Positions 1-64,000 of a DNA stretch of 64,000 nt are shown here, piece after piece (the first letter of the stretch is position 1; each line of letters begins with the position of its first letter). A program made the position numbers and the translations under genes. The stretch spans positions 1 through 64,000 of the forward strand of contig REDR01000079.1 in the NCBI GenBank assembly GCA_007693385.1. Direction: 5' to 3'. Source of the DNA: Anaerolineaceae bacterium. Its GTDB lineage: Bacteria > Chloroflexota > Anaerolineae > Aggregatilineales > Phototrophicaceae. The notes beneath the pieces were generated by a model. It made no database searches, was not told the origin of the DNA, and saw only the letters and a program-made list of their open reading frames with translations.

Positions 1-63
1 GCCGCCGCCAACAAATCCTAAATCATGAACCTGTCGCTTCTTTGATTCCCTGTGCCCGATTAT

Positions 64-92
64 TTGCGCCGTTGGCCGCCTTCCTCTAAAAT
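64..92 (+). promoter_or_regulatory. Candidate promoter of purU
   Basis: TTGCGC at 64-69 and TAAAAT at 87-92 are separated by 17 bases, a sigma-70-type arrangement. Transcription would start near 99 and leave a leader of about 43 bases before purU. Bases 1-63 show nothing recognisable. Confidence 0.4.
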
Positions 93-141
93 AGAGCGAT
101 CTATTCGCGCACGATTGCAATAAATAGCCAGAGGTCAAACG

Positions 142-996
142 ATGTCAAAATCCGCCGTCCTGCTGGTGTCCTGCCCGGATCGTCCCGGACTGGTCGCCAG
201 TATCACCGACTTCATCTTCCGTCGCAAAGGCAATATTCTGCATCTCGATCAACACGTCGATAGCGAACAGGACGTTTTCTTCATGCGCGTCGCGTGGGAT
301 TTAGCCCACTTCGAGACGCCACCGGAGCGCATCGCCGCCGCTTTCGCCCCCATCGCCGAGCAATACAACATGGATTGGCGTCTGCATTTCTCCGACGAGC
401 GCTTACGCATGGCGATCTTCGTCTCCAAGCAAGATCATTGTCTGTACGACATCCTATCGCGCTGGCAATCCGGCGAACTACCCGTCGAAATCCCGCTTAT
501 CATCAGCAATCATCCCGATTTAGCGCCCGTCGCCGATAAATTCGGCTTGCCCTTTGAAGTCTATCAGATCAACGCGGAGAACAAAGCGGAGCGCGAACGC
601 CAGCAAATCGAACGCCTGCACACGCACAAAATCGACTTCGTGGTGCTGGCGCGTTATATGCAAATCCTCACCGGCGACTTCATCAGCCATTTTCCAGATC
701 GCATCATCAACATACACCATTCATTCCTGCCCGCATTTCCCGGCGCCCGCCCATATCATCAGGCCTATCAGCGCGGCGTGAAGATCATCGGCGCGACCAG
801 CCATTACGTGACGCAGGACTTAGACGCCGGGCCGATCATCGAGCAGAACGTCGCCCGCGTCGATCACCGTGATTCCGTCAAAGACATGATCCGCAAAGGC
901 AAAGACCTCGAAAAGACCGTCCTCGCCAGCGCCATCTGGTATCACATCAATCATCGCGTGCTGGCCTACAACAACAAGACGGTCGTCTTTCAATGA
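142..996 (+). CDS. purU: Formyltetrahydrofolate deformylase
   Basis: Hydrolyses 10-formyltetrahydrofolate to formate and tetrahydrofolate, balancing the cytosolic one-carbon pool and supplying formate for purine synthesis. The first ~85 residues form an ACT domain (VSCPDRPGLVASI near residue 9), the usual N-terminal regulatory module of this family. The rest is a formyltransferase fold with the hallmark NIHHSFLPAF at 190-199, giving the catalytic Asn190 and His192, and Asp228 in LDAGPII. At 284 residues the length is typical. The ATG at 142 begins exactly at the ACT domain, so the start is secure. It stands alone, convergent with the downstream EamA gene. The ACT domain separates it from methionyl-tRNA formyltransferase and PurN, which lack it. 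Confidence 0.95.
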   Translation: MSKSAVLLVSCPDRPGLVASITDFIFRRKGNILHLDQHVDSEQDVFFMRVAWDLAHFETPPERIAAAFAPIAEQYNMDWRLHFSDERLRMAIFVSKQDHCLYDILSRWQSGELPVEIPLIISNHPDLAPVADKFGLPFEVYQINAENKAERERQQIERLHTHKIDFVVLARYMQILTGDFISHFPDRIINIHHSFLPAFPGARPYHQAYQRGVKIIGATSHYVTQDLDAGPIIEQNVARVDHRDSVKDMIRKGKDLEKTVLASAIWYHINHRVLAYNNKTVVFQ

Positions 997-1008
997 TCCG
1001 GTGTTGTG

Positions 1009-1040
1009 TGGACGGGCAGGATGCAGGACGCACCCGTCCA
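1009..1040. terminator. Hairpin between convergent genes
   Basis: TGGACGGG (1009-1016) pairs with CCCGTCCA (1033-1040), an 8-bp stem with a 16-base loop, in the 47-base gap between the ends of purU and the EamA gene. There is no long T-run on either side, so intrinsic termination is only plausible. Confidence 0.4.
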
Positions 1041-1043
1041 TAT

Positions 1044-1979
1044 TTACGCTGTATCCGTCACCAACGCCCGCCGCCACCATTTCATCCGCTTCAAGTTGAT
1101 GATGCCGATGCCACTGAGGATCATCGCCGCGCCGACCAGCATATACGGCTCGACGATCTCGTTGAGCACCATCGCGCCCAGCGCCAGCCCGACCACCGGC
1201 ACGACATACGTCACCATCGAAGCGCGGAACGCGCCCAATTCGCGGATGATGTAGTAAAAGAAGATGTACGCTATAAACGTGTTGAAGAAGCCGAGCGTCA
1301 AAACGGCGATCAGCGTATCCGACGACACCGCGCTGACCGGTACCGCCGCCCGCCCGCCGACTAGCGGCTCGATCAACATGAACGCGAACGCACACGCCGA
1401 TGCCGGAATGAACGTGCCCGCGCTGACCACCAACGGCGCGACATCCTGCCGGATCAGGCGGCGGCTATACACGATGAACGTCGCGTAAAACGCCGACGCC
1501 GCGATGATGGCTAGCTGGCCGAGCAAGATAGGGCGGTTGATCGTCGTGCCTTCCAGACTGCCGCTAGACAGTACCAGCACGCCGCCGAAGCCCACCACCA
1601 GCCCGATCACCTTGCGCCGCGTGATGCGCTCGTCATTGAAGGCGAAATGCGCGATAATCAGCGTGAAAAACGAAGCCGTCGCCTGCAAAATGGCCGCCAT
1701 CCCGCTTGTGATGGTCTGTTCGCCCAGCGCGATGAATGTGTACGGGATCGTCGCGTTGCCAATCCCGATGATGATAAGAGCGCGTACCGTCGGCCAATGC
1801 GACGGCAACCGCCGTCCACTCAGATACAGCGTAGCGGTCAGGAAAATAGCCGCGATGCTGGTACGGAAAAAGACGACCTGCGTCGCCGAAAATTCGCCCA
1901 CCCCCACGCGGATCAACAAAAATGACGATCCCCAGATGAAAGCGACGATCCAGAACGATACCCAAGCTGGTTTATTCAT
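1044..1979 (-). CDS. EamA/DMT-family drug/metabolite transporter
   Basis: An inner-membrane protein of about 311 residues with ten hydrophobic segments arranged as two EamA repeats. Members export amino acids, nucleosides or other small metabolites; the substrate cannot be read from sequence. The first repeat has the typical WGSSFLLIRVGV segment near the N-terminus, and the second ends in LVGAAMILSGIGIINL. I place the start at the ATG at 1979 (MNKPAW), because GAGG lies 7 bases upstream. The reading frame is open a further nine codons upstream without such a site. The gene is convergent with purU and lies downstream of, but apart from, the ABC-transporter operon, whose terminator at 2047-2080 intervenes. 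Confidence 0.85.
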   Translation of the reverse strand: MNKPAWVSFWIVAFIWGSSFLLIRVGVGEFSATQVVFFRTSIAAIFLTATLYLSGRRLPSHWPTVRALIIIGIGNATIPYTFIALGEQTITSGMAAILQATASFFTLIIAHFAFNDERITRRKVIGLVVGFGGVLVLSSGSLEGTTINRPILLGQLAIIAASAFYATFIVYSRRLIRQDVAPLVVSAGTFIPASACAFAFMLIEPLVGGRAAVPVSAVSSDTLIAVLTLGFFNTFIAYIFFYYIIRELGAFRASMVTYVVPVVGLALGAMVLNEIVEPYMLVGAAMILSGIGIINLKRMKWWRRALVTDTA

Positions 1980-2046
1980 AGCGATGCCTCGCACGGGGTA
2001 GCCCACGCCCGCGCCTTTTCTCCATTGTCCCTAAACCGATGCGATC

Positions 2047-2080
2047 AAAAAACCCCGCTAAGGCTAATCCTTGCGGGGGT
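2047..2080 (-). terminator. Rho-independent terminator of the Liv operon
   Basis: On the minus strand CCCCGC-AAGG pairs with CCTT-AGCGGGG around a 5-base loop (one bulged base) and is followed directly by six T residues. It lies about 40 bases past the stop codon of the ligase gene at 2121 and closes the seven-gene operon. Confidence 0.85.
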
Positions 2081-2120
2081 GATTGTCAATTTGAATTGGT
2101 CTGTCGTGGCCTTGTCCGGC

Positions 2121-3329
2121 TCACTCCCATTGACGCTCGTCTTTGACCGCGCGTTCGCCGCCAATCGTACCGGCGGGCACGATGACCACCTCATCAATGC
2201 GTAGCCGGATAGCGTTCTGTGCCAGCGCCTTGATCTGATCGCCCAGCCCGTCACCGCTTTCGCCTTCGCGTAATTCAAGCCGGACGGTCACATAGTCGTT
2301 ATTGCCCGGACGGGTGATGATCGCCTGTATATTTTCGATCTGCGGGAACGCCATCTTCGCCGCCATCAACTGATTCGGGTGCAAAAACATGCCGCGCACT
2401 TTGATCGCATCGCCGGAGCGCCCGTACAGCCCCAGCAATTGCTGACCGCCCGCGCACGCCGCGTCCGGTTCGCCCGCCAACGCGCCCAGATCGCCCGTGC
2501 CGAAGCGCACAAGCGGATAAGCCTTGTTAAACGTCGTCGCCACGATTTCGCCGATTTCACCGTCTGGCACGTTCGCGCCGGTGTCTGGATCGACGATTTC
2601 AATATAGATCGAATCCAGCAAGCAGAAGCCCTGCACGCCCTGTCGCGTATAGCCGACGAAGCCGAGATCGGCGGTGCCATACGCCGACGTGGTTTTCATG
2701 CCGTATTCGCCCTCAAAGCGGGCTTGCTGATTCGGGGTGTATGGCTCGGCGGAGAACAGCGCCTTTTTAATCGGCACCGCCTCTTTCGGGATGCCCATTT
2801 CTTCGCACCTATCCAGCACCGTCATCAAATAACTCGGCTGGCCGACGAAGCCCGACACGCCCAGCGCCTGCATCATCATGATTTGCAAATCGGTATTGCC
2901 CGGCCCGGTGGGGAGTACCGTCGCGCCACACGCCCGCAACCCCTCATCCAGCAACAAACCGGCGGGTGTCAGATGATACATGAACGTATTCAACACGCGA
3001 TCACCCTTGCCGAAGCCGACATACTTGAACGCCGCTAGCGTCCCTTCGTTGGCTTCCGGGTTCGGCGCTTGCGGATCGTAAATCGGGCCCGGCGAAATAT
3101 AAATGCGCGGGAGCGTGTCCGGGTCTATCGCCAGAAAGCCGCCGAATGGCGGGTTCGCCTGATGAATGGCGACCAGTTCATCTTTGCGCGTGATCGGTAT
3201 CTTGTGCAAATCCGCCGCCCCGCGCACCTCATCGGGCGATACGCCCGCGCCGTCCATAATGTTCTTGATGGCGGGCGCTTTAGCGTAAGCATGGGCGATC
3301 AAATCACGAATGCGGGCATCATAAGTCAA
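2121..3329 (-). CDS. PaaK-like phenylacetate-CoA ligase family protein
   Basis: An ANL-superfamily adenylate-forming protein of 402 residues, slightly shorter than PaaK (about 430). The C-terminal half keeps family features: an AYGTADLG motif, RFGTGDLG, and the hinge-region segment GRSGDAIKVRGMFLHP followed by the small C-terminal domain. The place of the ATP-binding loop, normally TSGTTGKP, is taken by SPGPIYDP (residues 79-86), so ATP chemistry cannot be assumed. The start is a TTG at 3329. A perfect AGGAGG sits 9 bases upstream, and residues encoded further upstream come from an intergenic repeat. It is the last gene of the Liv operon, before the terminator, which suggests CoA activation of the imported acid. 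Function is inferred from family and context. Confidence 0.75.
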   Translation of the reverse strand: MTYDARIRDLIAHAYAKAPAIKNIMDGAGVSPDEVRGAADLHKIPITRKDELVAIHQANPPFGGFLAIDPDTLPRIYISPGPIYDPQAPNPEANEGTLAAFKYVGFGKGDRVLNTFMYHLTPAGLLLDEGLRACGATVLPTGPGNTDLQIMMMQALGVSGFVGQPSYLMTVLDRCEEMGIPKEAVPIKKALFSAEPYTPNQQARFEGEYGMKTTSAYGTADLGFVGYTRQGVQGFCLLDSIYIEIVDPDTGANVPDGEIGEIVATTFNKAYPLVRFGTGDLGALAGEPDAACAGGQQLLGLYGRSGDAIKVRGMFLHPNQLMAAKMAFPQIENIQAIITRPGNNDYVTVRLELREGESGDGLGDQIKALAQNAIRLRIDEVVIVPAGTIGGERAVKDERQWE

Positions 3330-3362
3330 GGCGTGTTTCCTCCTAAATATAGATTTCTCTTC

Positions 3363-3436
3363 GTCACCTTTTTGCAAAAAGGGTCTTTGCTTCGCAGAGT
3401 GCGCCAAAAACTTTTGAAAGAATGCAAAAGTCTTTT
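3363..3436. repeat. Dispersed intergenic repeat, copy 1
   Basis: The gap between livF and the ligase gene holds GTCACCTTTTTGCAAAAA (3363-3380), then CCAAAAACTTTT (3404-3415) and GAAAGAATGCAAAAGTCTTTT (3416-3436). The same blocks recur in the opposite orientation at 41389-41460, so this is a non-coding dispersed repeat rather than gene sequence. It also contains short self-complementary TTTTTGCAAAAA. Confidence 0.65.
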
Positions 3437-3488
3437 TTGGTTCTTTTTTCTACAGAAAAAAGAACAGAATAACCCCAATGTATCCCGA

Positions 3489-4283
3489 TCACCCCAGCCA
3501 GCGCTTGCGCCGCTTATAGTGCTTCACATCGCGGTAACTCTTGCGCTCGCCGGATGTATTCAGGCCGAGATAAAACTCTTTGATGTCCTCGTTCTCGCGC
3601 AACTGCGCGGCGGGACCATCCAACACGATACGCCCGTTTTCCATCACATAGCCATGATCGGCCAATTCCAGCGCGGCGCGGGCGTTTTGCTCCACCAATA
3701 GCACCGAAATGCCGGTATCGTCTTTGATCTCGCGGATGATGCGGAAAATCTCTTTCACCAGCATCGGCGCTAAACCGAGCGATGGCTCGTCCAACATCAA
3801 CAATTGCGGATGTCCCATCAACGCCCGCCCGATGACCAGCATTTGCCCCTCGCCGCCGGATAGATAGCCACTCACGCGGTTACGCAATGCCTTCAGGCGC
3901 GGGAAGAACGTATACACCATATCGACATCCTGCCGGAAATTGCGCCCGCCGCGATACGCCATCGCGCCCGTCTGCAAGTTCTCCTCGACGGTCAAGTGAC
4001 GGAATAGCGGACGCCCTTCGATCACCTGTATGATGCCTTCGCCCACGATGTCCTCTGCCGAAAACCCGTCGATGCGTTTGTCGCCCCATGTGATGTTACC
4101 GCGAGAAATCTCGCCCATTTCTTCTTTCAGCAGGCCGCTAATCGCCTTCAGCGTGGTTGATTTACCCGCGCCGTTCGGCCCCAGAAGCGTCACACACTGG
4201 CCTTTTTCCACCTGAAACGACACGCCGCGCAACACCAGAATGACGCTGTTGTAAATCACCTCAATATTGTTCACAGTAAGCAT
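3489..4283 (-). CDS. livF: Branched-chain-type ABC importer ATPase LivF
   Basis: One of the two nucleotide-binding subunits of a Liv-type (HAAT) ABC importer; it hydrolyses ATP on the cytoplasmic face together with LivG. Walker A is GPNGAGKST (35-43), the signature LSGGEGQM (141-148), and Walker B LLMLDEPSLGL (161-171). The signature has GE where GQ is usual. At 264 residues it has a C-terminal tail of about 28 basic residues (ending YRDVKHYKRRKRWLG) beyond ordinary LivF (about 235). It follows the binding-protein gene by 76 bases, which contain a strong hairpin, and precedes the PaaK-like ligase. Substrate class is uncertain, because Liv paralogues also import aromatic acids, amides and urea. 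Confidence 0.92.
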   Translation of the reverse strand: MLTVNNIEVIYNSVILVLRGVSFQVEKGQCVTLLGPNGAGKSTTLKAISGLLKEEMGEISRGNITWGDKRIDGFSAEDIVGEGIIQVIEGRPLFRHLTVEENLQTGAMAYRGGRNFRQDVDMVYTFFPRLKALRNRVSGYLSGGEGQMLVIGRALMGHPQLLMLDEPSLGLAPMLVKEIFRIIREIKDDTGISVLLVEQNARAALELADHGYVMENGRIVLDGPAAQLRENEDIKEFYLGLNTSGERKSYRDVKHYKRRKRWLG

Positions 4284-4306
4284 TATTTTTCGTCCATTTC
4301 ATCGAA

Positions 4307-4340
4307 CAGCCCCCCACCACAACATCGCGGCGGGGGGCTG
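4307..4340 (-). other. Intercistronic hairpin after the binding-protein gene
   Basis: CAGCCCCCC (4307-4315) and GGGGGGCTG (4332-4340) form a perfect 9-bp stem with a 16-base loop between the binding-protein stop and the livF start. No T-run follows, so it is more likely an mRNA-stabilising or attenuating element that raises binding-protein levels over downstream genes than a full terminator. This is an inference from operons of similar design. Confidence 0.55.
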
Positions 4341-4359
4341 TGTGATAACGGGATGTTGT

Positions 4360-5736
4360 TTATTCGTCGTCGAACAGGCGCAGGCGCGTATCCGGCGCGG
4401 GCGCGAATTCGGTCAACTCAACCAGCGTTGGCGGGCCGGTGATTTCGGCGCTCTCGAATACCATCTGCACGATGCGGTTATTCGGCAGGGCGCGGATTTC
4501 GCCGCCCGGATAGCTGAAGTTATACAGCCCAAGCGGATCAAAGTCCATCGACAGGATCGTATCTTTGATGATCGCACCGTTGATCGCGTTCAAGATCGCG
4601 GTGCCGTCTTCCAGACCTTGCTCGGCGGCCACGTTATTCGCGGCGATGGTGTACATCTCCAGATACGTGTCGGCCAGCGTCCAGCCCAGAATGTAAGAGA
4701 TATTGATCGTCTCAATCCCGCGACCATTCTCGGCGGCCTGTTCCAGCAGTAGCGCGATGCCGGGCAGATCGTCGCTGTACCACGCGAACGGCATCGAGCC
4801 GATCATGCCATCAACCACCGGCAGGCCATCGCTGGCACGCAGGGAGTCGGCGGAGAGCAACATCGCGGAGGTATCCAGACCCCAGTTCACCGAGCCGAGA
4901 ACCAGTTCTTCGCTGAAGCCGATCAACTCAATCGCTTCGGCCACACGCACCGGCCCACTCGCCAGCGCGTTCACATAGATGATGCTCGCGCCGTCGTTGA
5001 TGTGAGTCTCAACCAGCGTTGAAACAGATGTCGAGTCCGCGATGGGCAGGAAGGTCTGCGCCTGCGGCAATACTTCCACACCGGCTTCTTCACAATGGGC
5101 GATGGCTTCCGGCGTGAACGCCGCCAGACCAAACGCCGCCACCGGACCACCCCAGCCCATGTAGCCGATCACCGGATCGGGGTACAGGTCAGGATTCGCG
5201 CCGATGTAGTCGCAGAACGTGGCGAACTGGTCAGCGTATAGCGGATTTGTGGCGAACACCCAGCCCGGCTCGTTGCCATTTTCACCGTACAGGCCGGGCA
5301 GAGAACCGGCGCTGATGATGATCGGCACTTCGTCGTCGGCCACCGTCGGGCGCAACAGTTCAGAGTCGGCGGAGGAATACAGCACGATCACGTCCGGGTC
5401 TTGCGCGTGAACCTGCTCATAGCCTTCGGCGGTACGGTTCGGGTCGCCGCCGGTATCAAACGCCGACTGGCTCAGCGTCGCGCCGCACACGCCGCCGCGT
5501 GCGTTGAAGTAGTTGAGCGCGTCATTCAGCCCGGCCACAAGCGGCAGGGTGATAGCGGCATAAGCGCCGCTCAGGTCGCCAATGTGATAGATCGTCACAT
5601 CGCCGCCGGTCAAATCGACTTCACATTCCGTATAGTCCACGAAGTCCGGCAAAGAAAGATCATCGTCCTGCGCCATCGCGGGGAACGCCATGACGACCAT
5701 AACCATAATCATGATGATGAACGTTAATTTACGCAT
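4360..5736 (-). CDS. ABC importer substrate-binding protein (type 1 periplasmic fold)
   Basis: The extracytoplasmic ligand receptor of the Liv-type importer. Residues 1-22 are a signal peptide (hydrophobic MRKLTFIIMIMVMVVMAF, then AMA-QDD). The mature part is a Peripla_BP_6 fold beginning VTIYHIGDLSGAYAAITLPL, the place where Liv-type receptors bind the ligand carboxylate. At 458 residues it is longer than LivJ (about 370). No lipobox cysteine is evident, so how it is held at a monoderm-type surface is unclear. The start is the ATG at 5736, with GAGGG 10 bases upstream, chosen because the signal peptide begins there; the frame is open for 65 more codons upstream but those residues are not conserved-looking. 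The ligand cannot be named. Confidence 0.88.
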   Translation of the reverse strand: MRKLTFIIMIMVMVVMAFPAMAQDDDLSLPDFVDYTECEVDLTGGDVTIYHIGDLSGAYAAITLPLVAGLNDALNYFNARGGVCGATLSQSAFDTGGDPNRTAEGYEQVHAQDPDVIVLYSSADSELLRPTVADDEVPIIISAGSLPGLYGENGNEPGWVFATNPLYADQFATFCDYIGANPDLYPDPVIGYMGWGGPVAAFGLAAFTPEAIAHCEEAGVEVLPQAQTFLPIADSTSVSTLVETHINDGASIIYVNALASGPVRVAEAIELIGFSEELVLGSVNWGLDTSAMLLSADSLRASDGLPVVDGMIGSMPFAWYSDDLPGIALLLEQAAENGRGIETINISYILGWTLADTYLEMYTIAANNVAAEQGLEDGTAILNAINGAIIKDTILSMDFDPLGLYNFSYPGGEIRALPNNRIVQMVFESAEITGPPTLVELTEFAPAPDTRLRLFDDE

Positions 5737-5866
5737 AGTTAAAATTCCCTCTCTCAAATACATATAACTTGACAAACGAAGGTAAAATTTTCCGTCCGTG
5801 CTTACGCCTATTTTACTCCTCCAGCTAACCATCAATGCAAATTGAAAACCAAACGCCGCGCATCGT

Positions 5867-6952
5867 CTAGTACGAATACGGGCGGATTTTCCAAGAAATC
5901 TTGAGTATCTCCCACCGATAAGCCAACCCACGCGGCTCTAAGATCAAGAACGCGCCCAGAATCAAACCGAATAAGATCGGCTGTAACGCGCCCTGAATGT
6001 TCTCCGGCGAGACGAACGTCAGCGTATTCTGCAAGAATTCGCTGATCGTCGGCAGGATAAACGGCACAATGCGCTGGTTCACGATGAAGATGAACGCCGC
6101 GCCGAATAGCGGCCCTAGCGGATACCCCGCGCCGCCGATGACCAGCATCGCCAACAACTCAATGGAGATGAATAACGGGTACTGGCTGGTAATCAATGTG
6201 CGCTCGTAGAACGCCAGCAAAACGCCCGCGATACCGGCGAACATCGAACACAGGAAGAACGCCGCCAGCTTATAGCGAAAGACGTTGATCCCCAGCAATT
6301 CGGCGGCTAAGTCGTTGTCGCGCACGCTGATGAAAGCGCGTCCGGTGCGTGACCGGATCAAGTTCCGCGCCACCAGAAACAGGATGACCGCCATCGGGAT
6401 AATCACATAATATAAGCCCATCCGGTTCAGCGATGTGCCGAAGAACTGCGGCGGGAAGCGCTCCAACGGTAGCGGGTTAACCCCGCGTGTGAGCGACTCT
6501 AGCGGGTTCTCTATCGTCCAGATGATGATATACTGCGCCGCCAGCGTCGCCATCGCCAGATAAAAGCCCTTCACACGGAGCGAGGGCAGACCGAACAGCA
6601 AGCCGATGAAGCCGGTGAACAGCGCCGCCGATGGCAACGCCAGCCAGAACGAGAACCCCAGCTCGCGCACGAAGATCGCGCCGCTATACGCGCCCACCGC
6701 CATAAATGCCGCCTGTCCTAGCGAAATCTGGCCGGTATAGCCCATCAGGATATTCAAGCCCTGTACCGCGATGGCGAAGATGGCGATACGGGCGATGAAC
6801 CCCGTCCAATCCGACGGGAGGAAGATCGGCAGGATCAACAATACGCCGAACAACGCATAAGACGAAAACTTATCCCACAACGTCCGGTTGATCGAAATAT
6901 CCTGCGCGTAGTTGGTATCGAATACCCCGGAGGGGCGAATATTTGCCGCCAT
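5867..6952 (-). CDS. livM: Branched-chain-type ABC importer permease LivM
   Basis: One of two integral-membrane subunits of the importer. The family hallmark GYTGQISLGQAAFMAVGAY lies near residue 70 and the coupling-helix region GINVFRYKLAAFFLCSMFAGIAG around residue 220. About nine to ten membrane segments are visible. Its 361 residues are normal for LivM. The ATG at 6952 has AAGGA about 10 bases upstream. It lies between livH (86-base gap) and the binding-protein gene (130-base gap) and is read from the same transcript. Confidence 0.92.
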   Translation of the reverse strand: MAANIRPSGVFDTNYAQDISINRTLWDKFSSYALFGVLLILPIFLPSDWTGFIARIAIFAIAVQGLNILMGYTGQISLGQAAFMAVGAYSGAIFVRELGFSFWLALPSAALFTGFIGLLFGLPSLRVKGFYLAMATLAAQYIIIWTIENPLESLTRGVNPLPLERFPPQFFGTSLNRMGLYYVIIPMAVILFLVARNLIRSRTGRAFISVRDNDLAAELLGINVFRYKLAAFFLCSMFAGIAGVLLAFYERTLITSQYPLFISIELLAMLVIGGAGYPLGPLFGAAFIFIVNQRIVPFILPTISEFLQNTLTFVSPENIQGALQPILFGLILGAFLILEPRGLAYRWEILKISWKIRPYSY

Positions 6953-7038
6953 ATCGTAAAAATCCTTAAATTAATCCGGTATTTTCTGCTCTAATATGTC
7001 GATTGTATCGCGCCAGCCGCCGAAACCCTCCGGCGGCG

Positions 7039-8301
7039 TCATATTCGTTCGATGCGCTTCTGTCCGAACAAGCCATCAGGTCGCACCACCAGCACCACCA
7101 TCAGGATGACATACGGTACAAGCTGTGTTCCGGCGTCATTGGCGAATAGATAGTCGCCGAACGATTGCGCCAGCCCGATGACGATACCGCCCACCAGCGC
7201 CCCGCCGATGGATTCCAGCCCGCCCAATAAGACCGCCGGAAATGCTAGAAAGACTAACTGTGCCATGCCGGTGCCGACGTTCGTCGCCGCGCCGTACAGC
7301 ACGCCCGCCGCCAGCGCCAGCAACGCCGCGATCATCCACGCTATCGCCAGCACCACCCGCACCCGCATCCCGACGGACTGCGCCAGCACTTGATTCTCCG
7401 ATGTCGCCCGCATCGCCAGCCCGACATTGGTATACTGGAAGAACGCGATGAAAATGACGAATAGCAACAGCGCCACGCCAAACGCGATCAATACGCGGCT
7501 GTCCACGTTCAGCGTTGTGATGCGCGACTCTAGCAAAAATCCGGCATCCACACGGATGACCGCCGGTAATTTCCACGCTTCGCTTTCCGCCACGCCCGGC
7601 GTCTGGAACAGGCCGCGAAAGATGCCCAGAGAGCGATCAATACTGCCCCACAGCATCAAACCCAGCCCGCGAAACAGCGCGTCCAGCGCCAGCGTCATCA
7701 AGATCATCGTGAAAATCGGTTGCCCGACCAATGGCCGGATCGACAAACGCTCGATCAGCAAGCCCATCAACACCGCGACGGTCAAACCGCCGATCAGCGC
7801 CCGCACCAACCGCAGATCATCGCCGAGCTGTGTCATGCCCAGCACCAGCAGAACCACGACCACCGCGCCGATACCGCTTCGTATCGGGTTCAGTAATTCG
7901 CGTAGGCTGTTCATCGCAAGGAACGCCGCCACCGTCACCACCGCCAGCAATGTCACCGCGACGATGCTGATGCTATCCGTCGGCGTGACGAAGAAGCTAC
8001 GGAAGGCCAGCGCCGCCACCAGCATCATACCGCCATGCGCGAAGTTGAAGATGCCCGTCGCCTTGATGATGATGACGATGCCGACGGCTACCAGCGAATA
8101 AATGCCGCCGATCAATAGGCCGTTGATGCTGGCCTGCAAGACGCCGCGCGGGTTGTCGCCGATGCGATCCCCCAGCCACAGCAGGAACACGACGGCCAGC
8201 ACATAGCCGACGATCTTCAGCACTGTCCCCCATGCGATTGTCGGCATTCGAAAGGGGATATATTCTTGTTGTGGTGTTTCTGTTTCCAAATGAGTCGCCA
8301 T
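7039..8301 (-). CDS. livH: Branched-chain-type ABC importer permease LivH, enlarged
   Basis: The second membrane subunit of the importer. Family features are GLLIGGIYSLVAVGIVIIIKATGIFNFAHG (from about residue 61; the FNFAHG part is diagnostic), the AMRATSENQVLAQSVGM coupling region, and AFPAVLLGGLESIGGALVGG near the C-terminus. At 420 residues it is about 120 longer than typical LivH. The additions are a cytoplasmic N-terminal ~25 residues plus an extra membrane segment, and an inserted hydrophobic stretch around residues 105-165 before the conserved RPL...IFTMILMT part. The insertion could form a pair of additional helices. It is the third gene of the operon, 44 bases after the acyl-CoA synthetase. 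Confidence 0.9.
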   Translation of the reverse strand: MATHLETETPQQEYIPFRMPTIAWGTVLKIVGYVLAVVFLLWLGDRIGDNPRGVLQASINGLLIGGIYSLVAVGIVIIIKATGIFNFAHGGMMLVAALAFRSFFVTPTDSISIVAVTLLAVVTVAAFLAMNSLRELLNPIRSGIGAVVVVLLVLGMTQLGDDLRLVRALIGGLTVAVLMGLLIERLSIRPLVGQPIFTMILMTLALDALFRGLGLMLWGSIDRSLGIFRGLFQTPGVAESEAWKLPAVIRVDAGFLLESRITTLNVDSRVLIAFGVALLLFVIFIAFFQYTNVGLAMRATSENQVLAQSVGMRVRVVLAIAWMIAALLALAAGVLYGAATNVGTGMAQLVFLAFPAVLLGGLESIGGALVGGIVIGLAQSFGDYLFANDAGTQLVPYVILMVVLVVRPDGLFGQKRIERI

Positions 8302-8345
8302 ATTTTAATCTTCTTTTTCTGTAAGCTAAACGTTAAAAAAGATTT

Positions 8346-10349
8346 TTATTCGGCCAGCTTCATCACGCGCACCGATGTTTCCACCGTGCCAGCCCGCCCA
8401 TCCCGATATTTGACCTCAGCCGTCACGCTCACTTCATCTTTGTCGCCGTACATCGCTTCCAGAATTTCGCCGTAGCGTTGTTCCAATGCGCGGCGGCGCA
8501 GTTTGCGCGTGCGCGTCAGTTCGGCCTCGTCCGCGTCGAATGCCTTATGCAAGATCACGAAGCGGCGAATACGTGCCGAAGGCGGCAGAGTCTCGTTAAC
8601 GCGCACGATCTCCTGTTTGATCGCCTCGTATACTTGCGGCTTCTGCGTCAGATCGACGTATGTCGTGAAGTTCACGCGGTTCTTCTCCGCCCAGCGCGAC
8701 ACATTATCGAAGTCGATAATCACGATGGCGGTCACGTATTCCATATCAAACCCGCCGACGGTCATCACGTCCTGAATGAAGCGGCTGAACTTCAGGCGGC
8801 CTTCGATGTACTGCGGGCTGAAGCTCTCGCCATTGGCAAGCTGAATCATGTCTTTCACGCGATCCAGATAGATCAAATGCCCGTCCTCATCAACATAACC
8901 GGCATCGCCCGTCATGAAGAATCCGTCCTCATCGAACGCGCCCGCCGTCTGTTCTTCGGCGTTGTAATAGCCGGAGAATACCGCGTTACTACGCACGCGA
9001 ATCTCTTGATTCTCCGCTATTTTGATCTCCACGCCCGGGATGATCTCGCCCACGCTCGCCAGCTTGACGTGTCCCGGATAGTGCATCGTCACGCCCTGCA
9101 TCTCCGTCGAACCGTACAGGCTCTTTAACTCCACGCCGCACGCACGGAAGAAGCGCAAAACGTCCGGACTCAGCGCCGCGCCCGATGTGATCGCGTCGCG
9201 CATCCGCACCATGCCGATCTTATCGCGCAACGGATGAAACACCGCCCATTCGCCCAGAAAGCGCAAAAAGCGCAGGTGCGGCGGAATCGGCTGGTTGTCG
9301 TCCTCAAGGTCAATCACTTTGTAAGCCACCGGCATGAACACACGGAACAACAGGCGGTTAATCAGCGTGCTATCGTTAATCCGCATCTGCATGATACGCG
9401 CCATGCCTTCCCACAACCGGCTGGGAAATAGTAGCGTGCTGGGCGCGATCTCGCGGATGTCGGTCTGCACCGTCTCCGGACTTTCCGGGAAGTTCACCTG
9501 AAAGCCGTACAGCAGATGCGACGTTAAGCCCAAACTTTGCTCCGTGATCCACGCCAGCGGGCTGAACGACACATAGTTATCGCTGATGCGGCGCGGCGCG
9601 ACATCTTCAATGTTGGAATTAGCGAAAATCAGGTTGCGATGGCGGATCATTGCACCCTTCGGCAGGCTGGTCGTGCCCGACGTATAGCTGAAAACGGCGA
9701 CATCCTCACCCTTGCCTTTGGCGATCATCTGCTCGAACGCTGACGGGTTCTTCTGATGATATTCGCGTCCCAGTTCTTCCACATCCCAGAACGCCATCAG
9801 CCAATCGTCGTTATAATTCCACAGGCCGCGCTCGTCCCAGTAAATCACCTTCTTGATGTCGGGCAACTGCTCGCGCAGTTCCAGCGCCTTGTCAACCTGT
9901 TCTTGATCGTGCGCCAGCAGAAATGTCGATTGCGAATCACGCACGACGTAGGTCAGTTCTTCGGGGTTGGCGTCGGTGAAGATCGCGGTAGAGATAGCGC
10001 CCGCGCTATGCACCGCGATTTCCGCCCAATAAAATTCGGGATCGTTCTCCCCGATGATGGCGACCTTACCTTCGCGCTCCAGTCCTAACACCACCAGCCC
10101 CAGACAGAAATCGCGCACATGCTCGTGACATTCATCCCATGTGTACTCTTTCCAGATGCCCAGCCGTTTCTTACGCATCGCCACACGCTTGCCGTGTTGC
10201 CGCACGCTCCGCATGAACGCCTTCGGGATCGTATCCAGATCAGGCGATAGCTCGGCGGGTGGGTCGGCGCGGTTGGATCGATAGATGCGCCCGTCTCTCT
10301 GGTCTTTAGCCCGTGCTTCCTGTTGTTCTTGTTCTTGATTCAAAACCAT
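8346..10349 (-). CDS. Long-chain fatty acid-CoA ligase (AMP-forming)
   Basis: An ANL-superfamily enzyme of the FadD15/ACSL branch (667 residues, normal for this branch) that couples ATP to AMP and a carboxylic acid to CoA. The ATP loop YTSGTTSLPKG is at 222-232, the second motif LYGSTEMQG near 410, and the hinge GYVDEDGHLIYLDRVKDMI near 480, all intact. The ATG at 10349 is 3 bases past the livG stop, showing translational linkage. Its position between livG and livH makes transport-coupled activation of an imported acid likely. Similar Liv-plus-ligase clusters are known in several phyla, but the acid here is not identifiable. Members act on medium- to long-chain or aryl-alkanoic acids. Confidence 0.88.
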   Translation of the reverse strand: MVLNQEQEQQEARAKDQRDGRIYRSNRADPPAELSPDLDTIPKAFMRSVRQHGKRVAMRKKRLGIWKEYTWDECHEHVRDFCLGLVVLGLEREGKVAIIGENDPEFYWAEIAVHSAGAISTAIFTDANPEELTYVVRDSQSTFLLAHDQEQVDKALELREQLPDIKKVIYWDERGLWNYNDDWLMAFWDVEELGREYHQKNPSAFEQMIAKGKGEDVAVFSYTSGTTSLPKGAMIRHRNLIFANSNIEDVAPRRISDNYVSFSPLAWITEQSLGLTSHLLYGFQVNFPESPETVQTDIREIAPSTLLFPSRLWEGMARIMQMRINDSTLINRLLFRVFMPVAYKVIDLEDDNQPIPPHLRFLRFLGEWAVFHPLRDKIGMVRMRDAITSGAALSPDVLRFFRACGVELKSLYGSTEMQGVTMHYPGHVKLASVGEIIPGVEIKIAENQEIRVRSNAVFSGYYNAEEQTAGAFDEDGFFMTGDAGYVDEDGHLIYLDRVKDMIQLANGESFSPQYIEGRLKFSRFIQDVMTVGGFDMEYVTAIVIIDFDNVSRWAEKNRVNFTTYVDLTQKPQVYEAIKQEIVRVNETLPPSARIRRFVILHKAFDADEAELTRTRKLRRRALEQRYGEILEAMYGDKDEVSVTAEVKYRDGRAGTVETSVRVMKLAE

Positions 10350-10352
10350 CGT

Positions 10353-11414
10353 TTAATCATCCTGTCCCAAATATGCGCGGACGACGGCTTCATCGCGGCG
10401 TATTTCGTCCGGCGTGCCCTCTGCGATCTTCTGGCCGAAATCTAGCGCGACGATGCGATGCGAAATGTCCATCACCAGCCCGATATCGTGTTCGATCAAC
10501 ATGATCGTCATGCCTTGCCGTTCGTGGATGTCCAGAATGAAACGCGCCATGTCCTCTTTTTCCTCGACGTTCATCCCGGCCATCGGCTCATCCAGCAACA
10601 GCAACGACGGCTCCAAGGCCAGCGCCCGCCCCAGCTCAACGCGCTTACGCAGGCCGTAGCTCAGATTGCCGACGATGGTCTTACGCACATTTTCCATCTC
10701 TAAAAATTCGATGATCTCCTCGACACGGTGGCGATGTGCGATTTCCTCATTGCGCGTCGGCCCGTAGAAGATCGCGCCGGTCAGCATGTTAGAGCGCATG
10801 TGGATGTGGCGAGCGGCCATCAGGTTATCCAGCGCCGTCATGTTGGTATATAGCGCGATGTTCTGGAATGTGCGGGAGATTCCCAACTGGGCGCGGCGGT
10901 AGGGCGGTAACTTGGTGATGTCGCGCCCGTCGAAGATGATCCTGCCGACTTGCGGCTTGTAGAAGCCGTTAATGCTGTTGATGAGGCTGGTCTTGCCCGC
11001 GCCGTTCGGCCCGATGACCGCCAGAATCTCGCCTTGCTTGACGGAGAAATCCACGTTTTGCAACGCTTTGATACCGCCGAAATTCAGCGAAATCTCGCTG
11101 ACGTGGAGCTTGGCGCGTTCTTCGGATTCTTCGCGGAAGTGCGGCAGGGGGAATTGGATGTCGGCACCTACGCCGAGATGCTGGCTGACTGGCTTGAATC
11201 CGGCGAACATGCCCGGACTTTCCAGCGCGGGGTTCAAACGCGGCACCCACGCCCACAGCCACAGCAGACCGATGATGTTGCCAATCGCGCCGACGAGCAA
11301 GCCGATGCGCTGGCCTTCGCGGGGATTTAACCCCATATTCTTAAAAACTGTCGGCGTCACCAACAAACCAATCGCACCGCCGACGACGATCCATATCAAC
11401 AAAAACTGTAACAT
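10353..11414 (-). CDS. livG: LivG-type ABC ATPase with N-terminal membrane segments
   Basis: First gene of the operon. Residues ~105-353 are a complete LivG ATPase: Walker A GPNGAGKTS (135-143), signature LSYGLRKRVELGRAL (LivG typically has LSYG), Walker B LLLLDEPMAGMN, and the C-terminal EGTPDEIRRDEAVVRAYLG tail. Ahead of it lie ~100 extra residues with two strongly hydrophobic helices (about 2-22 and 37-58) joined by a loop containing TVFKNMGLNPREG. An ATPase subunit that carries its own membrane anchor is unusual for the Liv family. The start is the ATG at 11414 with AAGGA about 10 bases upstream; a TTG at 11432 is in frame but badly placed. A frameshift-free single reading frame supports a true fusion. 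Confidence 0.88.
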   Translation of the reverse strand: MLQFLLIWIVVGGAIGLLVTPTVFKNMGLNPREGQRIGLLVGAIGNIIGLLWLWAWVPRLNPALESPGMFAGFKPVSQHLGVGADIQFPLPHFREESEERAKLHVSEISLNFGGIKALQNVDFSVKQGEILAVIGPNGAGKTSLINSINGFYKPQVGRIIFDGRDITKLPPYRRAQLGISRTFQNIALYTNMTALDNLMAARHIHMRSNMLTGAIFYGPTRNEEIAHRHRVEEIIEFLEMENVRKTIVGNLSYGLRKRVELGRALALEPSLLLLDEPMAGMNVEEKEDMARFILDIHERQGMTIMLIEHDIGLVMDISHRIVALDFGQKIAEGTPDEIRRDEAVVRAYLGQDD

Positions 11415-11488
11415 TGCTTTATTTTCCTTCAAAAAGTCCCTGACCAGCGCGTGCCGACCAGTTCGTCAAAAAAGATTATTTAGTACAC

Positions 11489-11500
11489 TCTGTAGACAGA
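11489..11500. promoter_or_regulatory. Candidate operator overlapping the Liv operon start site
   Basis: TCTGT-AG-ACAGA is an inverted repeat with 5-bp arms that abuts the -10 element and covers the expected start of transcription. A repressor bound here would block the promoter. No regulator gene lies next to it, so the partner is unknown. Confidence 0.35.
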
Positions 11501-11528
11501 AGATAGCAAAAAATACAGCGATCTGCAA
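11500..11528 (-). promoter_or_regulatory. Promoter of the seven-gene Liv operon
   Basis: On the minus strand TTGCAG (11523-11528) and TATCTT (11500-11505) are 17 bases apart, and TGC precedes the -10 box, giving an extended -10. The leader to livG would be about 80 bases. Confidence 0.55.
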
Positions 11529-11565
11529 CAAAATGATAAAATCAACGCGATTTCCCGTCGATTCA

Positions 11566-11970
11566 TCAACCGTATGACATCGGCTCATCCAGACGCAACC
11601 ATGTGCGCCCGATGCGGAACAACATGCCCGGACGCAGGCTCACCCGCCCACTGATCGGCTCTTCTTCGCGCTCTAAAAATGTGCCGTTACGACTGCCCCC
11701 GTCTTCCAGCCAGAAAGTCAGGATGAAGGGGTTCGTCACCGAGTCGCTACTGGTGGTCGGCACGGAGACGCATCCCAGCTTGGCGTGCAGGCGCGACACC
11801 TGATTATCAACCGGAATATGCACGTCGCATCCTTCGCGCCGCCCGATGGTGATGATGCGCTCCTCGCCAAACATCGGCTGGTCAAACGACAAGCGCTTGC
11901 CATCGAACGCGCCACTCATGTATGTGACGGAAATCTCGCGGTTAGGAATCGGTGGGGTGGGAAAGCTCAT
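11566..11970 (-). CDS. FHA-domain protein
   Basis: A 134-residue single-domain protein that binds phosphothreonine peptides. All FHA hallmarks are present: the GRREGCDVHI strand (43-52) with the conserved Gly-Arg, VSRLHAKLG (58-66) with Ser59 and His62, and DGGSRNGTFLE (90-100) with Asn95. It lies 13 bases after the TPR-kinase gene and is the last gene of the clpC-kinase-FHA operon. The natural guess is that it reads phosphothreonines written by that kinase; this is inference from linkage. GGAG six bases before the ATG supports the start. Confidence 0.92.
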   Translation of the reverse strand: MSFPTPPIPNREISVTYMSGAFDGKRLSFDQPMFGEERIITIGRREGCDVHIPVDNQVSRLHAKLGCVSVPTTSSDSVTNPFILTFWLEDGGSRNGTFLEREEEPISGRVSLRPGMLFRIGRTWLRLDEPMSYG

Positions 11971-11983
11971 TCTGTTCTCCGGT

Positions 11984-14900
11984 TCAGTTTAATAAGTCTA
12001 ATTTCTGCTGTGATGGCGTGTGTTCCGGGTCAATCGTCAGCGCCTTCTGTAATACTTCCCGCGCATCATCCCGCCGGTTGACTTGCAGAAGCGCCTCGCC
12101 GTAATTGTGCCAGAACCACACGTCGCGCTCGTCCTGTCGCAGGGCGGCCTCGTAACAGATGATCGCCTCCGCCCAGCGATTCAGCGCCCCCAGACACAGC
12201 GCCTTGCCATTCCACGCCCACGCATAGCGATCATCGAGCAGGAGCGCCTCGTCGTAGCTCTGGATTGCTTCCTCGTGGCGGCGCAAACGGCGCAAGATTT
12301 GACCGCGCCGCGCCCATAATACCGCGTTGTTAGTGTGGTCAGTCAAGAGATAATCCACCAGATCAAGCGCCTCGTTGATGCGCTCAATGTCGATCAAAAT
12401 ATCAATCTGGTTGACCACATACCCGATGATCTTCGGGTCTTCCTGTGCGGCGCGTTCGTAATTAGCCAGCGCCTCCTCGCGGCGGTTCATCATCTTCAAC
12501 GTCAGGCCGCGCCCGTTCCACGCCCACGCATAACGCGGGCTGATCTTCAACGCGGTATCAAACGCGGTCAGCGCTTCGTCGTAGCGGCGCAACTTACGCA
12601 ACGCCTGCCCGCGCTTCGCCCAGCTTTCGGCGTGATTATCGTCCATCATCAGCGCCCGATCCAGCACGTCCAGCGCCTCCTCGATGCGATCCAGCGTGAT
12701 GAGTTCGTCGGCCAGATTGTAGTGATACCATACGTCGGCGTCGTTGATGTCGATGGCGGCCTGAAAACATTGGCCGGCTTCTTCGTGTCGCCCCAATGAA
12801 CTCAACGTCAGGCCGCGCCCACTCCATGCCCAATCGTTGTGCGGCTCGATCTCAACCGCACGATCATAGCGGGCGAGTGCCTCGTTCGCACGTCCCAAAC
12901 GCCGGAGAACCTGCCCTAACTGCGCCCAGATTTGCGCGTTGTCGCCATGCGTCAACAGCGCTTCTTCCAGCAGATCGTGCGCGTGCTGATGACGTTTGAG
13001 CCGCATCAGCACATCGGCCTGCTTGTACACGTAAAACGGCTCGTTCAGGTCAAGATGCGATGCCTGATGATAAGCGTCCAGCGCTTGCTCGTAATGCCCG
13101 ATGGCTTCCAGTATCGCCCCCATCTCGCTCCATGACCACGCATACCGCGCCGCGTGATGGGTGGCGTTATTCGCCGCTTTCAGCGCCGCCTCGTGCTGGC
13201 CGGTATTGTTCAGCGCGTGCGCCAACCGCGTCCAGCTACGGGCGTGCTTGGGGTTGATGCTGACCGCCTGCTGTAGCGGCTCGATGGCCTGCGCGTAACG
13301 CCCCAGCAATACCAGCACATTCCCCTGATTGTACCAGTGCCAGATGTCCTCCGGACGGATGTCCGCCGCCTGCTGGTAACAGGTCAGCGCTTCCTCGTGT
13401 CGCCCCATGTTTTCCAGCACAATCCCCTTGCCGTTGATCGCCCATGCCGATTCCGGCTCTAGCGCGATGGCGCGGTTATAAGCGTCCAGCGCCTCGTCGT
13501 AGCGCTCCACATAACGCAAGACCTGCCCCAGCTTCGACCAGCTAAAGACGTGCGTCGGGTCGCTCTGCGTGGCGCGGATCGCTGGCTGTACCGCCTCTTG
13601 ATATTGCCCTAATTCCACCAGCGTATCGGCCAGATTGTACCAGTGCCACACGTCATCGGGCTGGTAACGTGCCGCCCGCCGGAAGCAGTCCAGCGCTTCG
13701 CGTGTTTTGCCCAGCGCCTTGTGTGACAGTCCACAGCCGTTATGCGCCCACGCATAGGTCGGCTCTAGCCGGATAGCCTGCTCGTAAGCGTGGAGCGCGT
13801 CCTCGTAGTGCTTCAGCGTGCGGTGCAATTGCCCCAGCTTCGCCCAGCTTTTAGCGTGGCCGGATGCGATCTGCAAGCCGCGCTCCAATAGCGGGATCGC
13901 CTCTTTCAGCCGCCCTAGATTCTGCATGGCGTCGGCGCGATTGTACCAGTACCACACATCATCGGGATAAAGCTCGGTGGCCGTCTCGAAGCATTCCAGC
14001 GCTTCCTCGATGTGGCCGGTGCGGTCTAAGATGATGCCCTTGCCATTCCACGCCCACGCATACTGCGGATCAATGCTCAGCGCGTGGTCATAGCAGGCCA
14101 GCGCCGCGTCGTAGCGTTCCAGCAGGCGCAACGTGCGCCCCTTCCGCGCCCACGCCCACGCATAATCCGGCTGTAGCTGGATCGCCTGATCGTAGGCTTC
14201 CAGCGCTTCGTCGTAGCGCTCAAGCGCGGTCAGCGAATACCCCTTGTCCAGCAATTCCCGCGCTTGCAACGCCGGGCCGGTGATTTCCAGCACTGGCGGC
14301 TCGCCGTTGGTGTCGGTGTAGACCGTCGTCAATTCCTGAACGATGTTTTCCCATGTGGGCGGGCGATTGTTGGGGTTCTTCTCCAAGCACGCCATGACCA
14401 GCGCTTGCAGATCACGCGGTAGCGCTCGCTTGTACTTGATGTCAAACGCCGGTTGCTGGTTGATGTGCGCCGCCAACCACTGGTCAAAATCCCGCGCCTG
14501 AAACACGCGCTGGCCGGTCAGCATCTCATATAGCACCGTCCCGAAGGCGTAAATATCACTGCGGATGTCCACGTCTTTCGATTGTCCCTGCTCCGGCGAC
14601 ATATACGGCGCGGTGCCGACGATAGCGCCGCCCCGCGTCAGGCGGTCACTGGGGTTGATGTGCTGGTCATCTAGCGGCGCGTTGATGCTCAACGGCTCGT
14701 CCAGATCAATCGAGCGCACCAGCCCGAAGTCGGTCACTTTAGCGATGCCCTCATGCGTGACCAGAATATTGGCCGGCTTCAAATCCCGATGCACCAGTCC
14801 GGGCACTTTGCCCGTCGCGTGCTTCATGCCCAGCGCGATATGCAACGCGAAATCTAACGCCTGCGTCACGCTGATGCGGCGCTGGTCAATCCAGCTTCGC

Positions 14901-15976
14901 AAATCCGACCCCATGCCTTCCGCCCCGCTTATCAGTTCTAGGACGATATGCGGGCGATCCTGTATGCTGTGAACCAGTAGCGCCTGTACGATGTGGCGGT
15001 GCTTTTCCAGCCTCAGCCACGTCAGCGCCTCATGCGTGAAGCGCTTGATGGCGCGTTGATTATCCAGAAAGCGCCCTTGAAAGCTCTTGATGGCGACTGG
15101 CTCACGATTTTTGTGATCGTAACACCGGTACACCACGCCCATCCCGCCCCACAGCACTTCGGTCACTTCATAGCGCCCGTCGATGCGCTCGCCGGTGGTG
15201 AATTCGCCCATCTGTGAAGCGGTCTGGCGGGCGATACCCACGCCCGCGCCACTCGCCCCGCTAATGCTCCCCGTGCCGCCGTCTACGTTGGTCGGCGGCG
15301 CTGAGTGGCCGCCGGTCACGCCTGATTGCAGATCGTCGTCGCGTCCGACATCGGCCACTGTCATCGACGCATCGCTATCCGGCCACGCCAGATGCACGTC
15401 GGCGGCGGTGGCGTCTTCGTTGTCCGGCCTGCTGTCGTCACCGTTGAACGCTACCGCGTGGCCGATCACCTCGCGCTGATACGCCTCGATCACCGCTTTC
15501 AACAGGCGGCGATGCTCCGTGACCAGCGTCGGGCGACTCTCGTCATCGCCGCCCGCCCATAACGCGCTGGCGAGATTGCGCGACGACGGAAACGCCCGCG
15601 CCGTCTCCAGCGTCCATGTGATGAATAACTCCACTGCGCGACGGGCGACGGTGCGATCTACGTCATTCTGTGCTTTGGTCAGCGCCCGCCGATAAGCGGT
15701 CAGCGTTTTGCCGATGTAATACACCAGCAAGCGCACCCCATCCCCGCGCACGCTCAACGATTGCAACGCGCACAGATCACCCAGCGCGAACAGGTCGTTG
15801 ATGTCATCGCGCCGCAACGCCAGCAACCCCAGCCGCCGGATTGTCGGGTGCTGGTCAGTAGCGAATAGATCGCTCTGGTCGGCTTCGCATGGTTGCTTCA
15901 GCGCCCGTTTCGCCGCGTTATCATGCATGGGTAGCGGCTCGCGGTGCGTCTGCGGGATGACCGGTATCTCGCTCAT
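11984..15976 (-). CDS. Ser/Thr protein kinase with ~22 TPR repeats
   Basis: A soluble 1330-residue signalling protein. Residues 1-260 form a helical N-terminal region and a low-complexity linker. The Hanks-type kinase spans about 269-540: Lys297 in VAIK, HRDLKPAN (396-403), DFGLV (416-420) and APYMSPEQ. The glycine loop reads VLWGGMGVVY, one residue short and lacking the first glycine of GxGxxG, so nucleotide binding may be atypical. From about 560 to the C-terminus, roughly 22 tetratricopeptide repeats follow, most with the pattern YAWAWNGKG or VWYWYN at helix A. Its ATG overlaps the clpC stop (ATGA), so the two are translationally coupled. The TPR array probably gathers client or partner proteins; partners are unknown. 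Confidence 0.93.
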   Translation of the reverse strand: MSEIPVIPQTHREPLPMHDNAAKRALKQPCEADQSDLFATDQHPTIRRLGLLALRRDDINDLFALGDLCALQSLSVRGDGVRLLVYYIGKTLTAYRRALTKAQNDVDRTVARRAVELFITWTLETARAFPSSRNLASALWAGGDDESRPTLVTEHRRLLKAVIEAYQREVIGHAVAFNGDDSRPDNEDATAADVHLAWPDSDASMTVADVGRDDDLQSGVTGGHSAPPTNVDGGTGSISGASGAGVGIARQTASQMGEFTTGERIDGRYEVTEVLWGGMGVVYRCYDHKNREPVAIKSFQGRFLDNQRAIKRFTHEALTWLRLEKHRHIVQALLVHSIQDRPHIVLELISGAEGMGSDLRSWIDQRRISVTQALDFALHIALGMKHATGKVPGLVHRDLKPANILVTHEGIAKVTDFGLVRSIDLDEPLSINAPLDDQHINPSDRLTRGGAIVGTAPYMSPEQGQSKDVDIRSDIYAFGTVLYEMLTGQRVFQARDFDQWLAAHINQQPAFDIKYKRALPRDLQALVMACLEKNPNNRPPTWENIVQELTTVYTDTNGEPPVLEITGPALQARELLDKGYSLTALERYDEALEAYDQAIQLQPDYAWAWARKGRTLRLLERYDAALACYDHALSIDPQYAWAWNGKGIILDRTGHIEEALECFETATELYPDDVWYWYNRADAMQNLGRLKEAIPLLERGLQIASGHAKSWAKLGQLHRTLKHYEDALHAYEQAIRLEPTYAWAHNGCGLSHKALGKTREALDCFRRAARYQPDDVWHWYNLADTLVELGQYQEAVQPAIRATQSDPTHVFSWSKLGQVLRYVERYDEALDAYNRAIALEPESAWAINGKGIVLENMGRHEEALTCYQQAADIRPEDIWHWYNQGNVLVLLGRYAQAIEPLQQAVSINPKHARSWTRLAHALNNTGQHEAALKAANNATHHAARYAWSWSEMGAILEAIGHYEQALDAYHQASHLDLNEPFYVYKQADVLMRLKRHQHAHDLLEEALLTHGDNAQIWAQLGQVLRRLGRANEALARYDRAVEIEPHNDWAWSGRGLTLSSLGRHEEAGQCFQAAIDINDADVWYHYNLADELITLDRIEEALDVLDRALMMDDNHAESWAKRGQALRKLRRYDEALTAFDTALKISPRYAWAWNGRGLTLKMMNRREEALANYERAAQEDPKIIGYVVNQIDILIDIERINEALDLVDYLLTDHTNNAVLWARRGQILRRLRRHEEAIQSYDEALLLDDRYAWAWNGKALCLGALNRWAEAIICYEAALRQDERDVWFWHNYGEALLQVNRRDDAREVLQKALTIDPEHTPSQQKLDLLN

Positions 15977-18384
15977 TTCGGCCTCGCCTCAAACGCCAGA
16001 ACCCCGTCCTGCACATCGGCGATGATGTGGCATCCCCCGCCGAATTCATCGGCCACGATCCGCGCACTTAAAGGCCGCGCCAGCAAACGCTCAATCGCAC
16101 GTCGCAGTGGCCGCGCCCCGCTTTCGGCGGTGTGGCCGTTCTCCAATATCAACTGGCGAGCTTCCGGCGTCAACTGCAATGTGATGTCCTGCTCGTTGAG
16201 GCGCTCGTGTAGCTCGTTCAGCCGTAAATCCAATATCGCCGATAGCGTCGCCATATCAAGCGGGCTGAACGTGATGACCTCATCGACGCGGTTCAAGAAC
16301 TCTGGCCGGAAGAAGCGATTCAGATAACCGGAATAGTCGATCTGTTCGCGTGGTGCCGCGCCGAAGCCGATGGACTTCGCGCCTTCCTCCGTGCCGATGT
16401 TGCTGGTCATGATGAAAATGGCGTGGCGAGCATCCACCGAGCGCCCGTGCGCGTCGCTGATGCGCCCCTCGTCGAACACTTGCAGGAAGATGTCGAACAC
16501 CTGCGGCGCGGCTTTCTCCACCTCGTCCAGCAATACCACGCTGTACGGACGGCGGCGCAGGCCGTCGGTCAGTTGACCGCCGCGTGTGTTGTCACGGTAT
16601 CCCGGCGGCGACCCGATCAGGCGGGCGACGGTGTGCGCCTCGTGGAACTCCGACATATCCAGCCGCAACATCGCATCCACACTGCTGAACAGAAACACCG
16701 ACAACGCGCGGGCTAGCTCCGTCTTGCCGACGCCGGACGGCCCCAGAAACATGAATACCCCGATAGGGCGGTTCGGATCGCCCAGACCAGCCCGCGCTGT
16801 CTTGATGGCCGCCGCCACCGCCCGCACCGCTTGATCTTGCCCGATGACCCGTTCTAGCAGGGCGTCCTCTAATGTCGAAAGTCGCCGCTTTTCATCGGTG
16901 GTCAACTCCGAGACCGGAATCCCCGTCCATTCGGAAAGCACCGCCGTCACGTCGCTCACCTTCACATCGTTCGGCGCGTCCTCAAGATCGGGCGGGGTGG
17001 TGCGGATGATGACGCGGGTACACGCCTCATCCAGCAAATCCAGCGCCTTATCCGGCAGGCGTCTATCCGGCATATAACGCACCGACAACCGCACGGCGGC
17101 GCGGATGGTGTCCTCCTGAATCACGACGCCGTGATGTTCTTCCAGCTTTTGCTGTTGCGCCGTCAGTATCACCACCGTCGATTCTTCTGACGGTTCTTCG
17201 ATTTCAATGGTACGGAAGCGGCGATCAAGCGCCGGGTCCTGCGCGATGGCGCGGCGGTATTCCTCGTGGGTGGTCGCGCCGATGCACTTGATCTCGCCGC
17301 GTGCCAGCGCCGGCTTGAGGATGTTGGCCGCGTCCAGATTGCTGTCGATGGTATCGCCCGCGCCGACAATCGTGTGCAGTTCATCCACGAACAGGATGCA
17401 ATTACCGGCGTTTCGCACCTCGTCGATGATGCCGACCAGCCGTTCCTCGAATTGACCGCGCAGGCTGGTTCCCGCCACCAACGCGCTGATCTCAATTTGC
17501 ACAATCCGCATATTCATCAGCGACGGCGGCGCGGTGCCCGCGTGAATCTGGTGCGCCAGCCCCTCCACGACGGCGGTCTTGCCGACCCCCGCATCGCCCA
17601 GCAATAGCGGGTTGTTCTTCTTGTTACGCGCCAGCGTCCGCGAGATAGCCCGCATTTCGCTATCGCGGGCGACTGCCGCGCTGATCTTGCCTCTGCTGGC
17701 CTGCGCCACCAGATCGCGCCCGTATTTATCCAGTAGCGGCGTCGGCTGTTTGCGCGGATCACTGTTGAGCGTCTTCTTGCCGAATGGTGACGTACCGCCG
17801 AAGCGTGAACGCCCGAAAATCCCCTCACGCGGGAAGCGCGGCGCTTCGGGCGGCGGTGATAGGTCGAATTCGTCGTCGTCATCGTCGAATAGGTCGAGCA
17901 GGTCGCTATCGTCGTGATATTCTTCTACCGCGTCATGCTCCTCCGCGATCAACGTCTGTACCCAGTGGTTGACATCAAACCCCATCTCCACCAGCTTACG
18001 CACCGGCACGCCTTCGCCTTCTTGCAATAGCGCCATCAATATCTGATTGTCCATCGCCTGCACCACTTCATCCTGATCGGCCAGAAAGACCGCCAGCGAT
18101 AGCACCATCTCCGTGCGCGGTGTCATCGGCAAAACCTGACTCAGGTTGCCTTCGCCGCGCCCGATTTCGCGCCGAATCTCGTTGCGAACCTCACGCGGAT
18201 TCAACTCCGCACGGCGCAACAGGCCGCATGTGATGCCCTGTTCGCCCCGCGTCAGCGCGATGAACAGATGCTCCGTCCCGATGTAGTCATGCCCCAGACG
18301 ACGGGCTTCTTCGGCGGCGGCTTTCAGGATGTGGCCGCACCGTTCGCGGATTTCTTTCTCTGGGATTTCTGGTGATTGTGACAC
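15973..18384 (-). CDS. clpC: ClpC/ClpA-like AAA+ unfoldase
   Basis: A double-ring AAA+ unfoldase (803 residues). Residues 1-145 are a Clp N-domain, followed by an acidic linker (~150-175, runs of Asp/Glu). D1 has Walker A GDAGVGKT (263-270) and Walker B ILFVDELH (330-337). D2 has Walker [10 protein letters not shown] (548-556) and Walker B VVLLDEVE (616-623). There is essentially no middle coiled-coil domain between D1 and D2, unlike ClpB. An IGF tripeptide (672-674) stands where ClpA and ClpC carry their ClpP-docking loop, so it probably feeds a ClpP protease rather than acting as a ClpB disaggregase. No clpP is nearby. The start is a GTG at 18384 with AGGA 6 bases upstream. First gene of an operon with the TPR kinase and FHA protein. 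Confidence 0.88.
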
Positions 18385-18551
18385 GCTTTTTCCTATAAAT
18401 TTGATAAATCAAGATCATTAAATCGCGCATGACGCGCCGTTTTTTCGCTGATGAGCGCAATGACCGGCCACTTTTGCTGACTAAAGCCGGTGACGCCCGT
18501 CTGTATTTTAACGCATTACGTCTCAATTTCGATATTTTTGTCAAAACACTA

Positions 18552-18580
18552 TGAGACAATCAGCCATAACGCGCTATAAT
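18552..18580 (+). promoter_or_regulatory. Candidate promoter of the transmembrane kinase gene
   Basis: A consensus TATAAT at 18575-18580 lies 37 bases before the kinase ATG; TGAGAC at 18552-18557 is a poor -35 at 17 bases. The rest of the divergent gap 18385-18616 holds a short inverted repeat TTGAT-AA-ATCAA just upstream of clpC and otherwise nothing I recognise. Confidence 0.4.
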
Positions 18581-18616
18581 ATCCCCTGTGTGTCCGCCCG
18601 AAAACCGAGATGATCT

Positions 18617-20464
18617 ATGAACGACGCGCTGATTGGCAAGAAGTTAGGCGAATACGAAATCGAATCCCTGCTAGGTCGGGGCGGTATGGCACGGGTATAT
18701 AAAGGCTATGACCGGAAGCTCGACCGCTACGCCGCTATTAAAGTGATCGAATCTGACAAGATTGCCACAGAAGAAGACGAAGAATACCATGATCGCTTCC
18801 TGCGTGAAGCCCGCGCCATCGCCCGCCTGCATCATCCCAACATCGTCGGGGTATATCAATTCGGCGATATGGACGATCTATACTACATGGCGATGACCTT
18901 CATCGAAGGCCGTGACCTGCGCCAGATTATCAAACAAACGCAAAGAGAAAACAAGGTGTTAAGTCACGCGCAAATCTTGCGCGTCATGCGCGATATTGCC
19001 GCCGCGCTGGATTACGCACACGGGCAGGGCGTCATTCACCGCGACGTGAAACCGTCAAATATCATGGTCACACGCGAAGGCGGCCATTGCATCCTCACCG
19101 ACTTCGGGCTGGCGCTTCGCACGCAAGAGGGCACCATCGGCAACACCTTCGGCAGTGTCCACTACATCGCGCCGGAGCAAGCGGTATCATCCGCGCAATC
19201 CGTCCCGCAAAGTGACCTGTATTCGCTGGGCGTGGTACTGTACGAAATGCTCACCGGGCGCGTGCCGTTCGATGATAGCTCCGCGATGAGCGTCGCGCTC
19301 AAGCACATCAGCGACCCGCCGCCGCCCGCCAGTTCCATCAATCCCGATGTATCGCCTGCGGTGGAGGCCATGCTGAATCGTGCGCTGGACAAACAGCCGC
19401 CGCGCCGCTATCCCTCCGGCAGATTATTTGTGCAGGCGCTAGAGGCCGCGCTGGAAGCCACCGAGCAAAAGCCCGACCATGCCGACATCGAGTCCCGTTC
19501 GCTCTCTAATCTGGCGCTATCCACGCAGGAGCGCGAACAGATCGAAGAGGGCGCATCATCGCCGGATGATCTGTGGCCGTCTGCGGATGACGACGACACG
19601 CGCAAGCTAGGCACACAATCGCAGAAATCGCGCCCCATCGTCTTGACCGCGCTGGACCGCACCGACTCCCGCGCCCAACCGCCACGCGCCGAACCTTCCG
19701 CGAGCGGCTCGCGGCGGGCGCTGTGGATGGCGCTGATGCTGGTCGCTTTGCTGGCCTTCGGCGGGCTGATTCTGCTCACCGGCATTTTTGACGGCGGCGA
19801 TGATGTCGATGTGTTGTTGAGTGAGGCGGAATTAGAGCAGACCGCCGTCGCATTGGCCGCGCTCGATGACGAAGGCGACGAAGAAGACACTGACGAACCA
19901 GCAGACCCGACGCCGACGGTTACTTCAACCGTAACCGCGACGGAAAGCCCGACGGAAACGGAAGCCGAACAGCCGACCCCATCCAACACCGCGACGCCCG
20001 AACCGGAAACTGCGCCGGTTACCGCTACGCCGACTCCCTTCATGGTGGATGCGTCCGCGCCCGGTGAGCCGCCGCTTTTGCTGTACTACACATCACAGCA
20101 ATTCATCATCTACAATCGCTCCGCGTCAGCATCGCGCAATATTGACGTGCGCCGCCTATCTTTCAACAACCCGCAGACCGCCGTTTCATTCGCTTCGCCG
20201 CAATGGACTTTCGACGCTTCGCGCTGGCGGATGCGCCCGCAGATGGATTGCTTCCAGATCATCGACAGCGGCCTGTTTGAAGTCACCAGACCGGCGTTCT
20301 GCCCGTTCTTGCAAGCGTTCGAGCGCCTGCAAAATCCGTTCTGGCGCGGCGATGATGAAGATGAAATGTTTGAAGTATTCTGGGATTCGGAGCGCGTCGC
20401 GTTATGTTCGACGCTCAAGCCGGATGATCCCGAACCGGCCTATTGCCTCGTCACGTTGCCCTGA
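18617..20464 (+). CDS. Transmembrane Ser/Thr protein kinase
   Basis: A PknB-like receptor kinase of 615 residues. The cytoplasmic kinase domain covers 1-280, with an intact glycine loop LGRGGMARVY (19-28), Lys42 in AAIK, HRDVKPSN (141-148), DFGLA (162-166) and APEQ. A juxtamembrane linker follows, then one membrane helix near 370-392 (ALWMALMLVALLAFGGLILL). An acidic and Thr/Pro-rich spacer leads to a ~100-residue extracytoplasmic beta-rich domain that begins LLLYYTSQQFIIYNRS. That sensor domain is not PASTA. It is divergent from clpC and its stop is 2 bases from the stop of the following convergent gene. It may signal to the neighbouring clpC-kinase-FHA operon, but this is only proximity. 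Confidence 0.93.
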   Translation: MNDALIGKKLGEYEIESLLGRGGMARVYKGYDRKLDRYAAIKVIESDKIATEEDEEYHDRFLREARAIARLHHPNIVGVYQFGDMDDLYYMAMTFIEGRDLRQIIKQTQRENKVLSHAQILRVMRDIAAALDYAHGQGVIHRDVKPSNIMVTREGGHCILTDFGLALRTQEGTIGNTFGSVHYIAPEQAVSSAQSVPQSDLYSLGVVLYEMLTGRVPFDDSSAMSVALKHISDPPPPASSINPDVSPAVEAMLNRALDKQPPRRYPSGRLFVQALEAALEATEQKPDHADIESRSLSNLALSTQEREQIEEGASSPDDLWPSADDDDTRKLGTQSQKSRPIVLTALDRTDSRAQPPRAEPSASGSRRALWMALMLVALLAFGGLILLTGIFDGGDDVDVLLSEAELEQTAVALAALDDEGDEEDTDEPADPTPTVTSTVTATESPTETEAEQPTPSNTATPEPETAPVTATPTPFMVDASAPGEPPLLLYYTSQQFIIYNRSASASRNIDVRRLSFNNPQTAVSFASPQWTFDASRWRMRPQMDCFQIIDSGLFEVTRPAFCPFLQAFERLQNPFWRGDDEDEMFEVFWDSERVALCSTLKPDDPEPAYCLVTLP

Positions 20465-20466
20465 TT

Positions 20467-21708
20467 TCACGGCGCGGATAACGTCGCGGTGGGGATGGCC
20501 GCAGGCGGCGCTGAGCCGGACGGCGTGCCGGTGAGGATCAAGAACGCCGCCACCAGCGCAATCACCACCACCACGACGGCCAGCACCGTCAATGACTGGC
20601 TATCGCGCTCGGCGTCGTGCGATGGCGGCGCGTCGCCCGCTTCCAACCGCGCATTTTCCAGCATCCACGTCTGCAATAATCCCGGGCGCACGCTCAGCTT
20701 TTGCGCCGCGTTGCCCTCCACCAGTTGGCGATATTCTAGGCCGCGAATGGCGGCATGAATCGCGGTCAAATCCAGCGTGTAATCGGTACGCACCAGCCAC
20801 GCTTCGATGTCGCCCGCCGCCACCGGACGCAACGGGTCGGCGTAGATCAAACTGCTGATCGCCGTCAACACCAGCCGTTCATCTAGCGTCAAATCCGCCC
20901 ACACCGCATGAAACGCCGCTTTGCGCCCGTCGTAGATGTCCCGCCTGACCGCCTTCACATCCGCCGCGCCCACCGCGCCACCCGCCGGTAATGCCGCCAT
21001 GAACGCCGCCAGCAGGGACGGCTCGCCGCCGGTGGCCTTGTAAATCGCCGAGATCGCCGCCGCGTCGTATTCGGCGCGGGCTTGCCGGAGCGCTCCGGCG
21101 GTTTCCGCCGCGTCCAGATTGCCCAGCCGTTGAAATTGATCCGGCGTGGTGATCGTGTTGAATAGTTCCAGTCGATTCTCATACGCGATGCTCAGCGTCA
21201 GCACGACGGCGCATTGCGGATGACGTAGATCATCCAGATACGCGAAGTAATCTTCGGCCAGCGTGTCGCGCATCATCGTCTCGACCAGCACTTCGGCGTC
21301 GTCCAGCAGGAACACCAGCCGCCGCCCGCGATGGATGACGCGAAAAGCCGCCGTCAGGAACTCATCACGAAACCACTGCTTGAGCGTCGCCGCGTCCGCG
21401 TCCGGTGGCCGCCTTTGGGCTAGTGTCGGGATGAAATCATACGCGCTCAGCGTCGCCTCCGTGTGACTGTATAGCGCGTCCAACCATGCGATTTCATCGT
21501 CGGGGCGGATGTCCTTCAATGGCAGATACACCCCGATATGGTTGTCCGTCGGCATTCCGGCGAATTGCATCAATAGCGCGGTCTTGCCGATGCCATCGCG
21601 CCCGACGAAAGCCGGTACCGGCGTCCCCACCGGATCAGCGATGTGCTGACGGATGCGGGCGACGGCGCTCGCACGTCCGGCGAAGGGCGGTGTGTGTGGC
21701 GCGTTCAT
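20467..21708 (-). CDS. Tail-anchored STAND/AAA-like P-loop ATPase
   Basis: A 413-residue P-loop protein of the broad AAA/STAND ATPase group. Walker A GRDGIGKT is at 36-43 and Walker B LVFLLDDAEV at 131-140, followed by a helical region with a winged-helix look around 270-345. A single hydrophobic helix at about 373-393 and a 20-residue Pro/Ala tail end the protein, so it is probably tail-anchored with the ATPase in the cytoplasm. The specific family is not recognised. It is the last gene of a three-gene operon, 13 bases after the cytochrome gene, so a role in assembly or sensing at the membrane is possible but unproven. Confidence 0.75.
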   Translation of the reverse strand: MNAPHTPPFAGRASAVARIRQHIADPVGTPVPAFVGRDGIGKTALLMQFAGMPTDNHIGVYLPLKDIRPDDEIAWLDALYSHTEATLSAYDFIPTLAQRRPPDADAATLKQWFRDEFLTAAFRVIHRGRRLVFLLDDAEVLVETMMRDTLAEDYFAYLDDLRHPQCAVVLTLSIAYENRLELFNTITTPDQFQRLGNLDAAETAGALRQARAEYDAAAISAIYKATGGEPSLLAAFMAALPAGGAVGAADVKAVRRDIYDGRKAAFHAVWADLTLDERLVLTAISSLIYADPLRPVAAGDIEAWLVRTDYTLDLTAIHAAIRGLEYRQLVEGNAAQKLSVRPGLLQTWMLENARLEAGDAPPSHDAERDSQSLTVLAVVVVVIALVAAFLILTGTPSGSAPPAAIPTATLSAP

Positions 21709-21721
21709 GGCGTCGTCACTC

Positions 21722-23485
21722 TCATTCGCTATCGTCTGCTGGCAGACTCAGCAGAAAGGCGGTCAGCGCGTCGATTTCTTCCGGCGTCACCCGCGTGATC
21801 GCCTGATGATCGCCCGGCAAGATGAACACATCGCGCAATGTCTCCGCCCGCCCATCGTGCAGATACGGCGGACTCAACCACAGCCAATTCAGCGACGGCG
21901 TGACGAATTCGCCGCCGGTGCCGACATCGTGCAGTTGACCATCGGTGTAAGCGTCGCCGCTATGACACGCCGCGCATTCTAATTCCGCGAACACTTCCGC
22001 GCCGCGCCGCGCTAATTCGACATCGGCGACGGGCGGAGTCGGCGGGCCTTCCAGCGACAGCAGATAATCGGCCAGCATATCCAGATCAAGCGATAGCCCG
22101 CCGTGCGGCTCGCCGTCTGCTGGCGGCATCTCGCCATCCAGCAAGCCCGCGCCGAATTGCAATTCGCCGATTTTTAGCTCGGCGCTCGCCACGTCCGGCC
22201 ATGTGCCGCGCACGGTGTACGGCGCGGTATCTTCCAGACCGAACAATAGCGGGGTGGTGGTCGGCGCGTCGCTCATGCTACGCCACACGCGCCCGTCGCT
22301 CAGTCCATCGAAGTGACAACTCGCACAACTGAGCGTCAACGCCCCCATGCGCGGATCGCGGGCGCTGTGGAAGAACTCCGCGCCGAACAATCGGCCAATC
22401 GGCACGCGCAGATCGCTGATCGGCACGATGTCGCGTACCCGTAACTGCCGCGTGTCGATGATCGAGATCGAACTTTCCAGCGCGTTATGCACGTACAACA
22501 GGCTGTTATCAATGCTCAGGATGGCGGCGCGTGGATTGACGCCGACGCGCAGATTCGCCACCGCCAGCCCCGCGTTCATGTCGATCACCGAGACGTTATC
22601 CGTGCCCGCGTTGACCACGAACGCCCACTCGCGCACCGTATCCACCGCCACCGCGAACGGCATATTGACCGGACGATCCGCCACGCTCAACGACGTGCGC
22701 GAGTCCGCCCGGATGTTCAGCGTGTTCAGGTCGAACGTGTTCAGCATCGGCACAATCGCCGAGTCGAACGTCAGCGCTGGATTTTGCGGATAACTGCGGC
22801 TCTGCGGCAGGTACGCCCGTCCATTGCGGCGGTCAATCCCGACGGAGAACGACAGCGCCATGTCTGTGTCCTGATTGGCGACGCGCACCACGCGACTCTG
22901 CGGCAGGTGGATCACGCTTAATTCACCCGTCCACAGATGCGTCACGTACAGCATATCCGCCCCCCATTGCGTGATGCCGGTGGGCATTGGCGGCGTGCTG
23001 ATGCGCTCGCGGATTTCGCCCGTCGTGTAGTCCAGCGCGATGACCTCATCGCTGGCCTGTAGCGTGATGTAGGCGATATTCCCGCCGGTTGTCACCACCG
23101 CATACGGCAAAATCCCCACCGGATACGTCGCAACGACGGCGCGTTCGGCCACATCCACGACGGACAGCGTGCCGTCAGCGCGATTGACCACCAGCACGCG
23201 GCTATCATCCGTCGTGAAGCTCACCCCACGCGGATCGCCCCCGACATCAATCTCCACGATCAACGAACGCGCCGACGCATCGACCAGCGAAACGGTGCCG
23301 TTCAGCATGTTCGACGCGGCCAGCACGCGCCCATTGGCGGTTAAATCCATCGTACCGCCTACCGATAGCCGCGCATTCGCCGCCGGCAACACGTACAGAT
23401 CATCCTGCGCCCCCGTCAAACTGCCGCCCAGCGCCGCCACACAGACGCCCACAATCGCCAGAATCAGTCGCTTCATCGCCGTCAT
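21722..23485 (-). CDS. Secreted beta-propeller / dihaem cytochrome c protein
   Basis: A 587-residue exported protein. An N-terminal signal peptide (to about residue 26, GAQDD) is followed by a YVTN-type beta-propeller with repeated VNRADGTLSVVDVA and VNAGTDNVSVIDMN segments (about 35-370). The C-terminal part is a dihaem cytochrome c peroxidase/MauG-like module with two haem attachment sites, CASCH (387-391) and CAACH (504-508). Such fusions carry out extracytoplasmic electron transfer or peroxide reduction; the donor is unknown. The first ATG overlaps the stop of the preceding gene (ATGA), which fixes the start at 23485. A c-type cytochrome maturation system must exist elsewhere. Confidence 0.85.
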   Translation of the reverse strand: MTAMKRLILAIVGVCVAALGGSLTGAQDDLYVLPAANARLSVGGTMDLTANGRVLAASNMLNGTVSLVDASARSLIVEIDVGGDPRGVSFTTDDSRVLVVNRADGTLSVVDVAERAVVATYPVGILPYAVVTTGGNIAYITLQASDEVIALDYTTGEIRERISTPPMPTGITQWGADMLYVTHLWTGELSVIHLPQSRVVRVANQDTDMALSFSVGIDRRNGRAYLPQSRSYPQNPALTFDSAIVPMLNTFDLNTLNIRADSRTSLSVADRPVNMPFAVAVDTVREWAFVVNAGTDNVSVIDMNAGLAVANLRVGVNPRAAILSIDNSLLYVHNALESSISIIDTRQLRVRDIVPISDLRVPIGRLFGAEFFHSARDPRMGALTLSCASCHFDGLSDGRVWRSMSDAPTTTPLLFGLEDTAPYTVRGTWPDVASAELKIGELQFGAGLLDGEMPPADGEPHGGLSLDLDMLADYLLSLEGPPTPPVADVELARRGAEVFAELECAACHSGDAYTDGQLHDVGTGGEFVTPSLNWLWLSPPYLHDGRAETLRDVFILPGDHQAITRVTPEEIDALTAFLLSLPADDSE

Positions 23486-26400
23486 TGTCCCTCCGCGTCC
23501 TCTGCCGTTATTGTGGCCGCCTGCGCGTCGAATGAGGCTAGCCGGTCATGGAAGATGTGCAGGCGACGCACGCCGAATAGCGGTTCGCCCTCCGCCGATA
23601 GCGCCTCGACGACGAATGTCAGCGTCACCACATCGCCGCCCCGTGCGCCCGCGCCGCCGCCACTGGTCTCTATCGGGAAATTGGCCGCCAGCGCCACCGG
23701 ATCATATTGATACGCCACCGACGACGCGAACACCTGCAACGCATCCGCCCCCATCGCATAGGAGGCCGTCGTCAGGCCATAGCGGGCGCTCGGCTGAGTC
23801 CAGCCCGCCGGAATGTTCACGGTGATATTCAGCCGCGAACCCGGCGCATAGCTGGCGCTGGTATCGCCATTCAGCGACCAGTCCAGCACGGCGGCGTCCG
23901 GCGGCACCACGTACACATCAAACGCGGCAGACATGCCGACGCCCGGCACCCCACCGGACGGCAACAGCGCCACGCGCCCCATCGAAGAGACGTTATCCGG
24001 CCGCGTGCTGATCTGCACGCGCCAGCGCCCGACTTGATCGGCGCTGATGTCGTGTTGTGGATGATAAAAATAGCCGGATTCGTTGGTGCGCTCCTGATAT
24101 TGTCGCGTTGTGCCATCCGGCGCGATGATCGTCACATCCACCGTCGCGCCCGCCGTCGGCGCGACCTGACCGGCAATCGCCAGCCGCCCGCCCTGTACCA
24201 TCACCTGCGCCGGACGAGTCGCCGTCGGGTGGAAGAAAGCGTCGTAAGCCTCGCCGCGTATCGTCAGCAAGGGCGGGGTGGTGCGGTCTTCGCCGCCACG
24301 TAGCGCCGGTGCGACTCGCGCCGGTTCGCCCTCATCGACCACGACAGCCAGCGCCGCGTAAGGCGTCGTCTCGCGGATGTTGGCCTCCGCGTTTTTGACC
24401 ACCACGCCGCCGAATATGAACACGTAATCACCGGCGCGATTGCCGGTCACGCCCGCGCCGATCTGCCGGTTAAGCGGGTCGTTGTTGTCCCAGTGGAACA
24501 GCAAACCATCATCAGCCTGACCTTGCACGTACTGTCGCACCGTGACATCTGGCCGCGTCGCGCTGACGTAAGCATAAGCGCGATTGACGATGAAATCCGG
24601 CAACAGCGCCGCGCCGAAATCACTCAGCGCACCGGCCAGCACCGGCAAAAGCGGCAATTCGTCGCTATTCGCCAGCCCCGCCATCGGCACGCCAAACGCC
24701 GACACATGATCGCCCGCCGCGTTGACCAACCAATCACGATATGCGCCGTCCATGTCCTGCACGTTCAGCACCGCGTTCAGCCCGCCCGTGACGCCCTCCG
24801 GCGTGAAGACGACATCGCCGCCGAAATACGGCGCATTCGGGCGCGGCGCGGCCAGCAAGCCCGGGTCGGCTAGCGCCTCTAACGGCGGATAGCGCTCCGT
24901 GTTGAACCACGCCGGACGGAATCCGGCCACCATGCCATTGATGCCGCGCTGACCGCGCCCGACCAGCGTTCGCTCGTCCTGTGGCGTGGCGATGATGCCC
25001 GCGCTTCGCTGGCTGGCCGCCCATAGCCGCCCGTCGTCATCGGTGTAGCGCACGTTATAGTCGATCAGATATTCACCGGCGCGATCAAAGACGAACGCCT
25101 CCCCCGCGAAATTGCCGAAGCGATCCGCCTGTAGCTCGAATGTGGTGTCCACCCGTTCACCGGCTAGCGGGAATGTCTGCACGCGCACCGTCACATCGGC
25201 GGGGAAGCCCGGCTCAATCCGCCCGCCGACGAATAGCGCGTCGCCCACCTCAAACGGCGTGCCCGGCAGGACGCCCGCCGTCAGGTTCAACCGTTCGGCA
25301 ACCGTCACGCGGTACACGCCGCCGCCCTCATAGCGGTTGCCACTGACATCATCGACATTGCCGGTCAAGCGCACCACGTAATCGCCGTACTGGTCGAACG
25401 GGTACGATTGATACGATGAACTGCCGGTCATCAGCCGATAAGCGTCAACCGGCGGTTGTGCGCCGAAGGCGTCGCGCTCGTCCAGCGTCGCCGTCGATAG
25501 TCGGCTTTGCGTCACCGACGCATCCGGCAAATCGTTGACGCTACCATCCGGCGCGGTGATGCTCGCCCGCACCCGCCCGCCCGGAAACAGTAGCGGCAAT
25601 AATGGCGGTAACGTCAGATCGTAAGCATTGGGTAATTGATTCAGCAGATACGGCTCTAGCGGATAATTGCCCGGCGTCAGGATGTACGTATCGCTGTTGT
25701 AGCGCACGCGGTTCGAGAGCGCCACGCGCCCCGCATCGACTTCCGGCAGAATCCCGCGAGAACCATCCGACGGATGATCGTAGAATAGCGTCCACATCAG
25801 CCGCGCCGATTCCACCGTGCCGACGGTCAGCGTGAACGGCAAGCGCGATAATTCCGCCCGCGTCCGTTCCCCACCATCGCCGAACGCGCCCGCGTCCCCC
25901 CACGCGAACAGGTCGCCGTCGCCGATCTGCGCGTAGCCCCTGAACGTCGGCGCGTAGATGCCATCCGGCAACCCGCCCGGCACTTCCAGCGAGAAGCGTA
26001 GGCCAGCCAGCAGTTGATCGCCGCGCCGGATGATCTGCTGTGTTGGCACGCTGGCCGTGCCCAGTATCACGTCGCCGCGCATGTTGTCCACCGCCAGCCC
26101 CGAAGCCGTCATCACGTTTGACCAGCCGTTATTGGCGTGTAGCGCCGGGATGTTGTGTTCGCCCGTCGCGCCGATTGTCACCGGTTGCAAGCCGATCTCC
26201 CCGATCAAACTCAGGCCGGTCTGCGACGGCGATAAATCCGGCACGCGCAAGATAACGTCCATTTCGATCTCTAGCCGCGTCCCGCCGGTCAACGTGAACG
26301 TATTGACGCGCCCGCTTGCTGACCAGAACGACGCCCCCGCCGACAATCCGCCCGCCACGTAAAAGCGCGAGAAGTCGCCATCCATGCGCCCGCCCGCGTA

Positions 26401-27267
26401 CACGATGCCGTCGATCTCGTCGTATGTCGGCACCGCCGCGCCGATGGTGTTCACGCTCACCGCCTCATTGCGTGCGCGGAAGAACGTCTGCTCCAATGTC
26501 ACCGTCGTGAAATCCGCGCCCAACTCAGCGCGGGGTAGCCGTAGCTCGATCACGTCGCCCGCTTCGGCCATCGCCACCGTGACCGCCACCGCGCCCGCTT
26601 CGCGCTCCACCGGCGCGATCTGCCGCCATAGCGCCGCCTGCGGCACCGCCGGATTGACCGTCAATTCATACGTGATGTCGTCCACGCCGATCACCGCCAC
26701 CAGCGACGCGCCATCCGGCACGCCCTCCGCCACTTCCAGCCCGATATACAGCGAATCGTCATTGAGCAACGCCCGCGCCCCGCTTCCCAGACCGGCCTCC
26801 GCGTAAGCGTCCCAGTCATCCAGCGCACCATCCAGCAATAGGCGCGTCAAACGGCTGGTATCGGTGCGCGGTTCGGGATTCGCCCCGTAGATGATCGTTG
26901 CCGGGCCACCCGCCAGCGATCCCGCCCTGTCGCGCAGATCGGCGGGCAGGCTGGTTGATGGGCTAATCATGAATGGAGTCTGTGCCGGGCCGTATATCTC
27001 GGCGGAAAAAGCGCCGTTAAATGCGGCGGCGGTATACACCGTCTGGCCGGTGAATAGATTGCGAATGCTAACTTGCGCGTTGGGGAAGACCGCCCCCCGT
27101 GCGCCGGTGATAGTGACGATGCCGCCGGTTTCCGGCGTGGAAACGGTGATGAGCGCCGCGTTCGGCGGCTCGCCTTCTTGCGGCTGACCATCGACCTGAG
27201 CGCCGCTATAATCGGCCTGCATCAGCGCGACCAATACGATCAGCAAATAAAACGACAGACGGCGCAC
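23482..27267 (-). CDS. Very large secreted multi-domain protein, function unknown
   Basis: A 1261-residue exported protein that I do not recognise as a whole. It starts with a signal peptide (VRRLSFYLLIVLVALMQA). A segment near residue 155, LDGALDDWDAYAEAG, resembles the start of CBM9/DOMON-like carbohydrate-binding domains. The rest is beta-rich with several Ig-like or macroglobulin-like stretches (for example VDVTIIAPDGTTRQYQ and RVSTRP-type strands near the C-terminus). There is no C-terminal anchor or catalytic motif that I can see. The start is the GTG at 27267, with GGAGG 7 bases upstream. It is the first gene of an operon with the dihaem protein, so it may scaffold that cytochrome at the surface; this is inference. 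Confidence 0.75.
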   Translation of the reverse strand: MRRLSFYLLIVLVALMQADYSGAQVDGQPQEGEPPNAALITVSTPETGGIVTITGARGAVFPNAQVSIRNLFTGQTVYTAAAFNGAFSAEIYGPAQTPFMISPSTSLPADLRDRAGSLAGGPATIIYGANPEPRTDTSRLTRLLLDGALDDWDAYAEAGLGSGARALLNDDSLYIGLEVAEGVPDGASLVAVIGVDDITYELTVNPAVPQAALWRQIAPVEREAGAVAVTVAMAEAGDVIELRLPRAELGADFTTVTLEQTFFRARNEAVSVNTIGAAVPTYDEIDGIVYAGGRMDGDFSRFYVAGGLSAGASFWSASGRVNTFTLTGGTRLEIEMDVILRVPDLSPSQTGLSLIGEIGLQPVTIGATGEHNIPALHANNGWSNVMTASGLAVDNMRGDVILGTASVPTQQIIRRGDQLLAGLRFSLEVPGGLPDGIYAPTFRGYAQIGDGDLFAWGDAGAFGDGGERTRAELSRLPFTLTVGTVESARLMWTLFYDHPSDGSRGILPEVDAGRVALSNRVRYNSDTYILTPGNYPLEPYLLNQLPNAYDLTLPPLLPLLFPGGRVRASITAPDGSVNDLPDASVTQSRLSTATLDERDAFGAQPPVDAYRLMTGSSSYQSYPFDQYGDYVVRLTGNVDDVSGNRYEGGGVYRVTVAERLNLTAGVLPGTPFEVGDALFVGGRIEPGFPADVTVRVQTFPLAGERVDTTFELQADRFGNFAGEAFVFDRAGEYLIDYNVRYTDDDGRLWAASQRSAGIIATPQDERTLVGRGQRGINGMVAGFRPAWFNTERYPPLEALADPGLLAAPRPNAPYFGGDVVFTPEGVTGGLNAVLNVQDMDGAYRDWLVNAAGDHVSAFGVPMAGLANSDELPLLPVLAGALSDFGAALLPDFIVNRAYAYVSATRPDVTVRQYVQGQADDGLLFHWDNNDPLNRQIGAGVTGNRAGDYVFIFGGVVVKNAEANIRETTPYAALAVVVDEGEPARVAPALRGGEDRTTPPLLTIRGEAYDAFFHPTATRPAQVMVQGGRLAIAGQVAPTAGATVDVTIIAPDGTTRQYQERTNESGYFYHPQHDISADQVGRWRVQISTRPDNVSSMGRVALLPSGGVPGVGMSAAFDVYVVPPDAAVLDWSLNGDTSASYAPGSRLNITVNIPAGWTQPSARYGLTTASYAMGADALQVFASSVAYQYDPVALAANFPIETSGGGAGARGGDVVTLTFVVEALSAEGEPLFGVRRLHIFHDRLASFDAQAATITAEDAEGQ

Positions 27268-27312
27268 GGCGATCCCTCCGCGTAGCTTAACGCGATTCAA
27301 ACGAACATCCGA

Positions 27313-27341
27313 ATCATAAACCGTTGAGTCTGATATGGCAA
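27313..27341 (-). promoter_or_regulatory. Promoter of the secreted-protein/cytochrome operon
   Basis: On the minus strand TTGCCA (27336-27341) and TATGAT (27313-27318) are exactly 17 bases apart. The expected start near 27306 leaves a ~39-base leader containing the GGAGG that serves the GTG at 27267. Confidence 0.6.
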
Positions 27342-27375
27342 GGTGTCACCGCCCGCCGGTCTTTTTCGCCCCGCG

Positions 27376-27948
27376 CTACGGCGTGATGCCCAACGTATCC
27401 AGCAGACCATCCAGCGCCGCCAGCAGATCATCCGGCGTGCTATCGTTCACCAGCGTATAATCCGCGATGGCGATTGGCCCGCCTTTCTCCAACGTCTCAA
27501 TCTCCTGATAATCACGCTGTTCGGCTTGCTGTGCGGTCAATGGGCGCTCCGGACGCTCCGCCAGCCGTCCATAACGCAACCGCCGCGCACAACTCACCGC
27601 GATGACCACCATCCGCCCGCCGAAGCGCTCCTGCAATGTCTTGTATTCGCTGAAACTATACAGCCCGTCGATGATGATGCTCTCGTGAACTTCTAGCGCG
27701 GCCTCCAGCGCGGGCAGGGCACGCCGCGCGATGGCGTCCATGCCTTCCTCTGCGCGGAAGCCTTCGCGCACGATGCGTTCATTCTCCGGCGTGATCGCCC
27801 AACCGCGCCGACTAACTTCATCGGTGACGATCCCGCCGAACCGAAATTGAAAGAATCCTCGCGCTTCCAGATGTTTGGCACACAGCGTCTTGCCCGATCC
27901 CGGCATCCCGACCAACGCCACCGCCCGCGCTTGTTGATGATTCGTCAT
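27376..27948 (-). CDS. P-loop nucleotide kinase-like protein (UPF0200/dephospho-CoA-kinase-like)
   Basis: A 190-residue P-loop kinase. Walker A GMPGSGKT (14-21) starts the domain, and a second motif, ESIIIDGLYSFSEYKTL, resembles the Walker B and lid region of the UPF0200/dephospho-CoA-kinase-like family. It is not the canonical CoaE, because the usual adenylate-lid sequence is missing, and its substrate is unknown. GAGGA lies 10 bases before the ATG, and a TATAAT at 27988-27993 (minus strand) sits at promoter distance. It stands alone between divergent and tandem neighbours. Confidence 0.75.
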   Translation of the reverse strand: MTNHQQARAVALVGMPGSGKTLCAKHLEARGFFQFRFGGIVTDEVSRRGWAITPENERIVREGFRAEEGMDAIARRALPALEAALEVHESIIIDGLYSFSEYKTLQERFGGRMVVIAVSCARRLRYGRLAERPERPLTAQQAEQRDYQEIETLEKGGPIAIADYTLVNDSTPDDLLAALDGLLDTLGITP

Positions 27949-28092
27949 CGTCTGTTTATCCTCATTGTCGTGTCGTTAATGCCGACGATTATACATGCGA
28001 TCCGCGCCGGTTGCATTTGAATATTTCCCCGATTTCGGCGGCGCACGCGGCCACATAACCCCCGCGATCACACCATGATAGTTTTTTGTAGC

Positions 28093-28110
28093 GGCGTAGC
28101 GTGCTATGCC
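28093..28110. repeat. Short intergenic palindrome (GCGTGCTAYGCCC family)
   Basis: GGCGTAGC-GT-GCTATGCC forms a hairpin with one G-T pair. The right arm GCGTGCTATGCCC (28099-28111) recurs exactly, inverted, at 30066-30078 and with one change at 39850-39862, all between genes. Confidence 0.5.
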
Positions 28111-28133
28111 CTAGATCAAATCATCCCACGATA

Positions 28134-28160
28134 TTGACGATGCTTATTATGCTGTATAAT
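28134..28160 (+). promoter_or_regulatory. Candidate promoter of the trypsin-fold gene
   Basis: TTGACG (28134-28139) and a consensus TATAAT (28155-28160) with a short 15-base spacer. Start of transcription near 28167 would leave ~20 bases before the ATG at 28188, which also argues against the in-frame codons upstream. Confidence 0.45.
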
Positions 28161-28187
28161 AAGAAAAAACGCTTGGATAAAACACCA

Positions 28188-29534
28188 ATGACTTACCAGA
28201 CCTTGAAAATGGGTATTTCTGCGATCAAAGCGGGCAACATGCGCGAAGGTGGCCGTCTGGTGCGTATCGCCATTCAAAGCGAAGACCTGACGGACGCGCA
28301 ACGCGCTAGCGGCTGGGTATGGCTGGCGCATACCATGAACGAGCCGCAGAAACGCATCCGTTGCTATGAAGAAGCCCTGCGCCTTGAGCCGGACAATCAG
28401 TTCGCACAGGAGCGCCTGCGCGAGTTGAAGCCGCCCGCACCGCCGCCGCCGCCGGATAATCTGCCCGCGCCGCCCGCCGATCTGCCGACGGGTAAACCCG
28501 CCACACCGCCGCCACCGCAGACCCTGCCGGGCACGAACACCATGCCCGCGCCGCGTGCATTATCGCCGGAGGCGCAGAAGCAACAGCCGATTGAGTCGCT
28601 TTCCGCGCAGAAATCGCCGTACAGTCCGCCGCCGCAACGCCGCACCACATGGAAGCAATCCGAGCCGGTTGATCCCGCCCGCGAGACACAAACCGCGACC
28701 GCCGTCCCCGTCAATTACAACAACTACACACAGGCCAACACGCCGCCCCCTAACAACAACGCATCGCGGGGCGGTGTGCATTACCGCACGGTGGGCATCA
28801 TCGGCGGGCCAGAGGGCGACGCTACCGGCTTCTTCATGTCCAAAGGCGGGCTAGTGGTCACCACCCGTCACGCTATCGGCGGTAGCCTGTACGTCAATTA
28901 CGCGCTATCCGATGGCACCGTCGAACGCGCTCAGGTGGTGCGCTCGTGGCCGGAATACGATGTCGCGTTACTGCACACTGGCCGCCCCGTCGAGCAGTTG
29001 ATCCCGATGGCGAATACCCCCGACATCCCCGACAATATGCCGCTAAAAGCGGTGGCGCATGGCGGCTTCGTCGTGGAGGGCGTCAAACGGGCGACGCGCA
29101 CCGACTTCGGCCACTGGTTCCCCACCACCATCGACTCGATGCGCGATGCGGGCGGCAATCCGGTATTCAACGATCAAGGCTTGCTGGTCGGCATGTTGAC
29201 CGCTAACGCCAACCCCTCCGCGCCGTATGTGTTCGGCCTACACAGCATCTTCATTCGTAATCTGGTGCGCGAATATAAAGCACACATGGAAAACTACGAG
29301 CGCGGCATGGCGTATTGTAGCGCCTGCGGCCACATCAGCAACGCCGGTGTGTATGGCGGATTCTATTGCGAACATTGCGGCACGGTATTGCCGCACGCCG
29401 TCGAATCCGAGCGCTTCAATCTGCCCACGATGGCGCCGCTATACGGCGAAAGCATGAACAGTCCGTGCCCGCGATGCGAATCGACATCCGGCTTTTATAA
29501 AGGGGCATGTCTGCGTTGCGGCCATCGCGTTTGA
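28188..29534 (+). CDS. Trypsin-fold pseudoprotease with helical repeat and zinc ribbons
   Basis: A 448-residue soluble protein. Residues 1-80 form a TPR-like helical hairpin pair (EEALRLEPDNQFAQERL). A Pro-rich linker runs from 82 to 195. A trypsin/HtrA-like domain spans 197-360. It keeps His228 (TTRHAI) and Asp258 (EYDVALL), but the serine motif reads RDAGGNPVFN, with Ala321 where GDSGGP has the nucleophile, so it is probably not a protease. Two C-terminal zinc ribbons follow: Cys377/380/394/397 and Cys427/430/441/444. I start at the ATG at 28188 because the candidate promoter lies just upstream. It is 54 bases before the YbjN-like gene. Likely a binding or scaffold module; the partner is unknown. 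Confidence 0.8.
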   Translation: MTYQTLKMGISAIKAGNMREGGRLVRIAIQSEDLTDAQRASGWVWLAHTMNEPQKRIRCYEEALRLEPDNQFAQERLRELKPPAPPPPPDNLPAPPADLPTGKPATPPPPQTLPGTNTMPAPRALSPEAQKQQPIESLSAQKSPYSPPPQRRTTWKQSEPVDPARETQTATAVPVNYNNYTQANTPPPNNNASRGGVHYRTVGIIGGPEGDATGFFMSKGGLVVTTRHAIGGSLYVNYALSDGTVERAQVVRSWPEYDVALLHTGRPVEQLIPMANTPDIPDNMPLKAVAHGGFVVEGVKRATRTDFGHWFPTTIDSMRDAGGNPVFNDQGLLVGMLTANANPSAPYVFGLHSIFIRNLVREYKAHMENYERGMAYCSACGHISNAGVYGGFYCEHCGTVLPHAVESERFNLPTMAPLYGESMNSPCPRCESTSGFYKGACLRCGHRV

Positions 29535-29588
29535 TCGTCCTGATATTTTGATTTGACCGCGTAATTAGGTGAGAGAGGGTTCTGACTG

Positions 29589-30053
29589 ATGTTAAGAGGG
29601 CGAGGCAATCCCAACCGAAAAAAATCATTGGACGATCACGCCGAAACGGTGGAGTCCATCCTGCACGGGCTAGGTGTACCCATCGACTCCGCACGGATGC
29701 CCGATGTCGATAACGGCTACGGCTGGCACTTCAAGCGCGGCTCCGCCATCATCGAGATTTACACCATCGAAGCGGACGCGCAAGGTTACTTTCAAGTGCT
29801 GTCGCCGATCATGCACCTGCCGCAGACCGGCCTCCTGCCGCTTTACCGCCGCCTGTTGGAGAACAACCTGCAGATGACTAACGCCTCATTCGGCGTATTC
29901 AATGATGTGGTCTACGTGTTCAACGAGCGCCCACTGCAAGACCTTGACCCCGGCGAAGTTGAAGGCATCATGACGATGGTTGCCGGTTACGCCGATGATT
30001 TCGACAACGAACTGGTCAACGAATTCGGCGGGCGGCTGTATTCACAAATGTAG
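29589..30053 (+). CDS. YbjN/secretion-chaperone-fold protein
   Basis: A 154-residue protein whose pattern (GWHFKRGSAIIEIYTIEADAQG, then FQVLSPIMHLP, LLPLYRRLLENNLQM and a terminal FDNELVNEFGG helix) fits the YbjN/type III secretion chaperone-like alpha/beta fold. Such proteins often bind partners rather than catalyse. GAGAGGG about 9 bases before the ATG supports the start. It is co-oriented with the trypsin-fold gene and ends 35 bases from the convergent kinase gene. Confidence 0.65.
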   Translation: MLRGRGNPNRKKSLDDHAETVESILHGLGVPIDSARMPDVDNGYGWHFKRGSAIIEIYTIEADAQGYFQVLSPIMHLPQTGLLPLYRRLLENNLQMTNASFGVFNDVVYVFNERPLQDLDPGEVEGIMTMVAGYADDFDNELVNEFGGRLYSQM

Positions 30054-30065
30054 CCATCCAGCGCG

Positions 30066-30078
30066 GGGCATAGCACGC
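30066..30078. repeat. Intergenic repeat GGGCATAGCACGC
   Basis: Exact inverted copy of the 13-mer at 28099-28111, in the 35-base gap between convergent genes. It may act in transcription termination, but no T-run follows. Confidence 0.4.
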
Positions 30079-30088
30079 CACGCCCATT

Positions 30089-32830
30089 CTAATCGTCGCG
30101 CTTTTCCGTTTCGTCGTCGTCGTCTTTCGGCTTGGGACGCAGGTCATCAATGCGAATCCCCGTGCCGATGTTGACCCGTCGGGAGGTGCTTTGCGTGTCG
30201 ATGCGTCCCGGATTGTTGATGTCAATTTCAGTCGGATGATTCGCCGCATCGAGCTTGACCGCCGCTTCTGTCTCGACTTCCGGCGGTGGCGCGTCCGCTT
30301 CGCGCACCTTCTCGGTGACGGTGGGTATCGCCTGCACCGGCGCTGACTCCGGCGCGGGCGCTGACGATTTCGGCTGGTTGATCGGCACGCGGATGAAATA
30401 ACGTTCGCGCAACCACGCCAGCAGACCGCGCCCATCGGCCAGCAAGCTCATGAAGTGCCCGCCCAGCGCGATCAACACCGCGAATGTGATCCCCACCGTG
30501 TACACCTGTTCACCATACAGCCACACCGCGCCGCCCTCCGACGGGAACAGGTTGCCATACGGCAAAATCGCCTGACTGAATTCTAGCGGATTGCCCGTCG
30601 GATTGTCGCTGTAGCGGAATGGCCCGACATCGGTGAAGCGCCGCCCGACGAAATACGTGATGTTGATCGGCAAATACACGCACAGCGCCGTCAACGGGAT
30701 GGCGATATAGCTCCGCAGATTGTACAGCGCCGTCAGCACGAATCCGGCCATCAAGCCCAGCCCGCCGAACGTCATCACGCTCCAATCAACCGGCAAATCC
30801 TGCAAATATCCCCACGCGAATTGATACCAGATCAACGACGACCACCACAGCCCGAACGCAATCGTCAGCGCCCCGCGCACCCAGCGCGGCCAGAATCCGC
30901 GCAACCGTGACGAGAATTCGCCGGAAATCGTGACCAGAATCGCCACCGCGAAGCCGAACAACAGCCCGACGGCCAGCGTATTGATCCAGCGTTGCGGCGT
31001 GAATATCTGAAAGCCGATGAACGTCGTCCAGATGTGAATGCCCATCGCCAGCCCCGCGCCGATCAGCGCGGTTGTGAAGCGCAACACCAGCGCCAACGGA
31101 TCGCTCCACATGCGATGCAGGGTGTTCGTCACCCACGCATACACGCGCCCGCCCGTGCCCACCACATCCGGCAGAGACGGCGCTTCATCGCGCACGAAAG
31201 CCAGCGCCCGCAATGCGCCCGGACGCCCTTCGCGTTGCTGGTTGGCGATATGGCGCACCGCCGACACCGAGCGCAGACGCCCGATCACCCGCGCCGCGAA
31301 TTCCGAGACTCGCGGCATCCCGCCATCCAGCGCGATCTCCGCCAGCAGAAGGTCAATCTCCGGCGTGTAGATCGTTTCCGTCCAGCCGCCGGAATCCGTG
31401 TCCGCGATTTGCTGGCGCGTGCGTTGCGTCAATGGCTGGCCGCGTCGCTCCGTGCTGATCTGATCGACTGCGCCGGTCTGCGTCAGATGGTGGCGCGTGG
31501 CGAGTACCTGCAACGCCGCGATGCGAACTTCTTCGTTCGTCTCCACCTGTAACATCTGCGCGACCAGTTTCGTGATGACCGGCTTTTCCGCATCCGGCAG
31601 AGTCTCCAGCCGGTACAATGCGCGACGGCGGGCGGGCGCGTTGCCACTGCGGAGCGCGTGCAGACACACCCAGCGCTGGTCGTCCTCTCCCAGCTTGCCC
31701 CACCAGAAATCGACTTCGTGATCGTATTCCAGCGCCCCGCGCAGGAGCATCTGTGCGCCGGCTTTGTCCAGCGTCAGCCCGTGCTTTTCGGCGTGCATGT
31801 AATAGCCGTTCATCACCATGTAATTCGTCACGCCCAGCAGAAAGCGCCCGTTACCGCCCGCCCAGTGATGACGCGCCCGCGTGTAGATGTCTACCGCTTC
31901 CAGAATTTCGCCCTCTAGCCCGTCAGTCACCGGCGGCACGTAGGTATTCAATGACGGCGTGGCGGTCATGCCGGAGGCCGTCGCCGGAATGGTGGGCGCA
32001 TTGCTGGCGCGGTTGATCGCGTCCAGATGAATGTCGCGCAAATCTTCGACAATCGACATCAGCGTAGCCGGACGCTCGGCGGGGTTCACGGCGGTAGCGC
32101 GACGCAATACCGCGCTGAACGCGGGCGGCAATGCCGGATTCACCGATTCCAGCGCCGGTAAATCCTCCCCGAATTGCATCTGCTTCAACGCTAACGGCAC
32201 ACCGCCCTCAAACGGTAGCTGGCCGGTCAGCATGTGAAACATCATAATGGCGAAGCTGTACAGATCGGCGCGGTAGTCGATGCGATCATCGGTCAACTGT
32301 TCCGGCGCCATATACAGCAACGTGCCGCTTCCCGGATTGGTCGCCTTGCCTTCCGGATCAAGCACCGCCGCCAGCCCGAAGTCGGCCAGATACGGCGACT
32401 GGTGGCTATCCAGCAACACGTTCGGCGGCTTCAAGTCCAGATGCACGATTTGATTGGCGTGGGCATAGTCCAGCGCTTGCGCCACCGCCTCGCCCAGTCG
32501 TAGCGCTTCGCTGATCGGCACCGCGCCGCGCCGCAACACATCCTCCAGCGAGCCGCCCGCCACGTAGCGCATCACGATATACAGCCGCCCCTCATATTCG
32601 CCGAAGTCGTAAATCGGCAGGATGTGCGGATGCTCCATGCGGGCGATGGTCTGCGCTTCTTGCTTGAACATGCTCATCGGGCTGGAATCCTGTGCCAGCC
32701 CGTGCGCCATTGTCTTGATCGCCACCATACGATTCAACTTGCGATCACGCGCTGACCACACATCGGCCATGCCACCGCGCCCGATATGCTCCACGACTTC
32801 ATATTGATTGATGACGACGCCAATATCCAT
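30089..32830 (-). CDS. Polytopic non-RD Ser/Thr protein kinase
   Basis: A 913-residue kinase. The domain at 8-270 has glycine loop IGRGGMADVW, Lys39 in VAIK, the catalytic loop HLDLKPPN (130-137) and DFGLA (150-154). The usual HRD arginine is Leu131, so activation-loop phosphorylation may not control it (a non-RD kinase). Residues ~320-560 look like helical repeats. A block of about seven membrane helices follows at ~575-820 (for example ALVLRFTTALIGAGLAMGI). The tail from ~820 is cytoplasmic, with low-complexity Pro/Glu sequence and an EIDINNPGRI motif. It is 46 bases after the 1051-residue protein gene and belongs to the same operon. Typical PknB-type kinases have one membrane helix, so this architecture is unusual. 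Confidence 0.9.
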   Translation of the reverse strand: MDIGVVINQYEVVEHIGRGGMADVWSARDRKLNRMVAIKTMAHGLAQDSSPMSMFKQEAQTIARMEHPHILPIYDFGEYEGRLYIVMRYVAGGSLEDVLRRGAVPISEALRLGEAVAQALDYAHANQIVHLDLKPPNVLLDSHQSPYLADFGLAAVLDPEGKATNPGSGTLLYMAPEQLTDDRIDYRADLYSFAIMMFHMLTGQLPFEGGVPLALKQMQFGEDLPALESVNPALPPAFSAVLRRATAVNPAERPATLMSIVEDLRDIHLDAINRASNAPTIPATASGMTATPSLNTYVPPVTDGLEGEILEAVDIYTRARHHWAGGNGRFLLGVTNYMVMNGYYMHAEKHGLTLDKAGAQMLLRGALEYDHEVDFWWGKLGEDDQRWVCLHALRSGNAPARRRALYRLETLPDAEKPVITKLVAQMLQVETNEEVRIAALQVLATRHHLTQTGAVDQISTERRGQPLTQRTRQQIADTDSGGWTETIYTPEIDLLLAEIALDGGMPRVSEFAARVIGRLRSVSAVRHIANQQREGRPGALRALAFVRDEAPSLPDVVGTGGRVYAWVTNTLHRMWSDPLALVLRFTTALIGAGLAMGIHIWTTFIGFQIFTPQRWINTLAVGLLFGFAVAILVTISGEFSSRLRGFWPRWVRGALTIAFGLWWSSLIWYQFAWGYLQDLPVDWSVMTFGGLGLMAGFVLTALYNLRSYIAIPLTALCVYLPINITYFVGRRFTDVGPFRYSDNPTGNPLEFSQAILPYGNLFPSEGGAVWLYGEQVYTVGITFAVLIALGGHFMSLLADGRGLLAWLRERYFIRVPINQPKSSAPAPESAPVQAIPTVTEKVREADAPPPEVETEAAVKLDAANHPTEIDINNPGRIDTQSTSRRVNIGTGIRIDDLRPKPKDDDDETEKRDD

Positions 32831-32876
32831 AAATCGCCTTTTTAATCGCTACTGTATGTCCTGCCCGCCGCGCCCA

Positions 32877-35800
32877 TCAGGTGATGTTCAGGTAATAGCC
32901 GTAGATGAAGCGCATCAACTCCAATGCGCCCTCCGGCGCTTGTCGCCCGTTATCCAGCTTCTTGGCGATGCCGCTACCATCTTTGAAGGCGTTGCTATCG
33001 CTACCATCGCCCATCCGCACCAGCAGATCAACCAGATGTTGCCAGCTCTGCGCGATGTCGCGCAGGGTGTCCGCATCGCCCATCATCCCCGCGAAGCTCC
33101 GCATCTCCGCGATCAACATCGCCGGTTTTAAGTCCGGGCGCTGGTTAAGCGGTAACGTGCTGGTCAGTGGATGCAGGATGTCGCGCATCTTCTCAAGCGC
33201 GTTCACCATCTGCCCCATCGAAAACTCCTGTAGCGGATAGCGTAGTTCTTGCGGCTCGATGTTAAGCGGCAACCGCCGCCCATTCACCAGCCCGCCACCC
33301 ATCACCCGCAGAACGTCCAGCATACTATCCGGATTAACGCGCCCCGCTACCACACGGCGGGCGTGTGCCGCTTCTTCTTCGCGGCGTCCGGCGCTGTATT
33401 GGCGCATCAAGCGCACGATGTAGCGCCCGTTCTGCAAAATGCCCTTGAGGAATTGGTCGCGCTGTTCGTCGGTCAACCCGCCCGCGCCCGGTAACGTACT
33501 CAGGCCATCGCGCAGGGCAGGGGCGGACGGTTTGCGCCGTTCGTCCGCATAGATCACCACCAGTTGCCGCAGGAACGCCACCACCTCCGACAGACTATCG
33601 GCGTAAGCCGCCAGATCATGCGTGCCGATCAACCGCTTGACCAGATACGTCACCTCTAACGGACTCTGAATCCCCTTGCCGAATTGCTTCACGAAGAAGC
33701 CAATCGTCTTGACCGCGTTCGCTTCGGATTGCACGCGCACCGCCGCCCGCAACACGTCCAGCCCGATGGCCTGCGCTTCTTTGCTCCAGCCGCTTTTGCG
33801 GTAGACTTGCGCCGCCAGCTTGATGCCGTCGCGCCCCTTCTGCTCGATGGCCGATGGGATCAAGTTCAGCACCGCCCGCATCCCGTCCGCGTCGCGCCGC
33901 ATCGTGTAATGATCCAGCAGATTGAAGATGGTGCGCGGTGGCAACAGGTCGGCCAGCTCGCGGTTGCGCTCTAATTCGCTGACCGCCTGCTCGATGATCG
34001 GCTCGACTTCGTTTTCGCCGCGATACCCTTGCGCCGCGCTGACCATCGTCACCACAAGCGGCGCGGAACGCACGCCCGCCCCGCCCACCGCGTCCACCAT
34101 CGGCTTGACGCGGCTCAATGGAATGTGCGTGCTGGCGAATAGCTCGGTCAGCATCGTCAAATACGCTTCTTCGTTCTCCCAGCGCAGTTGTTTTAGCTGG
34201 CGCAACATGCCTTTACCCAGCGTCTCATAATCCCCCAGTGCCAGATAAATCTGCAACAGATAGCGCGGCCCCGGATGCCGCAGATTCTCCAGCGCGTTCG
34301 TCTCCACAGCGCGGGCGATGGTGCGTAACCGGCTGGTGTGTTCGTTGCCTTCGGCGCTGTTCGCCACGTTGAACAACCCGCGCAACACCCCGCGATCAAT
34401 CAATTCATAGCGTCCGGCGCGGTGCGCCACCTCACACAGCCGGATCAAGATATTGGCTTCCCACCGTTCGCCGTATTCCGCCGCCACTTTCAACAGCATC
34501 TCGCCGTTCACGTCGGCCACGCCTTCGCCGTTGATGAACACCCACGCCCGCGACAGGTTCGGGTGTAGATTGTTGCGGAAGCGCTCAATGCTCATCAATT
34601 CATGGAATCCGGCGTTGGGCAGATAGCGCACGCCCAGCAAGAACAGATTCTCCGCCGTTTCCGCGTCCTGATAGCTCAACGGCAGGATCAGCTTGATGAG
34701 CTTCGGCGTTAATTCGTCGATCTGTAGCGTGATGCCCGCCTCTTGCAGTTCGCGCAGGACGGTATTCACCGTCTCGTTATCGCCGCTTTGCGCCGCCCGT
34801 TGCAGATGCGTCAGCGTGGCGCGATGCGTCAAATCAACCCACCGGAAGCCCTGCGGCCCCAGTGCGTTATTCATCCACCGGATCAGCGTGCCATAGATGA
34901 ACCGGCTGGACTCCGCGTTTAATTCGTTGTTCAGTTCGGACAATACCGCCTTTTCCAGCTTGTCGTTACCGCGTAGCAAGATCGCCACCGGCGCGGCGGC
35001 GGATAGATCACGCATCGCCAGCCCCAGCCGCAACAGATGCAGGGCGTATTTCACCTGTAGATCGTCCGATAGCGTCGGGTCTTCCATCAGGATACGCGCA
35101 ACATCTTCTTTGTTTACCGGTTGATTATCGCGTAGCGACGAATCCACTTTCAGCCGGAGCGCCGCATAGCCCAGCGATTTCGCCAGATCATCGCCCTGAT
35201 TTAAGCGCCAGCCCGCGATAGCCGCCATCGCGTTATTGCGCTGAATCACCAGTTCCGCATCCAGCCGGAGCTGGCTCATCACAAAGCGGCTGTACTCATC
35301 GCGCACCATATGGCCGCTAACCGTCGATTCTGCCCAGTCGAAAACCGTCACATCCGGCGGCGGCACGCCTTCAAAGAAGCGCACCTGCGCGTCGATCTGC
35401 GTATCCGGTAGCGTGTGCGTGGCGAAGGACACCCCGAACCGCGCCGAAGTCGGCAACAGGCCGAGCAACCCCTGTATGAACGCCACGCGCTGGTCGGCAT
35501 CCGGCGGCGCGTTGGTGATGTACAGCCGCACACCATTGACCACCGCCCCCAGCATCTTCTCGATCTCGTTGATGCGGTTGCGCGTCAGCGTCATCAATTC
35601 CAGAATATAATCGACCTGTGCGGCGGAAGACAACGCGCCCGGATCAAACAGGTCGATCAGCTTTAGCTTCTCGCCCGCTTTCTCGAACGTCTTGAACGGC
35701 TCTTGCGTCAAACGCTTCAGCGCGTTCAGGTTGCCGCCGATAGCCCGCATCGCGTCGGCGGGCAGGACGATATAATGCGATATGATCTGCCCGACGGTGC

Positions 35801-36032
35801 CTTGCTGGGTTTGCGTCAGCAAAAACGGCATCTGCTGACTGCGCCCGCGCAACACCGCCCATGCGCCCGTCGGCGCGACGCTGAAAGCGGGCAGGCGGCC
35901 ACGTTCTAGCGCCTGTTTGACCATCTCTTTACTGATACCTTGTGACGCCGCCAAGACGCCGCTTTTGGGGCTTGGCTTGCCTTCCCGCACGGCTTGACCA
36001 AAGTAAAAATGTTCTAAGTTATATCTCGACAC
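32877..36032 (-). CDS. Large helical protein of unknown function, kinase-operon partner
   Basis: A 1051-residue cytoplasmic protein that I do not recognise with confidence. The first ~130 residues (FYFGQAVREGKPSPKSGV, then HYIVLPADAMRAIGG) faintly recall the N-terminal region of GTPase-associated protein 1 (GAP1-N2). No GTPase or known partner lies alongside, so I treat this as weak. The rest is almost entirely alpha-helical, with repeat-like LGVRYLPNAGFHELMS and LLQIYLALGDYETLGK segments. There is no signal or membrane segment. The start is the GTG at 36032, with AGGA about 9 bases upstream; a TATACT at 36071-36076 (minus strand) precedes it. It heads a two-gene operon with the polytopic kinase. 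Confidence 0.7.
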   Translation of the reverse strand: MSRYNLEHFYFGQAVREGKPSPKSGVLAASQGISKEMVKQALERGRLPAFSVAPTGAWAVLRGRSQQMPFLLTQTQQGTVGQIISHYIVLPADAMRAIGGNLNALKRLTQEPFKTFEKAGEKLKLIDLFDPGALSSAAQVDYILELMTLTRNRINEIEKMLGAVVNGVRLYITNAPPDADQRVAFIQGLLGLLPTSARFGVSFATHTLPDTQIDAQVRFFEGVPPPDVTVFDWAESTVSGHMVRDEYSRFVMSQLRLDAELVIQRNNAMAAIAGWRLNQGDDLAKSLGYAALRLKVDSSLRDNQPVNKEDVARILMEDPTLSDDLQVKYALHLLRLGLAMRDLSAAAPVAILLRGNDKLEKAVLSELNNELNAESSRFIYGTLIRWMNNALGPQGFRWVDLTHRATLTHLQRAAQSGDNETVNTVLRELQEAGITLQIDELTPKLIKLILPLSYQDAETAENLFLLGVRYLPNAGFHELMSIERFRNNLHPNLSRAWVFINGEGVADVNGEMLLKVAAEYGERWEANILIRLCEVAHRAGRYELIDRGVLRGLFNVANSAEGNEHTSRLRTIARAVETNALENLRHPGPRYLLQIYLALGDYETLGKGMLRQLKQLRWENEEAYLTMLTELFASTHIPLSRVKPMVDAVGGAGVRSAPLVVTMVSAAQGYRGENEVEPIIEQAVSELERNRELADLLPPRTIFNLLDHYTMRRDADGMRAVLNLIPSAIEQKGRDGIKLAAQVYRKSGWSKEAQAIGLDVLRAAVRVQSEANAVKTIGFFVKQFGKGIQSPLEVTYLVKRLIGTHDLAAYADSLSEVVAFLRQLVVIYADERRKPSAPALRDGLSTLPGAGGLTDEQRDQFLKGILQNGRYIVRLMRQYSAGRREEEAAHARRVVAGRVNPDSMLDVLRVMGGGLVNGRRLPLNIEPQELRYPLQEFSMGQMVNALEKMRDILHPLTSTLPLNQRPDLKPAMLIAEMRSFAGMMGDADTLRDIAQSWQHLVDLLVRMGDGSDSNAFKDGSGIAKKLDNGRQAPEGALELMRFIYGYYLNIT

Positions 36033-36213
36033 GTCCCAACATCCTATCTGTATTTCTACGACGTGCATTTAGTATAGCGCTTATACGCCGTTCTTGCTTG
36101 AATCAAAACAGCAATCGTGCCATCATAACGCGCTCTCACCGCGCTTCAAACCGAAATGTGACCGCTTTCTGACGTAAATCATCCCCTTAGCATAGCGGAG
36201 AGCGCCGCTAAAC

Positions 36214-36225
36214 GCTAAATTTAGC
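36214..36225. promoter_or_regulatory. Candidate operator GCTAAATTTAGC
   Basis: A perfect 12-base palindrome 26 bases upstream of the -35 box of the DtxR-type regulator gene, in a divergent gap of 286 bases. It resembles half-sites of DtxR/MntR operators (TTAGGCTAAA on the minus strand) and may serve autoregulation. Confidence 0.4.
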
Positions 36226-36250
36226 CTAATGCAATTTAAGAGTTTACCGC

Positions 36251-36280
36251 TTGCATACTTTGAGCGACGCGATGTATTAT
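36251..36280 (+). promoter_or_regulatory. Candidate promoter of the DtxR-type regulator
   Basis: TTGCAT at 36251-36256 and TATTAT at 36275-36280 are 18 bases apart. The expected start near 36287 supports translation from the ATG at 36319. Confidence 0.4.
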
Positions 36281-36318
36281 TGATGATGGGCGCTATAAAA
36301 ATTGGAGTATTGGTCAGC

Positions 36319-37005
36319 ATGGCAATCAGTAACGCGATGCAAGAGTATCTGGCGGAAACTTACCGCCTCGCACACTATCAACAGGATGATCCATACGTCT
36401 CGACATCGGCGCTGGCGCGGGTGATGGGCGTATCCGCCCCGGCGGTCACGCGCATGGTGCAACGGCTCAAAGACGCCGGTTATCTACAGCACGAACCGTA
36501 TCAGGGGATCCGCCTGACCGCCGACGGTGAACGTCAGGCGCTATTGAACATCCGGCGGCATCGTCTGGTAGAGCGCTTTCTGGTTGATGTCATGCGGCTG
36601 GGCTGGCACGAAGTCCACGACGCCGCCGACGATCTCGGCGCAGTCGTCACCGATAAGCTGGTCGCCCGCATGGAGCAGATGGCCGGTTTTCCGCGTCGTT
36701 GTCCACACGGCGAACCGATCCCTTCCGCTGATGGCGTCATGCCGCAAGTGGTCGATCATCCGTTGACCGAAGCCGAAGTCGGGCACGATTACGTCGTCAG
36801 CCGCGCCAACTCACACGACGAAGAGAAGCTCAAATATCTGGATACGCTAGGCATCAAGCCCGGCGTGTCGGTGCATCTGGTGGAACGCGCCCCGTTTGAA
36901 GGCCCGCTAAAATTGCGCGTCGGCCAGCAGACGCATTTCATCGGCTACGCGATTGCGCTCGTGATTCGGGTGTGCTACGAAGATCAATTTGAGTTACGCT
37001 ATTAA
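36319..37005 (+). CDS. DtxR/MntR-family transcriptional regulator
   Basis: A 229-residue regulator matching full-length DtxR in size: N-terminal winged helix (VSTSALARVMGVSAPAVTRMVQRLKDAGYL), a dimerisation domain and a C-terminal SH3-like FeoA domain (GVSVHLVERAPFEGPL...). Metal-dependent members repress iron or manganese uptake genes. By alignment from memory to DtxR, the ancillary ligands look kept (His81, Glu85, His100), but at positions of the primary site I read Asp104, Gly107 and Ala108 in place of Cys102, Glu105 and His106. Metal sensing may thus differ. I start at the ATG at 36319 with GGAG upstream and the regulator's first helix (NAMQEYLAETY) right after it; the in-frame sequence upstream contains the promoter candidate. 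Confidence 0.85.
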   Translation: MAISNAMQEYLAETYRLAHYQQDDPYVSTSALARVMGVSAPAVTRMVQRLKDAGYLQHEPYQGIRLTADGERQALLNIRRHRLVERFLVDVMRLGWHEVHDAADDLGAVVTDKLVARMEQMAGFPRRCPHGEPIPSADGVMPQVVDHPLTEAEVGHDYVVSRANSHDEEKLKYLDTLGIKPGVSVHLVERAPFEGPLKLRVGQQTHFIGYAIALVIRVCYEDQFELRY

Positions 37006-37071
37006 AGGCACGTCCGATGATGTGCCGCACGCATCGAATGACCGCACCACAAGCGAAAGGCTGAAAAGCTC

Positions 37072-38193
37072 ATGACCAAATATATCGGCATTCTAACATC
37101 CGGCGGCGATACACCCGGCTTAAACGCGGCGATACGCGGCGTCGGCAAGGCCGCACTCAATACATACGACATGCAGATCATCGGCTTCCGCGATGGCTTT
37201 CGCGGCCTGATGGAAAATCGCATCGTCCGGCTCGATAGCGAGGCGCTATCCGGCATCCTGACCATCGGCGGCACGATTCTGGGCACCAGCAGAGATAAAC
37301 CGCACAAAATGCCCATCGGCAACAAGATGATGGATATGACCGATGTCATGATGGACACCTACCACAAGCATCATCTCGATGCGCTGGTGTGTCTGGGTGG
37401 CGGCGGCACGCAAAAGAACGCCCTGCGTCTGGTGGAGAAGGGCATGAACATCATCACATTGCCCAAGACGATTGATAACGATGTCGCCATGACCGACATC
37501 ACCTTCGGCTTTGACACTGCGCTCTCCATCGCCACTGACGCCATCGACCGCCTGCACAGCACCGCCCACAGCCATCATCGCATCATCGTCGTTGAGGTCA
37601 TGGGGCACAATACCGGCTGGCTGACTCTCGCCGCCGGAATCGCAGGCGGCGCGGATGTCGTGCTGATTCCGGAAATCCCGTACTCGGTGGAAAAAGTCGC
37701 ACAGTCGATCACCGAGCGCAAGCAAAGCGGCAAGCATTTCAGCATTGTCGCTATCTCCGAAGGCGCGATGTCCGGCAAGATGGCGAAGAAGCTACGCGAC
37801 ACCGAAGCCAAGCTGGAGAAGGCCAAAGATAAAGCGGAAAAGAAGAAATACCGCAAGAAATTAGCCGAAATCGAACGCGAACGCGCCGTCAGCACGCACA
37901 CGCTCACCCGTCAGCTAGAAGAGCTAACCGGCCTTGAGTCGCGTGTGACCATACTCGGCCATGTGCAACGCGGCGGCATCCCCACACCGGCGGATCGCAT
38001 GTTGGCGACACGGTTGGGGACGGCCTGTGCGCGGGCGCTCAACGACGGCGAATTCGGCGTGATGATGTCCGTGCATGGTAGTGATGTTGTCACCGTGCCG
38101 CTTACGGAGGTGGCCGGTAAGCGTAAAAACGTACCCGTCGATCACCCGTGGGTGATGACCGCCCGCGATTTAGGCATCAATCTAGGCGACTAA
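37072..38193 (+). CDS. pfkA: 6-phosphofructokinase
   Basis: Phosphorylates fructose 6-phosphate in the committed step of glycolysis. Motifs include [15 protein letters not shown] (9-23), PKTIDND (131-137, catalytic Asp) and ILGHVQRGG (294-302). The phosphoryl-donor loop reads GGGGTQKN (109-116). Gly at the position that is Asp in PPi-dependent enzymes points to ATP use, but Lys132 and the missing first Asp are not like E. coli PfkA. Residues 236-272 are a Lys/Glu-rich helical insertion absent from E. coli PfkA. At 373 residues it is about 50 longer than E. coli PfkA. AAAGG precedes the ATG. It follows the DtxR-type gene by 66 bases; a shared transcript is possible. Confidence 0.92.
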
Positions 38194-38212
38194 CCCCCGA
38201 ACCTGAATCACA

Positions 38213-38242
38213 CAGGGGCAGGCACTCATACGCCTACCCCTG
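38213..38242. terminator. Hairpin between convergent genes
   Basis: CAGGGGCAGGC (38213-38223) pairs with GCCTACCCCTG (38232-38242) with one mismatch, loop of 8, in the gap between pfkA and the convergent acidic-protein gene. It is likely to act as a terminator or barrier for both directions, although no clear T-run follows. Confidence 0.5.
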
Positions 38243-38265
38243 AAGGATTGCCGGTGGCATCGCGT

Positions 38266-38652
38266 TTAATCGACTTCCACCTTCACTTTTGTCTTGCCGG
38301 TGGTACTCGGCGGCGGGGGGGTACTGTCGCCCTCCGTCTCGTCGCCGTCCTGCTCGTATTCTTCCATCTGCTCCCGCGCCTTGCGTAGCTCTTCCATCGC
38401 GCCATCTACCAGCGCCCGGAACCCTTTGGTGAACTCCTTGCTGGCGTTGCTCCCGTGCTTGCGGAAGCCTTCCGGGAACAGCGCTTCAAGGGCGCGTCCG
38501 GTTTCCTCTAGCGCCCGCCGTTGGTGATGTAGAAACTCCTCAAACGGGGTACGCGGCCCGTCATCGTCCGCCGACGCATCATCTGTTGGTGGCACGTCGT
38601 CCGCTTGCGGCATCTCGTCTTCGTGTGGTTGATTTTTGTCGTGAACACTCAT
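38266..38652 (-). CDS. Acidic hypothetical protein
   Basis: A 128-residue, strongly acidic protein. The first 35 and last 30 residues are low-complexity (Asp/Glu and Pro/Thr-rich). A predicted amphipathic helical middle (FEEFLHHQRRALEETGRALEAL, then GFRALVDGAMEELRKAREQ) could form a coiled-coil dimer. No known family is visible. It lies downstream of the 2-hydroxyacid dehydrogenase gene on the same strand, 91 bases away, and is convergent with pfkA. The coding pattern and a preceding purine-rich site make it a credible gene rather than a chance frame. Confidence 0.6.
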   Translation of the reverse strand: MSVHDKNQPHEDEMPQADDVPPTDDASADDDGPRTPFEEFLHHQRRALEETGRALEALFPEGFRKHGSNASKEFTKGFRALVDGAMEELRKAREQMEEYEQDGDETEGDSTPPPPSTTGKTKVKVEVD

Positions 38653-38743
38653 CGCTTATTACACTCCTAACGCTGAATTTGTGCGTTGTTATCGTTCTCA
38701 ATACAGATTACGCATCACGCCGCTAGAAGTTGCACCGGATTCA

Positions 38744-39766
38744 TCAATAACCGCGATTGCGATCTAAGCGGTTGATTAATGGTTGATTTTCCAGATAGCG
38801 CCGCAAATTCTCCCCGAACACCGCCGCCGCCCGTTGATGATAGCGCGTGTTATTGCCGGCGACGTGCGGCGTGATGATGACATTATCCAGCCCCCACAGC
38901 GGACTTTCCTTCGGGAGTGGTTCTTCCTCGAACACATCCAGCGCCGCCCCCGCGATCTTGCGCTCCTGCAATGCTTTAATCAGCGCCGCTTCATCGACCA
39001 CGCCGCCCCGCGCAATGTTGATTAACACCGCGTCGCGCCGCATCTTGTTCAAGATGCTCTCGTCGATCAGATGATGTGTGGCTGACGTTAACGGCACGGT
39101 GACCACCACAAAATCACATTCCGTCACCATCGCCCCCAGCGCCTCCGCCGGATACAACCGATCTGGAATTTCCGCATCGGGATCGCCGGTGTCCGCTTCG
39201 CGGTAGGCGTTCTCCTCCGTCAGCGTCCGCAGGTCACGCTTGGTCGCCAGCACGCGCATCCCCATCTGGTCAGCCACCCGCGCCAGCTCCCGCGCAATAC
39301 TGCCATAGCCGACGATCCCCAGCGTTTGCCCGCGCAACGTCTGCGGGATGAACTGGCTGTACGGATTTTTCGGCCAGTGTGATTTCTCTTTGTTCTTCAG
39401 CATCTCCGGCAGGCGATACTCCCACGCCAGCATCATCCCGATGCAATACTCGGTGATCGGTACCGCGTGGATGCCGCTACACGATGTAATCTGCACCGAC
39501 TCGACGCGCCCGATAGGGCGATCAGCGATATTTTCCATTCCGGCATAGTGCAACTGAATCCAGCGCAGATTAGGCGCTTGATCCGGCTCCGGGAAGTGCC
39601 ATATCGTATACAGTATGTCGATGTCCTGATAAGCCGGTGTCGGAACTTCCGGGTGCCGCTTCTCGATGTGCAGGCGGTCAGAAATAGCGCGTAACTCGTC
39701 CATGATCTCGTCGCTGAAATCAGCGCAGACCAGTACCCGTATTTTTTCGTTCTGCTCGTCGCTCAT
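38744..39766 (-). CDS. D-2-hydroxyacid dehydrogenase
   Basis: A 340-residue NAD(P)-dependent dehydrogenase that reduces a 2-keto acid to the D-hydroxy acid, or the reverse. The coenzyme fold is marked by LGIVGYGSIARELARVA. The catalytic residues lie in NIARGGVVDEAAL (Arg), DVFEEEPLP (Glu) and IITPHVAGN (His), all intact. It could be a D-lactate, glyoxylate/hydroxypyruvate or other family member; the substrate pocket does not decide. The ATG at 39766 has GGAGAG about 8 bases upstream; the extra upstream codons are not conserved in character. It is divergent from fabI, and a TATAAT at 39803-39808 (minus strand) lies at the right distance for its own promoter. Confidence 0.88.
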   Translation of the reverse strand: MSDEQNEKIRVLVCADFSDEIMDELRAISDRLHIEKRHPEVPTPAYQDIDILYTIWHFPEPDQAPNLRWIQLHYAGMENIADRPIGRVESVQITSCSGIHAVPITEYCIGMMLAWEYRLPEMLKNKEKSHWPKNPYSQFIPQTLRGQTLGIVGYGSIARELARVADQMGMRVLATKRDLRTLTEENAYREADTGDPDAEIPDRLYPAEALGAMVTECDFVVVTVPLTSATHHLIDESILNKMRRDAVLINIARGGVVDEAALIKALQERKIAGAALDVFEEEPLPKESPLWGLDNVIITPHVAGNNTRYHQRAAAVFGENLRRYLENQPLINRLDRNRGY

Positions 39767-39849
39767 GATCTTTTCTCTCCTTCGTGATAGCCTCGTCCGA
39801 CGATTATAACGTAGCCTGCGCTGATAGCACGTGTTAGAGTAAGAGCGTC

Positions 39850-39862
39850 GCGTGCTACGCCC
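39850..39862. repeat. Intergenic motif GCGTGCTACGCCC
   Basis: A one-base variant of the 13-mer at 28099-28111 and 30066-30078, directly ahead of the fabI -10 box TATAAT (39865-39870). No good -35 box is visible. It may be a remnant of the same repeat family. Confidence 0.4.
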
Positions 39863-39924
39863 GCTATAATGTGCTACTATGCCCAATTTACGCAGGGCGC
39901 AACCTACGAAAGGATGAGGACATC

Positions 39925-40719
39925 ATGGGATTATTAACCGGTAAAGTCGCGTTGATTTTCGGCGTGGCGAATAAGAATTCTATCGCGTGGGGGATCGCTA
40001 AGGCGTTACACGCGCAGGGCGCGACAGTCGCGCTCAGCTACGCCGGTACAATGCTGGAAAAGCGCGTGTTTCCGTTGGCGCAAGAGATTGATTGCGATTT
40101 TGTCGAGCAATGCGACGTGACCGACGACGCGCAGTTAGATGAGGTATTCGACAAAGTGCGCGAGCGCTTCGGGCGTGTCGATATTCTGGTTCATGCGGTG
40201 GCCTTCGCGGAGCGCGATGATCTGGGCGGGCGCTTCGTCGATATTTCCCGCGATGGCTTCAAGCTGGCGCTCGACATCAGCGCCTACAGCCTGATTGCGA
40301 TGGCGAAACGCGCCGCGCCGTTGATGACCGCAGGCGGCAGTATCATGTCGATGACCTACTATGCGGCGGAGAAAGTCATGCCGTCCTACAACGTCATGGC
40401 GGTGGCGAAGTCCGCGCTGGAAACCATCACCCGCTATCTAGCGCTCGATCTCGGCGAGCAGGGCGTCCGCGTCAACGCGATCAGCGCCGGGCCGATCAAG
40501 ACGCTATCGGCGGCGGGCGTGCCCGGCCTCCGCACGTTCATCAAATACGCCGAGAGCGCATCGCCGCTCAAGCGTTCCGTCTCGCAGGATGATGTCGCCG
40601 ATACCGCCGTCTATCTGGCGTCTGATCTATCTAAGATGGTGACCGGCGAAATCATCCATGTGGACGCCGGTTATCATGTGCTAGGGTTGACGGCCAGCCG
40701 CGACGAAATCGACGGATAA
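39925..40719 (+). CDS. fabI: Enoyl-[acyl-carrier-protein] reductase (NADH)
   Basis: Carries out the last step of each round of type II fatty acid elongation, reducing trans-2-enoyl-ACP. The protein has 264 residues, close to the E. coli FabI (262). The nucleotide-binding start is ALIFGVANKNSIAWGIAKAL (9-28), and the catalytic pair Tyr155-Lys162 falls in YNVMAVAK, with Tyr145 at the substrate side. GPIKTLSAAG matches the FabI substrate loop. I start at the ATG at 39925, where AGGA lies about 11 bases upstream. Triclosan and isoniazid-type inhibitors target this family. It is transcribed divergently from the 2-hydroxyacid dehydrogenase and closed by a bidirectional terminator. Confidence 0.95.
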   Translation: MGLLTGKVALIFGVANKNSIAWGIAKALHAQGATVALSYAGTMLEKRVFPLAQEIDCDFVEQCDVTDDAQLDEVFDKVRERFGRVDILVHAVAFAERDDLGGRFVDISRDGFKLALDISAYSLIAMAKRAAPLMTAGGSIMSMTYYAAEKVMPSYNVMAVAKSALETITRYLALDLGEQGVRVNAISAGPIKTLSAAGVPGLRTFIKYAESASPLKRSVSQDDVADTAVYLASDLSKMVTGEIIHVDAGYHVLGLTASRDEIDG

Positions 40720-40725
40720 ACCAGC

Positions 40726-40766
40726 AAAAACGCGGGGCGCAACGTCATCTCATTGCGCCCCATTTT
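40726..40766. terminator. Bidirectional rho-independent terminator
   Basis: GGGGCGCAA (40734-40742) pairs with TTGCGCCCC (40753-40761), a perfect 9-bp stem. The forward side is followed by TTTT and the reverse side has five A on the forward strand, so it can end fabI and the opposite bioY transcript. Confidence 0.8.
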
Positions 40767-40783
40767 GAACGAATCCGTGCCGA

Positions 40784-41347
40784 TTACCCGCGATAACGCA
40801 TAATCAATGCGCGTCCGGTCTCCGTGAATCCGGCGGCGATGATCGCCTTCACCACGTCAAACGCGATGAACGGCGCGACACTCAACGTCCACGCTGTCGT
40901 CCAATCCACGCCCAGCACCAGTTTCATCACCGGCAATCCGCAAGCGTAGATGATGCTCACCCCGACCAGACCGGCCAGAAAGCGTTGCCACGCCCGCGTC
41001 GCGCCGTGTTCCACCAGATAACCGGCCACCCACGCCGCCGGAATGAAGCCGATGATGTAGCCCGCCGTCACGCCGGTTAGCACGCTCATGCCACCCACAG
41101 CGCCCGACGCTATCGGCGCACCGGCGCCAATCAGCGCGATATAGGCGATCTGTGCGAACGCGCCATCACGCGCCCCCAGAATCATGCCGGATAGCAACAC
41201 CACCATCACCTGAAGCGTGTACGGTGCGGGGCTGTTCAGGTAAAAACGAAACTGCGCGGAAAGCGCCGTCAGCGCGACGAAAAGGCCGATCAACGCGGCG
41301 CGGTGTACCCACGTCCAATCGCGGGTAACGGTCATGTGACGTAACAT
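40784..41347 (-). CDS. bioY: Biotin ECF transporter substrate-binding protein BioY
   Basis: The S-component that binds biotin in energy-coupling-factor importers. The 187-residue protein has six hydrophobic helices and the family pattern APYTLQVMVVLLSGMILGARDG, AYIALIGAGAPIASGAVGGMSVL and GYIIGFIPAAWVAGYL, all in place. No bioM/bioN or shared ECF module is nearby, so it works alone or with a module elsewhere. An ATG four codons downstream is possible; I use the first, which has AAGGGG about 11 bases upstream. It is convergent with fabI, a loose link since fatty acid synthesis needs biotin. Confidence 0.92.
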   Translation of the reverse strand: MLRHMTVTRDWTWVHRAALIGLFVALTALSAQFRFYLNSPAPYTLQVMVVLLSGMILGARDGAFAQIAYIALIGAGAPIASGAVGGMSVLTGVTAGYIIGFIPAAWVAGYLVEHGATRAWQRFLAGLVGVSIIYACGLPVMKLVLGVDWTTAWTLSVAPFIAFDVVKAIIAAGFTETGRALIMRYRG

Positions 41348-41388
41348 AATTTTTGAGTCCCCTTATGTGTGTATGGTACTGAATTGAT

Positions 41389-41460
41389 AAAAGACTTTTG
41401 CATTCTTTCAGACGTTTATGCCAAAAGTTTTTGATGTCACCTTTTTGCAAAAAGGTGACA
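41389..41460. repeat. Dispersed intergenic repeat, copy 2
   Basis: The bioY upstream gap carries AAAAGACTTTTGCATTCTTTC (41389-41409), CCAAAAGTTTTTG (41421-41433) and GTCACCTTTTTGCAAAAAGGTGAC (41437-41460). The last is a perfect 24-base inverted repeat. All blocks match copy 1 at 3363-3436. Possibly a palindromic REP-like element. Confidence 0.65.
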
Positions 41461-41512
41461 AAAGAAAACCTTGAATAGCTATGATGATTCTAACAACCAT
41501 CGCGCCCGATGG

Positions 41513-41812
41513 TTACGTTCTGTTCTCCGGCAATGGCTCCACCACCACCCGCGCCAGCTCGTACTCCGCCTCGTGACGGATGTCGGGTGATCCGACATGG
41601 CCGACGCGCTCTTCTTCGATCAATGTCACCCGCGTGCCCTTGCCAACCAGATCATACCGCGTGATCCATTCGCCGGTATTCTGCACATTGCGATAAACCG
41701 CCAGCTTCGCTTGCCGATCCATACGCCGCAGGCGTCGCTTGGCCTGTAAGAACGTCATCTTGCTCAGATCGTTCAGCAATTTTTCGCGTTCGCGCTCGTT
41801 TAAGTATGCCAT
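41513..41812 (-). CDS. Conserved-looking small hypothetical protein
   Basis: A 99-residue, charged, probably cytoplasmic protein. An N-terminal Arg/Lys/Glu-rich helix (LNEREREKLLNDLSKMTFLQAKRRLRRMDRQ) is followed by a beta-rich part with RYDLVGKGTRVTLIEEE and YELARVVVEPLPENR. I do not recognise a family. The ATG start has a GG-rich stretch upstream that may be a weak ribosome-binding site. It stands alone between the repeat near 41,400 and the xseA promoter, divergent from xseA. Confidence 0.6.
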   Translation of the reverse strand: MAYLNEREREKLLNDLSKMTFLQAKRRLRRMDRQAKLAVYRNVQNTGEWITRYDLVGKGTRVTLIEEERVGHVGSPDIRHEAEYELARVVVEPLPENRT

Positions 41813-41878
41813 GAAACCGCCATCCTTACTGACTATGAAATTGAATATGAACGATAAGACGAAACGGGGCAGACTATC

Positions 41879-41907
41879 CTGCCATCCTCTATTTTAGCGT
41901 GTATAAT
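41879..41907 (+). promoter_or_regulatory. Promoter of xseA-xseB
   Basis: CTGCCA (41879-41884) and consensus TATAAT (41902-41907) are 17 bases apart. Expected start near 41914 gives a leader of about 25 bases before the xseA ATG. Confidence 0.5.
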
Positions 41908-41938
41908 CAGAGTGCGAAATAGGTAAAGAGTAACTATT

Positions 41939-43186
41939 ATGTTTGACGATCTCTTCAAGCCGCACGGCCTCAGCGTGACGGATGTCACCCGCCACATCAC
42001 CGCGCTGTTAAATGCCGACGATATACTGTCCGATGTCTGGGTGACTGGCGAAATCTCCAACATGACGCGGGCTAGTTCCGGCCACTGGTATTTCACGCTC
42101 AAAGACGCCAACGCCCAGCTCCGTTGTGTGATGTGGCGTTCCGCCGCCAGCAGACAGCAGACCACCCCCAAAGACGGCGACTCCGTAGAGGTTCACGGCA
42201 AAGTGCAGGTCTACGCGGCGCGGGGTGAATACCAGCTCTACGCCGATGCGCTACGTCCGGTAGGCATGGGCGACCTGTACCAGCAATTCGAGCGCCTGAA
42301 GGCCAAACTACAAGGCGAAGGGCTTTTCGACGCGGATCGCAAGCGCGAGCATCCCGCTTTCCCGCATCAGATCGGCGTGGTCACATCGCCCACCGCCGCC
42401 GCCTTTCAGGATATACAAAACGTCCTGCGCCGCCGCTTCCCGTTGGCGCGGGTGATACTCAGCCCGACGCCGGTACAGGGCACAACCGCCCCGCCGCAGA
42501 TCGTCCGCGCCATCCAGCGCCTGAACGATCACAGCGCGGTTGATGTCATCCTGCTCTGTCGCGGCGGCGGTAGCATCGAAGATTTATGGGCGTTCAACGA
42601 TGAAGCCGTTGCGCGGGCGGTGGCCGCGTCGCGCATCCCGATAATCACCGGCGTCGGCCACGAGACCGACTTCACCATCGTGGATTTTGTCGCTGACCTA
42701 CGCGCCCCGACACCATCGGCGGCGGCGGAGATGGCGACGCCCGACATCGCCGAACTGCGGCAGATGGTCGATGACCGCGACGCGCTGATGGCGGCCAGCA
42801 TGGATGACCGCATCGCGGCAGGACAGCGCGAACTGGACGCGCTCCGCCGTGACCTGACGCGGCGCTCCCCGACGGAGTCCATCGCCGCTTATCGCGGGCA
42901 GGTGGCCGACCTTGACCGCCGCCTGTCGCGCCAGCAGACCGCGCTGATCGCACAGAAGCGAGAGCGCCTCGCCGCGCAAAGCCGCGCATTGCATAGCGCC
43001 AATCCGCGTTCGATCTTAGCGCGGGGCTATGCCATCGTCACCCGTAGCGGCGACGGCGTGCGCGTGGTCGATACGATGGATGTCAAAGTCGGCGACGCGA
43101 TCACCATACAATTAAATGACGGCGACCTAAAAGCCAGAGTGGAGGACGAAGACGATCATGAGCGATACCAGCGCAAACTCTTTTGA
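41939..43186 (+). CDS. xseA: Exodeoxyribonuclease VII large subunit
   Basis: The catalytic subunit of ExoVII, which degrades single-stranded DNA from both ends to oligonucleotides. The N-terminal OB-fold reads VWVTGEISNMTRASSGHWYFTLKD (about residue 33-56). The catalytic part includes IGVVTSPTAAAFQDI, CRGGGSIEDLWAFNDE and GVGHETDFTIVDFVADLRAPTPSAAAE, and a long C-terminal coiled coil follows. At 415 residues the length is typical. Its last 29 bases overlap xseB, so the subunits are made together. GAG about 8 bases before the ATG is a modest ribosome-binding site. Confidence 0.95.
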   Translation: MFDDLFKPHGLSVTDVTRHITALLNADDILSDVWVTGEISNMTRASSGHWYFTLKDANAQLRCVMWRSAASRQQTTPKDGDSVEVHGKVQVYAARGEYQLYADALRPVGMGDLYQQFERLKAKLQGEGLFDADRKREHPAFPHQIGVVTSPTAAAFQDIQNVLRRRFPLARVILSPTPVQGTTAPPQIVRAIQRLNDHSAVDVILLCRGGGSIEDLWAFNDEAVARAVAASRIPIITGVGHETDFTIVDFVADLRAPTPSAAAEMATPDIAELRQMVDDRDALMAASMDDRIAAGQRELDALRRDLTRRSPTESIAAYRGQVADLDRRLSRQQTALIAQKRERLAAQSRALHSANPRSILARGYAIVTRSGDGVRVVDTMDVKVGDAITIQLNDGDLKARVEDEDDHERYQRKLF

Positions 43187-43388
43187 CGGCCTATCTTTTG
43201 AAGATGCCTATACCGAACTAGAAAAACTGGTCGCCCGCCTCGAATCCGGCGAATTGACGCTAGAGCAATCCGTCGATGTATTCGAGCGCGGGCGCGGTCT
43301 AACCGCCTATTGCCAGCAATTGCTCGATGCGGCGTCCTTGCGTGTGGATCAAATCGCCGACGACGGCGGTCTGTCTCCCCACGCTTAA
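43158..43388 (+). CDS. xseB: Exodeoxyribonuclease VII small subunit
   Basis: A 76-residue helical subunit that binds the XseA coiled coil. The family pattern LSFEDAYTELEKLVARLESGELTLEQSVDVFERG is present near residues 10-43. The ATG lies 29 bases inside xseA, a translational coupling that keeps subunit ratios, as in many bacteria. It is the last gene of the transcript before the hairpin at 43405-43446. Confidence 0.93.
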   Translation: MSDTSANSFDGLSFEDAYTELEKLVARLESGELTLEQSVDVFERGRGLTAYCQQLLDAASLRVDQIADDGGLSPHA

Positions 43389-43404
43389 CGCCGGACATAT
43401 AACC

Positions 43405-43446
43405 GTAGGGTGCAATGGCTTGCAGAGTGACACATTGCCACCCTAC
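43405..43446. terminator. Hairpin between xseB and murJ
   Basis: GTAGGGTGCAATG (43405-43417) pairs with CATTGCCACCCTAC (43433-43446), one bulged C, loop of about 15, in the gap between convergent genes. No T-run follows. It may be a terminator or an inactive repeat copy. Confidence 0.5.
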
Positions 43447-43459
43447 ACAAGCCGACAAT

Positions 43460-45097
43460 CTAACCGACACGCGCTTTCAGGAACGGCAACCGCCGCGTGA
43501 TGATGCTCACTTCATCCATACCCATCAAGATCGCCAGCACGAAGAAACTGACCGCGCCCACCGCCGCCCCCGTGAACAGAATGACCATCTGCGGCGCATC
43601 GCCCAGCATCGCCACCACCGCCAGCACGATAGCCGCCATGACCGCCGTCGCCAGTATGCCGCGCCCGCTACTCCGCAAGATCGCCGCATCATGCAACCCG
43701 CCGATGCGCCGCCGCAATAGCCACCATAACACCGCGCTTTCGATCAACGTCGTCAGGCTGTTGGCTAAGGCCAGCCCCGCGAACGGCCCGCGAGTCAACG
43801 ACCCCGGCGTGCCGATGAACTGAATGAAGATGAAGCTGAGAATGATATTGCCGATGATCGCGCCGATGCCGATTTTGACCGGCGTCCACGTGTCGGCCAG
43901 CGCATAGAACGCCCGCGATAGTATCTCCAGCAGGCCATGACCGGCCATGCCGACCGCGAAGAAAGTCAGCGCCCACGCCGTCGCCTGCGTGTGTTCTCGC
44001 GTCCATTCGCCGCGCTCGAATACCGAGACGAGCGACTCGCCCAGCAAGATCAACCCGACGCTGGCCGGAATCGCCAGAAACAGCACGCCGCGCATTGCCG
44101 AAGCCAGCCGCGCCTTATAGCCGTCCATGTCGCCCTCGGCGGCCAGCGCCGATAACGTCGGAAACACCGCCGTCCCCACGCTTTGACCCAGCACGCCCAG
44201 CGTGAAGAACAGCAAAAACCATGCCGTCGTCAGCGCGATCTGACTGCCCGTCACCATCGTGGAGGCGAAAGCCACGTTGACGATGAAGTTAATCTGCACC
44301 ACCGCCAACCCCAGCACACGCGGGATCATCAGCGTCAGCACTTCGCCCGCGCCGCTTGTGTGGCGGTTGAAGTTCGGGCGCAGGCGGGCGCGTATCTTGA
44401 TGAGCGCCGGTATCTGCACCAGCAGATGCAACGACGCGCCCAATATCGCCCCATACGCCAGCCCGTAGATATTGGCCGGCGTAGACATCGCCGCCGCGTC
44501 TCCGGCTAGGCTGTACGCGGGCAACACCCGCGCAATAATCAGCGCCCCGACGATCAGCCCGACATTGTACATGCTGGCCGCCAGCGCCGGAAATAAAAAG
44601 CTCTGGTGCGCGTTCAGGATGCCCATAGACAGCCCGCTAGCCGCGAAGATCACCGTCGTGATGAGTAAAATCCGCGTCAGCGATACCGTGAGCGCCTGTT
44701 GTTCTGCTGACCAGCCCGGCGTCAAAACCACCGGCACGATCACCGGCGCGAAGATCGCCACGATCAGCGCCATCACCCCCGCCGCCGCCATCGATAACGT
44801 CATCACCGCGCTCGCCAGCCGCCACGCCTCATCGCGTGATTCCGGCTTCAAATAACGGGCGAATACCGGAATGAACGCCGAACCCAGCGCCCCGCCCGCC
44901 ACCACCACGAACAGCAATTCCGGGATGCGTTGCGCCGCGTAAAAGGCGTCTAACTCCGCGCTATCGCCGCCGAATGTCGCGCTGAATGCGCCCGTCCGCA
45001 CGAAGCCCAGCACCCCGCTCGCCACGAATCCGAAAATGACGATGACCGCCGCCCGCAACACACCGGCATTACTCAAAGCGCCCGTTTTTTCGCTCAT
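43460..45097 (-). CDS. murJ: Lipid II flippase MurJ
   Basis: Flips lipid-linked peptidoglycan precursor across the membrane, so this organism probably makes peptidoglycan. The 545-residue protein has about 14 membrane helices, an N-terminal Arg-Thr-Gly site in VRTGAFSATFGGDSAELDAF, GGALGSAFIPVFARY and, near the middle, FTLGVLGQSVGTAVFPTLSALAAEG, all as in MurJ. Related MATE/Wzx proteins lack this set of motifs. It is the last gene of an eight-gene minus-strand run, 11 bases after the YgjP-like gene. The start codon ATG at 45097 is preceded by a weak ribosome-binding site. Confidence 0.93.
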   Translation of the reverse strand: MSEKTGALSNAGVLRAAVIVIFGFVASGVLGFVRTGAFSATFGGDSAELDAFYAAQRIPELLFVVVAGGALGSAFIPVFARYLKPESRDEAWRLASAVMTLSMAAAGVMALIVAIFAPVIVPVVLTPGWSAEQQALTVSLTRILLITTVIFAASGLSMGILNAHQSFLFPALAASMYNVGLIVGALIIARVLPAYSLAGDAAAMSTPANIYGLAYGAILGASLHLLVQIPALIKIRARLRPNFNRHTSGAGEVLTLMIPRVLGLAVVQINFIVNVAFASTMVTGSQIALTTAWFLLFFTLGVLGQSVGTAVFPTLSALAAEGDMDGYKARLASAMRGVLFLAIPASVGLILLGESLVSVFERGEWTREHTQATAWALTFFAVGMAGHGLLEILSRAFYALADTWTPVKIGIGAIIGNIILSFIFIQFIGTPGSLTRGPFAGLALANSLTTLIESAVLWWLLRRRIGGLHDAAILRSSGRGILATAVMAAIVLAVVAMLGDAPQMVILFTGAAVGAVSFFVLAILMGMDEVSIITRRLPFLKARVG

Positions 45098-45108
45098 CGT
45101 TTAGCGTA

Positions 45109-45618
45109 TCACCACGACTGATACTCGTTCAAAGCCGCCTCGCACCGTTCATAATCGGGGATATATTGGCCTACCGTCGCCCAGAATTGCGGGCTGTGGT
45201 CGAAGTGGATCAGATGCGCCAGTTCATGCACGATCACGTAATGCACCAGATCATGCGGCACGTAATACAGCGCGGTATTCAGCGTCACGCTACCGATCTC
45301 CGAACACGACCCCCACTTGCGCGACATATCGCGCAGTTGTATGCGGCCCGGCACGACGCCCATCTTGCTCGCCCACTGCATCGTCCACATGCGGATCATC
45401 TCCGGTTGATGTATCTGCTTGCGGCGCTCCGGCGGCTTGTATTGCCGCATCTTCGGCACGCCCTGTTTCAGGAAGTCGCGCACGCGCTTGTCGGATAACT
45501 TGATCCAATGCGGCAAGCGCAAGATCAAATCGCCCTGCGGCGATACCTTCAGCGTCATCGAACGCCGCCGTTCACGCTTGATCGCCACATCGGGGAAATT
45601 GGGGTGTTTTTCAGCCAT
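45109..45618 (-). CDS. YgjP-like metal-dependent hydrolase (DUF45)
   Basis: A 169-residue predicted zinc metallohydrolase. The KWGSCS segment (101-106) and the zinc-binding HELAH (131-135) plus the third ligand His141 (FDHSPQFW) match the YgjP/M48-like family. Members are poorly characterised and may process proteins or act as a phosphohydrolase. It sits between the DUF402 gene (3-base gap) and murJ (11-base gap) and is co-transcribed. The first residues (MAEKHPNFPDVAIKRERRRSM) match the family start. Confidence 0.85.
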   Translation of the reverse strand: MAEKHPNFPDVAIKRERRRSMTLKVSPQGDLILRLPHWIKLSDKRVRDFLKQGVPKMRQYKPPERRKQIHQPEMIRMWTMQWASKMGVVPGRIQLRDMSRKWGSCSEIGSVTLNTALYYVPHDLVHYVIVHELAHLIHFDHSPQFWATVGQYIPDYERCEAALNEYQSW

Positions 45619-45621
45619 TGC

Positions 45622-46092
45622 TCAAACCTCCTCAAATGCGCCCCGCCGCGCCCGCACCTCAGCGCCGATGGCTTGCACAGCGACCCGCACCGCGTCGCGC
45701 TCCATCGGCGTGATCGGCAGGGCGTTGTATTCATCCTCATCCAGCAGATGCAGGCTACGGTCTGGCAGGACGACCACATCCAGCGCCAGATCATCGGCGC
45801 TCACCGTCCCCGCGCTGATCTGTGCTGGTCGTGTGATGTTGCAATACCAGCCTTTTAGCCTATCCGTCGCGCCGTCGTGGATGCGAAACACGTTATAATA
45901 GCGGTCTGTGTAGAACCATTCCCGCAGATGATCGCCGTCATTCAGCACAAAAAAGCCGCCAATCTCGACGGCGGGATGCTCAAAACGGGCGGCGATGCAG
46001 ATGGATGTCGCGTCGCGTGTGATCTCGCGCCCCTCATAACGCAGAACCTCCCGCCCGCGATGGTCGCGCTTGATGACCGTGACGCGCTTCAT
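45622..46092 (-). CDS. DUF402 protein (predicted nucleoside diphosphatase fold)
   Basis: A 156-residue DUF402/FomD-like protein. The family is known to hydrolyse nucleoside diphosphates or bound phosphonate nucleotides using metal-coordinating acidic residues. Here the acidic cluster DDLALDVVVLPDRSLHLLDEDEY fits that role. REWFYTDRYYNVFRIHDG and LKGWYCNITRPAQISAG are the typical earlier strands. Its ATG overlaps the thiamine pyrophosphokinase stop (ATGA). No phosphonate or capsule gene is nearby, so the substrate is unknown. Confidence 0.8.
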   Translation of the reverse strand: MKRVTVIKRDHRGREVLRYEGREITRDATSICIAARFEHPAVEIGGFFVLNDGDHLREWFYTDRYYNVFRIHDGATDRLKGWYCNITRPAQISAGTVSADDLALDVVVLPDRSLHLLDEDEYNALPITPMERDAVRVAVQAIGAEVRARRGAFEEV

Positions 46093-46754
46093 GCGTCGCT
46101 CGCCGTGTGGATCACCAGCAAAACCCCCGCCCGTATCGACACCGAAGCCGACGCGGTACTCAAGCGGTTGCTGATGCCCCGCGTCGGACCAAACAGCAGA
46201 GTCTCGCCGTAGAGCGAATACTCAAGGCCGTTGGTGTACACGCCCTCCGCCGCGCCGCCCACCGGAATCAATGAGATTGTGTCCCCTGGTTGGCCGCTAA
46301 TCTGATGAATGCCAGCATGAAGCGCCCGCACCGATTGATCGCCGTCCACGATTGCCACGTCGTAGCCGCGAAATTGTCCGGCGGCCAATAGTTGCAGGTT
46401 GCCTAGCGTCTGGTCGATGCGCTGACCCATCGCGCCGATTACCCGCACCCAGTCCGCGCCCTGCTTCCGCGCCAGAGTCAGCGCGAGTTCCAGATCAGTC
46501 TCGTCTTTTTGTGGTGAATGTTCGTGAAATATCGCGCCGTTAGCGCGGAGGACGGCTTGCTCGTTTTCCGCCAGCGAATCCATATCGCCGACCACGCTAT
46601 GCACCGCCAGCCCGTAGTGTGCCGCCTGCCGTGCGCCGCCATCCGCCGCCATGATGTGCGGCTGAACGTCGTCGGCGTGCGCTTCGGCGATGGCTTGCTG
46701 AACTTTCGCGCCATCATTTACCGCACCATTGGCAAAGATCAATGTACGCGACAT
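46089..46754 (-). CDS. thiN: Thiamine pyrophosphokinase
   Basis: Transfers pyrophosphate from ATP to thiamine, making the cofactor thiamine diphosphate. The 221-residue protein has AADGGARQAAHYGLAVHSVVGDMDS (37-60), which holds the ADGG and GDxDS metal-binding motifs, and the DETDLEL motif (84-90). The C-terminal beta domain (GDTISLIPVGGAAEGVYTNGLEYSL) binds thiamine. A riboswitch is not evident upstream, because the gene is internal to the operon. It overlaps the DUF402 gene by 4 bases. Confidence 0.92.
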   Translation of the reverse strand: MSRTLIFANGAVNDGAKVQQAIAEAHADDVQPHIMAADGGARQAAHYGLAVHSVVGDMDSLAENEQAVLRANGAIFHEHSPQKDETDLELALTLARKQGADWVRVIGAMGQRIDQTLGNLQLLAAGQFRGYDVAIVDGDQSVRALHAGIHQISGQPGDTISLIPVGGAAEGVYTNGLEYSLYGETLLFGPTRGISNRLSTASASVSIRAGVLLVIHTASDA

Positions 46755-46768
46755 GCTATCTCCCTATA

Positions 46769-47905
46769 TCAACGCGAGCGCCGCCGCCAGCGTTCTTTCA
46801 GTTCAATTTTGCTGATGTCGGCTGTCTCCAAGAACATCCCGACCAGACGCTGAAATGTCTCATGTTCCAGCATCGGGAAGTGGCGCACGCCGACCAGCGG
46901 AATCGGCACAAGCTGGTCTTCTTTGCTCTGCGTCACATAATCCCATATCGCCTCATCCGGCAACGGAATCAACGGATCATCCGCGCCATGCACCACCACC
47001 GTCGGCATCGGTAACAGGCGGATGGCGTCCAGCGTGCGCCCCGCGCTGAAATCACGCGAGAGATAGCGCAACACGCGATTGTCGCATTTAGCGATGTCCT
47101 GATACAGCTTATCGTATTCCGTCTCCGATTTACGGAAGCAACGCCCCAGCAACCCCTCCATGTCATTCGCCAGAATGGACTCAAGCGGGTTGTGCGCGTC
47201 TTTTTCGCCATTCACCGGCGCGGTAGCTGGCAGGATGTCCGGCTCAACCGGTGCCGCCGCCCGCACCGATGGCTTATTTTCTTCAATGCGCCGTTGCTCC
47301 GCCAGATACGCGGCGGCGCGGCGCAGGGCGGCGCGGTCAATCGCGTTCGGGTTGCGGATCGTCTCGCGCAGAGAACTGGGCAATGTCTTGTCCGCTTCGT
47401 CGTCGCCGGGATCATTGGCGGGGTAGGGCGAACGGCTCGCGGCGGAGGCGATAGTCTTTTCCGCCGTCGTGGTGTCATCTTGCGTTTCGGCAGGCTTGGC
47501 CGGTTCCGGCGGCACGCGCACCGCCAGATCGCCCGGGTCAAAGATCGGGGCGCTAATCAGCATCAACCGCGCCACGCGCTCCGGATATTGCGCCGCGAAG
47601 TTCAGCGCCACCTGTGCGCCGTACCCGTGCGCGAGGATCGCCGCTTTCGGCATCCCCAATTGTTTCATGAATTGATCCAGCAGGCGCATCTGTGACGCCA
47701 TGTTGTACTTCGCGGTGTTCTTGCTGGAATCGCCGTAGCCGAATAGATCGAGCGCGTACACGCGAAACTTGAGTTGCAACAGGCGCATCGTCGGAATCCA
47801 ATAACGCCACGAACCGATCCAACCGTGTAGCAGGATGACCGGACGACCACCGCGCCCCAATACTTCGTAATGAACTAAATCTCCGTCAACCGTGATGGCG
47901 CTCAT
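46769..47905 (-). CDS. Alpha/beta-hydrolase-fold protein lacking the nucleophile
   Basis: A 378-residue alpha/beta-hydrolase-fold protein. VILLHGWIGSW (24-34) is the oxyanion-hole region. At the nucleophile elbow GxSxG, the sequence reads AHGYG (92-96), so Gly94 replaces the serine. Asp and His of the triad remain in HGADDP and RHFPMLE. Compared with its paralogue at 59747-60535, which has GHSMG, it also carries a ~115-residue Pro/Ala-rich insertion (about 140-255). I infer a binding or regulatory pseudoenzyme. The ATG at 47905 aligns with the paralogue's start; an in-frame ATG 6 codons upstream is possible. It lies in an operon with the large histidine kinase. Confidence 0.85.
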   Translation of the reverse strand: MSAITVDGDLVHYEVLGRGGRPVILLHGWIGSWRYWIPTMRLLQLKFRVYALDLFGYGDSSKNTAKYNMASQMRLLDQFMKQLGMPKAAILAHGYGAQVALNFAAQYPERVARLMLISAPIFDPGDLAVRVPPEPAKPAETQDDTTTAEKTIASAASRSPYPANDPGDDEADKTLPSSLRETIRNPNAIDRAALRRAAAYLAEQRRIEENKPSVRAAAPVEPDILPATAPVNGEKDAHNPLESILANDMEGLLGRCFRKSETEYDKLYQDIAKCDNRVLRYLSRDFSAGRTLDAIRLLPMPTVVVHGADDPLIPLPDEAIWDYVTQSKEDQLVPIPLVGVRHFPMLEHETFQRLVGMFLETADISKIELKERWRRRSR

Positions 47906-47939
47906 GGAAAGCTGTAACCTCATTTTGCGATCAACCCGC

Positions 47940-48320
47940 TTACGGCGATGTGCTGATCTGCCCTAAAATTTCATTGACGCGCTGGGATAATTCGTCCGGC
48001 GCGAATGGCTTCAAGATATAGGCCGTCGCTCCGGATTCCAGCCCCATTGATATTTCTTCGTCCTGGCCTTTCGCCGTCAAGAACACCACCGGCACATCTT
48101 TCAGCGCGTCGATCTGCTTGATCTGCTGGCACGCCTCATAGCCGGTCAATTGCGGCATCCGAACGTCCATCATGATTAAATCCGGCTGAATTTCCTGCGC
48201 TTTCGCCACAGCTTCCGCGCCATTGGCGACGGTTGTCACGTCATGTCCGGCGAATGTCAGCGTGAAATGTATCAGATCGCGGATGTCGCGCTCGTCTTCG
48301 GCGACTAGAATGTTTGCCAT
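47940..48320 (-). CDS. Single-domain response regulator (CheY-like)
   Basis: A 126-residue receiver domain without an output module. Phosphoacceptor Asp52 (MMDVRMP), acidic pocket Glu8-Asp9, switch Thr82 and Lys104 (ILKPF) are intact. It starts 5 bases after the histidine kinase stop and is surely its partner or one of several partners. Without an output domain it probably acts by protein contact or relays phosphoryl groups to another regulator. Confidence 0.93.
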   Translation of the reverse strand: MANILVAEDERDIRDLIHFTLTFAGHDVTTVANGAEAVAKAQEIQPDLIMMDVRMPQLTGYEACQQIKQIDALKDVPVVFLTAKGQDEEISMGLESGATAYILKPFAPDELSQRVNEILGQISTSP

Positions 48321-48325
48321 AATGT

Positions 48326-51300
48326 TTAATCGCTTTCACCTTCTTCTTCGGTCACGATATGCTCAGGCTGATAGTAAGGCAGGGCGATGTAGAATGTCGT
48401 GCCGACGCCCAGTTCCGATTCGAACCAGACGCGCCCACGATGCATTTCTACCAGCTTCTTCACGATAGAAAGCCCCAATCCGGTACCGGCTACATCCAGC
48501 GTGAGCGCGGTCTCGTCGTCGCGCTTGAAGCGCTCCCAGATGCTCTCGCGGAAGTCCTCCGGCACGCCCACACCGGTATCAGAGATAGCGATGGTCAAGA
48601 TTTTGCGCTCGTCATCCGGCTCAATCTCGACGCCTATAGTACCACCGGCTTCGGTGTAGTTAAAGGCGTTGTCCACCACGTTGTTGACCGCCTGCGTCAG
48701 CTTCTCCGCATCACCCTGAATGATCGGCACATCGTCCATCGCCTCGAACGTGACGGTGAAATTCTTATGCTGATGCTTCGGCTGGCGGCGGACATGCGTC
48801 AGCACTTGCTCCACCACGCTGTTCATATCGACGGATTGCACCGTCAACTTCTCGCGTCCGGCGTCGATCTTGGAGATGTTCAGCACGTCCTCCACCAGCG
48901 CCGCCAGCCGCGTCACGTTGTCGCGCACCGTATTCAACATCATCTGTTGCTGGTCGCCAAGCTCGCCGAACGCGCCCATCAGCAGAAGGTCATTGTACCC
49001 TTTGATTGATGTCAACGGCGTGCGGAACTCATGCGATACGTTCGCCACGAACTCCGCCTTGCTCTGGTCGGCCAGTACCTCGCGGGTGATGTCGCGGAAC
49101 ACCGATACCGTGCCCAGAAATTTATCTTCAGTATAAACCGGCGACAGATGCACGCTGATCGTGCGTTCGCCCAGCTTCACGCGCTCGTCCAGATATTCGT
49201 CGATTTCCTGCGGGTTGCGGAGCTTGCGCTCCAGCGTCTCCGCCCACGATTCCGCCGTCGCGCCATAAACGCCGGTCACTTTGCTCAACTGATGGCCGAT
49301 GGCCTCGCTACGCGGAATACGGAAGATACGCTCCGCCGCGTTGTTGAACAGCAAGATCACGCCTTCCGTGTCGGCCAGCACCACGCCGTCCGCGATGCCT
49401 TCCAGAATCGCCTTGTTCTTGTCCGCTTCTTCCTGCTCGGCGCGGAGCAGAGCGCCCAGACGTTCCGCTTGCTCGCGGATCATCTTGTACAGGTCGGCGT
49501 TGTTGATGCTCGCCGCGACCTGATTCGCCGCCGCGATAATCAGCCGTGCGTGCGATTCGCTGAAGGCGTCCGGTACTTCGCTGAGCAACACCATCATCCC
49601 CAGTAGCTCCTCGCTGGTTTCCAGCCGCACGCTGATCGCACTGCGCCATAGTGCCGCGTTGGGAATGTTTGCCGTGTCCCAATACGCCTGCGCTTGCAGG
49701 TCATTGACGACCACCGATTGCTCACTATCCAGTATCGCCTCGCGTGCGATGTGTTCGGCGGGGTGGATGCTCCGCTCCGCGTCGTCGGCGTCGCTGTACA
49801 TCATGTTCGGGTTCATCATGTAGCGCGTGTATAGCTGATCGGTGATCGGGTCTAGCTGGGTGATGACGCCATCGCCCGCGCCGATGGCCTTCGCCACCAT
49901 GCTCAACGCAATCGGCATCAGCACGTCCATGTCCAGCGTGCGTGATAGCTCCGATGTGATCTGGTATAGCGTGTCTAGCCTGTCGCGCTCTTCTTCTAGC
50001 TCGCTGGTGCGCTCCGCCACTTCGCGCTCCATCTCATCCGCGAATCTGGAAACTTGACGGAACAGCCGCGCATTCTGGATCGCCGCGCCCAACTGCGAGC
50101 CAACCGTCGTCAGGATGCGCTGTTCGTTGATCGTAAATGCGCGGGTGCGCTGTCTATCGCGCACCGCCAGCACGCCATACACCTCATCACCGGCGATCAA
50201 CGGCACGCCCAGATAACTCCGCGCATCGCCTTCGCCGTTGGTAATGCCCAGACTACGCCGCAATTCATCCGGCGAGTAATAATCCGCGCCCAGATTCAAC
50301 GGGCGGCGCTGGCGAATCACGAACGACACTTCATCGTCGTTCAATGTGCGCGGCGCGATGTCATACGGCTGGCCTTCGCTCACCGCCAACGGGAAGGTGA
50401 TCGCCTCCGTCTTGCTATCATACAGCGCCAGATAGATTTCACTCGCGCCGGTCACGCTCGGCAATTGCTCGCGCACCACGTCGAACATATCTTCCACGTT
50501 CAACGTGCTGGAAATAGCGCGGCTCAAATCGTTAATCATCAACGATTCTTCAAAGTGTGCGGTAGTCTCCGCCGATAGGCGGGCGTTCTCAATGGCGACG
50601 GCTACCTGCGTGCCCAGCGCCCGCGCCAGCCGTACCTTCTGCTGGGTGATGATCTCGCCGGTTCTAGCGCCCAGCACGATTAACCCGCGTGACGTTTCGC
50701 TGACCACCAGTGGCACCAGCAACCGCGCCGCGTCGCCGGTGCGCTCCATATCGGCGATTTCGTTCTGGTACGGGATGTCGTCGTTCTCGCGTGTGATGAC
50801 GATGACTTCGCGCTGACGTAGCGCTTGCAACCGCGCCGGATAATCGGCCAGATCGTATGTCGTCCCCTTCTGCGCGACCTGCGTATCATCCTGCCCGCGA
50901 TTCATCTCTAACTGAACTTCCAGCAGGTTATCGACCTCATCCCAGATCATGATGGCGCATTCGTCCATCTCCAACGCGCTGAACATCAATTCGACCACCG
51001 TCTTGAACACCGACGCCAGATCGGTTGTCAACGATGTCGCCTGCGCCGCCTCTAGCAACGTTCCCAATTCGTTCGTGCGGTCAAATGTCTGCTCGAACAA
51101 ATCAGCATTCGCCAGCGCGATAGCGACCTGACTGGCGAACGCGAACGCCACGTTCTGATCGGACGGACTATCGTACAACCCGTCGCGCTCGTCGGTCAGC
51201 ATCATCATGCCCACCACATGCCCCTGATTCACCAACGGCACGCCCATCCAACTGTGGAAATCACCATACGGCACGGTTTCCGGCAATTCCACGCCGCCAC

Positions 51301-54300
51301 CGGCGGCCACCACTCTCTGCGATTCCACCATGCGCCGGATCACATCATAATCGCTGAACAGGAAGCGCTTATCTGCCGCGCCTGCTTCGCTCGTCTCGCG
51401 TTCCAGCACCATAAACGAGCCGTTGCGCCGCCACACCGACATGCGGCTATGCGGAATCAACCACGCCATTTCTTCCATCGCCAGCGTCACCACTTCATCA
51501 CGCTCAAGCGATGACGTGATGCGCGTCGAAACTTCGGTGAGTGCGGTCAACTGGTTGGCGCGGGATTCCATCGCTTGCTCCAACCGTGAGCGCTCCGTCA
51601 CGTCCTCCACCAGCACCACCGTGCCGCTTGTCGTGTCGCCATACCGTAGCGGATAAATATAGAAATTCGTGGTGATTGTCTCGCCGTCTTCCGTCTCGAT
51701 ATATTGGCCGGTTATATTGGTCGGCGTGGCCTCCGTCAATGTCGTCTGCAAAGATTCGTCGATGATGTCGGCCACTCCCGGCAGATAGTCGTGGATGGTC
51801 TGGCCGGTCATGCGCCGCGCCCATTGATAGCGTTCCACCAGAAAACCGTTGATCGATATGACGCGGTTCTGCCGGTCTAGCACCATGATTCCCTGCTGGA
51901 TCGATTCCAGCACGGACTCATTCAGCGTCCGCAGGTTCACCGCTTGATCGAACAGGCGGGCGTTCTGCACCGCGCTAGCCACCAATTGCGCCATACGGCG
52001 CATCAGGCCGCGCCCTTCGCGGAAGGGCGTCGCGTCACTGTTGCGACTGCCGATGTGCATCACCCCTAGCGCTTGCCCGCCGGTCACCAACGGCAACACT
52101 AACGTCGTGCGCTCGCCTTCTTCGTACCACGCCGCCACATCATCGAACTCGGTGATTTCGCTATCGCCGGATTGAATCAGGTAGTCGCGCCGTTCCGCAT
52201 AGCTGTTATTCAGGATGCCGTCGCCTAAATCAGGCGCGATCTCCATTCCGATTTGTGGCCGCCCACTCATCATCGTCACCGATGACAGATAGAACTCGTT
52301 TTCCGCCGTGCGAAGCGCGAACGTCATGCGGTCATACGATAGCATCGCCAGCGTACCGCGCACCACCGCCGCCACGATCTCGTCGATGACCAGCGTGCCC
52401 GATACCGCCTCCAGAATGTCATTAAGCCGCGCTTCCTGCTCCGCGCTGGCAACACTGGACAGATACAGCCGCGTATTCTCGATGGTGGACGCCGCTTGAT
52501 TGGCGAAGATTTCCAGCACCTCAACCGTGCCGCGATCAGGTCGCCGGTTATTGTATGGCCGGTCAAGGCACATCAAGCCGACCAGCCCGCCGGACGGCCC
52601 GACCATCTGCACGATGAACAGGTCGCCGTCGTGCCAGCTATCCGCGTCGGACATATCCAGCGTGCGATTGCCGTCATAGTGCGTACTCAGCGCCTCGATG
52701 CCTTCGACGTACCATTCGCGCAAGCGCTGAACCGGAAAGAAATAAGACTCGCTGATACGGAAATCCGCCCTGAGTAATTCCTCTAGCTTGGCCTCGCTGA
52801 TGCTACTCCCGCGTGATTCCTCGAATTGGTCAATCGGCATCCCCGCTTGCGCCACGCGCCGCAAGATACCGGCTTCTTCGTCCAACAACAGCATCACAAT
52901 GCTATCAAAGCCGACGGATTGCTGGACGCTATAGGCGATGGCTTCCAGAATGCTGACCGGATCGGCGTTACTCTGTACCATGTGGCCTAGCTCGAAGATG
53001 CGGTTAAGCTGATCGACACGCCGCCGCAAATTCTCACTGCGCTCTAACTGCTCGCTATAGCGCACCGCGTTCCCGTAAGCCAGCGACGCCTTGACCGCCA
53101 TCGTCATCAAGAACGCGCTAGCGCGGTCATCGAAGTGACCGGCGTCCGGGTGATACAGATGGATCAGCCCGACGATTTGCTCCACGTAGATGATCGGCAC
53201 CACCAGCGCCGAACGCGCCCCCGATGGTTCCGACTTAAATGTACTCAATTCGTAGTCGGTCACGTTCACCGGCGCGGAGCGATTGCCTATCGCTTCCACT
53301 TCGACATCGGTCAATCCGTCGATCTCGTCGCCCAGATGCAAACGTTGCACCACGACATAATCAGTCTCTAGCAGATCGGCCTCGCTCTGCCGCGCCGGAC
53401 GTATCAAGGCAATCGTGCAGTCTTGCGCTTTCGTCGCCCGCACCGACTCCTCGCGGATCACCTGCAAAATCTGCGTCAAATCGAGCGTGGTGGTTAGCTC
53501 GTTACTCACCCGCGATACCGCGTCTAGTTCTTCGATGCGTCGGCTCAGATTCTCGCCGGTGGCTTCGTACAACAGCAGGCGATCCAGCGCGGCGGCGATC
53601 TGCGCGGCGACGGCCTGCATCACTTCCAGATCGTTGCGGCTGAGCGCTGTCGTGCCGCGTCGGTTAGCGATGCCGATTTCGCCCAATGTGCGATCACCAA
53701 ACACCAGCGGCACCACGATGCAATCGCGCAAACTCAAACGTGTGGCGATCTGCCGGTAGCTCTCCAGAATGCGCTCATCGTCCTGCGCGTCATCGGTGAT
53801 GAACGGGCGTTGCGACAACACCACGCTATTCTCGAAGCCCGGGCTGTACATATCCTGATATATCGGCTCGGACAGTTGTGCCCCATAAACCCAGCGCGGA
53901 AACGTCACCAGATTTCCGCCGTCCACCACATTGATGAACACGATTTCCACGTTATTCAATCCGGCGATTTCCGCCAGAACCGGCGTAAATGTCTCCTGCG
54001 AAGTCAACACATTACCGGCCAACTCCGCCACTCGCCGCAAGCTCTGCGCCTCTTCCGCGCTCCGTTGCGCTTCGCGGAATAGGCGGGCGTTCTCGATGAT
54101 GGCGGCGGCTTGCGTGGCGAAGATCATCAGCAGGCGGGCGTCGCTCTCGCTGAAGTCCTCGCCGTCCGTCTTGTTGGCCGCCTGCACCAGACCGATACGC
54201 CGTCCGCTCGCCTGCATCACGCCGAACATCGTCTTTTCAATGCCCATGCGGGCGTTGATCTCGTCCAATCCGGCGGCGAAGAACAGCGTATCCGCCGGTA

Positions 54301-56050
54301 CGCGGTTGCTGTACCAGTAGCGCTCTTCCTCCCACAATTGCAACATCACGCTACCGTTGGGCACATCCACGCGATAATCGGCGGCGATCGCCGCATCCAC
54401 TCCATAAATTGGCAACTGCGCCACCAATTGCGCCGTCGTTGGATCGTGTAGCAAAATCGCCGCGATCTCAATGTCCATCAACTTGGCGATGCGCTCGGTG
54501 ATGTCGCTGTAGAATTCCGCCTCATGGCTCAACGCGCCGATGGCGTTGGTGATTTCCTGCAAGCCGATTAACTCCGCGTCCATGCGTTGCTCGCGCTCGA
54601 ACAAGCGCAAATTCTCGATGACGACGGCGGCCTGCACCGCGAGAATCGACAAATTCTGCACGTCCGGCGTCGAGAACCCGCCTTCGGTGCGCTTGTTGCT
54701 CACCGCGATCACGCCGATGCGCTCGCCGCCCAGCGATAGCGGCATCCATGCCGTGTTTTTGATACCGGCCAGACTGACCACCGGTGATAGTCCCAACGCT
54801 TCGACCAGCGGCTCGTCCGGCACATCGTTCGATAGCCAGTATTGTTGATTCGTCCAGATGTCATGCTGGGGGGAGTCGTCGGTTAGGGGGATGAAAATAT
54901 TCTTCACCAGCGCATCCGGCAGACCGTGAACCGGACTCTGCATTACCAGCCCGTCGCGCTCGTCGTCATACAGCAGAATGCCGCACATATCCGCGCTCAG
55001 CAAATCCGCGACGCGCTCATTCAGCATCGCGTAAATCTGGCCGGTGCCGCCCGTCTGCGCCTGACTGACATCGACGGCCTGCTGGAACGTGGCAATATCG
55101 CGGATGCGTTGCGCCTGTCCGCTATATACATCGGTGTTGTAGATGGTCACGGCGGCGGGCTTGGCGATGGCTTGCAATAGCGCCATGTCGCCCGCCGTAA
55201 ATGCTCCCACCTGACGATTCGCCATCTCCATCGTACCGATGAAGCGCTCGCCCAATATGATCGGCACGCCGACAAAGCTCTGATATTCGGTGGGGAGTTT
55301 GGTGGGGATTGCGGCGCGTTCGTCCGCCGTGTTGAGCAATACCGGACGGCGGTTCTTGGCGATCCAGCCGGTGATGCCTTCTCCGGCTTCGTACTTGCCG
55401 CCCGCCGACGCCAGCTCGATCAAATACGTGGTATCGCCCGCCCAACCGCGCTGATACAGCACTTCGTCCGCCTCATCCCACAGGCTGATCTCCGCCGCAT
55501 CAAATGTGATGTGCTTGCCGATGATGGTCAGGATCGCTTGCAGGGCAGGCTCTAGCCCCAGCGTGACGTTCACCGTGTCGCCGATCTCATTGATGATCGA
55601 CATGGCGCGGTTCATATCCAGCATATCCGGATTGCTGGCGTTCCCCGCAAGCGGACGCATCACCACGATGATCCGCGCTTGCTCCGTGTCTTCGATGCGA
55701 TGCGATGACGCTTCCATCCATTGCTGGTCAAACTGAAACGACGCCTGACCTTCACCGGCGAACAACCCCAGAAAATGATCGGCGGGTTCGGCCATCTGCG
55801 CCACCTGTTCCAGATTAGCCCGCCCGCCATTCAGCTTGAACATGCGGCGGGCTGGCGGATTCAGGTACAGCAATCTGCCGTGTTCATGGGCGACGATCAC
55901 CGCGTCGTCGCTTCCGGCGCCCGGCGGCGTCACGTCCTCGTCCACGAAGAAATCCGTCTCTCTGGATGGCGCTTCCTGCGAACGTGCCCAGAAATAAATC
56001 CATGCGATTGTGACCGCACCGCCCAGAAATAGCACAAATGCCAAATTCAT
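48326..56050 (-). CDS. Giant hybrid-sensor histidine kinase with ~11 GAF and 3 PAS domains
   Basis: A 2574-residue histidine kinase. A single N-terminal membrane helix (AFVLFLGGAVTIAWIYFWA) is followed by a PAS domain (about 40-135), seven GAF-like domains in tandem (about 150-1415), a second PAS, four more GAF-like domains to about 2210, with a coiled-coil stretch before the last, and a third PAS. The kinase core starts at NVSHEFRTPLTSIKG with His2340. It contains N-box Asn2461, the DTGVGVP and GTGLGLSIVKKL motifs, and an acidic tail. The GAF count comes from reading repeated patterns (IENARLF at the end of each), so it is ±1. No GAF Cys typical of a bilin-binding phytochrome is evident, so ligands are unknown. 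It lies between two response-regulator genes. Confidence 0.92.
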   Translation of the reverse strand: MNLAFVLFLGGAVTIAWIYFWARSQEAPSRETDFFVDEDVTPPGAGSDDAVIVAHEHGRLLYLNPPARRMFKLNGGRANLEQVAQMAEPADHFLGLFAGEGQASFQFDQQWMEASSHRIEDTEQARIIVVMRPLAGNASNPDMLDMNRAMSIINEIGDTVNVTLGLEPALQAILTIIGKHITFDAAEISLWDEADEVLYQRGWAGDTTYLIELASAGGKYEAGEGITGWIAKNRRPVLLNTADERAAIPTKLPTEYQSFVGVPIILGERFIGTMEMANRQVGAFTAGDMALLQAIAKPAAVTIYNTDVYSGQAQRIRDIATFQQAVDVSQAQTGGTGQIYAMLNERVADLLSADMCGILLYDDERDGLVMQSPVHGLPDALVKNIFIPLTDDSPQHDIWTNQQYWLSNDVPDEPLVEALGLSPVVSLAGIKNTAWMPLSLGGERIGVIAVSNKRTEGGFSTPDVQNLSILAVQAAVVIENLRLFEREQRMDAELIGLQEITNAIGALSHEAEFYSDITERIAKLMDIEIAAILLHDPTTAQLVAQLPIYGVDAAIAADYRVDVPNGSVMLQLWEEERYWYSNRVPADTLFFAAGLDEINARMGIEKTMFGVMQASGRRIGLVQAANKTDGEDFSESDARLLMIFATQAAAIIENARLFREAQRSAEEAQSLRRVAELAGNVLTSQETFTPVLAEIAGLNNVEIVFINVVDGGNLVTFPRWVYGAQLSEPIYQDMYSPGFENSVVLSQRPFITDDAQDDERILESYRQIATRLSLRDCIVVPLVFGDRTLGEIGIANRRGTTALSRNDLEVMQAVAAQIAAALDRLLLYEATGENLSRRIEELDAVSRVSNELTTTLDLTQILQVIREESVRATKAQDCTIALIRPARQSEADLLETDYVVVQRLHLGDEIDGLTDVEVEAIGNRSAPVNVTDYELSTFKSEPSGARSALVVPIIYVEQIVGLIHLYHPDAGHFDDRASAFLMTMAVKASLAYGNAVRYSEQLERSENLRRRVDQLNRIFELGHMVQSNADPVSILEAIAYSVQQSVGFDSIVMLLLDEEAGILRRVAQAGMPIDQFEESRGSSISEAKLEELLRADFRISESYFFPVQRLREWYVEGIEALSTHYDGNRTLDMSDADSWHDGDLFIVQMVGPSGGLVGLMCLDRPYNNRRPDRGTVEVLEIFANQAASTIENTRLYLSSVASAEQEARLNDILEAVSGTLVIDEIVAAVVRGTLAMLSYDRMTFALRTAENEFYLSSVTMMSGRPQIGMEIAPDLGDGILNNSYAERRDYLIQSGDSEITEFDDVAAWYEEGERTTLVLPLVTGGQALGVMHIGSRNSDATPFREGRGLMRRMAQLVASAVQNARLFDQAVNLRTLNESVLESIQQGIMVLDRQNRVISINGFLVERYQWARRMTGQTIHDYLPGVADIIDESLQTTLTEATPTNITGQYIETEDGETITTNFYIYPLRYGDTTSGTVVLVEDVTERSRLEQAMESRANQLTALTEVSTRITSSLERDEVVTLAMEEMAWLIPHSRMSVWRRNGSFMVLERETSEAGAADKRFLFSDYDVIRRMVESQRVVAAGGGVELPETVPYGDFHSWMGVPLVNQGHVVGMMMLTDERDGLYDSPSDQNVAFAFASQVAIALANADLFEQTFDRTNELGTLLEAAQATSLTTDLASVFKTVVELMFSALEMDECAIMIWDEVDNLLEVQLEMNRGQDDTQVAQKGTTYDLADYPARLQALRQREVIVITRENDDIPYQNEIADMERTGDAARLLVPLVVSETSRGLIVLGARTGEIITQQKVRLARALGTQVAVAIENARLSAETTAHFEESLMINDLSRAISSTLNVEDMFDVVREQLPSVTGASEIYLALYDSKTEAITFPLAVSEGQPYDIAPRTLNDDEVSFVIRQRRPLNLGADYYSPDELRRSLGITNGEGDARSYLGVPLIAGDEVYGVLAVRDRQRTRAFTINEQRILTTVGSQLGAAIQNARLFRQVSRFADEMEREVAERTSELEEERDRLDTLYQITSELSRTLDMDVLMPIALSMVAKAIGAGDGVITQLDPITDQLYTRYMMNPNMMYSDADDAERSIHPAEHIAREAILDSEQSVVVNDLQAQAYWDTANIPNAALWRSAISVRLETSEELLGMMVLLSEVPDAFSESHARLIIAAANQVAASINNADLYKMIREQAERLGALLRAEQEEADKNKAILEGIADGVVLADTEGVILLFNNAAERIFRIPRSEAIGHQLSKVTGVYGATAESWAETLERKLRNPQEIDEYLDERVKLGERTISVHLSPVYTEDKFLGTVSVFRDITREVLADQSKAEFVANVSHEFRTPLTSIKGYNDLLLMGAFGELGDQQQMMLNTVRDNVTRLAALVEDVLNISKIDAGREKLTVQSVDMNSVVEQVLTHVRRQPKHQHKNFTVTFEAMDDVPIIQGDAEKLTQAVNNVVDNAFNYTEAGGTIGVEIEPDDERKILTIAISDTGVGVPEDFRESIWERFKRDDETALTLDVAGTGLGLSIVKKLVEMHRGRVWFESELGVGTTFYIALPYYQPEHIVTEEEGESD

Positions 56051-56086
56051 CTTCTGCCGCCCTCACTCATGGCCGCCGCCTATCAA

Positions 56087-57019
56087 TCACCACGAAGTCG
56101 GGATCGGGGTGCTCGCGTCCCCGCTTTCGCCCTCTCCGCGACGACGATTATCGGCGGCTAGTTCCGTGATCTCGCGGATGTCGGAGAATTGATGCGTGCG
56201 CGTGGACACAATGCCAATCGCCAGCGACATCAAATTGACCTGTTTCTCCGCCCCGTTGCTATCCGGCACGAGAATATAGCCGCGCTCACGGTCAATGAAA
56301 GAATAATGTTGTTTGATGCCCTCGCCGAAGCGATCCTGAAGGCGGTTTTGTACCTTCTTTGTGTCCTCAGCGTGGGTGATGATGATGAAATTGTCGTTGC
56401 CCGGATGCCCGATAAAGTCATCCGGCGTGCCGATGTCGTCCACCACCTCGCGCAACGCCATCGCCATGAAGCGAACCACCTCATCGCCCGCCACAAAACC
56501 GTATACCTCGCGGAACTGATCGAATGTGTTGATCTTCACATCCAGATAAGCCCATTGCTGATTCTCGCGCATTAAATTCCGCAGATGATCCTCAATCAGC
56601 GTGCCGGTGGGCAACTGCGATTTCGGGTCCAGATTGACCTGCCGCTTGGCGGCGGTGATCGCGTTCTGCACCCTCAGCTTCAACTCCTCGATGTCGAACG
56701 GCTTGGTCACATAATCATCCGCGCCCAGTTCCAGCCCGATGATCTTGTCGCTCCGTTCGTCACGTTGCGTCAAAAAGATGATCGGCACATGCTTGGTGCG
56801 GGTGGTGGTTCGCAACTCCCGACACACATCATAGCCGTTCATATCCGGCAACATGATGTCCAGCATGATGAGATCAGGCAACTGCTTGCGCGTCATCGAC
56901 AGCGCATCGCCACCACGCGGCGCGACCTGCACCTCGTAGCCTTGCCCGCTAAAATAAATCCGCAACATATTTGATATGTCGAAGTCGTCCTCGACGACCA
57001 AAATCCTGCCTTTACTCAT
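56087..57019 (-). CDS. Response regulator with degenerate GGDEF domain
   Basis: A 310-residue regulator. The receiver domain (1-125) is intact: Asp11-Asp12, phosphoacceptor Asp54, Thr84 and Lys106 (VTKPF). The C-terminal ~160 residues follow a GGDEF fold, but the active-site loop reads HPGNDNFIII instead of GGDEF, so diguanylate cyclase activity is very unlikely. It may bind nucleotide or work by dimerisation. It is the first gene of the histidine-kinase operon, 36 bases before the giant kinase, and therefore its likely cognate regulator. The ATG follows a weakly purine-rich site. Confidence 0.9.
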   Translation of the reverse strand: MSKGRILVVEDDFDISNMLRIYFSGQGYEVQVAPRGGDALSMTRKQLPDLIMLDIMLPDMNGYDVCRELRTTTRTKHVPIIFLTQRDERSDKIIGLELGADDYVTKPFDIEELKLRVQNAITAAKRQVNLDPKSQLPTGTLIEDHLRNLMRENQQWAYLDVKINTFDQFREVYGFVAGDEVVRFMAMALREVVDDIGTPDDFIGHPGNDNFIIITHAEDTKKVQNRLQDRFGEGIKQHYSFIDRERGYILVPDSNGAEKQVNLMSLAIGIVSTRTHQFSDIREITELAADNRRRGEGESGDASTPIPTSW

Positions 57020-57121
57020 GGTGAATCCCTCATCGGTTTTTGGGATTAAGTCATAAAATGAAGAGACAATCCATCTTCAACTATACACGATATAACGCCA
57101 ACCTGCACACAGTCAGGACGC

Positions 57122-57133
57122 ATCGTTAACGAT
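57122..57133. promoter_or_regulatory. Perfect 12-base palindrome ATCGTTAACGAT
   Basis: A perfect dyad just past the acyl-ACP-reductase-like stop codon and ~100 bases ahead of the response regulator. It may be an operator for the sensor operon; no other support exists. Confidence 0.3.
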
Positions 57134-57135
57134 TC

Positions 57136-58242
57136 CTAACCTAAGCGTTGTTTCGCTGACCATACCCGCCGGTTCGCCTGTGCTCTCTCGCGCACCGCCG
57201 CGATATGCTCCGCGCTGACCGGCTTCTCGAAACTGCGAAAACCCGACAACCGGAAGCCGTGACGATGCGCGATTTCCTGTATCTGTAACGCCTGCTCAAT
57301 GCTGATCTGCTTGCCCAGCGTGTAATTCTCATAGCGGCCTTCCAGCGCCAGCGCCATCGTCTCCGCCATGCACGCATACGCTTTTCCGGACGGGAAGCCA
57401 AAATCAAAATTGAAATTCACCGCGCCCGGTATCTCCACCATGCCACCCTCAATCACCAGCACATCGTCGCGCTGGTCGGCCACCTGCCGCGACACATCAC
57501 GCGGACGCGCCACATCACACACCACCGCGCCCGGCTTCAGATGTTGCGGCTCGATCACCGTGTCGATAGCGCTCGTCACCGTCAACACCAGATCAGCCTC
57601 GTACATCGCCGCCAGCGCCGTACTCACGCGCACATCCGCCATCTGCCCCTCACACTGCTCGCGCACCGCGTTCAACGCATCCTCACGCCGTCCAATCAAC
57701 GTCAACGCGCCACACTCCCGCGCCAACAACGCCGCGCAGGTGCGGCCAATCGCCCCTGACGCGCCGACGACGGCCACCGTCGCGCTTTCCAACGGGATCG
57801 CCATCTGCCGCGCCGCTTCTTGCACCGCTTCCACCGCGATCACGACGGTGTAACTATCCCCCGTCGTCACCGGAATGTCAAGGTTTTTGGCAATCGTCAC
57901 CCCCGCATCGCCGACGACGGCGGTGAACGCCCCCAGCCCTAGAATCTTCGCGCCTAGCTTTTCCGCCATGCGCCCCGTTGCGATGATTTTATTGTAAACT
58001 ACCGCCTCCGGTAACGATAACATGCGCTGAGGAGTCAACGGGCAGGCCAACAGCCAGCCGGTCAGTTCATTGTGGCTGTGCGTCGAACGCACCCCCTCCA
58101 CCTGTGATAGATACACCGGCGGGAAGAAGCGCGACAGCCAGTTAATCAGCCCGTGACTGGCATAGTTGAAGATCGGATATTTACGGGCGACATCCCGTTT
58201 AATATCAATCGGATGGATGATAAAGCCGAATGTGTCGGTCAT
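57136..58242 (-). CDS. Acyl-ACP reductase (AAR)-like protein
   Basis: A 368-residue protein resembling cyanobacterial long-chain acyl-ACP reductase, which reduces acyl-ACP to a fatty aldehyde. The start FGFIIHP, LGLGAFTAVVG (101-111), TTGDSYT (126-132) and the nucleotide fold VAVVGASGAIG (156-166) match the AAR pattern. The segment YACMAETMALALEGRYENYT (from residue 289) carries Cys291, which corresponds to the acyl-thioester cysteine of AAR (Cys294 in Synechococcus). I base this on family knowledge, without a database search. The aldehyde-deformylating oxygenase is not in the window. It lies 9 bases after the left-handed beta-helix protein gene and shares its operon. A shikimate-dehydrogenase-like domain alone would also explain the Rossmann motif, but not the cysteine segment. 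Confidence 0.75.
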   Translation of the reverse strand: MTDTFGFIIHPIDIKRDVARKYPIFNYASHGLINWLSRFFPPVYLSQVEGVRSTHSHNELTGWLLACPLTPQRMLSLPEAVVYNKIIATGRMAEKLGAKILGLGAFTAVVGDAGVTIAKNLDIPVTTGDSYTVVIAVEAVQEAARQMAIPLESATVAVVGASGAIGRTCAALLARECGALTLIGRREDALNAVREQCEGQMADVRVSTALAAMYEADLVLTVTSAIDTVIEPQHLKPGAVVCDVARPRDVSRQVADQRDDVLVIEGGMVEIPGAVNFNFDFGFPSGKAYACMAETMALALEGRYENYTLGKQISIEQALQIQEIAHRHGFRLSGFRSFEKPVSAEHIAAVRERAQANRRVWSAKQRLG

Positions 58243-58251
58243 GCCTGCCTT

Positions 58252-59574
58252 TTACCAGTTCTCCCATGTGCCTTCTGGCTCATGGATTTCGTCACGACGC
58301 GGATAAAAACGCTTGTGAATGTCGCCATGCGGTATGAAATGATGGTCGCTCTCCTCATACGATACATTGCGCGAGATAACGCGGCGTTGCGGCGACGCCA
58401 CCAGCACCACATCCGACTCGATCATGCGGCCCGGAAAGACCACCATCCCCGACCCGATGCGGCAATTATGGCCGACGGCGCTCCCCAGTACGATCTGGCT
58501 CACCGTTTGCAGTTCGTTGTCGATATTGGCGGCGCGTATCGGCTTCTGCGCGATCAAGTTGAAGTCGGTGAACGTATTGCCCGCGCCGACAAAACTATTG
58601 CGCCCGATCACGCACATCTGCAAGCATGTATTCTGCGCCACAATCGTATTTTCCATCACGTGCGTCAGATACAGCGCGGCGCGGAACGGCAAAAAGCACC
58701 CGTCGCACACCGTACTCATCATCAGCACGCAACCGGCATCAATCGTCACGTTATTGCCAATCGTGCAGTTATCCACGATAGCGCCCGCGCCGATGGTCAC
58801 ATTGTCGCCGATTTCTGCCGGGCCGGTGATGATCGCCGACGGATCAATCGTGCAGTTCTTGCCGATCTTCACCGCGCCGGATGCGCTTAAAATCTGCTTC
58901 TGTTCCAGTACCGCCCGCCACAGCATATTCAACTGGGCGAACACGCTACCCTCGATGCGCGTGTCCAGCCGTCCCGCCCGCCCGAAATTGCCGTAGATGA
59001 TCGACGCGAAATACACATGCACCCAGCTCTCAATCGACACGATAGCGCGGTGCGGCGCGTAATGCGTCAGGTCGCCCTGTTCCATCGTCATGAAGTCCGG
59101 CACCGCGTAAAAGCCGATCTCGCGGCTATCGCTCGGCACCACCACCGGCTGAATATCCGGTTGATAACCGTCCGGAAAGTACCATAAATCAGCCAGAAAC
59201 AAAATCTTGTTGTCCGGCCCCATCGTCGCCTCGAAGCCCTTCGTTAGCGGGATGGTGTACGTGTGGAACGCTTTATCACTGGCGGGGAAGGCCGCACGGC
59301 ATGGCCGCCCCAACCGCCGCGCCTTGCGGATGAAATACTCGAAGAATGGCCGGTCAAACCACAAACTATCGCGGTAGACTACCGCCTCGCCGCGTACTTC
59401 GTGCAATCCGTCACGGCTGTGCAATGCCCCCGCAAGGTCAATGTTCTCCTGCAAAACATCCGCGAACAGATTTTCCTGATGCAACTTCAAAGGCTCCAGC
59501 CCGATAGTCAACAGGCTGGCCGGTTCGTTGAATGGCGGCACATGCCGCGTGTCCTCAATAATGTAACGATACAT
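58252..59574 (-). CDS. Left-handed beta-helix (hexapeptide-repeat) protein
   Basis: A 440-residue protein with two hexapeptide-repeat blocks (IGKNCTIDPSAIITGPAEIGDNVTIGAGAIV, then IGRNSFVGAGNTF and VGHNCRIGSGMVVF) forming a parallel beta-helix typical of acyl- and sugar-nucleotidyltransferases. The N-terminal ~220 residues are not a recognised catalytic domain. No obvious catalytic His is assigned. It may be an acyltransferase that uses the product or substrate of the adjacent AAR-like reductase; this is only inferred from linkage. A strong promoter (59607-59635) lies directly upstream. Confidence 0.75.
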   Translation of the reverse strand: MYRYIIEDTRHVPPFNEPASLLTIGLEPLKLHQENLFADVLQENIDLAGALHSRDGLHEVRGEAVVYRDSLWFDRPFFEYFIRKARRLGRPCRAAFPASDKAFHTYTIPLTKGFEATMGPDNKILFLADLWYFPDGYQPDIQPVVVPSDSREIGFYAVPDFMTMEQGDLTHYAPHRAIVSIESWVHVYFASIIYGNFGRAGRLDTRIEGSVFAQLNMLWRAVLEQKQILSASGAVKIGKNCTIDPSAIITGPAEIGDNVTIGAGAIVDNCTIGNNVTIDAGCVLMMSTVCDGCFLPFRAALYLTHVMENTIVAQNTCLQMCVIGRNSFVGAGNTFTDFNLIAQKPIRAANIDNELQTVSQIVLGSAVGHNCRIGSGMVVFPGRMIESDVVLVASPQRRVISRNVSYEESDHHFIPHGDIHKRFYPRRDEIHEPEGTWENW

Positions 59575-59606
59575 AGCTCGCGCTCCGGTGCTGTGCGAAG
59601 TACCCC

Positions 59607-59635
59607 ATTATAACGCAACTTACGCTATAAGTTAA
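59607..59635 (-). promoter_or_regulatory. Promoter of the beta-helix/AAR-like operon
   Basis: On the minus strand TTAACT (59630-59635) and consensus TATAAT (59607-59612) are exactly 17 bases apart. Start near 59600 gives a leader of about 26 bases before the ATG at 59574. Confidence 0.65.
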
Positions 59636-59684
59636 AATCGCGTATGTTTCGGAGGGTGCATTGCGGATCATCGCCAATATTAAT

Positions 59685-59704
59685 GGGCGCAAGGCCTTGC
59701 GCCC
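59685..59704. repeat. Perfect 20-base palindrome, likely terminator or REP
   Basis: GGGCGCAAGG directly joined to CCTTGCGCCC, about 40 bases beyond the hydrolase stop. Loop-less perfect dyads of this sort are often intergenic REP elements; it may also help end the hydrolase transcript. The remaining 172-base gap (59575-59746) shows only the promoter above. Confidence 0.55.
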
Positions 59705-59746
59705 CTACAGACATCTGTCGGAAGATTGTAATGCTATGCCCGCCGC

Positions 59747-60535
59747 CTAGCCATTCAGCAGAAAATCGCGGATGGCATCGTGGAAGCGATCCGGCTCATC
59801 CATCATCGGGAAATGGCCGGAACGCTCGAACCACGCGATCTTGCTACTCGGGGCGCTTTCTTTGAGGACTTGCGATTGACTCGGCTTCACGATGCGGTCA
59901 TATTTGCCATAGATGCCCAATACCGGCATCGGCAAATTGCCGATCTGATCGCGCAGGTCAGTTTGACGTAACGTGCCGATGCTCTGGAAGAACGATTCCG
60001 TCGAAATCTTCGACATATCCTCGACGATCATCTTCCCGACCAGATGGCCGTCATGCGCGATGAAATGCGCGTACCCGCGCATGAATAGTTTCAGTAGGGC
60101 AGGGGTCGTCCAGATGATGCGGGCGATGCCGCGATAGCCGGACAGCTTCAACAATAAATTCAACGAACTACCGACAATCGGCGAACCGATCACCGTCGTC
60201 TTGACGATCTTCTCCGGAAAGCGCACCGATGCCGCCAGCGACACCGTGCCCCCCATCGAATGACCGATCAACGGCGCTTTCGGGATGCCCAGCCGATCCA
60301 TGAACTGTTGCACCGAGTTCACATAATTATCAACCGAAAAATTCGCCTGATGATCGACGGATTCGCCGAAGCCGAAAAAATCTAGCGCATACGTCCGAAA
60401 TTCCTTACCCAGAATCTCAATCGTATTGCGCCACAAAGCCCACGAACCCAGCCAGCCATGCAAAAGCAAAACAGGGCGTCCGCGGCCATAGGTCTCATAA
60501 TGGACGATACCCTGTTCGGTGACCAGCGTTGGCAC
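59747..60535 (-). CDS. Alpha/beta hydrolase
   Basis: A 262-residue serine hydrolase with a full triad. LLLHGWLGSW (23-32) forms the oxyanion hole. The nucleophile is Ser93 in GHSMGG, and the acid and His lie in IYGKYDRI and RSGHFPMM. The substrate is not predictable; relatives include esterases and C-C hydrolases. It is closely similar in the first ~100 residues to the nucleophile-less protein at 46769-47905, so the two are paralogues. It is the third gene of a DUF4388/GTPase operon, 23 bases after the GTPase. Confidence 0.9.
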   Translation of the reverse strand: MPTLVTEQGIVHYETYGRGRPVLLLHGWLGSWALWRNTIEILGKEFRTYALDFFGFGESVDHQANFSVDNYVNSVQQFMDRLGIPKAPLIGHSMGGTVSLAASVRFPEKIVKTTVIGSPIVGSSLNLLLKLSGYRGIARIIWTTPALLKLFMRGYAHFIAHDGHLVGKMIVEDMSKISTESFFQSIGTLRQTDLRDQIGNLPMPVLGIYGKYDRIVKPSQSQVLKESAPSSKIAWFERSGHFPMMDEPDRFHDAIRDFLLNG

Positions 60536-60558
60536 GTTGTTCTCGCCTTCGTGCGTTC

Positions 60559-61089
60559 TTATTCCATCTCTTCGAGGATGGTGTACAGTAATTCCAGCAG
60601 TACATCGCGCACGCTGTCGCGCTCTTTAGCGACACACGGCAACAACTTCACTTCCGGCTCGATCCGTAGCGCGATACGCATGTCGTCCGGTTGCCATGCG
60701 TCCGGATGATCCTGCTTGTTGGCCGCCACCACGTAAGGCGTCGGCGCATAGGCGCGGAATGTCTCAAGGATGCTCTTCGCCTCGCGGAATGTCTCCGGCT
60801 TGGCGCTATCCACCATCACGATGAACCCCAGCATCCCCTCCGCCAGAATTTCCCACATGAAATCGAAACGGCGTTGACCGGGCGTACCGAACAGATACAG
60901 CACCAAATCATCGTCCACCGTGATCCGACCAAAGTCCATCGCCACCGTCGTTTGTTCTTTTTCCTCACGCTCGGCGACGCTGGAGATTTCGCGGTCGGTG
61001 GTCACAACGTCGATCTCGCTAATCGCCCGGATGAACTCCGTCTTGCCAGAACTAAACGGCCCGGTGATCACCATTTTCACAGTTTGCAT
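60559..61089 (-). CDS. Small Ras-like GTPase (MglA/CvnD-related)
   Basis: A 176-residue signalling GTPase. P-loop GPFSSGKT (10-17), switch II FGTPGQRRF (67-75), and G4 NKQD (124-127) are clear; the third motif has Gly instead of Asp in DTPGQ. It belongs to the bacterial Arf/Ras-like group found with roadblock or DUF4388 proteins, including CvnD. Such proteins cycle between GTP and GDP to control partner assembly. It lies 46 bases after the DUF4388 gene and 23 before the hydrolase; its partner is therefore probably the DUF4388 protein. Confidence 0.88.
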   Translation of the reverse strand: MQTVKMVITGPFSSGKTEFIRAISEIDVVTTDREISSVAEREEKEQTTVAMDFGRITVDDDLVLYLFGTPGQRRFDFMWEILAEGMLGFIVMVDSAKPETFREAKSILETFRAYAPTPYVVAANKQDHPDAWQPDDMRIALRIEPEVKLLPCVAKERDSVRDVLLELLYTILEEME

Positions 61090-61135
61090 AATCTGTCCTG
61101 CTTCCCGTAATGATGTCGAATAAAACGGAACTTAT

Positions 61136-62029
61136 TTAGATCGACTTGATTCTGTCGATCAATCTCGTAACAACGTCCTTGGACGGCCCCGGCTGGCGCG
61201 GTTTGCCCGTCTTGCCACCCTTGCCCGTCTTGCCACCCGTCGGCGCGCCCGGCTTCTCTTCGGTCAATGGCTTCACGATGTCCACCAGACCGGCCTGCTG
61301 TAGCCCGTAGACCACCCGCCGAATTTCCAACTCCGACATATTGTTCGCTTTAGCGATCTGCCGGATGGTGTTTTTAGGATTAACGTAGGATACCACACGC
61401 CACGCCTCGACGCTCAGGTGAATCCCCTTGAATTTCTCTTTCGGATTCTCCGGGAACTTCAGCGCCATATCCAGATTCGGGATGCTATCGCGCAGTATCT
61501 CATCGTTCTCGATGCGCCGCGCACCCTCGACAATCACATTCTCAAGATCAATCGGCACCAGAATCCGCGCCTTGTCCGGTTGGGCGCTCTCATCGAAGCG
61601 GAACGGCCCCTCCCGCCAGCTCATCAACTCGTACACCGTATCCAGCGTGTACTGCTGAATGCTGACCACAATATCTTTCTGCGTGACGTAATTCGCGCCG
61701 ATCAAACGCATCGCCAGCGCCTTATCACTCGCGCCCTTCGCCCGTTCACGGATGATCCGCGCCTGCTGATCGTTCAGCTTACCCGCCTTGCCCAGCACCG
61801 CCACCAGATCGCCCTTTTGACCGGCTAGCGTGGCCTGAACCAGCTTGCCGTCCTTAAATACGACGCGGGCGCGTTCCTCACCGGGCGCCATCTTCTCTTT
61901 GTCCATCGCGTCTTTTTCACCGGTGGGGACGCCCTCATGAATGAACAGCGTGCCGGTACGCCGCGACAGGTTCATCAAATTAAGCAGTTGTGTTGCTGTA
62001 AAATCTCTTAAGTTCCCTTGAAGCGGCAT
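61136..62029 (-). CDS. DUF4388 (PATAN) signalling protein with winged-helix segment
   Basis: A 297-residue protein. The N-terminal ~110 residues match DUF4388 (LRDFTATQLLNLMNLSRRTGTLFI...). The middle region (~115-220) is helical, with SWREGPFRFDES as expected for this family. A winged-helix-like part follows (IRQIAKANNMSELEIRRVVYGLQQAGLV), and a basic Gly/Lys/Pro-rich linker ends the protein. Such proteins are adaptors in GTPase and kinase signalling rather than enzymes. It is the first gene of the operon behind the near-consensus promoter at 62072-62100. A GGGGGG stretch before the ATG serves as ribosome-binding site. Confidence 0.85.
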   Translation of the reverse strand: MPLQGNLRDFTATQLLNLMNLSRRTGTLFIHEGVPTGEKDAMDKEKMAPGEERARVVFKDGKLVQATLAGQKGDLVAVLGKAGKLNDQQARIIRERAKGASDKALAMRLIGANYVTQKDIVVSIQQYTLDTVYELMSWREGPFRFDESAQPDKARILVPIDLENVIVEGARRIENDEILRDSIPNLDMALKFPENPKEKFKGIHLSVEAWRVVSYVNPKNTIRQIAKANNMSELEIRRVVYGLQQAGLVDIVKPLTEEKPGAPTGGKTGKGGKTGKPRQPGPSKDVVTRLIDRIKSI

Positions 62030-62071
62030 CGAAGCCCCCCGAAATTCTGTCTAAGCTGTGAATCTGACATG

Positions 62072-62100
62072 ATTATAGCGGGGCGGTATAGTCTAGTCAA
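62072..62100 (-). promoter_or_regulatory. Near-consensus sigma-70 promoter of the DUF4388 operon
   Basis: On the minus strand TTGACT (62095-62100) and TATAAT (62072-62077) are separated by exactly 17 bases, one mismatch from full consensus. The start near 62065 leaves a ~36-base leader. It is the best promoter in the window. Confidence 0.8.
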
Positions 62101-62108
62101 CTGAACCA

Positions 62109-62144
62109 CCGCCATTTGTGCATGGCGGGCGACTCATAGTCGCC
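62109..62144 (-). terminator. Two tandem hairpins after rnz
   Basis: CCGCCAT/ATGGCGG (62109-62115, 62122-62128) and GGCGACT/AGTCGCC (62128-62134, 62138-62144) are both perfect 7-bp stems and share one base. They lie ~75 bases past the rnz stop and just upstream of the DUF4388 promoter, so they may insulate the two units. No T-run is present. Confidence 0.5.
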
Positions 62145-62219
62145 ACACCCCTCAGAATACCGCAATCTCCGCGCTTTTGACCATTGAGATCGCTATTTAT
62201 CAAAAGATTCCAACCAAAA

Positions 62220-63200
62220 CTAACCGCGTTCTGTCCCGTCGTCTTCGTCTTCGCGCTCTGTCTCCACCTTCTGCGCCGGATGGCCGCGCTTCAGCCGGAA
62301 GTGGTCAAAATCGCGTGCGACGTAGCTATCCGCGAAGTAATGCCGCGCCTCTTTAATGATGTCGCGCTCACGATAACGCCGCGAAACATGGTTCAAGACC
62401 AGCGTGCCGACTTCCGCCTCCGCCGCCAACTCCGCCGCCTGCCGCGCCGTGATATGGCCGAAGCGCCGCGCCTCCGCCGCCTCTGAATCCAGAAACGTCG
62501 CCTCAATCACCAGCACATCCGCCCCGCGCACCGCCTCCACCAGATTGTCGGTGCGGGCGGTATCGCCAATATACGCCAGCTTGGAACCGGCCACCGCTTC
62601 GCCTAGCACCATGTCCGGCGTGATATGCCGCCCATCCGCCAGCGTGACCGCCTGCCCGCGCACCAGTTTGCCGCGCTCCGGCCCGGCGGGGATGCCCAGC
62701 GCTTCCGCCTTCTCCGCCTGAAATGGCCGATGTTGCCGTTCCTCGAACACGAAGCCGAAGCACCCGCCGCCGCGATGTTGCACCGGCACCGCCGTCACGC
62801 TGAATTTATCCGTCGTGATGAATCGCTCCGGCTGAAGGTCGATCAGGTGAATCGGGATGGCGACCTGCTCCTTACGGAACACCACGCCGAAGATCAGCGC
62901 CTCGATGCGATCTAGCGCCGACTTGCCGCCCCATATCTCGATCTTGTCGATGCCGCCTTCCCAGCGCACGAACGTTGACACCAGCCCCCCCAGCCCCAGC
63001 AGATGATCCAGATGGGCATGGGTGATAAATACCTTCGTCAGCCGCTTAAAGCCGATGCCACTCTTGAGAATCTGGCGCTGTGTGCCCTCGCCACAGTCGA
63101 TCAAAAAGCGATGCTCCCCCGCCAGCACCACATTCGCCGTCAACCCGCGATGCACCGACGGCGCGGCGGCGGATGTGCCTAAAAATAGAATCTCGAACAT
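62220..63200 (-). CDS. rnz: Ribonuclease Z
   Basis: Zinc-dependent endonuclease that trims the 3' end of tRNA precursors. The 326-residue protein begins EILFLGTSAAAPSVHRG, contains the metal-binding HAHLDH (61-66), the later YIGDTARTDNL Asp and a VLNHVSRRY His, and the GHITARQAAELA segment, typical of RNase Z. Short-form length (~310-330) fits. Other metallo-beta-lactamase hydrolases lack the GEGTQRQ pattern (residues 37-43). It lies 6 bases after the following gene and is translated from the same transcript. Confidence 0.93.
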   Translation of the reverse strand: MFEILFLGTSAAAPSVHRGLTANVVLAGEHRFLIDCGEGTQRQILKSGIGFKRLTKVFITHAHLDHLLGLGGLVSTFVRWEGGIDKIEIWGGKSALDRIEALIFGVVFRKEQVAIPIHLIDLQPERFITTDKFSVTAVPVQHRGGGCFGFVFEERQHRPFQAEKAEALGIPAGPERGKLVRGQAVTLADGRHITPDMVLGEAVAGSKLAYIGDTARTDNLVEAVRGADVLVIEATFLDSEAAEARRFGHITARQAAELAAEAEVGTLVLNHVSRRYRERDIIKEARHYFADSYVARDFDHFRLKRGHPAQKVETEREDEDDGTERG

Positions 63201-63206
63201 GACGGT

Positions 63207-64000
63207 TCATCGCCTTCCTTCGTATGCTGGCTCGTCGTCTGCGGTGTCGTCGTCCGCGCTCGCATCTTCCGCTTCGCTCTCGTCCGGCGCGTCCTCCGGC
63301 TCCGGCGCGGTCACGTTGATGCCATCCAGAAATAGCCGCGTCCCCCGTTGTTCGCCATTTGCCAGCACGTTCAGCCGGATGTCGCTACTATCCTGATACC
63401 CGCCGATAGAGACGTGATAATCGCCATCCGGCAACGAAGACGGCAACGGCACGGCGGTCACCTGCACCACCACATCACGATCACGCAGGAAGCGCGGGTT
63501 AACGTGAATCACGTCCGTGTTGGCTGGCGGGCTAGCGCTCGGATCAGACAGAATATGCGTGAACAGCCGCAAATCCGGCGGCACAGTCCCCTGTATACGC
63601 CAGTAGGATGTCACCGTCAGCACGTCGTTCGGCTGGTAGATGCGTTCCGCGTCGGTGATGTAGCCCAACAATGTCAGGTTGCCGCCGAAGCTGATCGGCG
63701 TGTGCCAGCGCCCGTCGAACTCGCCGCCGGATTCCGGCGCATAGCTCACCATCTGGCCGGTGGTCAGTTGCCCGCCCTTGTCGGCCAGCGCTTGCTCCAC
63801 ATCCATCACCAGCACCGAACCGGCGGGCAGGGTGTCGTCGTCCACATAATCGCCCATCGCCAGCCATGCGCTGATGTCGTCGTGCATCTGCTCGAAGATG
63901 TCGGCGTTCGGGATGATGACCTGTTGTTGTGCGCCGCCCGCCGTCAGCACCAGCGCGTAACGACAATCCGCGTAGCGAATATCTGTCTGCGCGTGTCGAT
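63207..64000 (-). CDS. C-terminal part of a membrane protein, likely a GT39-type glycosyltransferase (partial)
   Basis: The reading frame is open to the window edge, so the N-terminus lies outside. The visible ~264 residues are soluble: a segment ending YADCRYALVLTAGG, then ADIFEQMHDDISAWLAMGDYV, and a beta-sandwich with NDVLTVTSYWRIQGTVPPDL and VSIGGYQDSSDIRL, followed by an acidic, low-complexity tail. This C-terminal arrangement resembles the extracytoplasmic domain of large Chloroflexota glycosyltransferase-39-like proteins, but no membrane part is visible, so the identification is tentative. It lies 6 bases upstream of rnz. Confidence 0.6.
   Translation of the reverse strand, partial: RHAQTDIRYADCRYALVLTAGGAQQQVIIPNADIFEQMHDDISAWLAMGDYVDDDTLPAGSVLVMDVEQALADKGGQLTTGQMVSYAPESGGEFDGRWHTPISFGGNLTLLGYITDAERIYQPNDVLTVTSYWRIQGTVPPDLRLFTHILSDPSASPPANTDVIHVNPRFLRDRDVVVQVTAVPLPSSLPDGDYHVSIGGYQDSSDIRLNVLANGEQRGTRLFLDGINVTAPEPEDAPDESEAEDASADDDTADDEPAYEGRR

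Follow-up and report, generated by a model that had tools for sequence, protein, structure and literature searches.

What is known of regulated proteolysis in bacteria mostly concerns the adaptors MecA, ClpS and SspB and phosphoarginine (McsB); Ser/Thr kinases take part in it indirectly, via PrkA and ReoM. PknG, a TPR kinase, has far fewer TPRs than the 22-TPR kinase described below. ClpC has dedicated partners of its own, McsB and MecA, which switch it on and supply it with substrates, working via its N and M domains. In Listeria, PrkA controls ClpCP proteolysis by phosphorylating the small adaptor-like protein ReoM (PMC7286690), and OdhI, a small FHA protein, is phosphorylated by PknG at Thr14 (PMC2784874). 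The known gene trio most similar to the one reported here is PpkA/Fha/ClpV, from the threonine phosphorylation pathway of the T6SS (PpkA, Fha, PppA, ClpV), in which a Ser/Thr kinase, an FHA protein and a double-ring Hsp100 are likewise encoded together; in P. aeruginosa, the recruitment of ClpV1 requires Fha1 (PMC3953482).

Here, we report three minus-strand genes in a 64,000-nucleotide window (the whole stretch of DNA that was analysed), which encode a Clp unfoldase (15973-18384, GTG start, 803 amino acids), a Ser/Thr kinase with a TPR array (11984-15976, 1330 amino acids) and a stand-alone FHA protein (11566-11970, 134 amino acids). All three are genuine and lie at the positions given in the first-pass annotation, which had called them an overlapping operon. 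This wording holds for the Clp/kinase pair, where a single ATGA contains both the stop codon of Clp and the start codon of the kinase (15973-15976, minus strand; the 4-bp overlap is also present in eight relatives), but not for the FHA gene, which starts 13 bp past the kinase stop and is preceded by GGAG. The same annotation knew of no described system with this exact gene set, and our literature search, which had little coverage of subscription journals, found no published description of it either.

The unfoldase has the domain order Clp_N, AAA, AAA_lid_9, AAA_2 and ClpB_D2-small, i.e., a ClpC-type N domain followed by D1 and D2. As in double-ring Hsp100/Clp proteins, its two AAA+ modules carry Walker A/B motifs and pore loops, and these are conserved among the orthologues. 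The Clp_N match (E=8e-16) aligns over both repeats of B. subtilis ClpC, in line with the ClpC-like unfoldase of the first-pass annotation. The M domain is missing, a point that this annotation did not note: the D1-D2 linker is 30 amino acids long versus 82 in the two canonical ClpCs of the same genome, and measures 28-35 amino acids in 56 of 57 orthologues. The orthologues form a separate clade (support 100/100), and the NCBIfam scores for ClpA (TIGR02639, 662 bits, cut-off 993), ClpB (TIGR03346, 736 bits, cut-off 1232) and ClpV (TIGR03345, 664 bits, cut-off 885) are all below the curated cut-offs. A housekeeping ClpC identity is ruled out by the two canonical M-domain ClpCs elsewhere in the genome; the protein is a specialised paralogue. 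In this respect it is like ClpI of Actinomycetota, an additional double-ring ClpC-like paralogue besides the housekeeping Clps, of which a subclass retains the LGF loop (PMC10149685); the M domain of ClpI, however, has the length of that in ClpC. The ClpP-docking loop of our protein reads SIGFG (residues 671-675), and its xGF tripeptide occurs in 55/57 orthologues (one sequence is cut off and one has ISL); the motif is lost in the orthologue of genome G050. The genome has a single copy of ClpP, to which the unfoldase is probably coupled. ClpP is common to ClpX and other Clps, and the docking loop alone ties it to the M-domain-less Clp.

The kinase consists of a helical N-terminal region (residues ~1-175), an acidic linker, a Pkinase domain (277-547) and TPRs (572-1319); the predicted fold of residues 1-261, made without an alignment, has a pLDDT of 42 and was left out of account. 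The VAIK lysine, HRD and DFG are each found in 51/51 orthologues, as expected of a Hanks-type kinase, and the LT...GT of the activation segment is invariant. The ~22 TPRs claimed earlier are exactly 22 repeats of 34 amino acids (12004-14263, minus strand), and the array spans 766-769 amino acids in 45 of the 51 orthologues. The repeats have a period of 102 amino acids, i.e., a three-TPR super-repeat, with an Asn at position 6 of, mostly, every third TPR; groove positions are more conserved (0.69-0.79) than the other surface (0.53-0.56), and the groove contains K/R. Both the three-repeat order and the conserved groove were absent from the first-pass annotation. The arrangement is like that of OGT, a catalytic domain with a long TPR superhelix and conserved groove Asn residues, which selects its substrates via an Asn ladder in the groove (PMC8586251). 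OGT, however, is a eukaryotic glycosyltransferase with ~13 TPRs, and the protein here is a kinase with 22 TPRs in three-repeat order.

The FHA domain (E=5e-12, above the Pfam cut-off) has a complete phosphothreonine site: R44, S59, H62 and N95, i.e., the GR, SxxH and N of NG(T), are present in 50/50 orthologues. The score for FhaB/FipA (NF049868) is 36.6 bits, below the curated cut-off of 125; a PDB search with the protein gave no match at E 1e-5, and it contains no known Clp-binding motif. Judged by their motifs, the kinase, the FHA site, the ATPase and the ClpP-docking loop are intact and conserved, and the parts are fit for the roles that had been proposed for them.

Among 151 genomes sampled from this order and class, orthologues of all three genes are found in 92, none in 50 and a partial set in nine, which bears out the conserved co-occurrence that had been put forward for checking. 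Clp is kept in all nine partial genomes, and a kinase or FHA orthologue without Clp was found in 0/151. In G001 (a fragmented assembly) Clp adjoins FHA and no kinase was found in the genome. Some joint absences are expected from physical linkage alone in incomplete genomes; a whole set of genera lacks all three. The order Clp>kinase>FHA and the strand recur throughout the order: the kinase lies downstream of Clp on the same strand within 1.5 kb in 71/96 genomes, and FHA downstream of the kinase in the same way in 70/92. The first-pass annotation had counted unlinked orthologues against the idea, and such loci are indeed seen in about 10 genomes, e.g., in G006 (115 kb apart) and G050 (three contigs), as well as in G105, G092, G126, G002, G009 and G139; they do not refute a module because those genomes retain all three genes. 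The linkage is not due to chance, and the genes make up a conserved three-gene unit. Their joint function is well supported by co-occurrence, co-location and retention after separation. The kinase was detected in 2/400 genomes of the phylum draws when two candidates per genome were scored. A scan of named genomes with generic kinase motifs gave no Clp or FHA orthologue nearby among the 80 kinase loci listed, a listing that does not speak for absence elsewhere. Canonical-looking matches in G147 and G148, which belong to other families, do not belong to the module.

This set, inherited almost all-or-none throughout the order, suggests an undescribed, phosphorylation-based choice of proteins for unfolding or degradation. 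With a probability of roughly one half, we read it as a dedicated phosphorylation-controlled unfoldase for which the kinase and the FHA protein serve as selector or adaptor. The first-pass annotation had proposed a phosphorylation-gated proteolysis module, in which the kinase marks targets, the FHA protein reads the mark and the unfoldase removes the target; the data support this in part, namely as to the unit itself and the fitness of its parts. We infer the direction of control and the targets of this module, as well as the protein contacts, the order of events, the participation of ClpP and the nature of the clients, as follows. The groove of the TPR superhelix would capture clients, i.e., target proteins, Clp itself or both, and the kinase would phosphorylate threonines. 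The phosphothreonine bound by the FHA protein may lie either on the client or in the activation segment of the kinase itself; the FHA protein would link it to the Clp N domain, and Clp would unfold the client and feed it to the genome's single ClpP. The resting state of S. aureus ClpC requires the M-domain residue R443 (PMC12521514), so an M-domain-less enzyme needs other control; the Clp here cannot use the usual one. A more specific form, analogous to a phosphodegron, in which the kinase selects and phosphorylates many clients, the FHA protein reads every mark and the FHA-bound Clp degrades the clients with ClpP, is only tentative; if true, one bacterial order would possess its own dedicated pathway for regulated proteolysis. 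With writer (kinase), reader (FHA) and unfoldase co-inherited, threonine phosphorylation as an FHA-read degradation tag could be put to a direct test. PrkA-ReoM-ClpCP also combines a Ser/Thr kinase, a small protein and a Clp unfoldase, but differs in that the kinase, PrkA, is of the PASTA type, the small protein, ReoM, lacks the FHA character and the unfoldase is housekeeping ClpC; phosphorylation in that system prevents degradation.

Rather than marking substrates, the kinase and the FHA protein may regulate Clp itself, as an on/off switch at its N domain or acidic linker, replacing what the M domain together with MecA/McsB does elsewhere. MecA is absent from the genome, which rules out MecA-type control and, with the M domain missing from the whole Clp clade, sets the locus apart from the McsB/MecA systems. 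The linker between the N domain and D1 is acidic in 57/57 orthologues (net -1 to -18), and the TPR groove with its K/R residues may offer it a docking site. Such a switch suits the data equally well as substrate marking; a superhelix of 22 TPRs whose groove is conserved, however, suggests many or long clients and exceeds the needs of a simple switch, and we consider this explanation somewhat unlikely. A ClpC branch that has lost a domain considered central to ClpC control makes it testable how such an enzyme is restrained.

Non-proteolytic remodelling, in which Clp dismantles a signalling assembly that the TPR kinase and the FHA protein keep together, much as ClpV acts on the T6SS sheath, also suits the data equally well as substrate marking, and the trio of kinase, FHA protein and Hsp100 is that of the T6SS pathway, a resemblance that the first-pass annotation did not mention. 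We find it less likely than a switch: the xGF loop is conserved in 55/57 orthologues, and a remodeller independent of ClpP would gain nothing by keeping it. The locus further differs from the T6SS pathway in having a Clp without M domain but with a ClpP-docking loop, and a kinase with 22 TPRs. The sheath gene VipB was found neither in the own genome nor in any of the 151 (the E. coli controls gave signal), which excludes a T6SS origin; no PP2C cluster occurs among the conserved neighbours. A defence system was rejected as well, as the PADLOC matches were generic kinase, TPR and AAA ones with no system-level match.

It is improbable that the FHA protein is the main kinase substrate and acts on metabolism, as in PknG-GarA/OdhI, with Clp a merely stress-coupled neighbour. 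That system likewise pairs a TPR kinase with a small stand-alone FHA protein, and the kinase-FHA adjacency here persists where Clp has relocated. It is, however, without Clp, which is always kept alongside kinase and FHA in our genomes, and GarA/OdhI have a phosphorylated N-terminal tail; no conserved Thr-rich tail is seen here, most FHA orthologues starting a few residues before the domain. Least probable of all is a neighbourhood preserved by shared regulation only, for which the adjoining transport genes and the slow rearrangement possible in such genomes speak, but not the dispersed genomes that retain all three genes, the genera without any of them or the varying flanks.

The genes around the set differ between loci, and the transport genes adjoining it are unrelated. 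The other kinase from which the set was said to diverge is a transmembrane-type Ser/Thr kinase (18617-20464, plus strand), with 232 bp between its start and that of Clp; the shared intergenic region (18385-18616) has promoter-like sites on both strands, as consensus matches only. This kinase is a frequent, optional neighbour, adjoining Clp in divergent orientation in 25 of the 42 loci having room. Next to it lies an AAA_16 (STAND-like) ATPase with a C-terminal hydrophobic segment (20467-21708, minus strand), also optional and present at 18 of ~61 loci.

The three genes first noticed in this stretch, for a Clp unfoldase, a kinase with TPRs and an FHA protein, are indeed present at 18384-11566 on the reverse strand. 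The first gene, at the 18384 end, encodes the Clp unfoldase (803 aa; Clp_N, AAA, AAA_lid_9, AAA_2 and ClpB_D2-small in a domain search) and overlaps by ATGA the second, which encodes a 1330-aa kinase-TPR protein with its kinase domain at residues 277-547, followed from residue 572 on by 22 TPRs, each 34 residues long, in agreement with the first count of about 22. The third gene, at the 11566 end, starts 13 bp after the kinase-TPR gene with GGAG ahead of it, and its 134-aa product is barely more than a single FHA domain; the description as one overlapping operon therefore holds for Clp and kinase, but not for the FHA gene. The other kinase from which the module was said to diverge is of a transmembrane type, with a gap of 232 bp to the Clp gene. 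This kinase, whose C-terminal part is conserved and contains Cys, and a STAND-like ATPase (together 18617-21708) are frequent neighbors of the module and may be its sensor side.

The three proteins were each searched against one set of 151 genomes, drawn from the order and class, and orthologue-level matches were counted. All three orthologues are found in 92 genomes, none in 50 and a partial set in nine; Clp is present in all nine, and no kinase or FHA orthologue occurs without Clp in the 151. Conserved co-occurrence, one of the checks proposed in the first-pass annotation, is thus observed; no p-value is attached to these counts, which are non-independent because the genomes are related and the genes linked. 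The kinase lies within 1.5 kb downstream of Clp on the same strand in 71/96 genomes, and FHA downstream of the kinase in 70/92. Part of the separations are contig ends and the rest are real, i.e., a kinase-FHA pair 115 kb away from Clp (G006), the three genes on three contigs (G050), a Clp-kinase distance of 10.7 kb (G105) and relocation of the FHA gene upstream of Clp in four genomes; none of the genomes with truly separated genes has lost a member of the set. All three genes are absent from the genera g11, g17 and g19, and also from G013, whose congener G031 has them. A loose scan with generic kinase motifs gave no Clp or FHA orthologue near the 80 kinase loci listed for named genomes. Clp, kinase and FHA protein form a conserved unit. 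G044 carries, besides a complete module on its contig C3, a second Clp copy with a kinase start and a divergent kinase (L136, on C116). In G001 (L137, contig C442) FHA directly follows Clp with ~180 bp between the ORFs; the kinase was not found in that genome and has possibly been lost.

The VAIK lysine, HRD and DFG are retained in 51/51 kinase orthologues, and LT...GT is invariant in the activation segment. The TPR array is 766-769 residues long in 45/51, so the repeat number is fixed; its self-similarity is 1.5-1.75 per residue at lags of 102, 204, 306 and 408 and ~0.8 at other multiples of 34, i.e., the array has a three-TPR order. Positions 2, 5, 6, 9, 12 and 13, which we take to line the groove in TPR superhelices, have a conservation of 0.69-0.79 versus 0.53-0.56 for other non-structural positions; Asn occupies position 6 of one repeat class and position 5 of another. 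The TPR groove of OGT contains a ladder of Asn residues to which the peptide backbone of substrates binds (PMC8586251). The conservation of the groove suggests that the client, or the class of clients, is conserved as well. Residues 1-175 are predicted to be helical, and an acidic stretch of ~80 residues that looks disordered precedes the kinase domain. The FHA protein retains all residues required to bind phosphothreonine: R44, S59, R60, H62 and N95 are found in 50/50 orthologues. In one family (L048, L049, L050, L053, L124, L147) the FHA orthologues have an acidic C-terminal DDLPF tail, which those of the window's own family lack.

The window's own genome encodes two other ClpCs, which have LGF loops and M-domain regions of 82 aa, and in addition a third that is degenerate. 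The D1-D2 linker of the module Clp is 30 aa (28-35 aa in 56/57 orthologues), hence the M domain is absent. Its best PDB match is B. subtilis ClpC/MecB (E 2.5e-192), and in the residue alignment the M region is missing and the loop aligned; the ClpP-docking tripeptide xGF is found in 55/57 orthologues. In a tree of the D1-D2 region the module Clps are one clade (100/100), separate from canonical ClpCs. Judged by its sequence, the module Clp is a specialized paralogue. ClpP is encoded by one gene, adjoining ClpX. A fourth, divergent paralogue of 755 aa (G000:C101:109872; L092:860-3127), 20 kb from tig-clpP-clpX, lacks both M domain and xGF loop and is probably a ClpP-independent unfoldase.

The M domain keeps S. 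aureus ClpC in a resting state (PMC12521514), so the module Clp, which lacks it, must be held back or recruited by other means, for which the kinase and FHA protein are the natural candidates. They may act as a switch on Clp itself, a reading nearly as good as the one we consider most likely, in which kinase, FHA protein and Clp would serve as writer, reader and remover: the kinase would capture clients in its TPR groove and phosphorylate them, the FHA protein would link the client phosphothreonine to Clp, and Clp would feed the client to ClpP. The phosphorylation-gated proteolysis first proposed is plausible and partly supported by the conserved unit and its intact parts, though we only infer the contacts, direction and clients. 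Proteins of the same three kinds are found in the threonine phosphorylation pathway of T6SS, in which ClpV1 recruitment depends on Fha1 (PMC3953482), but none of the 151 genomes has a T6SS sheath gene, and the module Clp scores below the ClpV cut-off. PrkA-ReoM-ClpCP illustrates that a Ser/Thr kinase is able to gate ClpCP (PMC7286690), with different parts, and ClpI is a further example of an additional Clp class, though one that has an M domain (PMC10149685). As first surmised, no description of the exact gene set was found in the literature searched (most subscription journals lie outside it).

In the Clp tree, whose long branches make the exact joins uncertain, the next of kin to the module Clp are ~1200-aa fusions of a CHAT domain (PF12770, E 6e-14) to an M-less Clp in f40, a family of another class of the phylum with large genomes. 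These are ~1200-1240 aa in many f40 genomes (L233:1333-4740 in G199:C2; L236, L237, L238, L239, L244, L250), and there is no kinase or FHA orthologue among their neighbors. CHAT domains are caspase/HetF-like, with a usual catalytic Cys motif LSACxT; this motif is not visible in the fusions, which have LVFVSHYESE there, and their CHAT may therefore be inactive. At L246:5188-10859 in G443, an M-less Clp gene overlaps the gene for a 1169-aa TPR protein, so that such a Clp is again paired with a TPR protein; an Hsp70 gene follows 1.3 kb downstream. From the fusions and this pair, it seems that M-less Clps have been joined repeatedly to other modules.

Follow-up and report, generated by a model that had tools for sequence, protein, structure and literature searches.

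Organization of the locus

The stretch of DNA analysed here, hereafter the window, comprises 64,000 nucleotides. On its minus strand it carries a reductase gene and the gene of a second protein, HEX, whose open reading frames lie 9 bases apart. Both frames, the numbering of Cys291 and the GASGAIG motif had been named in a preliminary description and were indeed recovered from the translation, ACMAETMALALEGRYE and GASGAIG being found together in the 368-residue frame. The features of the region are the following.

48326..56050, minus strand: open reading frame of 2574 residues, by appearance a GAF-rich sensor histidine kinase (read by eye), conserved next gene
56087..57019, minus strand: GGDEF-domain response regulator, kept as downstream neighbour in 27 of the 28 Chloroflexota loci that have HEX
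57136..58242, minus strand: putative acyl-thioester reductase of the AAR superfamily, 368 residues (open reading frame, profile matches, alignment with solved AAR)
57370..57372, minus strand: codon of Cys291, aligned with the catalytic Cys294 of S. elongatus AAR (bases and alignment)
57745..57765, minus strand: residues 160-166, loop GASGAIG for dinucleotide binding, corresponding to GATGDIG of AAR (translation and alignment)
58252..59574, minus strand: HEX, 440 residues, nucleotidyltransferase-like N-terminal domain and left-handed beta-helix (open reading frame, Pfam, predicted fold)
58360..58875, minus strand: HEX residues 234-405, hexapeptide-repeat beta-helix (Pfam)
58957..59574, minus strand: HEX residues 1-206, sugar-nucleotidyltransferase-like domain (predicted fold)
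59607..59635, minus strand: promoter-like site TTAACT-17-TATAAT, 10 of 12 (scan; number of such sites not above shuffles)
59685..59704, minus strand: hairpin of 8 counted pairs in the gap that separates the hydrolase gene from HEX, rated terminator-like in the scan (number of such sites not above shuffles)
59747..60535, minus strand: alpha/beta hydrolase, conserved upstream neighbour (domain scan, locus comparison)
60559..61089, minus strand: small GTPase, conserved upstream neighbour (domain scan, locus comparison)
61136..62029, minus strand: DUF4388 protein, conserved upstream neighbour (domain scan, locus comparison)

The genes had also been placed behind a consensus promoter. A site of this kind does exist, but it is not above chance, because the region holds 3 promoter-like sites against 2.1 +/- 1.4 in shuffles; terminator-like sites numbered 4, compared with 3.1 +/- 1.8 in shuffles.

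Family and catalytic residues of the reductase

Among the NCBIfam models, PigE (NF053554) ranked first for the reductase (214 bits, residues 5-358) and AAR (TIGR04058) second (116.6 bits, residues 5-331), both scores lying far under the curated equivalog cut-offs of 850 and 449.7 bits, respectively. The closest solved relatives were PigE (4ppm, E 1.2e-35) and AAR (6jzq, E 7.5e-28), the latter matching over residues 5-331. The best Pfam match was Shikimate_DH (PF01488), limited to residues 144-258 in the Rossmann part, and the HemA model of glutamyl-tRNA reductase reached 35 bits over residues 129-256 only, against a cut-off of 209.55; this enzyme and PigE-N are described as distantly related in the available portion of PMC8341465. 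Judged from its sequence, the window reductase is a member of the AAR/PigE/TamH thioester-reductase superfamily, as indicated by the nearly full-length relation and the catalytic Cys, and is not an AAR in NCBI's narrow sense, which calls for 449.7 bits. It shares with the reductase half of PigE (prodigiosin) and TamH (tambjamine) the Cys and the Glu, besides its best model and best solved sequence. Unlike PigE, whose members join a reductase and a class III aminotransferase in one chain scoring above 850 bits, it is without an aminotransferase half, and its gene neighbourhood differs from those of PigE and TamH. The earlier view that it closely matches cyanobacterial AAR was therefore right as to the superfamily but not as to closeness, the PigE reductase domain being nearer; that an AAR-type reductase occurs outside Cyanobacteria was borne out. 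In our tree, AAR is represented by a single row, whose branch measures 5.05 and whose placement has a support of 47/94, and neither PigE nor cyanobacterial AAR emerges as the nearer relative of the window clade. A search of PHROGs gave no match for the reductase or for c7, a partner protein described below.

To map residues, we aligned the chain of 6jzq, whose numbering agrees with the structure paper in its available part (PMC7089970). The two proteins are co-linear over nearly their full length, and Cys294, Glu297 three residues on, Arg189 and the loop GATGDIG of AAR are kept as Cys291, Glu294, Arg185 and GASGAIG. In the alignment, the catalytic Cys is present in all 43 standalone Chloroflexota rows and in 16 of 16 rows from other phyla. 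In contrast, two of the three NADPH-phosphate arginines of AAR are lost (R193 is Ala189 and R314 is Lys311), and Tyr247 is replaced by Arg246, so cofactor and substrate details may differ from those of AAR. Two of the three ADO-docking residues tested are likewise lost (R73 is Pro78, R79 is Asn84), whereas K80 is kept as Lys85.

Distribution of the reductase

A scan of genome contigs revealed relatives of 48-66% identity in 47 of 126 candidate stretches, implying an occurrence beyond chance. These 47 loci span Anaerolineae, other Chloroflexota, Bacillota, Armatimonadota and unassigned bacteria, which contradicts the earlier idea of a reductase special to this lineage. Among the papers listed for AAR-type homologues outside Cyanobacteria, none appeared to treat Chloroflexota. 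Within the window's class, a reductase match was obtained in 126 of the 298 sampled genomes (94 with a standalone reductase, 40 with a longer fusion-type frame and 8 with both); the corresponding numbers were 53/301 in the phylum sample and 36/59 in the class of Natroniella.

Some relatives are parts of longer chains. One chain of 1538 residues (L064:560-5176(+)) matches a fatty-acyl-AMP ligase, the PigE aminotransferase and an AAR-type reductase, with a carrier segment between domains discerned by eye, and from these matches it is possibly a single-chain fatty-acid-to-amine enzyme. Genomes of the Natroniella class hold an aminotransferase-then-reductase chain of 875 residues (L105:3074-5701(-)) and a reductase-first chain of 853 residues (L106); since these differ in order, both arrangements of the aminotransferase and reductase domains occur.

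HEX, the partner in Anaerolineae

HEX is present in 105 of the 298 class genomes and in 92 of the 94 with a standalone reductase. The close pairing with the reductase noted in the preliminary description was borne out, the reductase lying directly behind HEX at 86 of 95 places in the class sample. Of the nine others, one (G083) is separated from HEX by 789 bases, six (G146, G075, G055, G277, G257 and G049) do not share a contig with HEX, and the remaining two belong to genomes that gave no HEX match (G028 and G207). This strict gene partnership was also evident in the locus comparison, in which HEX is directly upstream of the reductase in 28/28 Chloroflexota loci with upstream DNA (two further loci, outside the 28, end before the upstream gene). 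In 12 non-Chloroflexota genomes, a search for HEX returned only three weak matches, all limited to the beta-helix. HEX is probably co-functional with the reductase. It also has a role independent of the reductase, because 13 class genomes carry it without a standalone reductase. In four of the seven such loci that were fetched (L078, L080, L082 and L083), the GTPase, hydrolase, HEX and response regulator genes are kept and the reductase gene is missing.

The neighbour had been described as a beta-helix protein. The helix is indeed there (PF00132, 54.8 bits, above the gathering cut-off of 27), but this description missed the nucleotidyltransferase-like N-terminal domain. The AlphaFold2 model of HEX, built with 27 sequences, had a mean pLDDT of 75.6, falling to 42-57 in part of the helix. 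Its best match by Foldseek was ST0452, a sugar nucleotidyltransferase with a beta-helix (5z0a_A, E 8.6e-8), and by VIA-align 5z0a_E (Z 17.0, rmsd 7.5, 322 aligned), so that the predicted fold resembles ST0452/GlmU-type proteins over residues 1-411. The nucleotide-binding signature of sugar nucleotidyltransferases is G-x-G-[TE]-R and, unlike in the ST0452/GlmU type, it was found in 0 of 50 HEX sequences. On the basis of the model and the missing signature, HEX looks like an inactive nucleotidyltransferase joined to a beta-helix, the whole perhaps still capable of binding or transfer. A gamma-carbonic anhydrase, which has three zinc-binding His in its helix, was rejected for the C-terminal domain: the only His conserved in at least 80% of sequences within residues 234-405 is His369 (50/50).

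c7, the other partner, and its fusions

Outside Chloroflexota, as in Clostridia and Armatimonadota, c7 takes the position directly upstream of the reductase in 14 of the 16 loci whose upstream DNA was available, one of the two exceptions (L029) belonging to a genome without c7. In the Natroniella class, c7 and a reductase match occur in the same 36 genomes and in no others, although some of these reductase matches are the aminotransferase fusion on another contig (as in L105). In Chloroflexota, c7 is fused ahead of the reductase: nine long-frame loci of the window's class were inspected, of which eight are c7-AAR fusions (L058-L063, L071 and L072) and one is another fusion (L064), and four more c7-AAR loci were found in three genomes outside the class. 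Against an obligate pair of c7 and reductase, the c7-like gene occurs in unfused form only in 83 class genomes, and 39 of them are without a reductase match.

The c7 member that was scanned had no Pfam or NCBIfam match. The c7 model (13 sequences, pLDDT 86.7) best matched AAR (6jzu_A, Z 14.4, rmsd 4.2, 247 aligned), followed by the terminal domain of carmabin synthetase (Z 13.5) and other dehydrogenases (10.6 and below). However, AAR was not among the best 50 for c7 in Foldseek alone, and a profile comparison of c7 with AAR revealed no significant relation (E 0.34 for the co-linear alignment). No conserved Cys column was present in c7, and an Asn that is invariant in 13/13 sequences stands opposite the catalytic Cys in this weak, non-significant profile alignment. 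Because the model matches AAR, a conserved Cys is absent and Asn is opposite the catalytic Cys, c7 looks like a pseudo-AAR, that is, a predicted AAR fold with Asn in place of Cys. Two of the eight c7-AAR fusions are themselves without the catalytic Cys, having Ala (L063:3236-5455(+)) or Ser (L071:4126-6354(-)), and the reductase half of the former is also without the glycine loop; this loss of Cys likewise speaks against an obligate pair.

ADO, wax-ester synthases and the fate of the aldehyde

The absence of ADO, noted earlier for the window, was confirmed at the level of genomes: with the profile PF11266, which was positive for the control Synechococcus elongatus and could miss a divergent ADO, no ADO was detected in 21 genomes, the window's own and 20 relatives. 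The search for a wax synthase suggested in the preliminary description yielded one WS/DGAT wax-ester-synthase-like gene in the own genome, where wax synthesis is possible. However, WS/DGAT does not track the window-type gene. It scored over the cut-off in 72 of 298 class genomes and was rarer in those with only the window-type reductase (10/86) than in the rest (62/212), and a wax-ester role common to window-type genes at large was not supported. The WS/DGAT of the own genome (contig 127, L104:3279-5318(-)) has a weak SCP2-like tail, just under the cut-off, and adjoins an open reading frame that by eye looks like a patatin; the WS/DGAT in L113 has such a neighbour too.

The situation was different for the c7-AAR fusion, as WS/DGAT was present in 36 of the 40 genomes with it (Fisher p 6e-22), a link confounded by kinship because in fusion-bearing families, f20 and f43 among them, many genomes possess WS/DGAT but no fusion. 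Kinship accounts for at least part of this link. SCP2 or phasin genes were seen near the fusions in 4/8 loci (L058, L061, L063 and L071), in stretches of unequal length. The fusion also occurs in three large chromosomal contigs of 5,258,541, 5,801,598 and 6,346,587 bases, lengths that suggest Chloroflexus aurantiacus J-10-fl, Roseiflexus sp. RS-1 and Herpetosiphon aurantiacus. According to the accessible part of PMC4400912, wax esters are produced by both Roseiflexus and Chloroflexus, and the fused form as wax-ester reductase in phototrophic Chloroflexota is a lead. For the aldehyde/alcohol step of wax synthesis, the enzyme reported from other bacteria is FarA, AcrB or FcrA (PMC11948995, in the portion available).

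Proposed function and alternatives

Taken together, we propose, with a probability of roughly 65%, that the window gene encodes an AAR/PigE/TamH-like acyl-thioester reductase with HEX as its dedicated partner, and that its aldehyde, most likely long-chain, goes by way of an alcohol into a lipid. The assignment as an aldehyde-forming acyl-thioester reductase is well supported by the sequence comparisons, and it is likely that the substrate is long-chain and that the end-product is a lipid. In the mechanism that we infer, Cys291 would accept the acyl group of an acyl-ACP or acyl-CoA. NAD(P)H, bound by the GASGAIG loop, would supply the hydride that frees this group as aldehyde. The aldehyde would then be turned into an alcohol and enter a membrane or storage lipid, and would not become an alkane. 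HEX would serve as a binding or docking protein, its helix possibly having transferase activity. Activity has been reported for AAR, a relative of the window reductase (PMC7089970), and reduction of thioesters for PigE (PMC8341465) and TamH (PMC9594044), in the available parts of these papers.

The operon neighbours are mostly signalling genes and not lipid genes, which we counted against the lipid reading. The same chemistry might instead act on a short, branched, amino-acyl or polyketide thioester, for a signalling compound or secondary metabolite, as in PigE or the terminal domain of carmabin synthetase. That the PigE model outscores the AAR model, that the carmabin domain matches the reductase too (9e4x, E 1.7e-4), that several relatives are class III aminotransferase fusions and that sensor and GGDEF genes lie in the operon all speak for it. 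We nevertheless consider it unlikely, as carrier, adenylation and aminotransferase genes were not seen among the immediate neighbours of the window gene and the SCP2 and phasin genes are close to the sister c7-AAR fusions. The sensor, response regulator, GTPase and hydrolase genes conserved in the operon would also suit an envelope or glycolipid pathway under signal control, with HEX as an active acyltransferase drawing on the same acyl carrier pool as the reductase. Although its helix resembles LpxD/GlmU-type transferases and keeps His369 throughout, no catalytic residue of known transferases has been placed on HEX and the model is of low confidence in part of the helix, and we regard this explanation as improbable.

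Two further explanations were rejected. A Rossmann dehydrogenase of the shikimate or saccharopine type, without thioester chemistry, is very improbable: the Shikimate_DH match reaches 46.5 bits in the nucleotide-binding part alone, as opposed to 214 bits for PigE and 117 for AAR over nearly the full length with the catalytic Cys. The reductase is thus not closer to these dehydrogenases, a comparison that the preliminary description had proposed and that came out in its favour. The first half of a cyanobacterial-type alkane pathway, which the family resemblance to AAR could suggest, has next to no probability in view of the genomes without ADO and the loss of docking residues.

Beyond the acyl-thioester reductase and HEX of the window, we tentatively envisage, with considerable doubt, a two-part fatty-acyl reductase family in which an active AAR-type subunit is accompanied by a catalytically dead partner. 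This partner would be the pseudo-AAR in Clostridia, Armatimonadota and fused-form Chloroflexota, exchanged in Anaerolineae for a HEX-type protein (a dead nucleotidyltransferase with a beta-helix), and the fused form would be the source of wax-ester aldehyde or alcohol in phototrophic Chloroflexota. The window gene and its partners hint at a widespread lipid enzyme system. AAR-type aldehyde-forming enzymes would thereby be found not just in Cyanobacteria and a few antibiotic pathways but across a wide range of Chloroflexota, Clostridia and Armatimonadota. They offer candidates for the production of fatty aldehydes and alcohols, along with two partner proteins, HEX and c7, open to test. Should the fused form prove to be the reductase behind the wax esters of phototrophic Chloroflexota, a step would be filled for a lipid used as a biomarker.

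In several Clostridia, the c7-reductase pairs (L028-L041) are located among dusB-, greA- and lysS-like genes, as named by eye.
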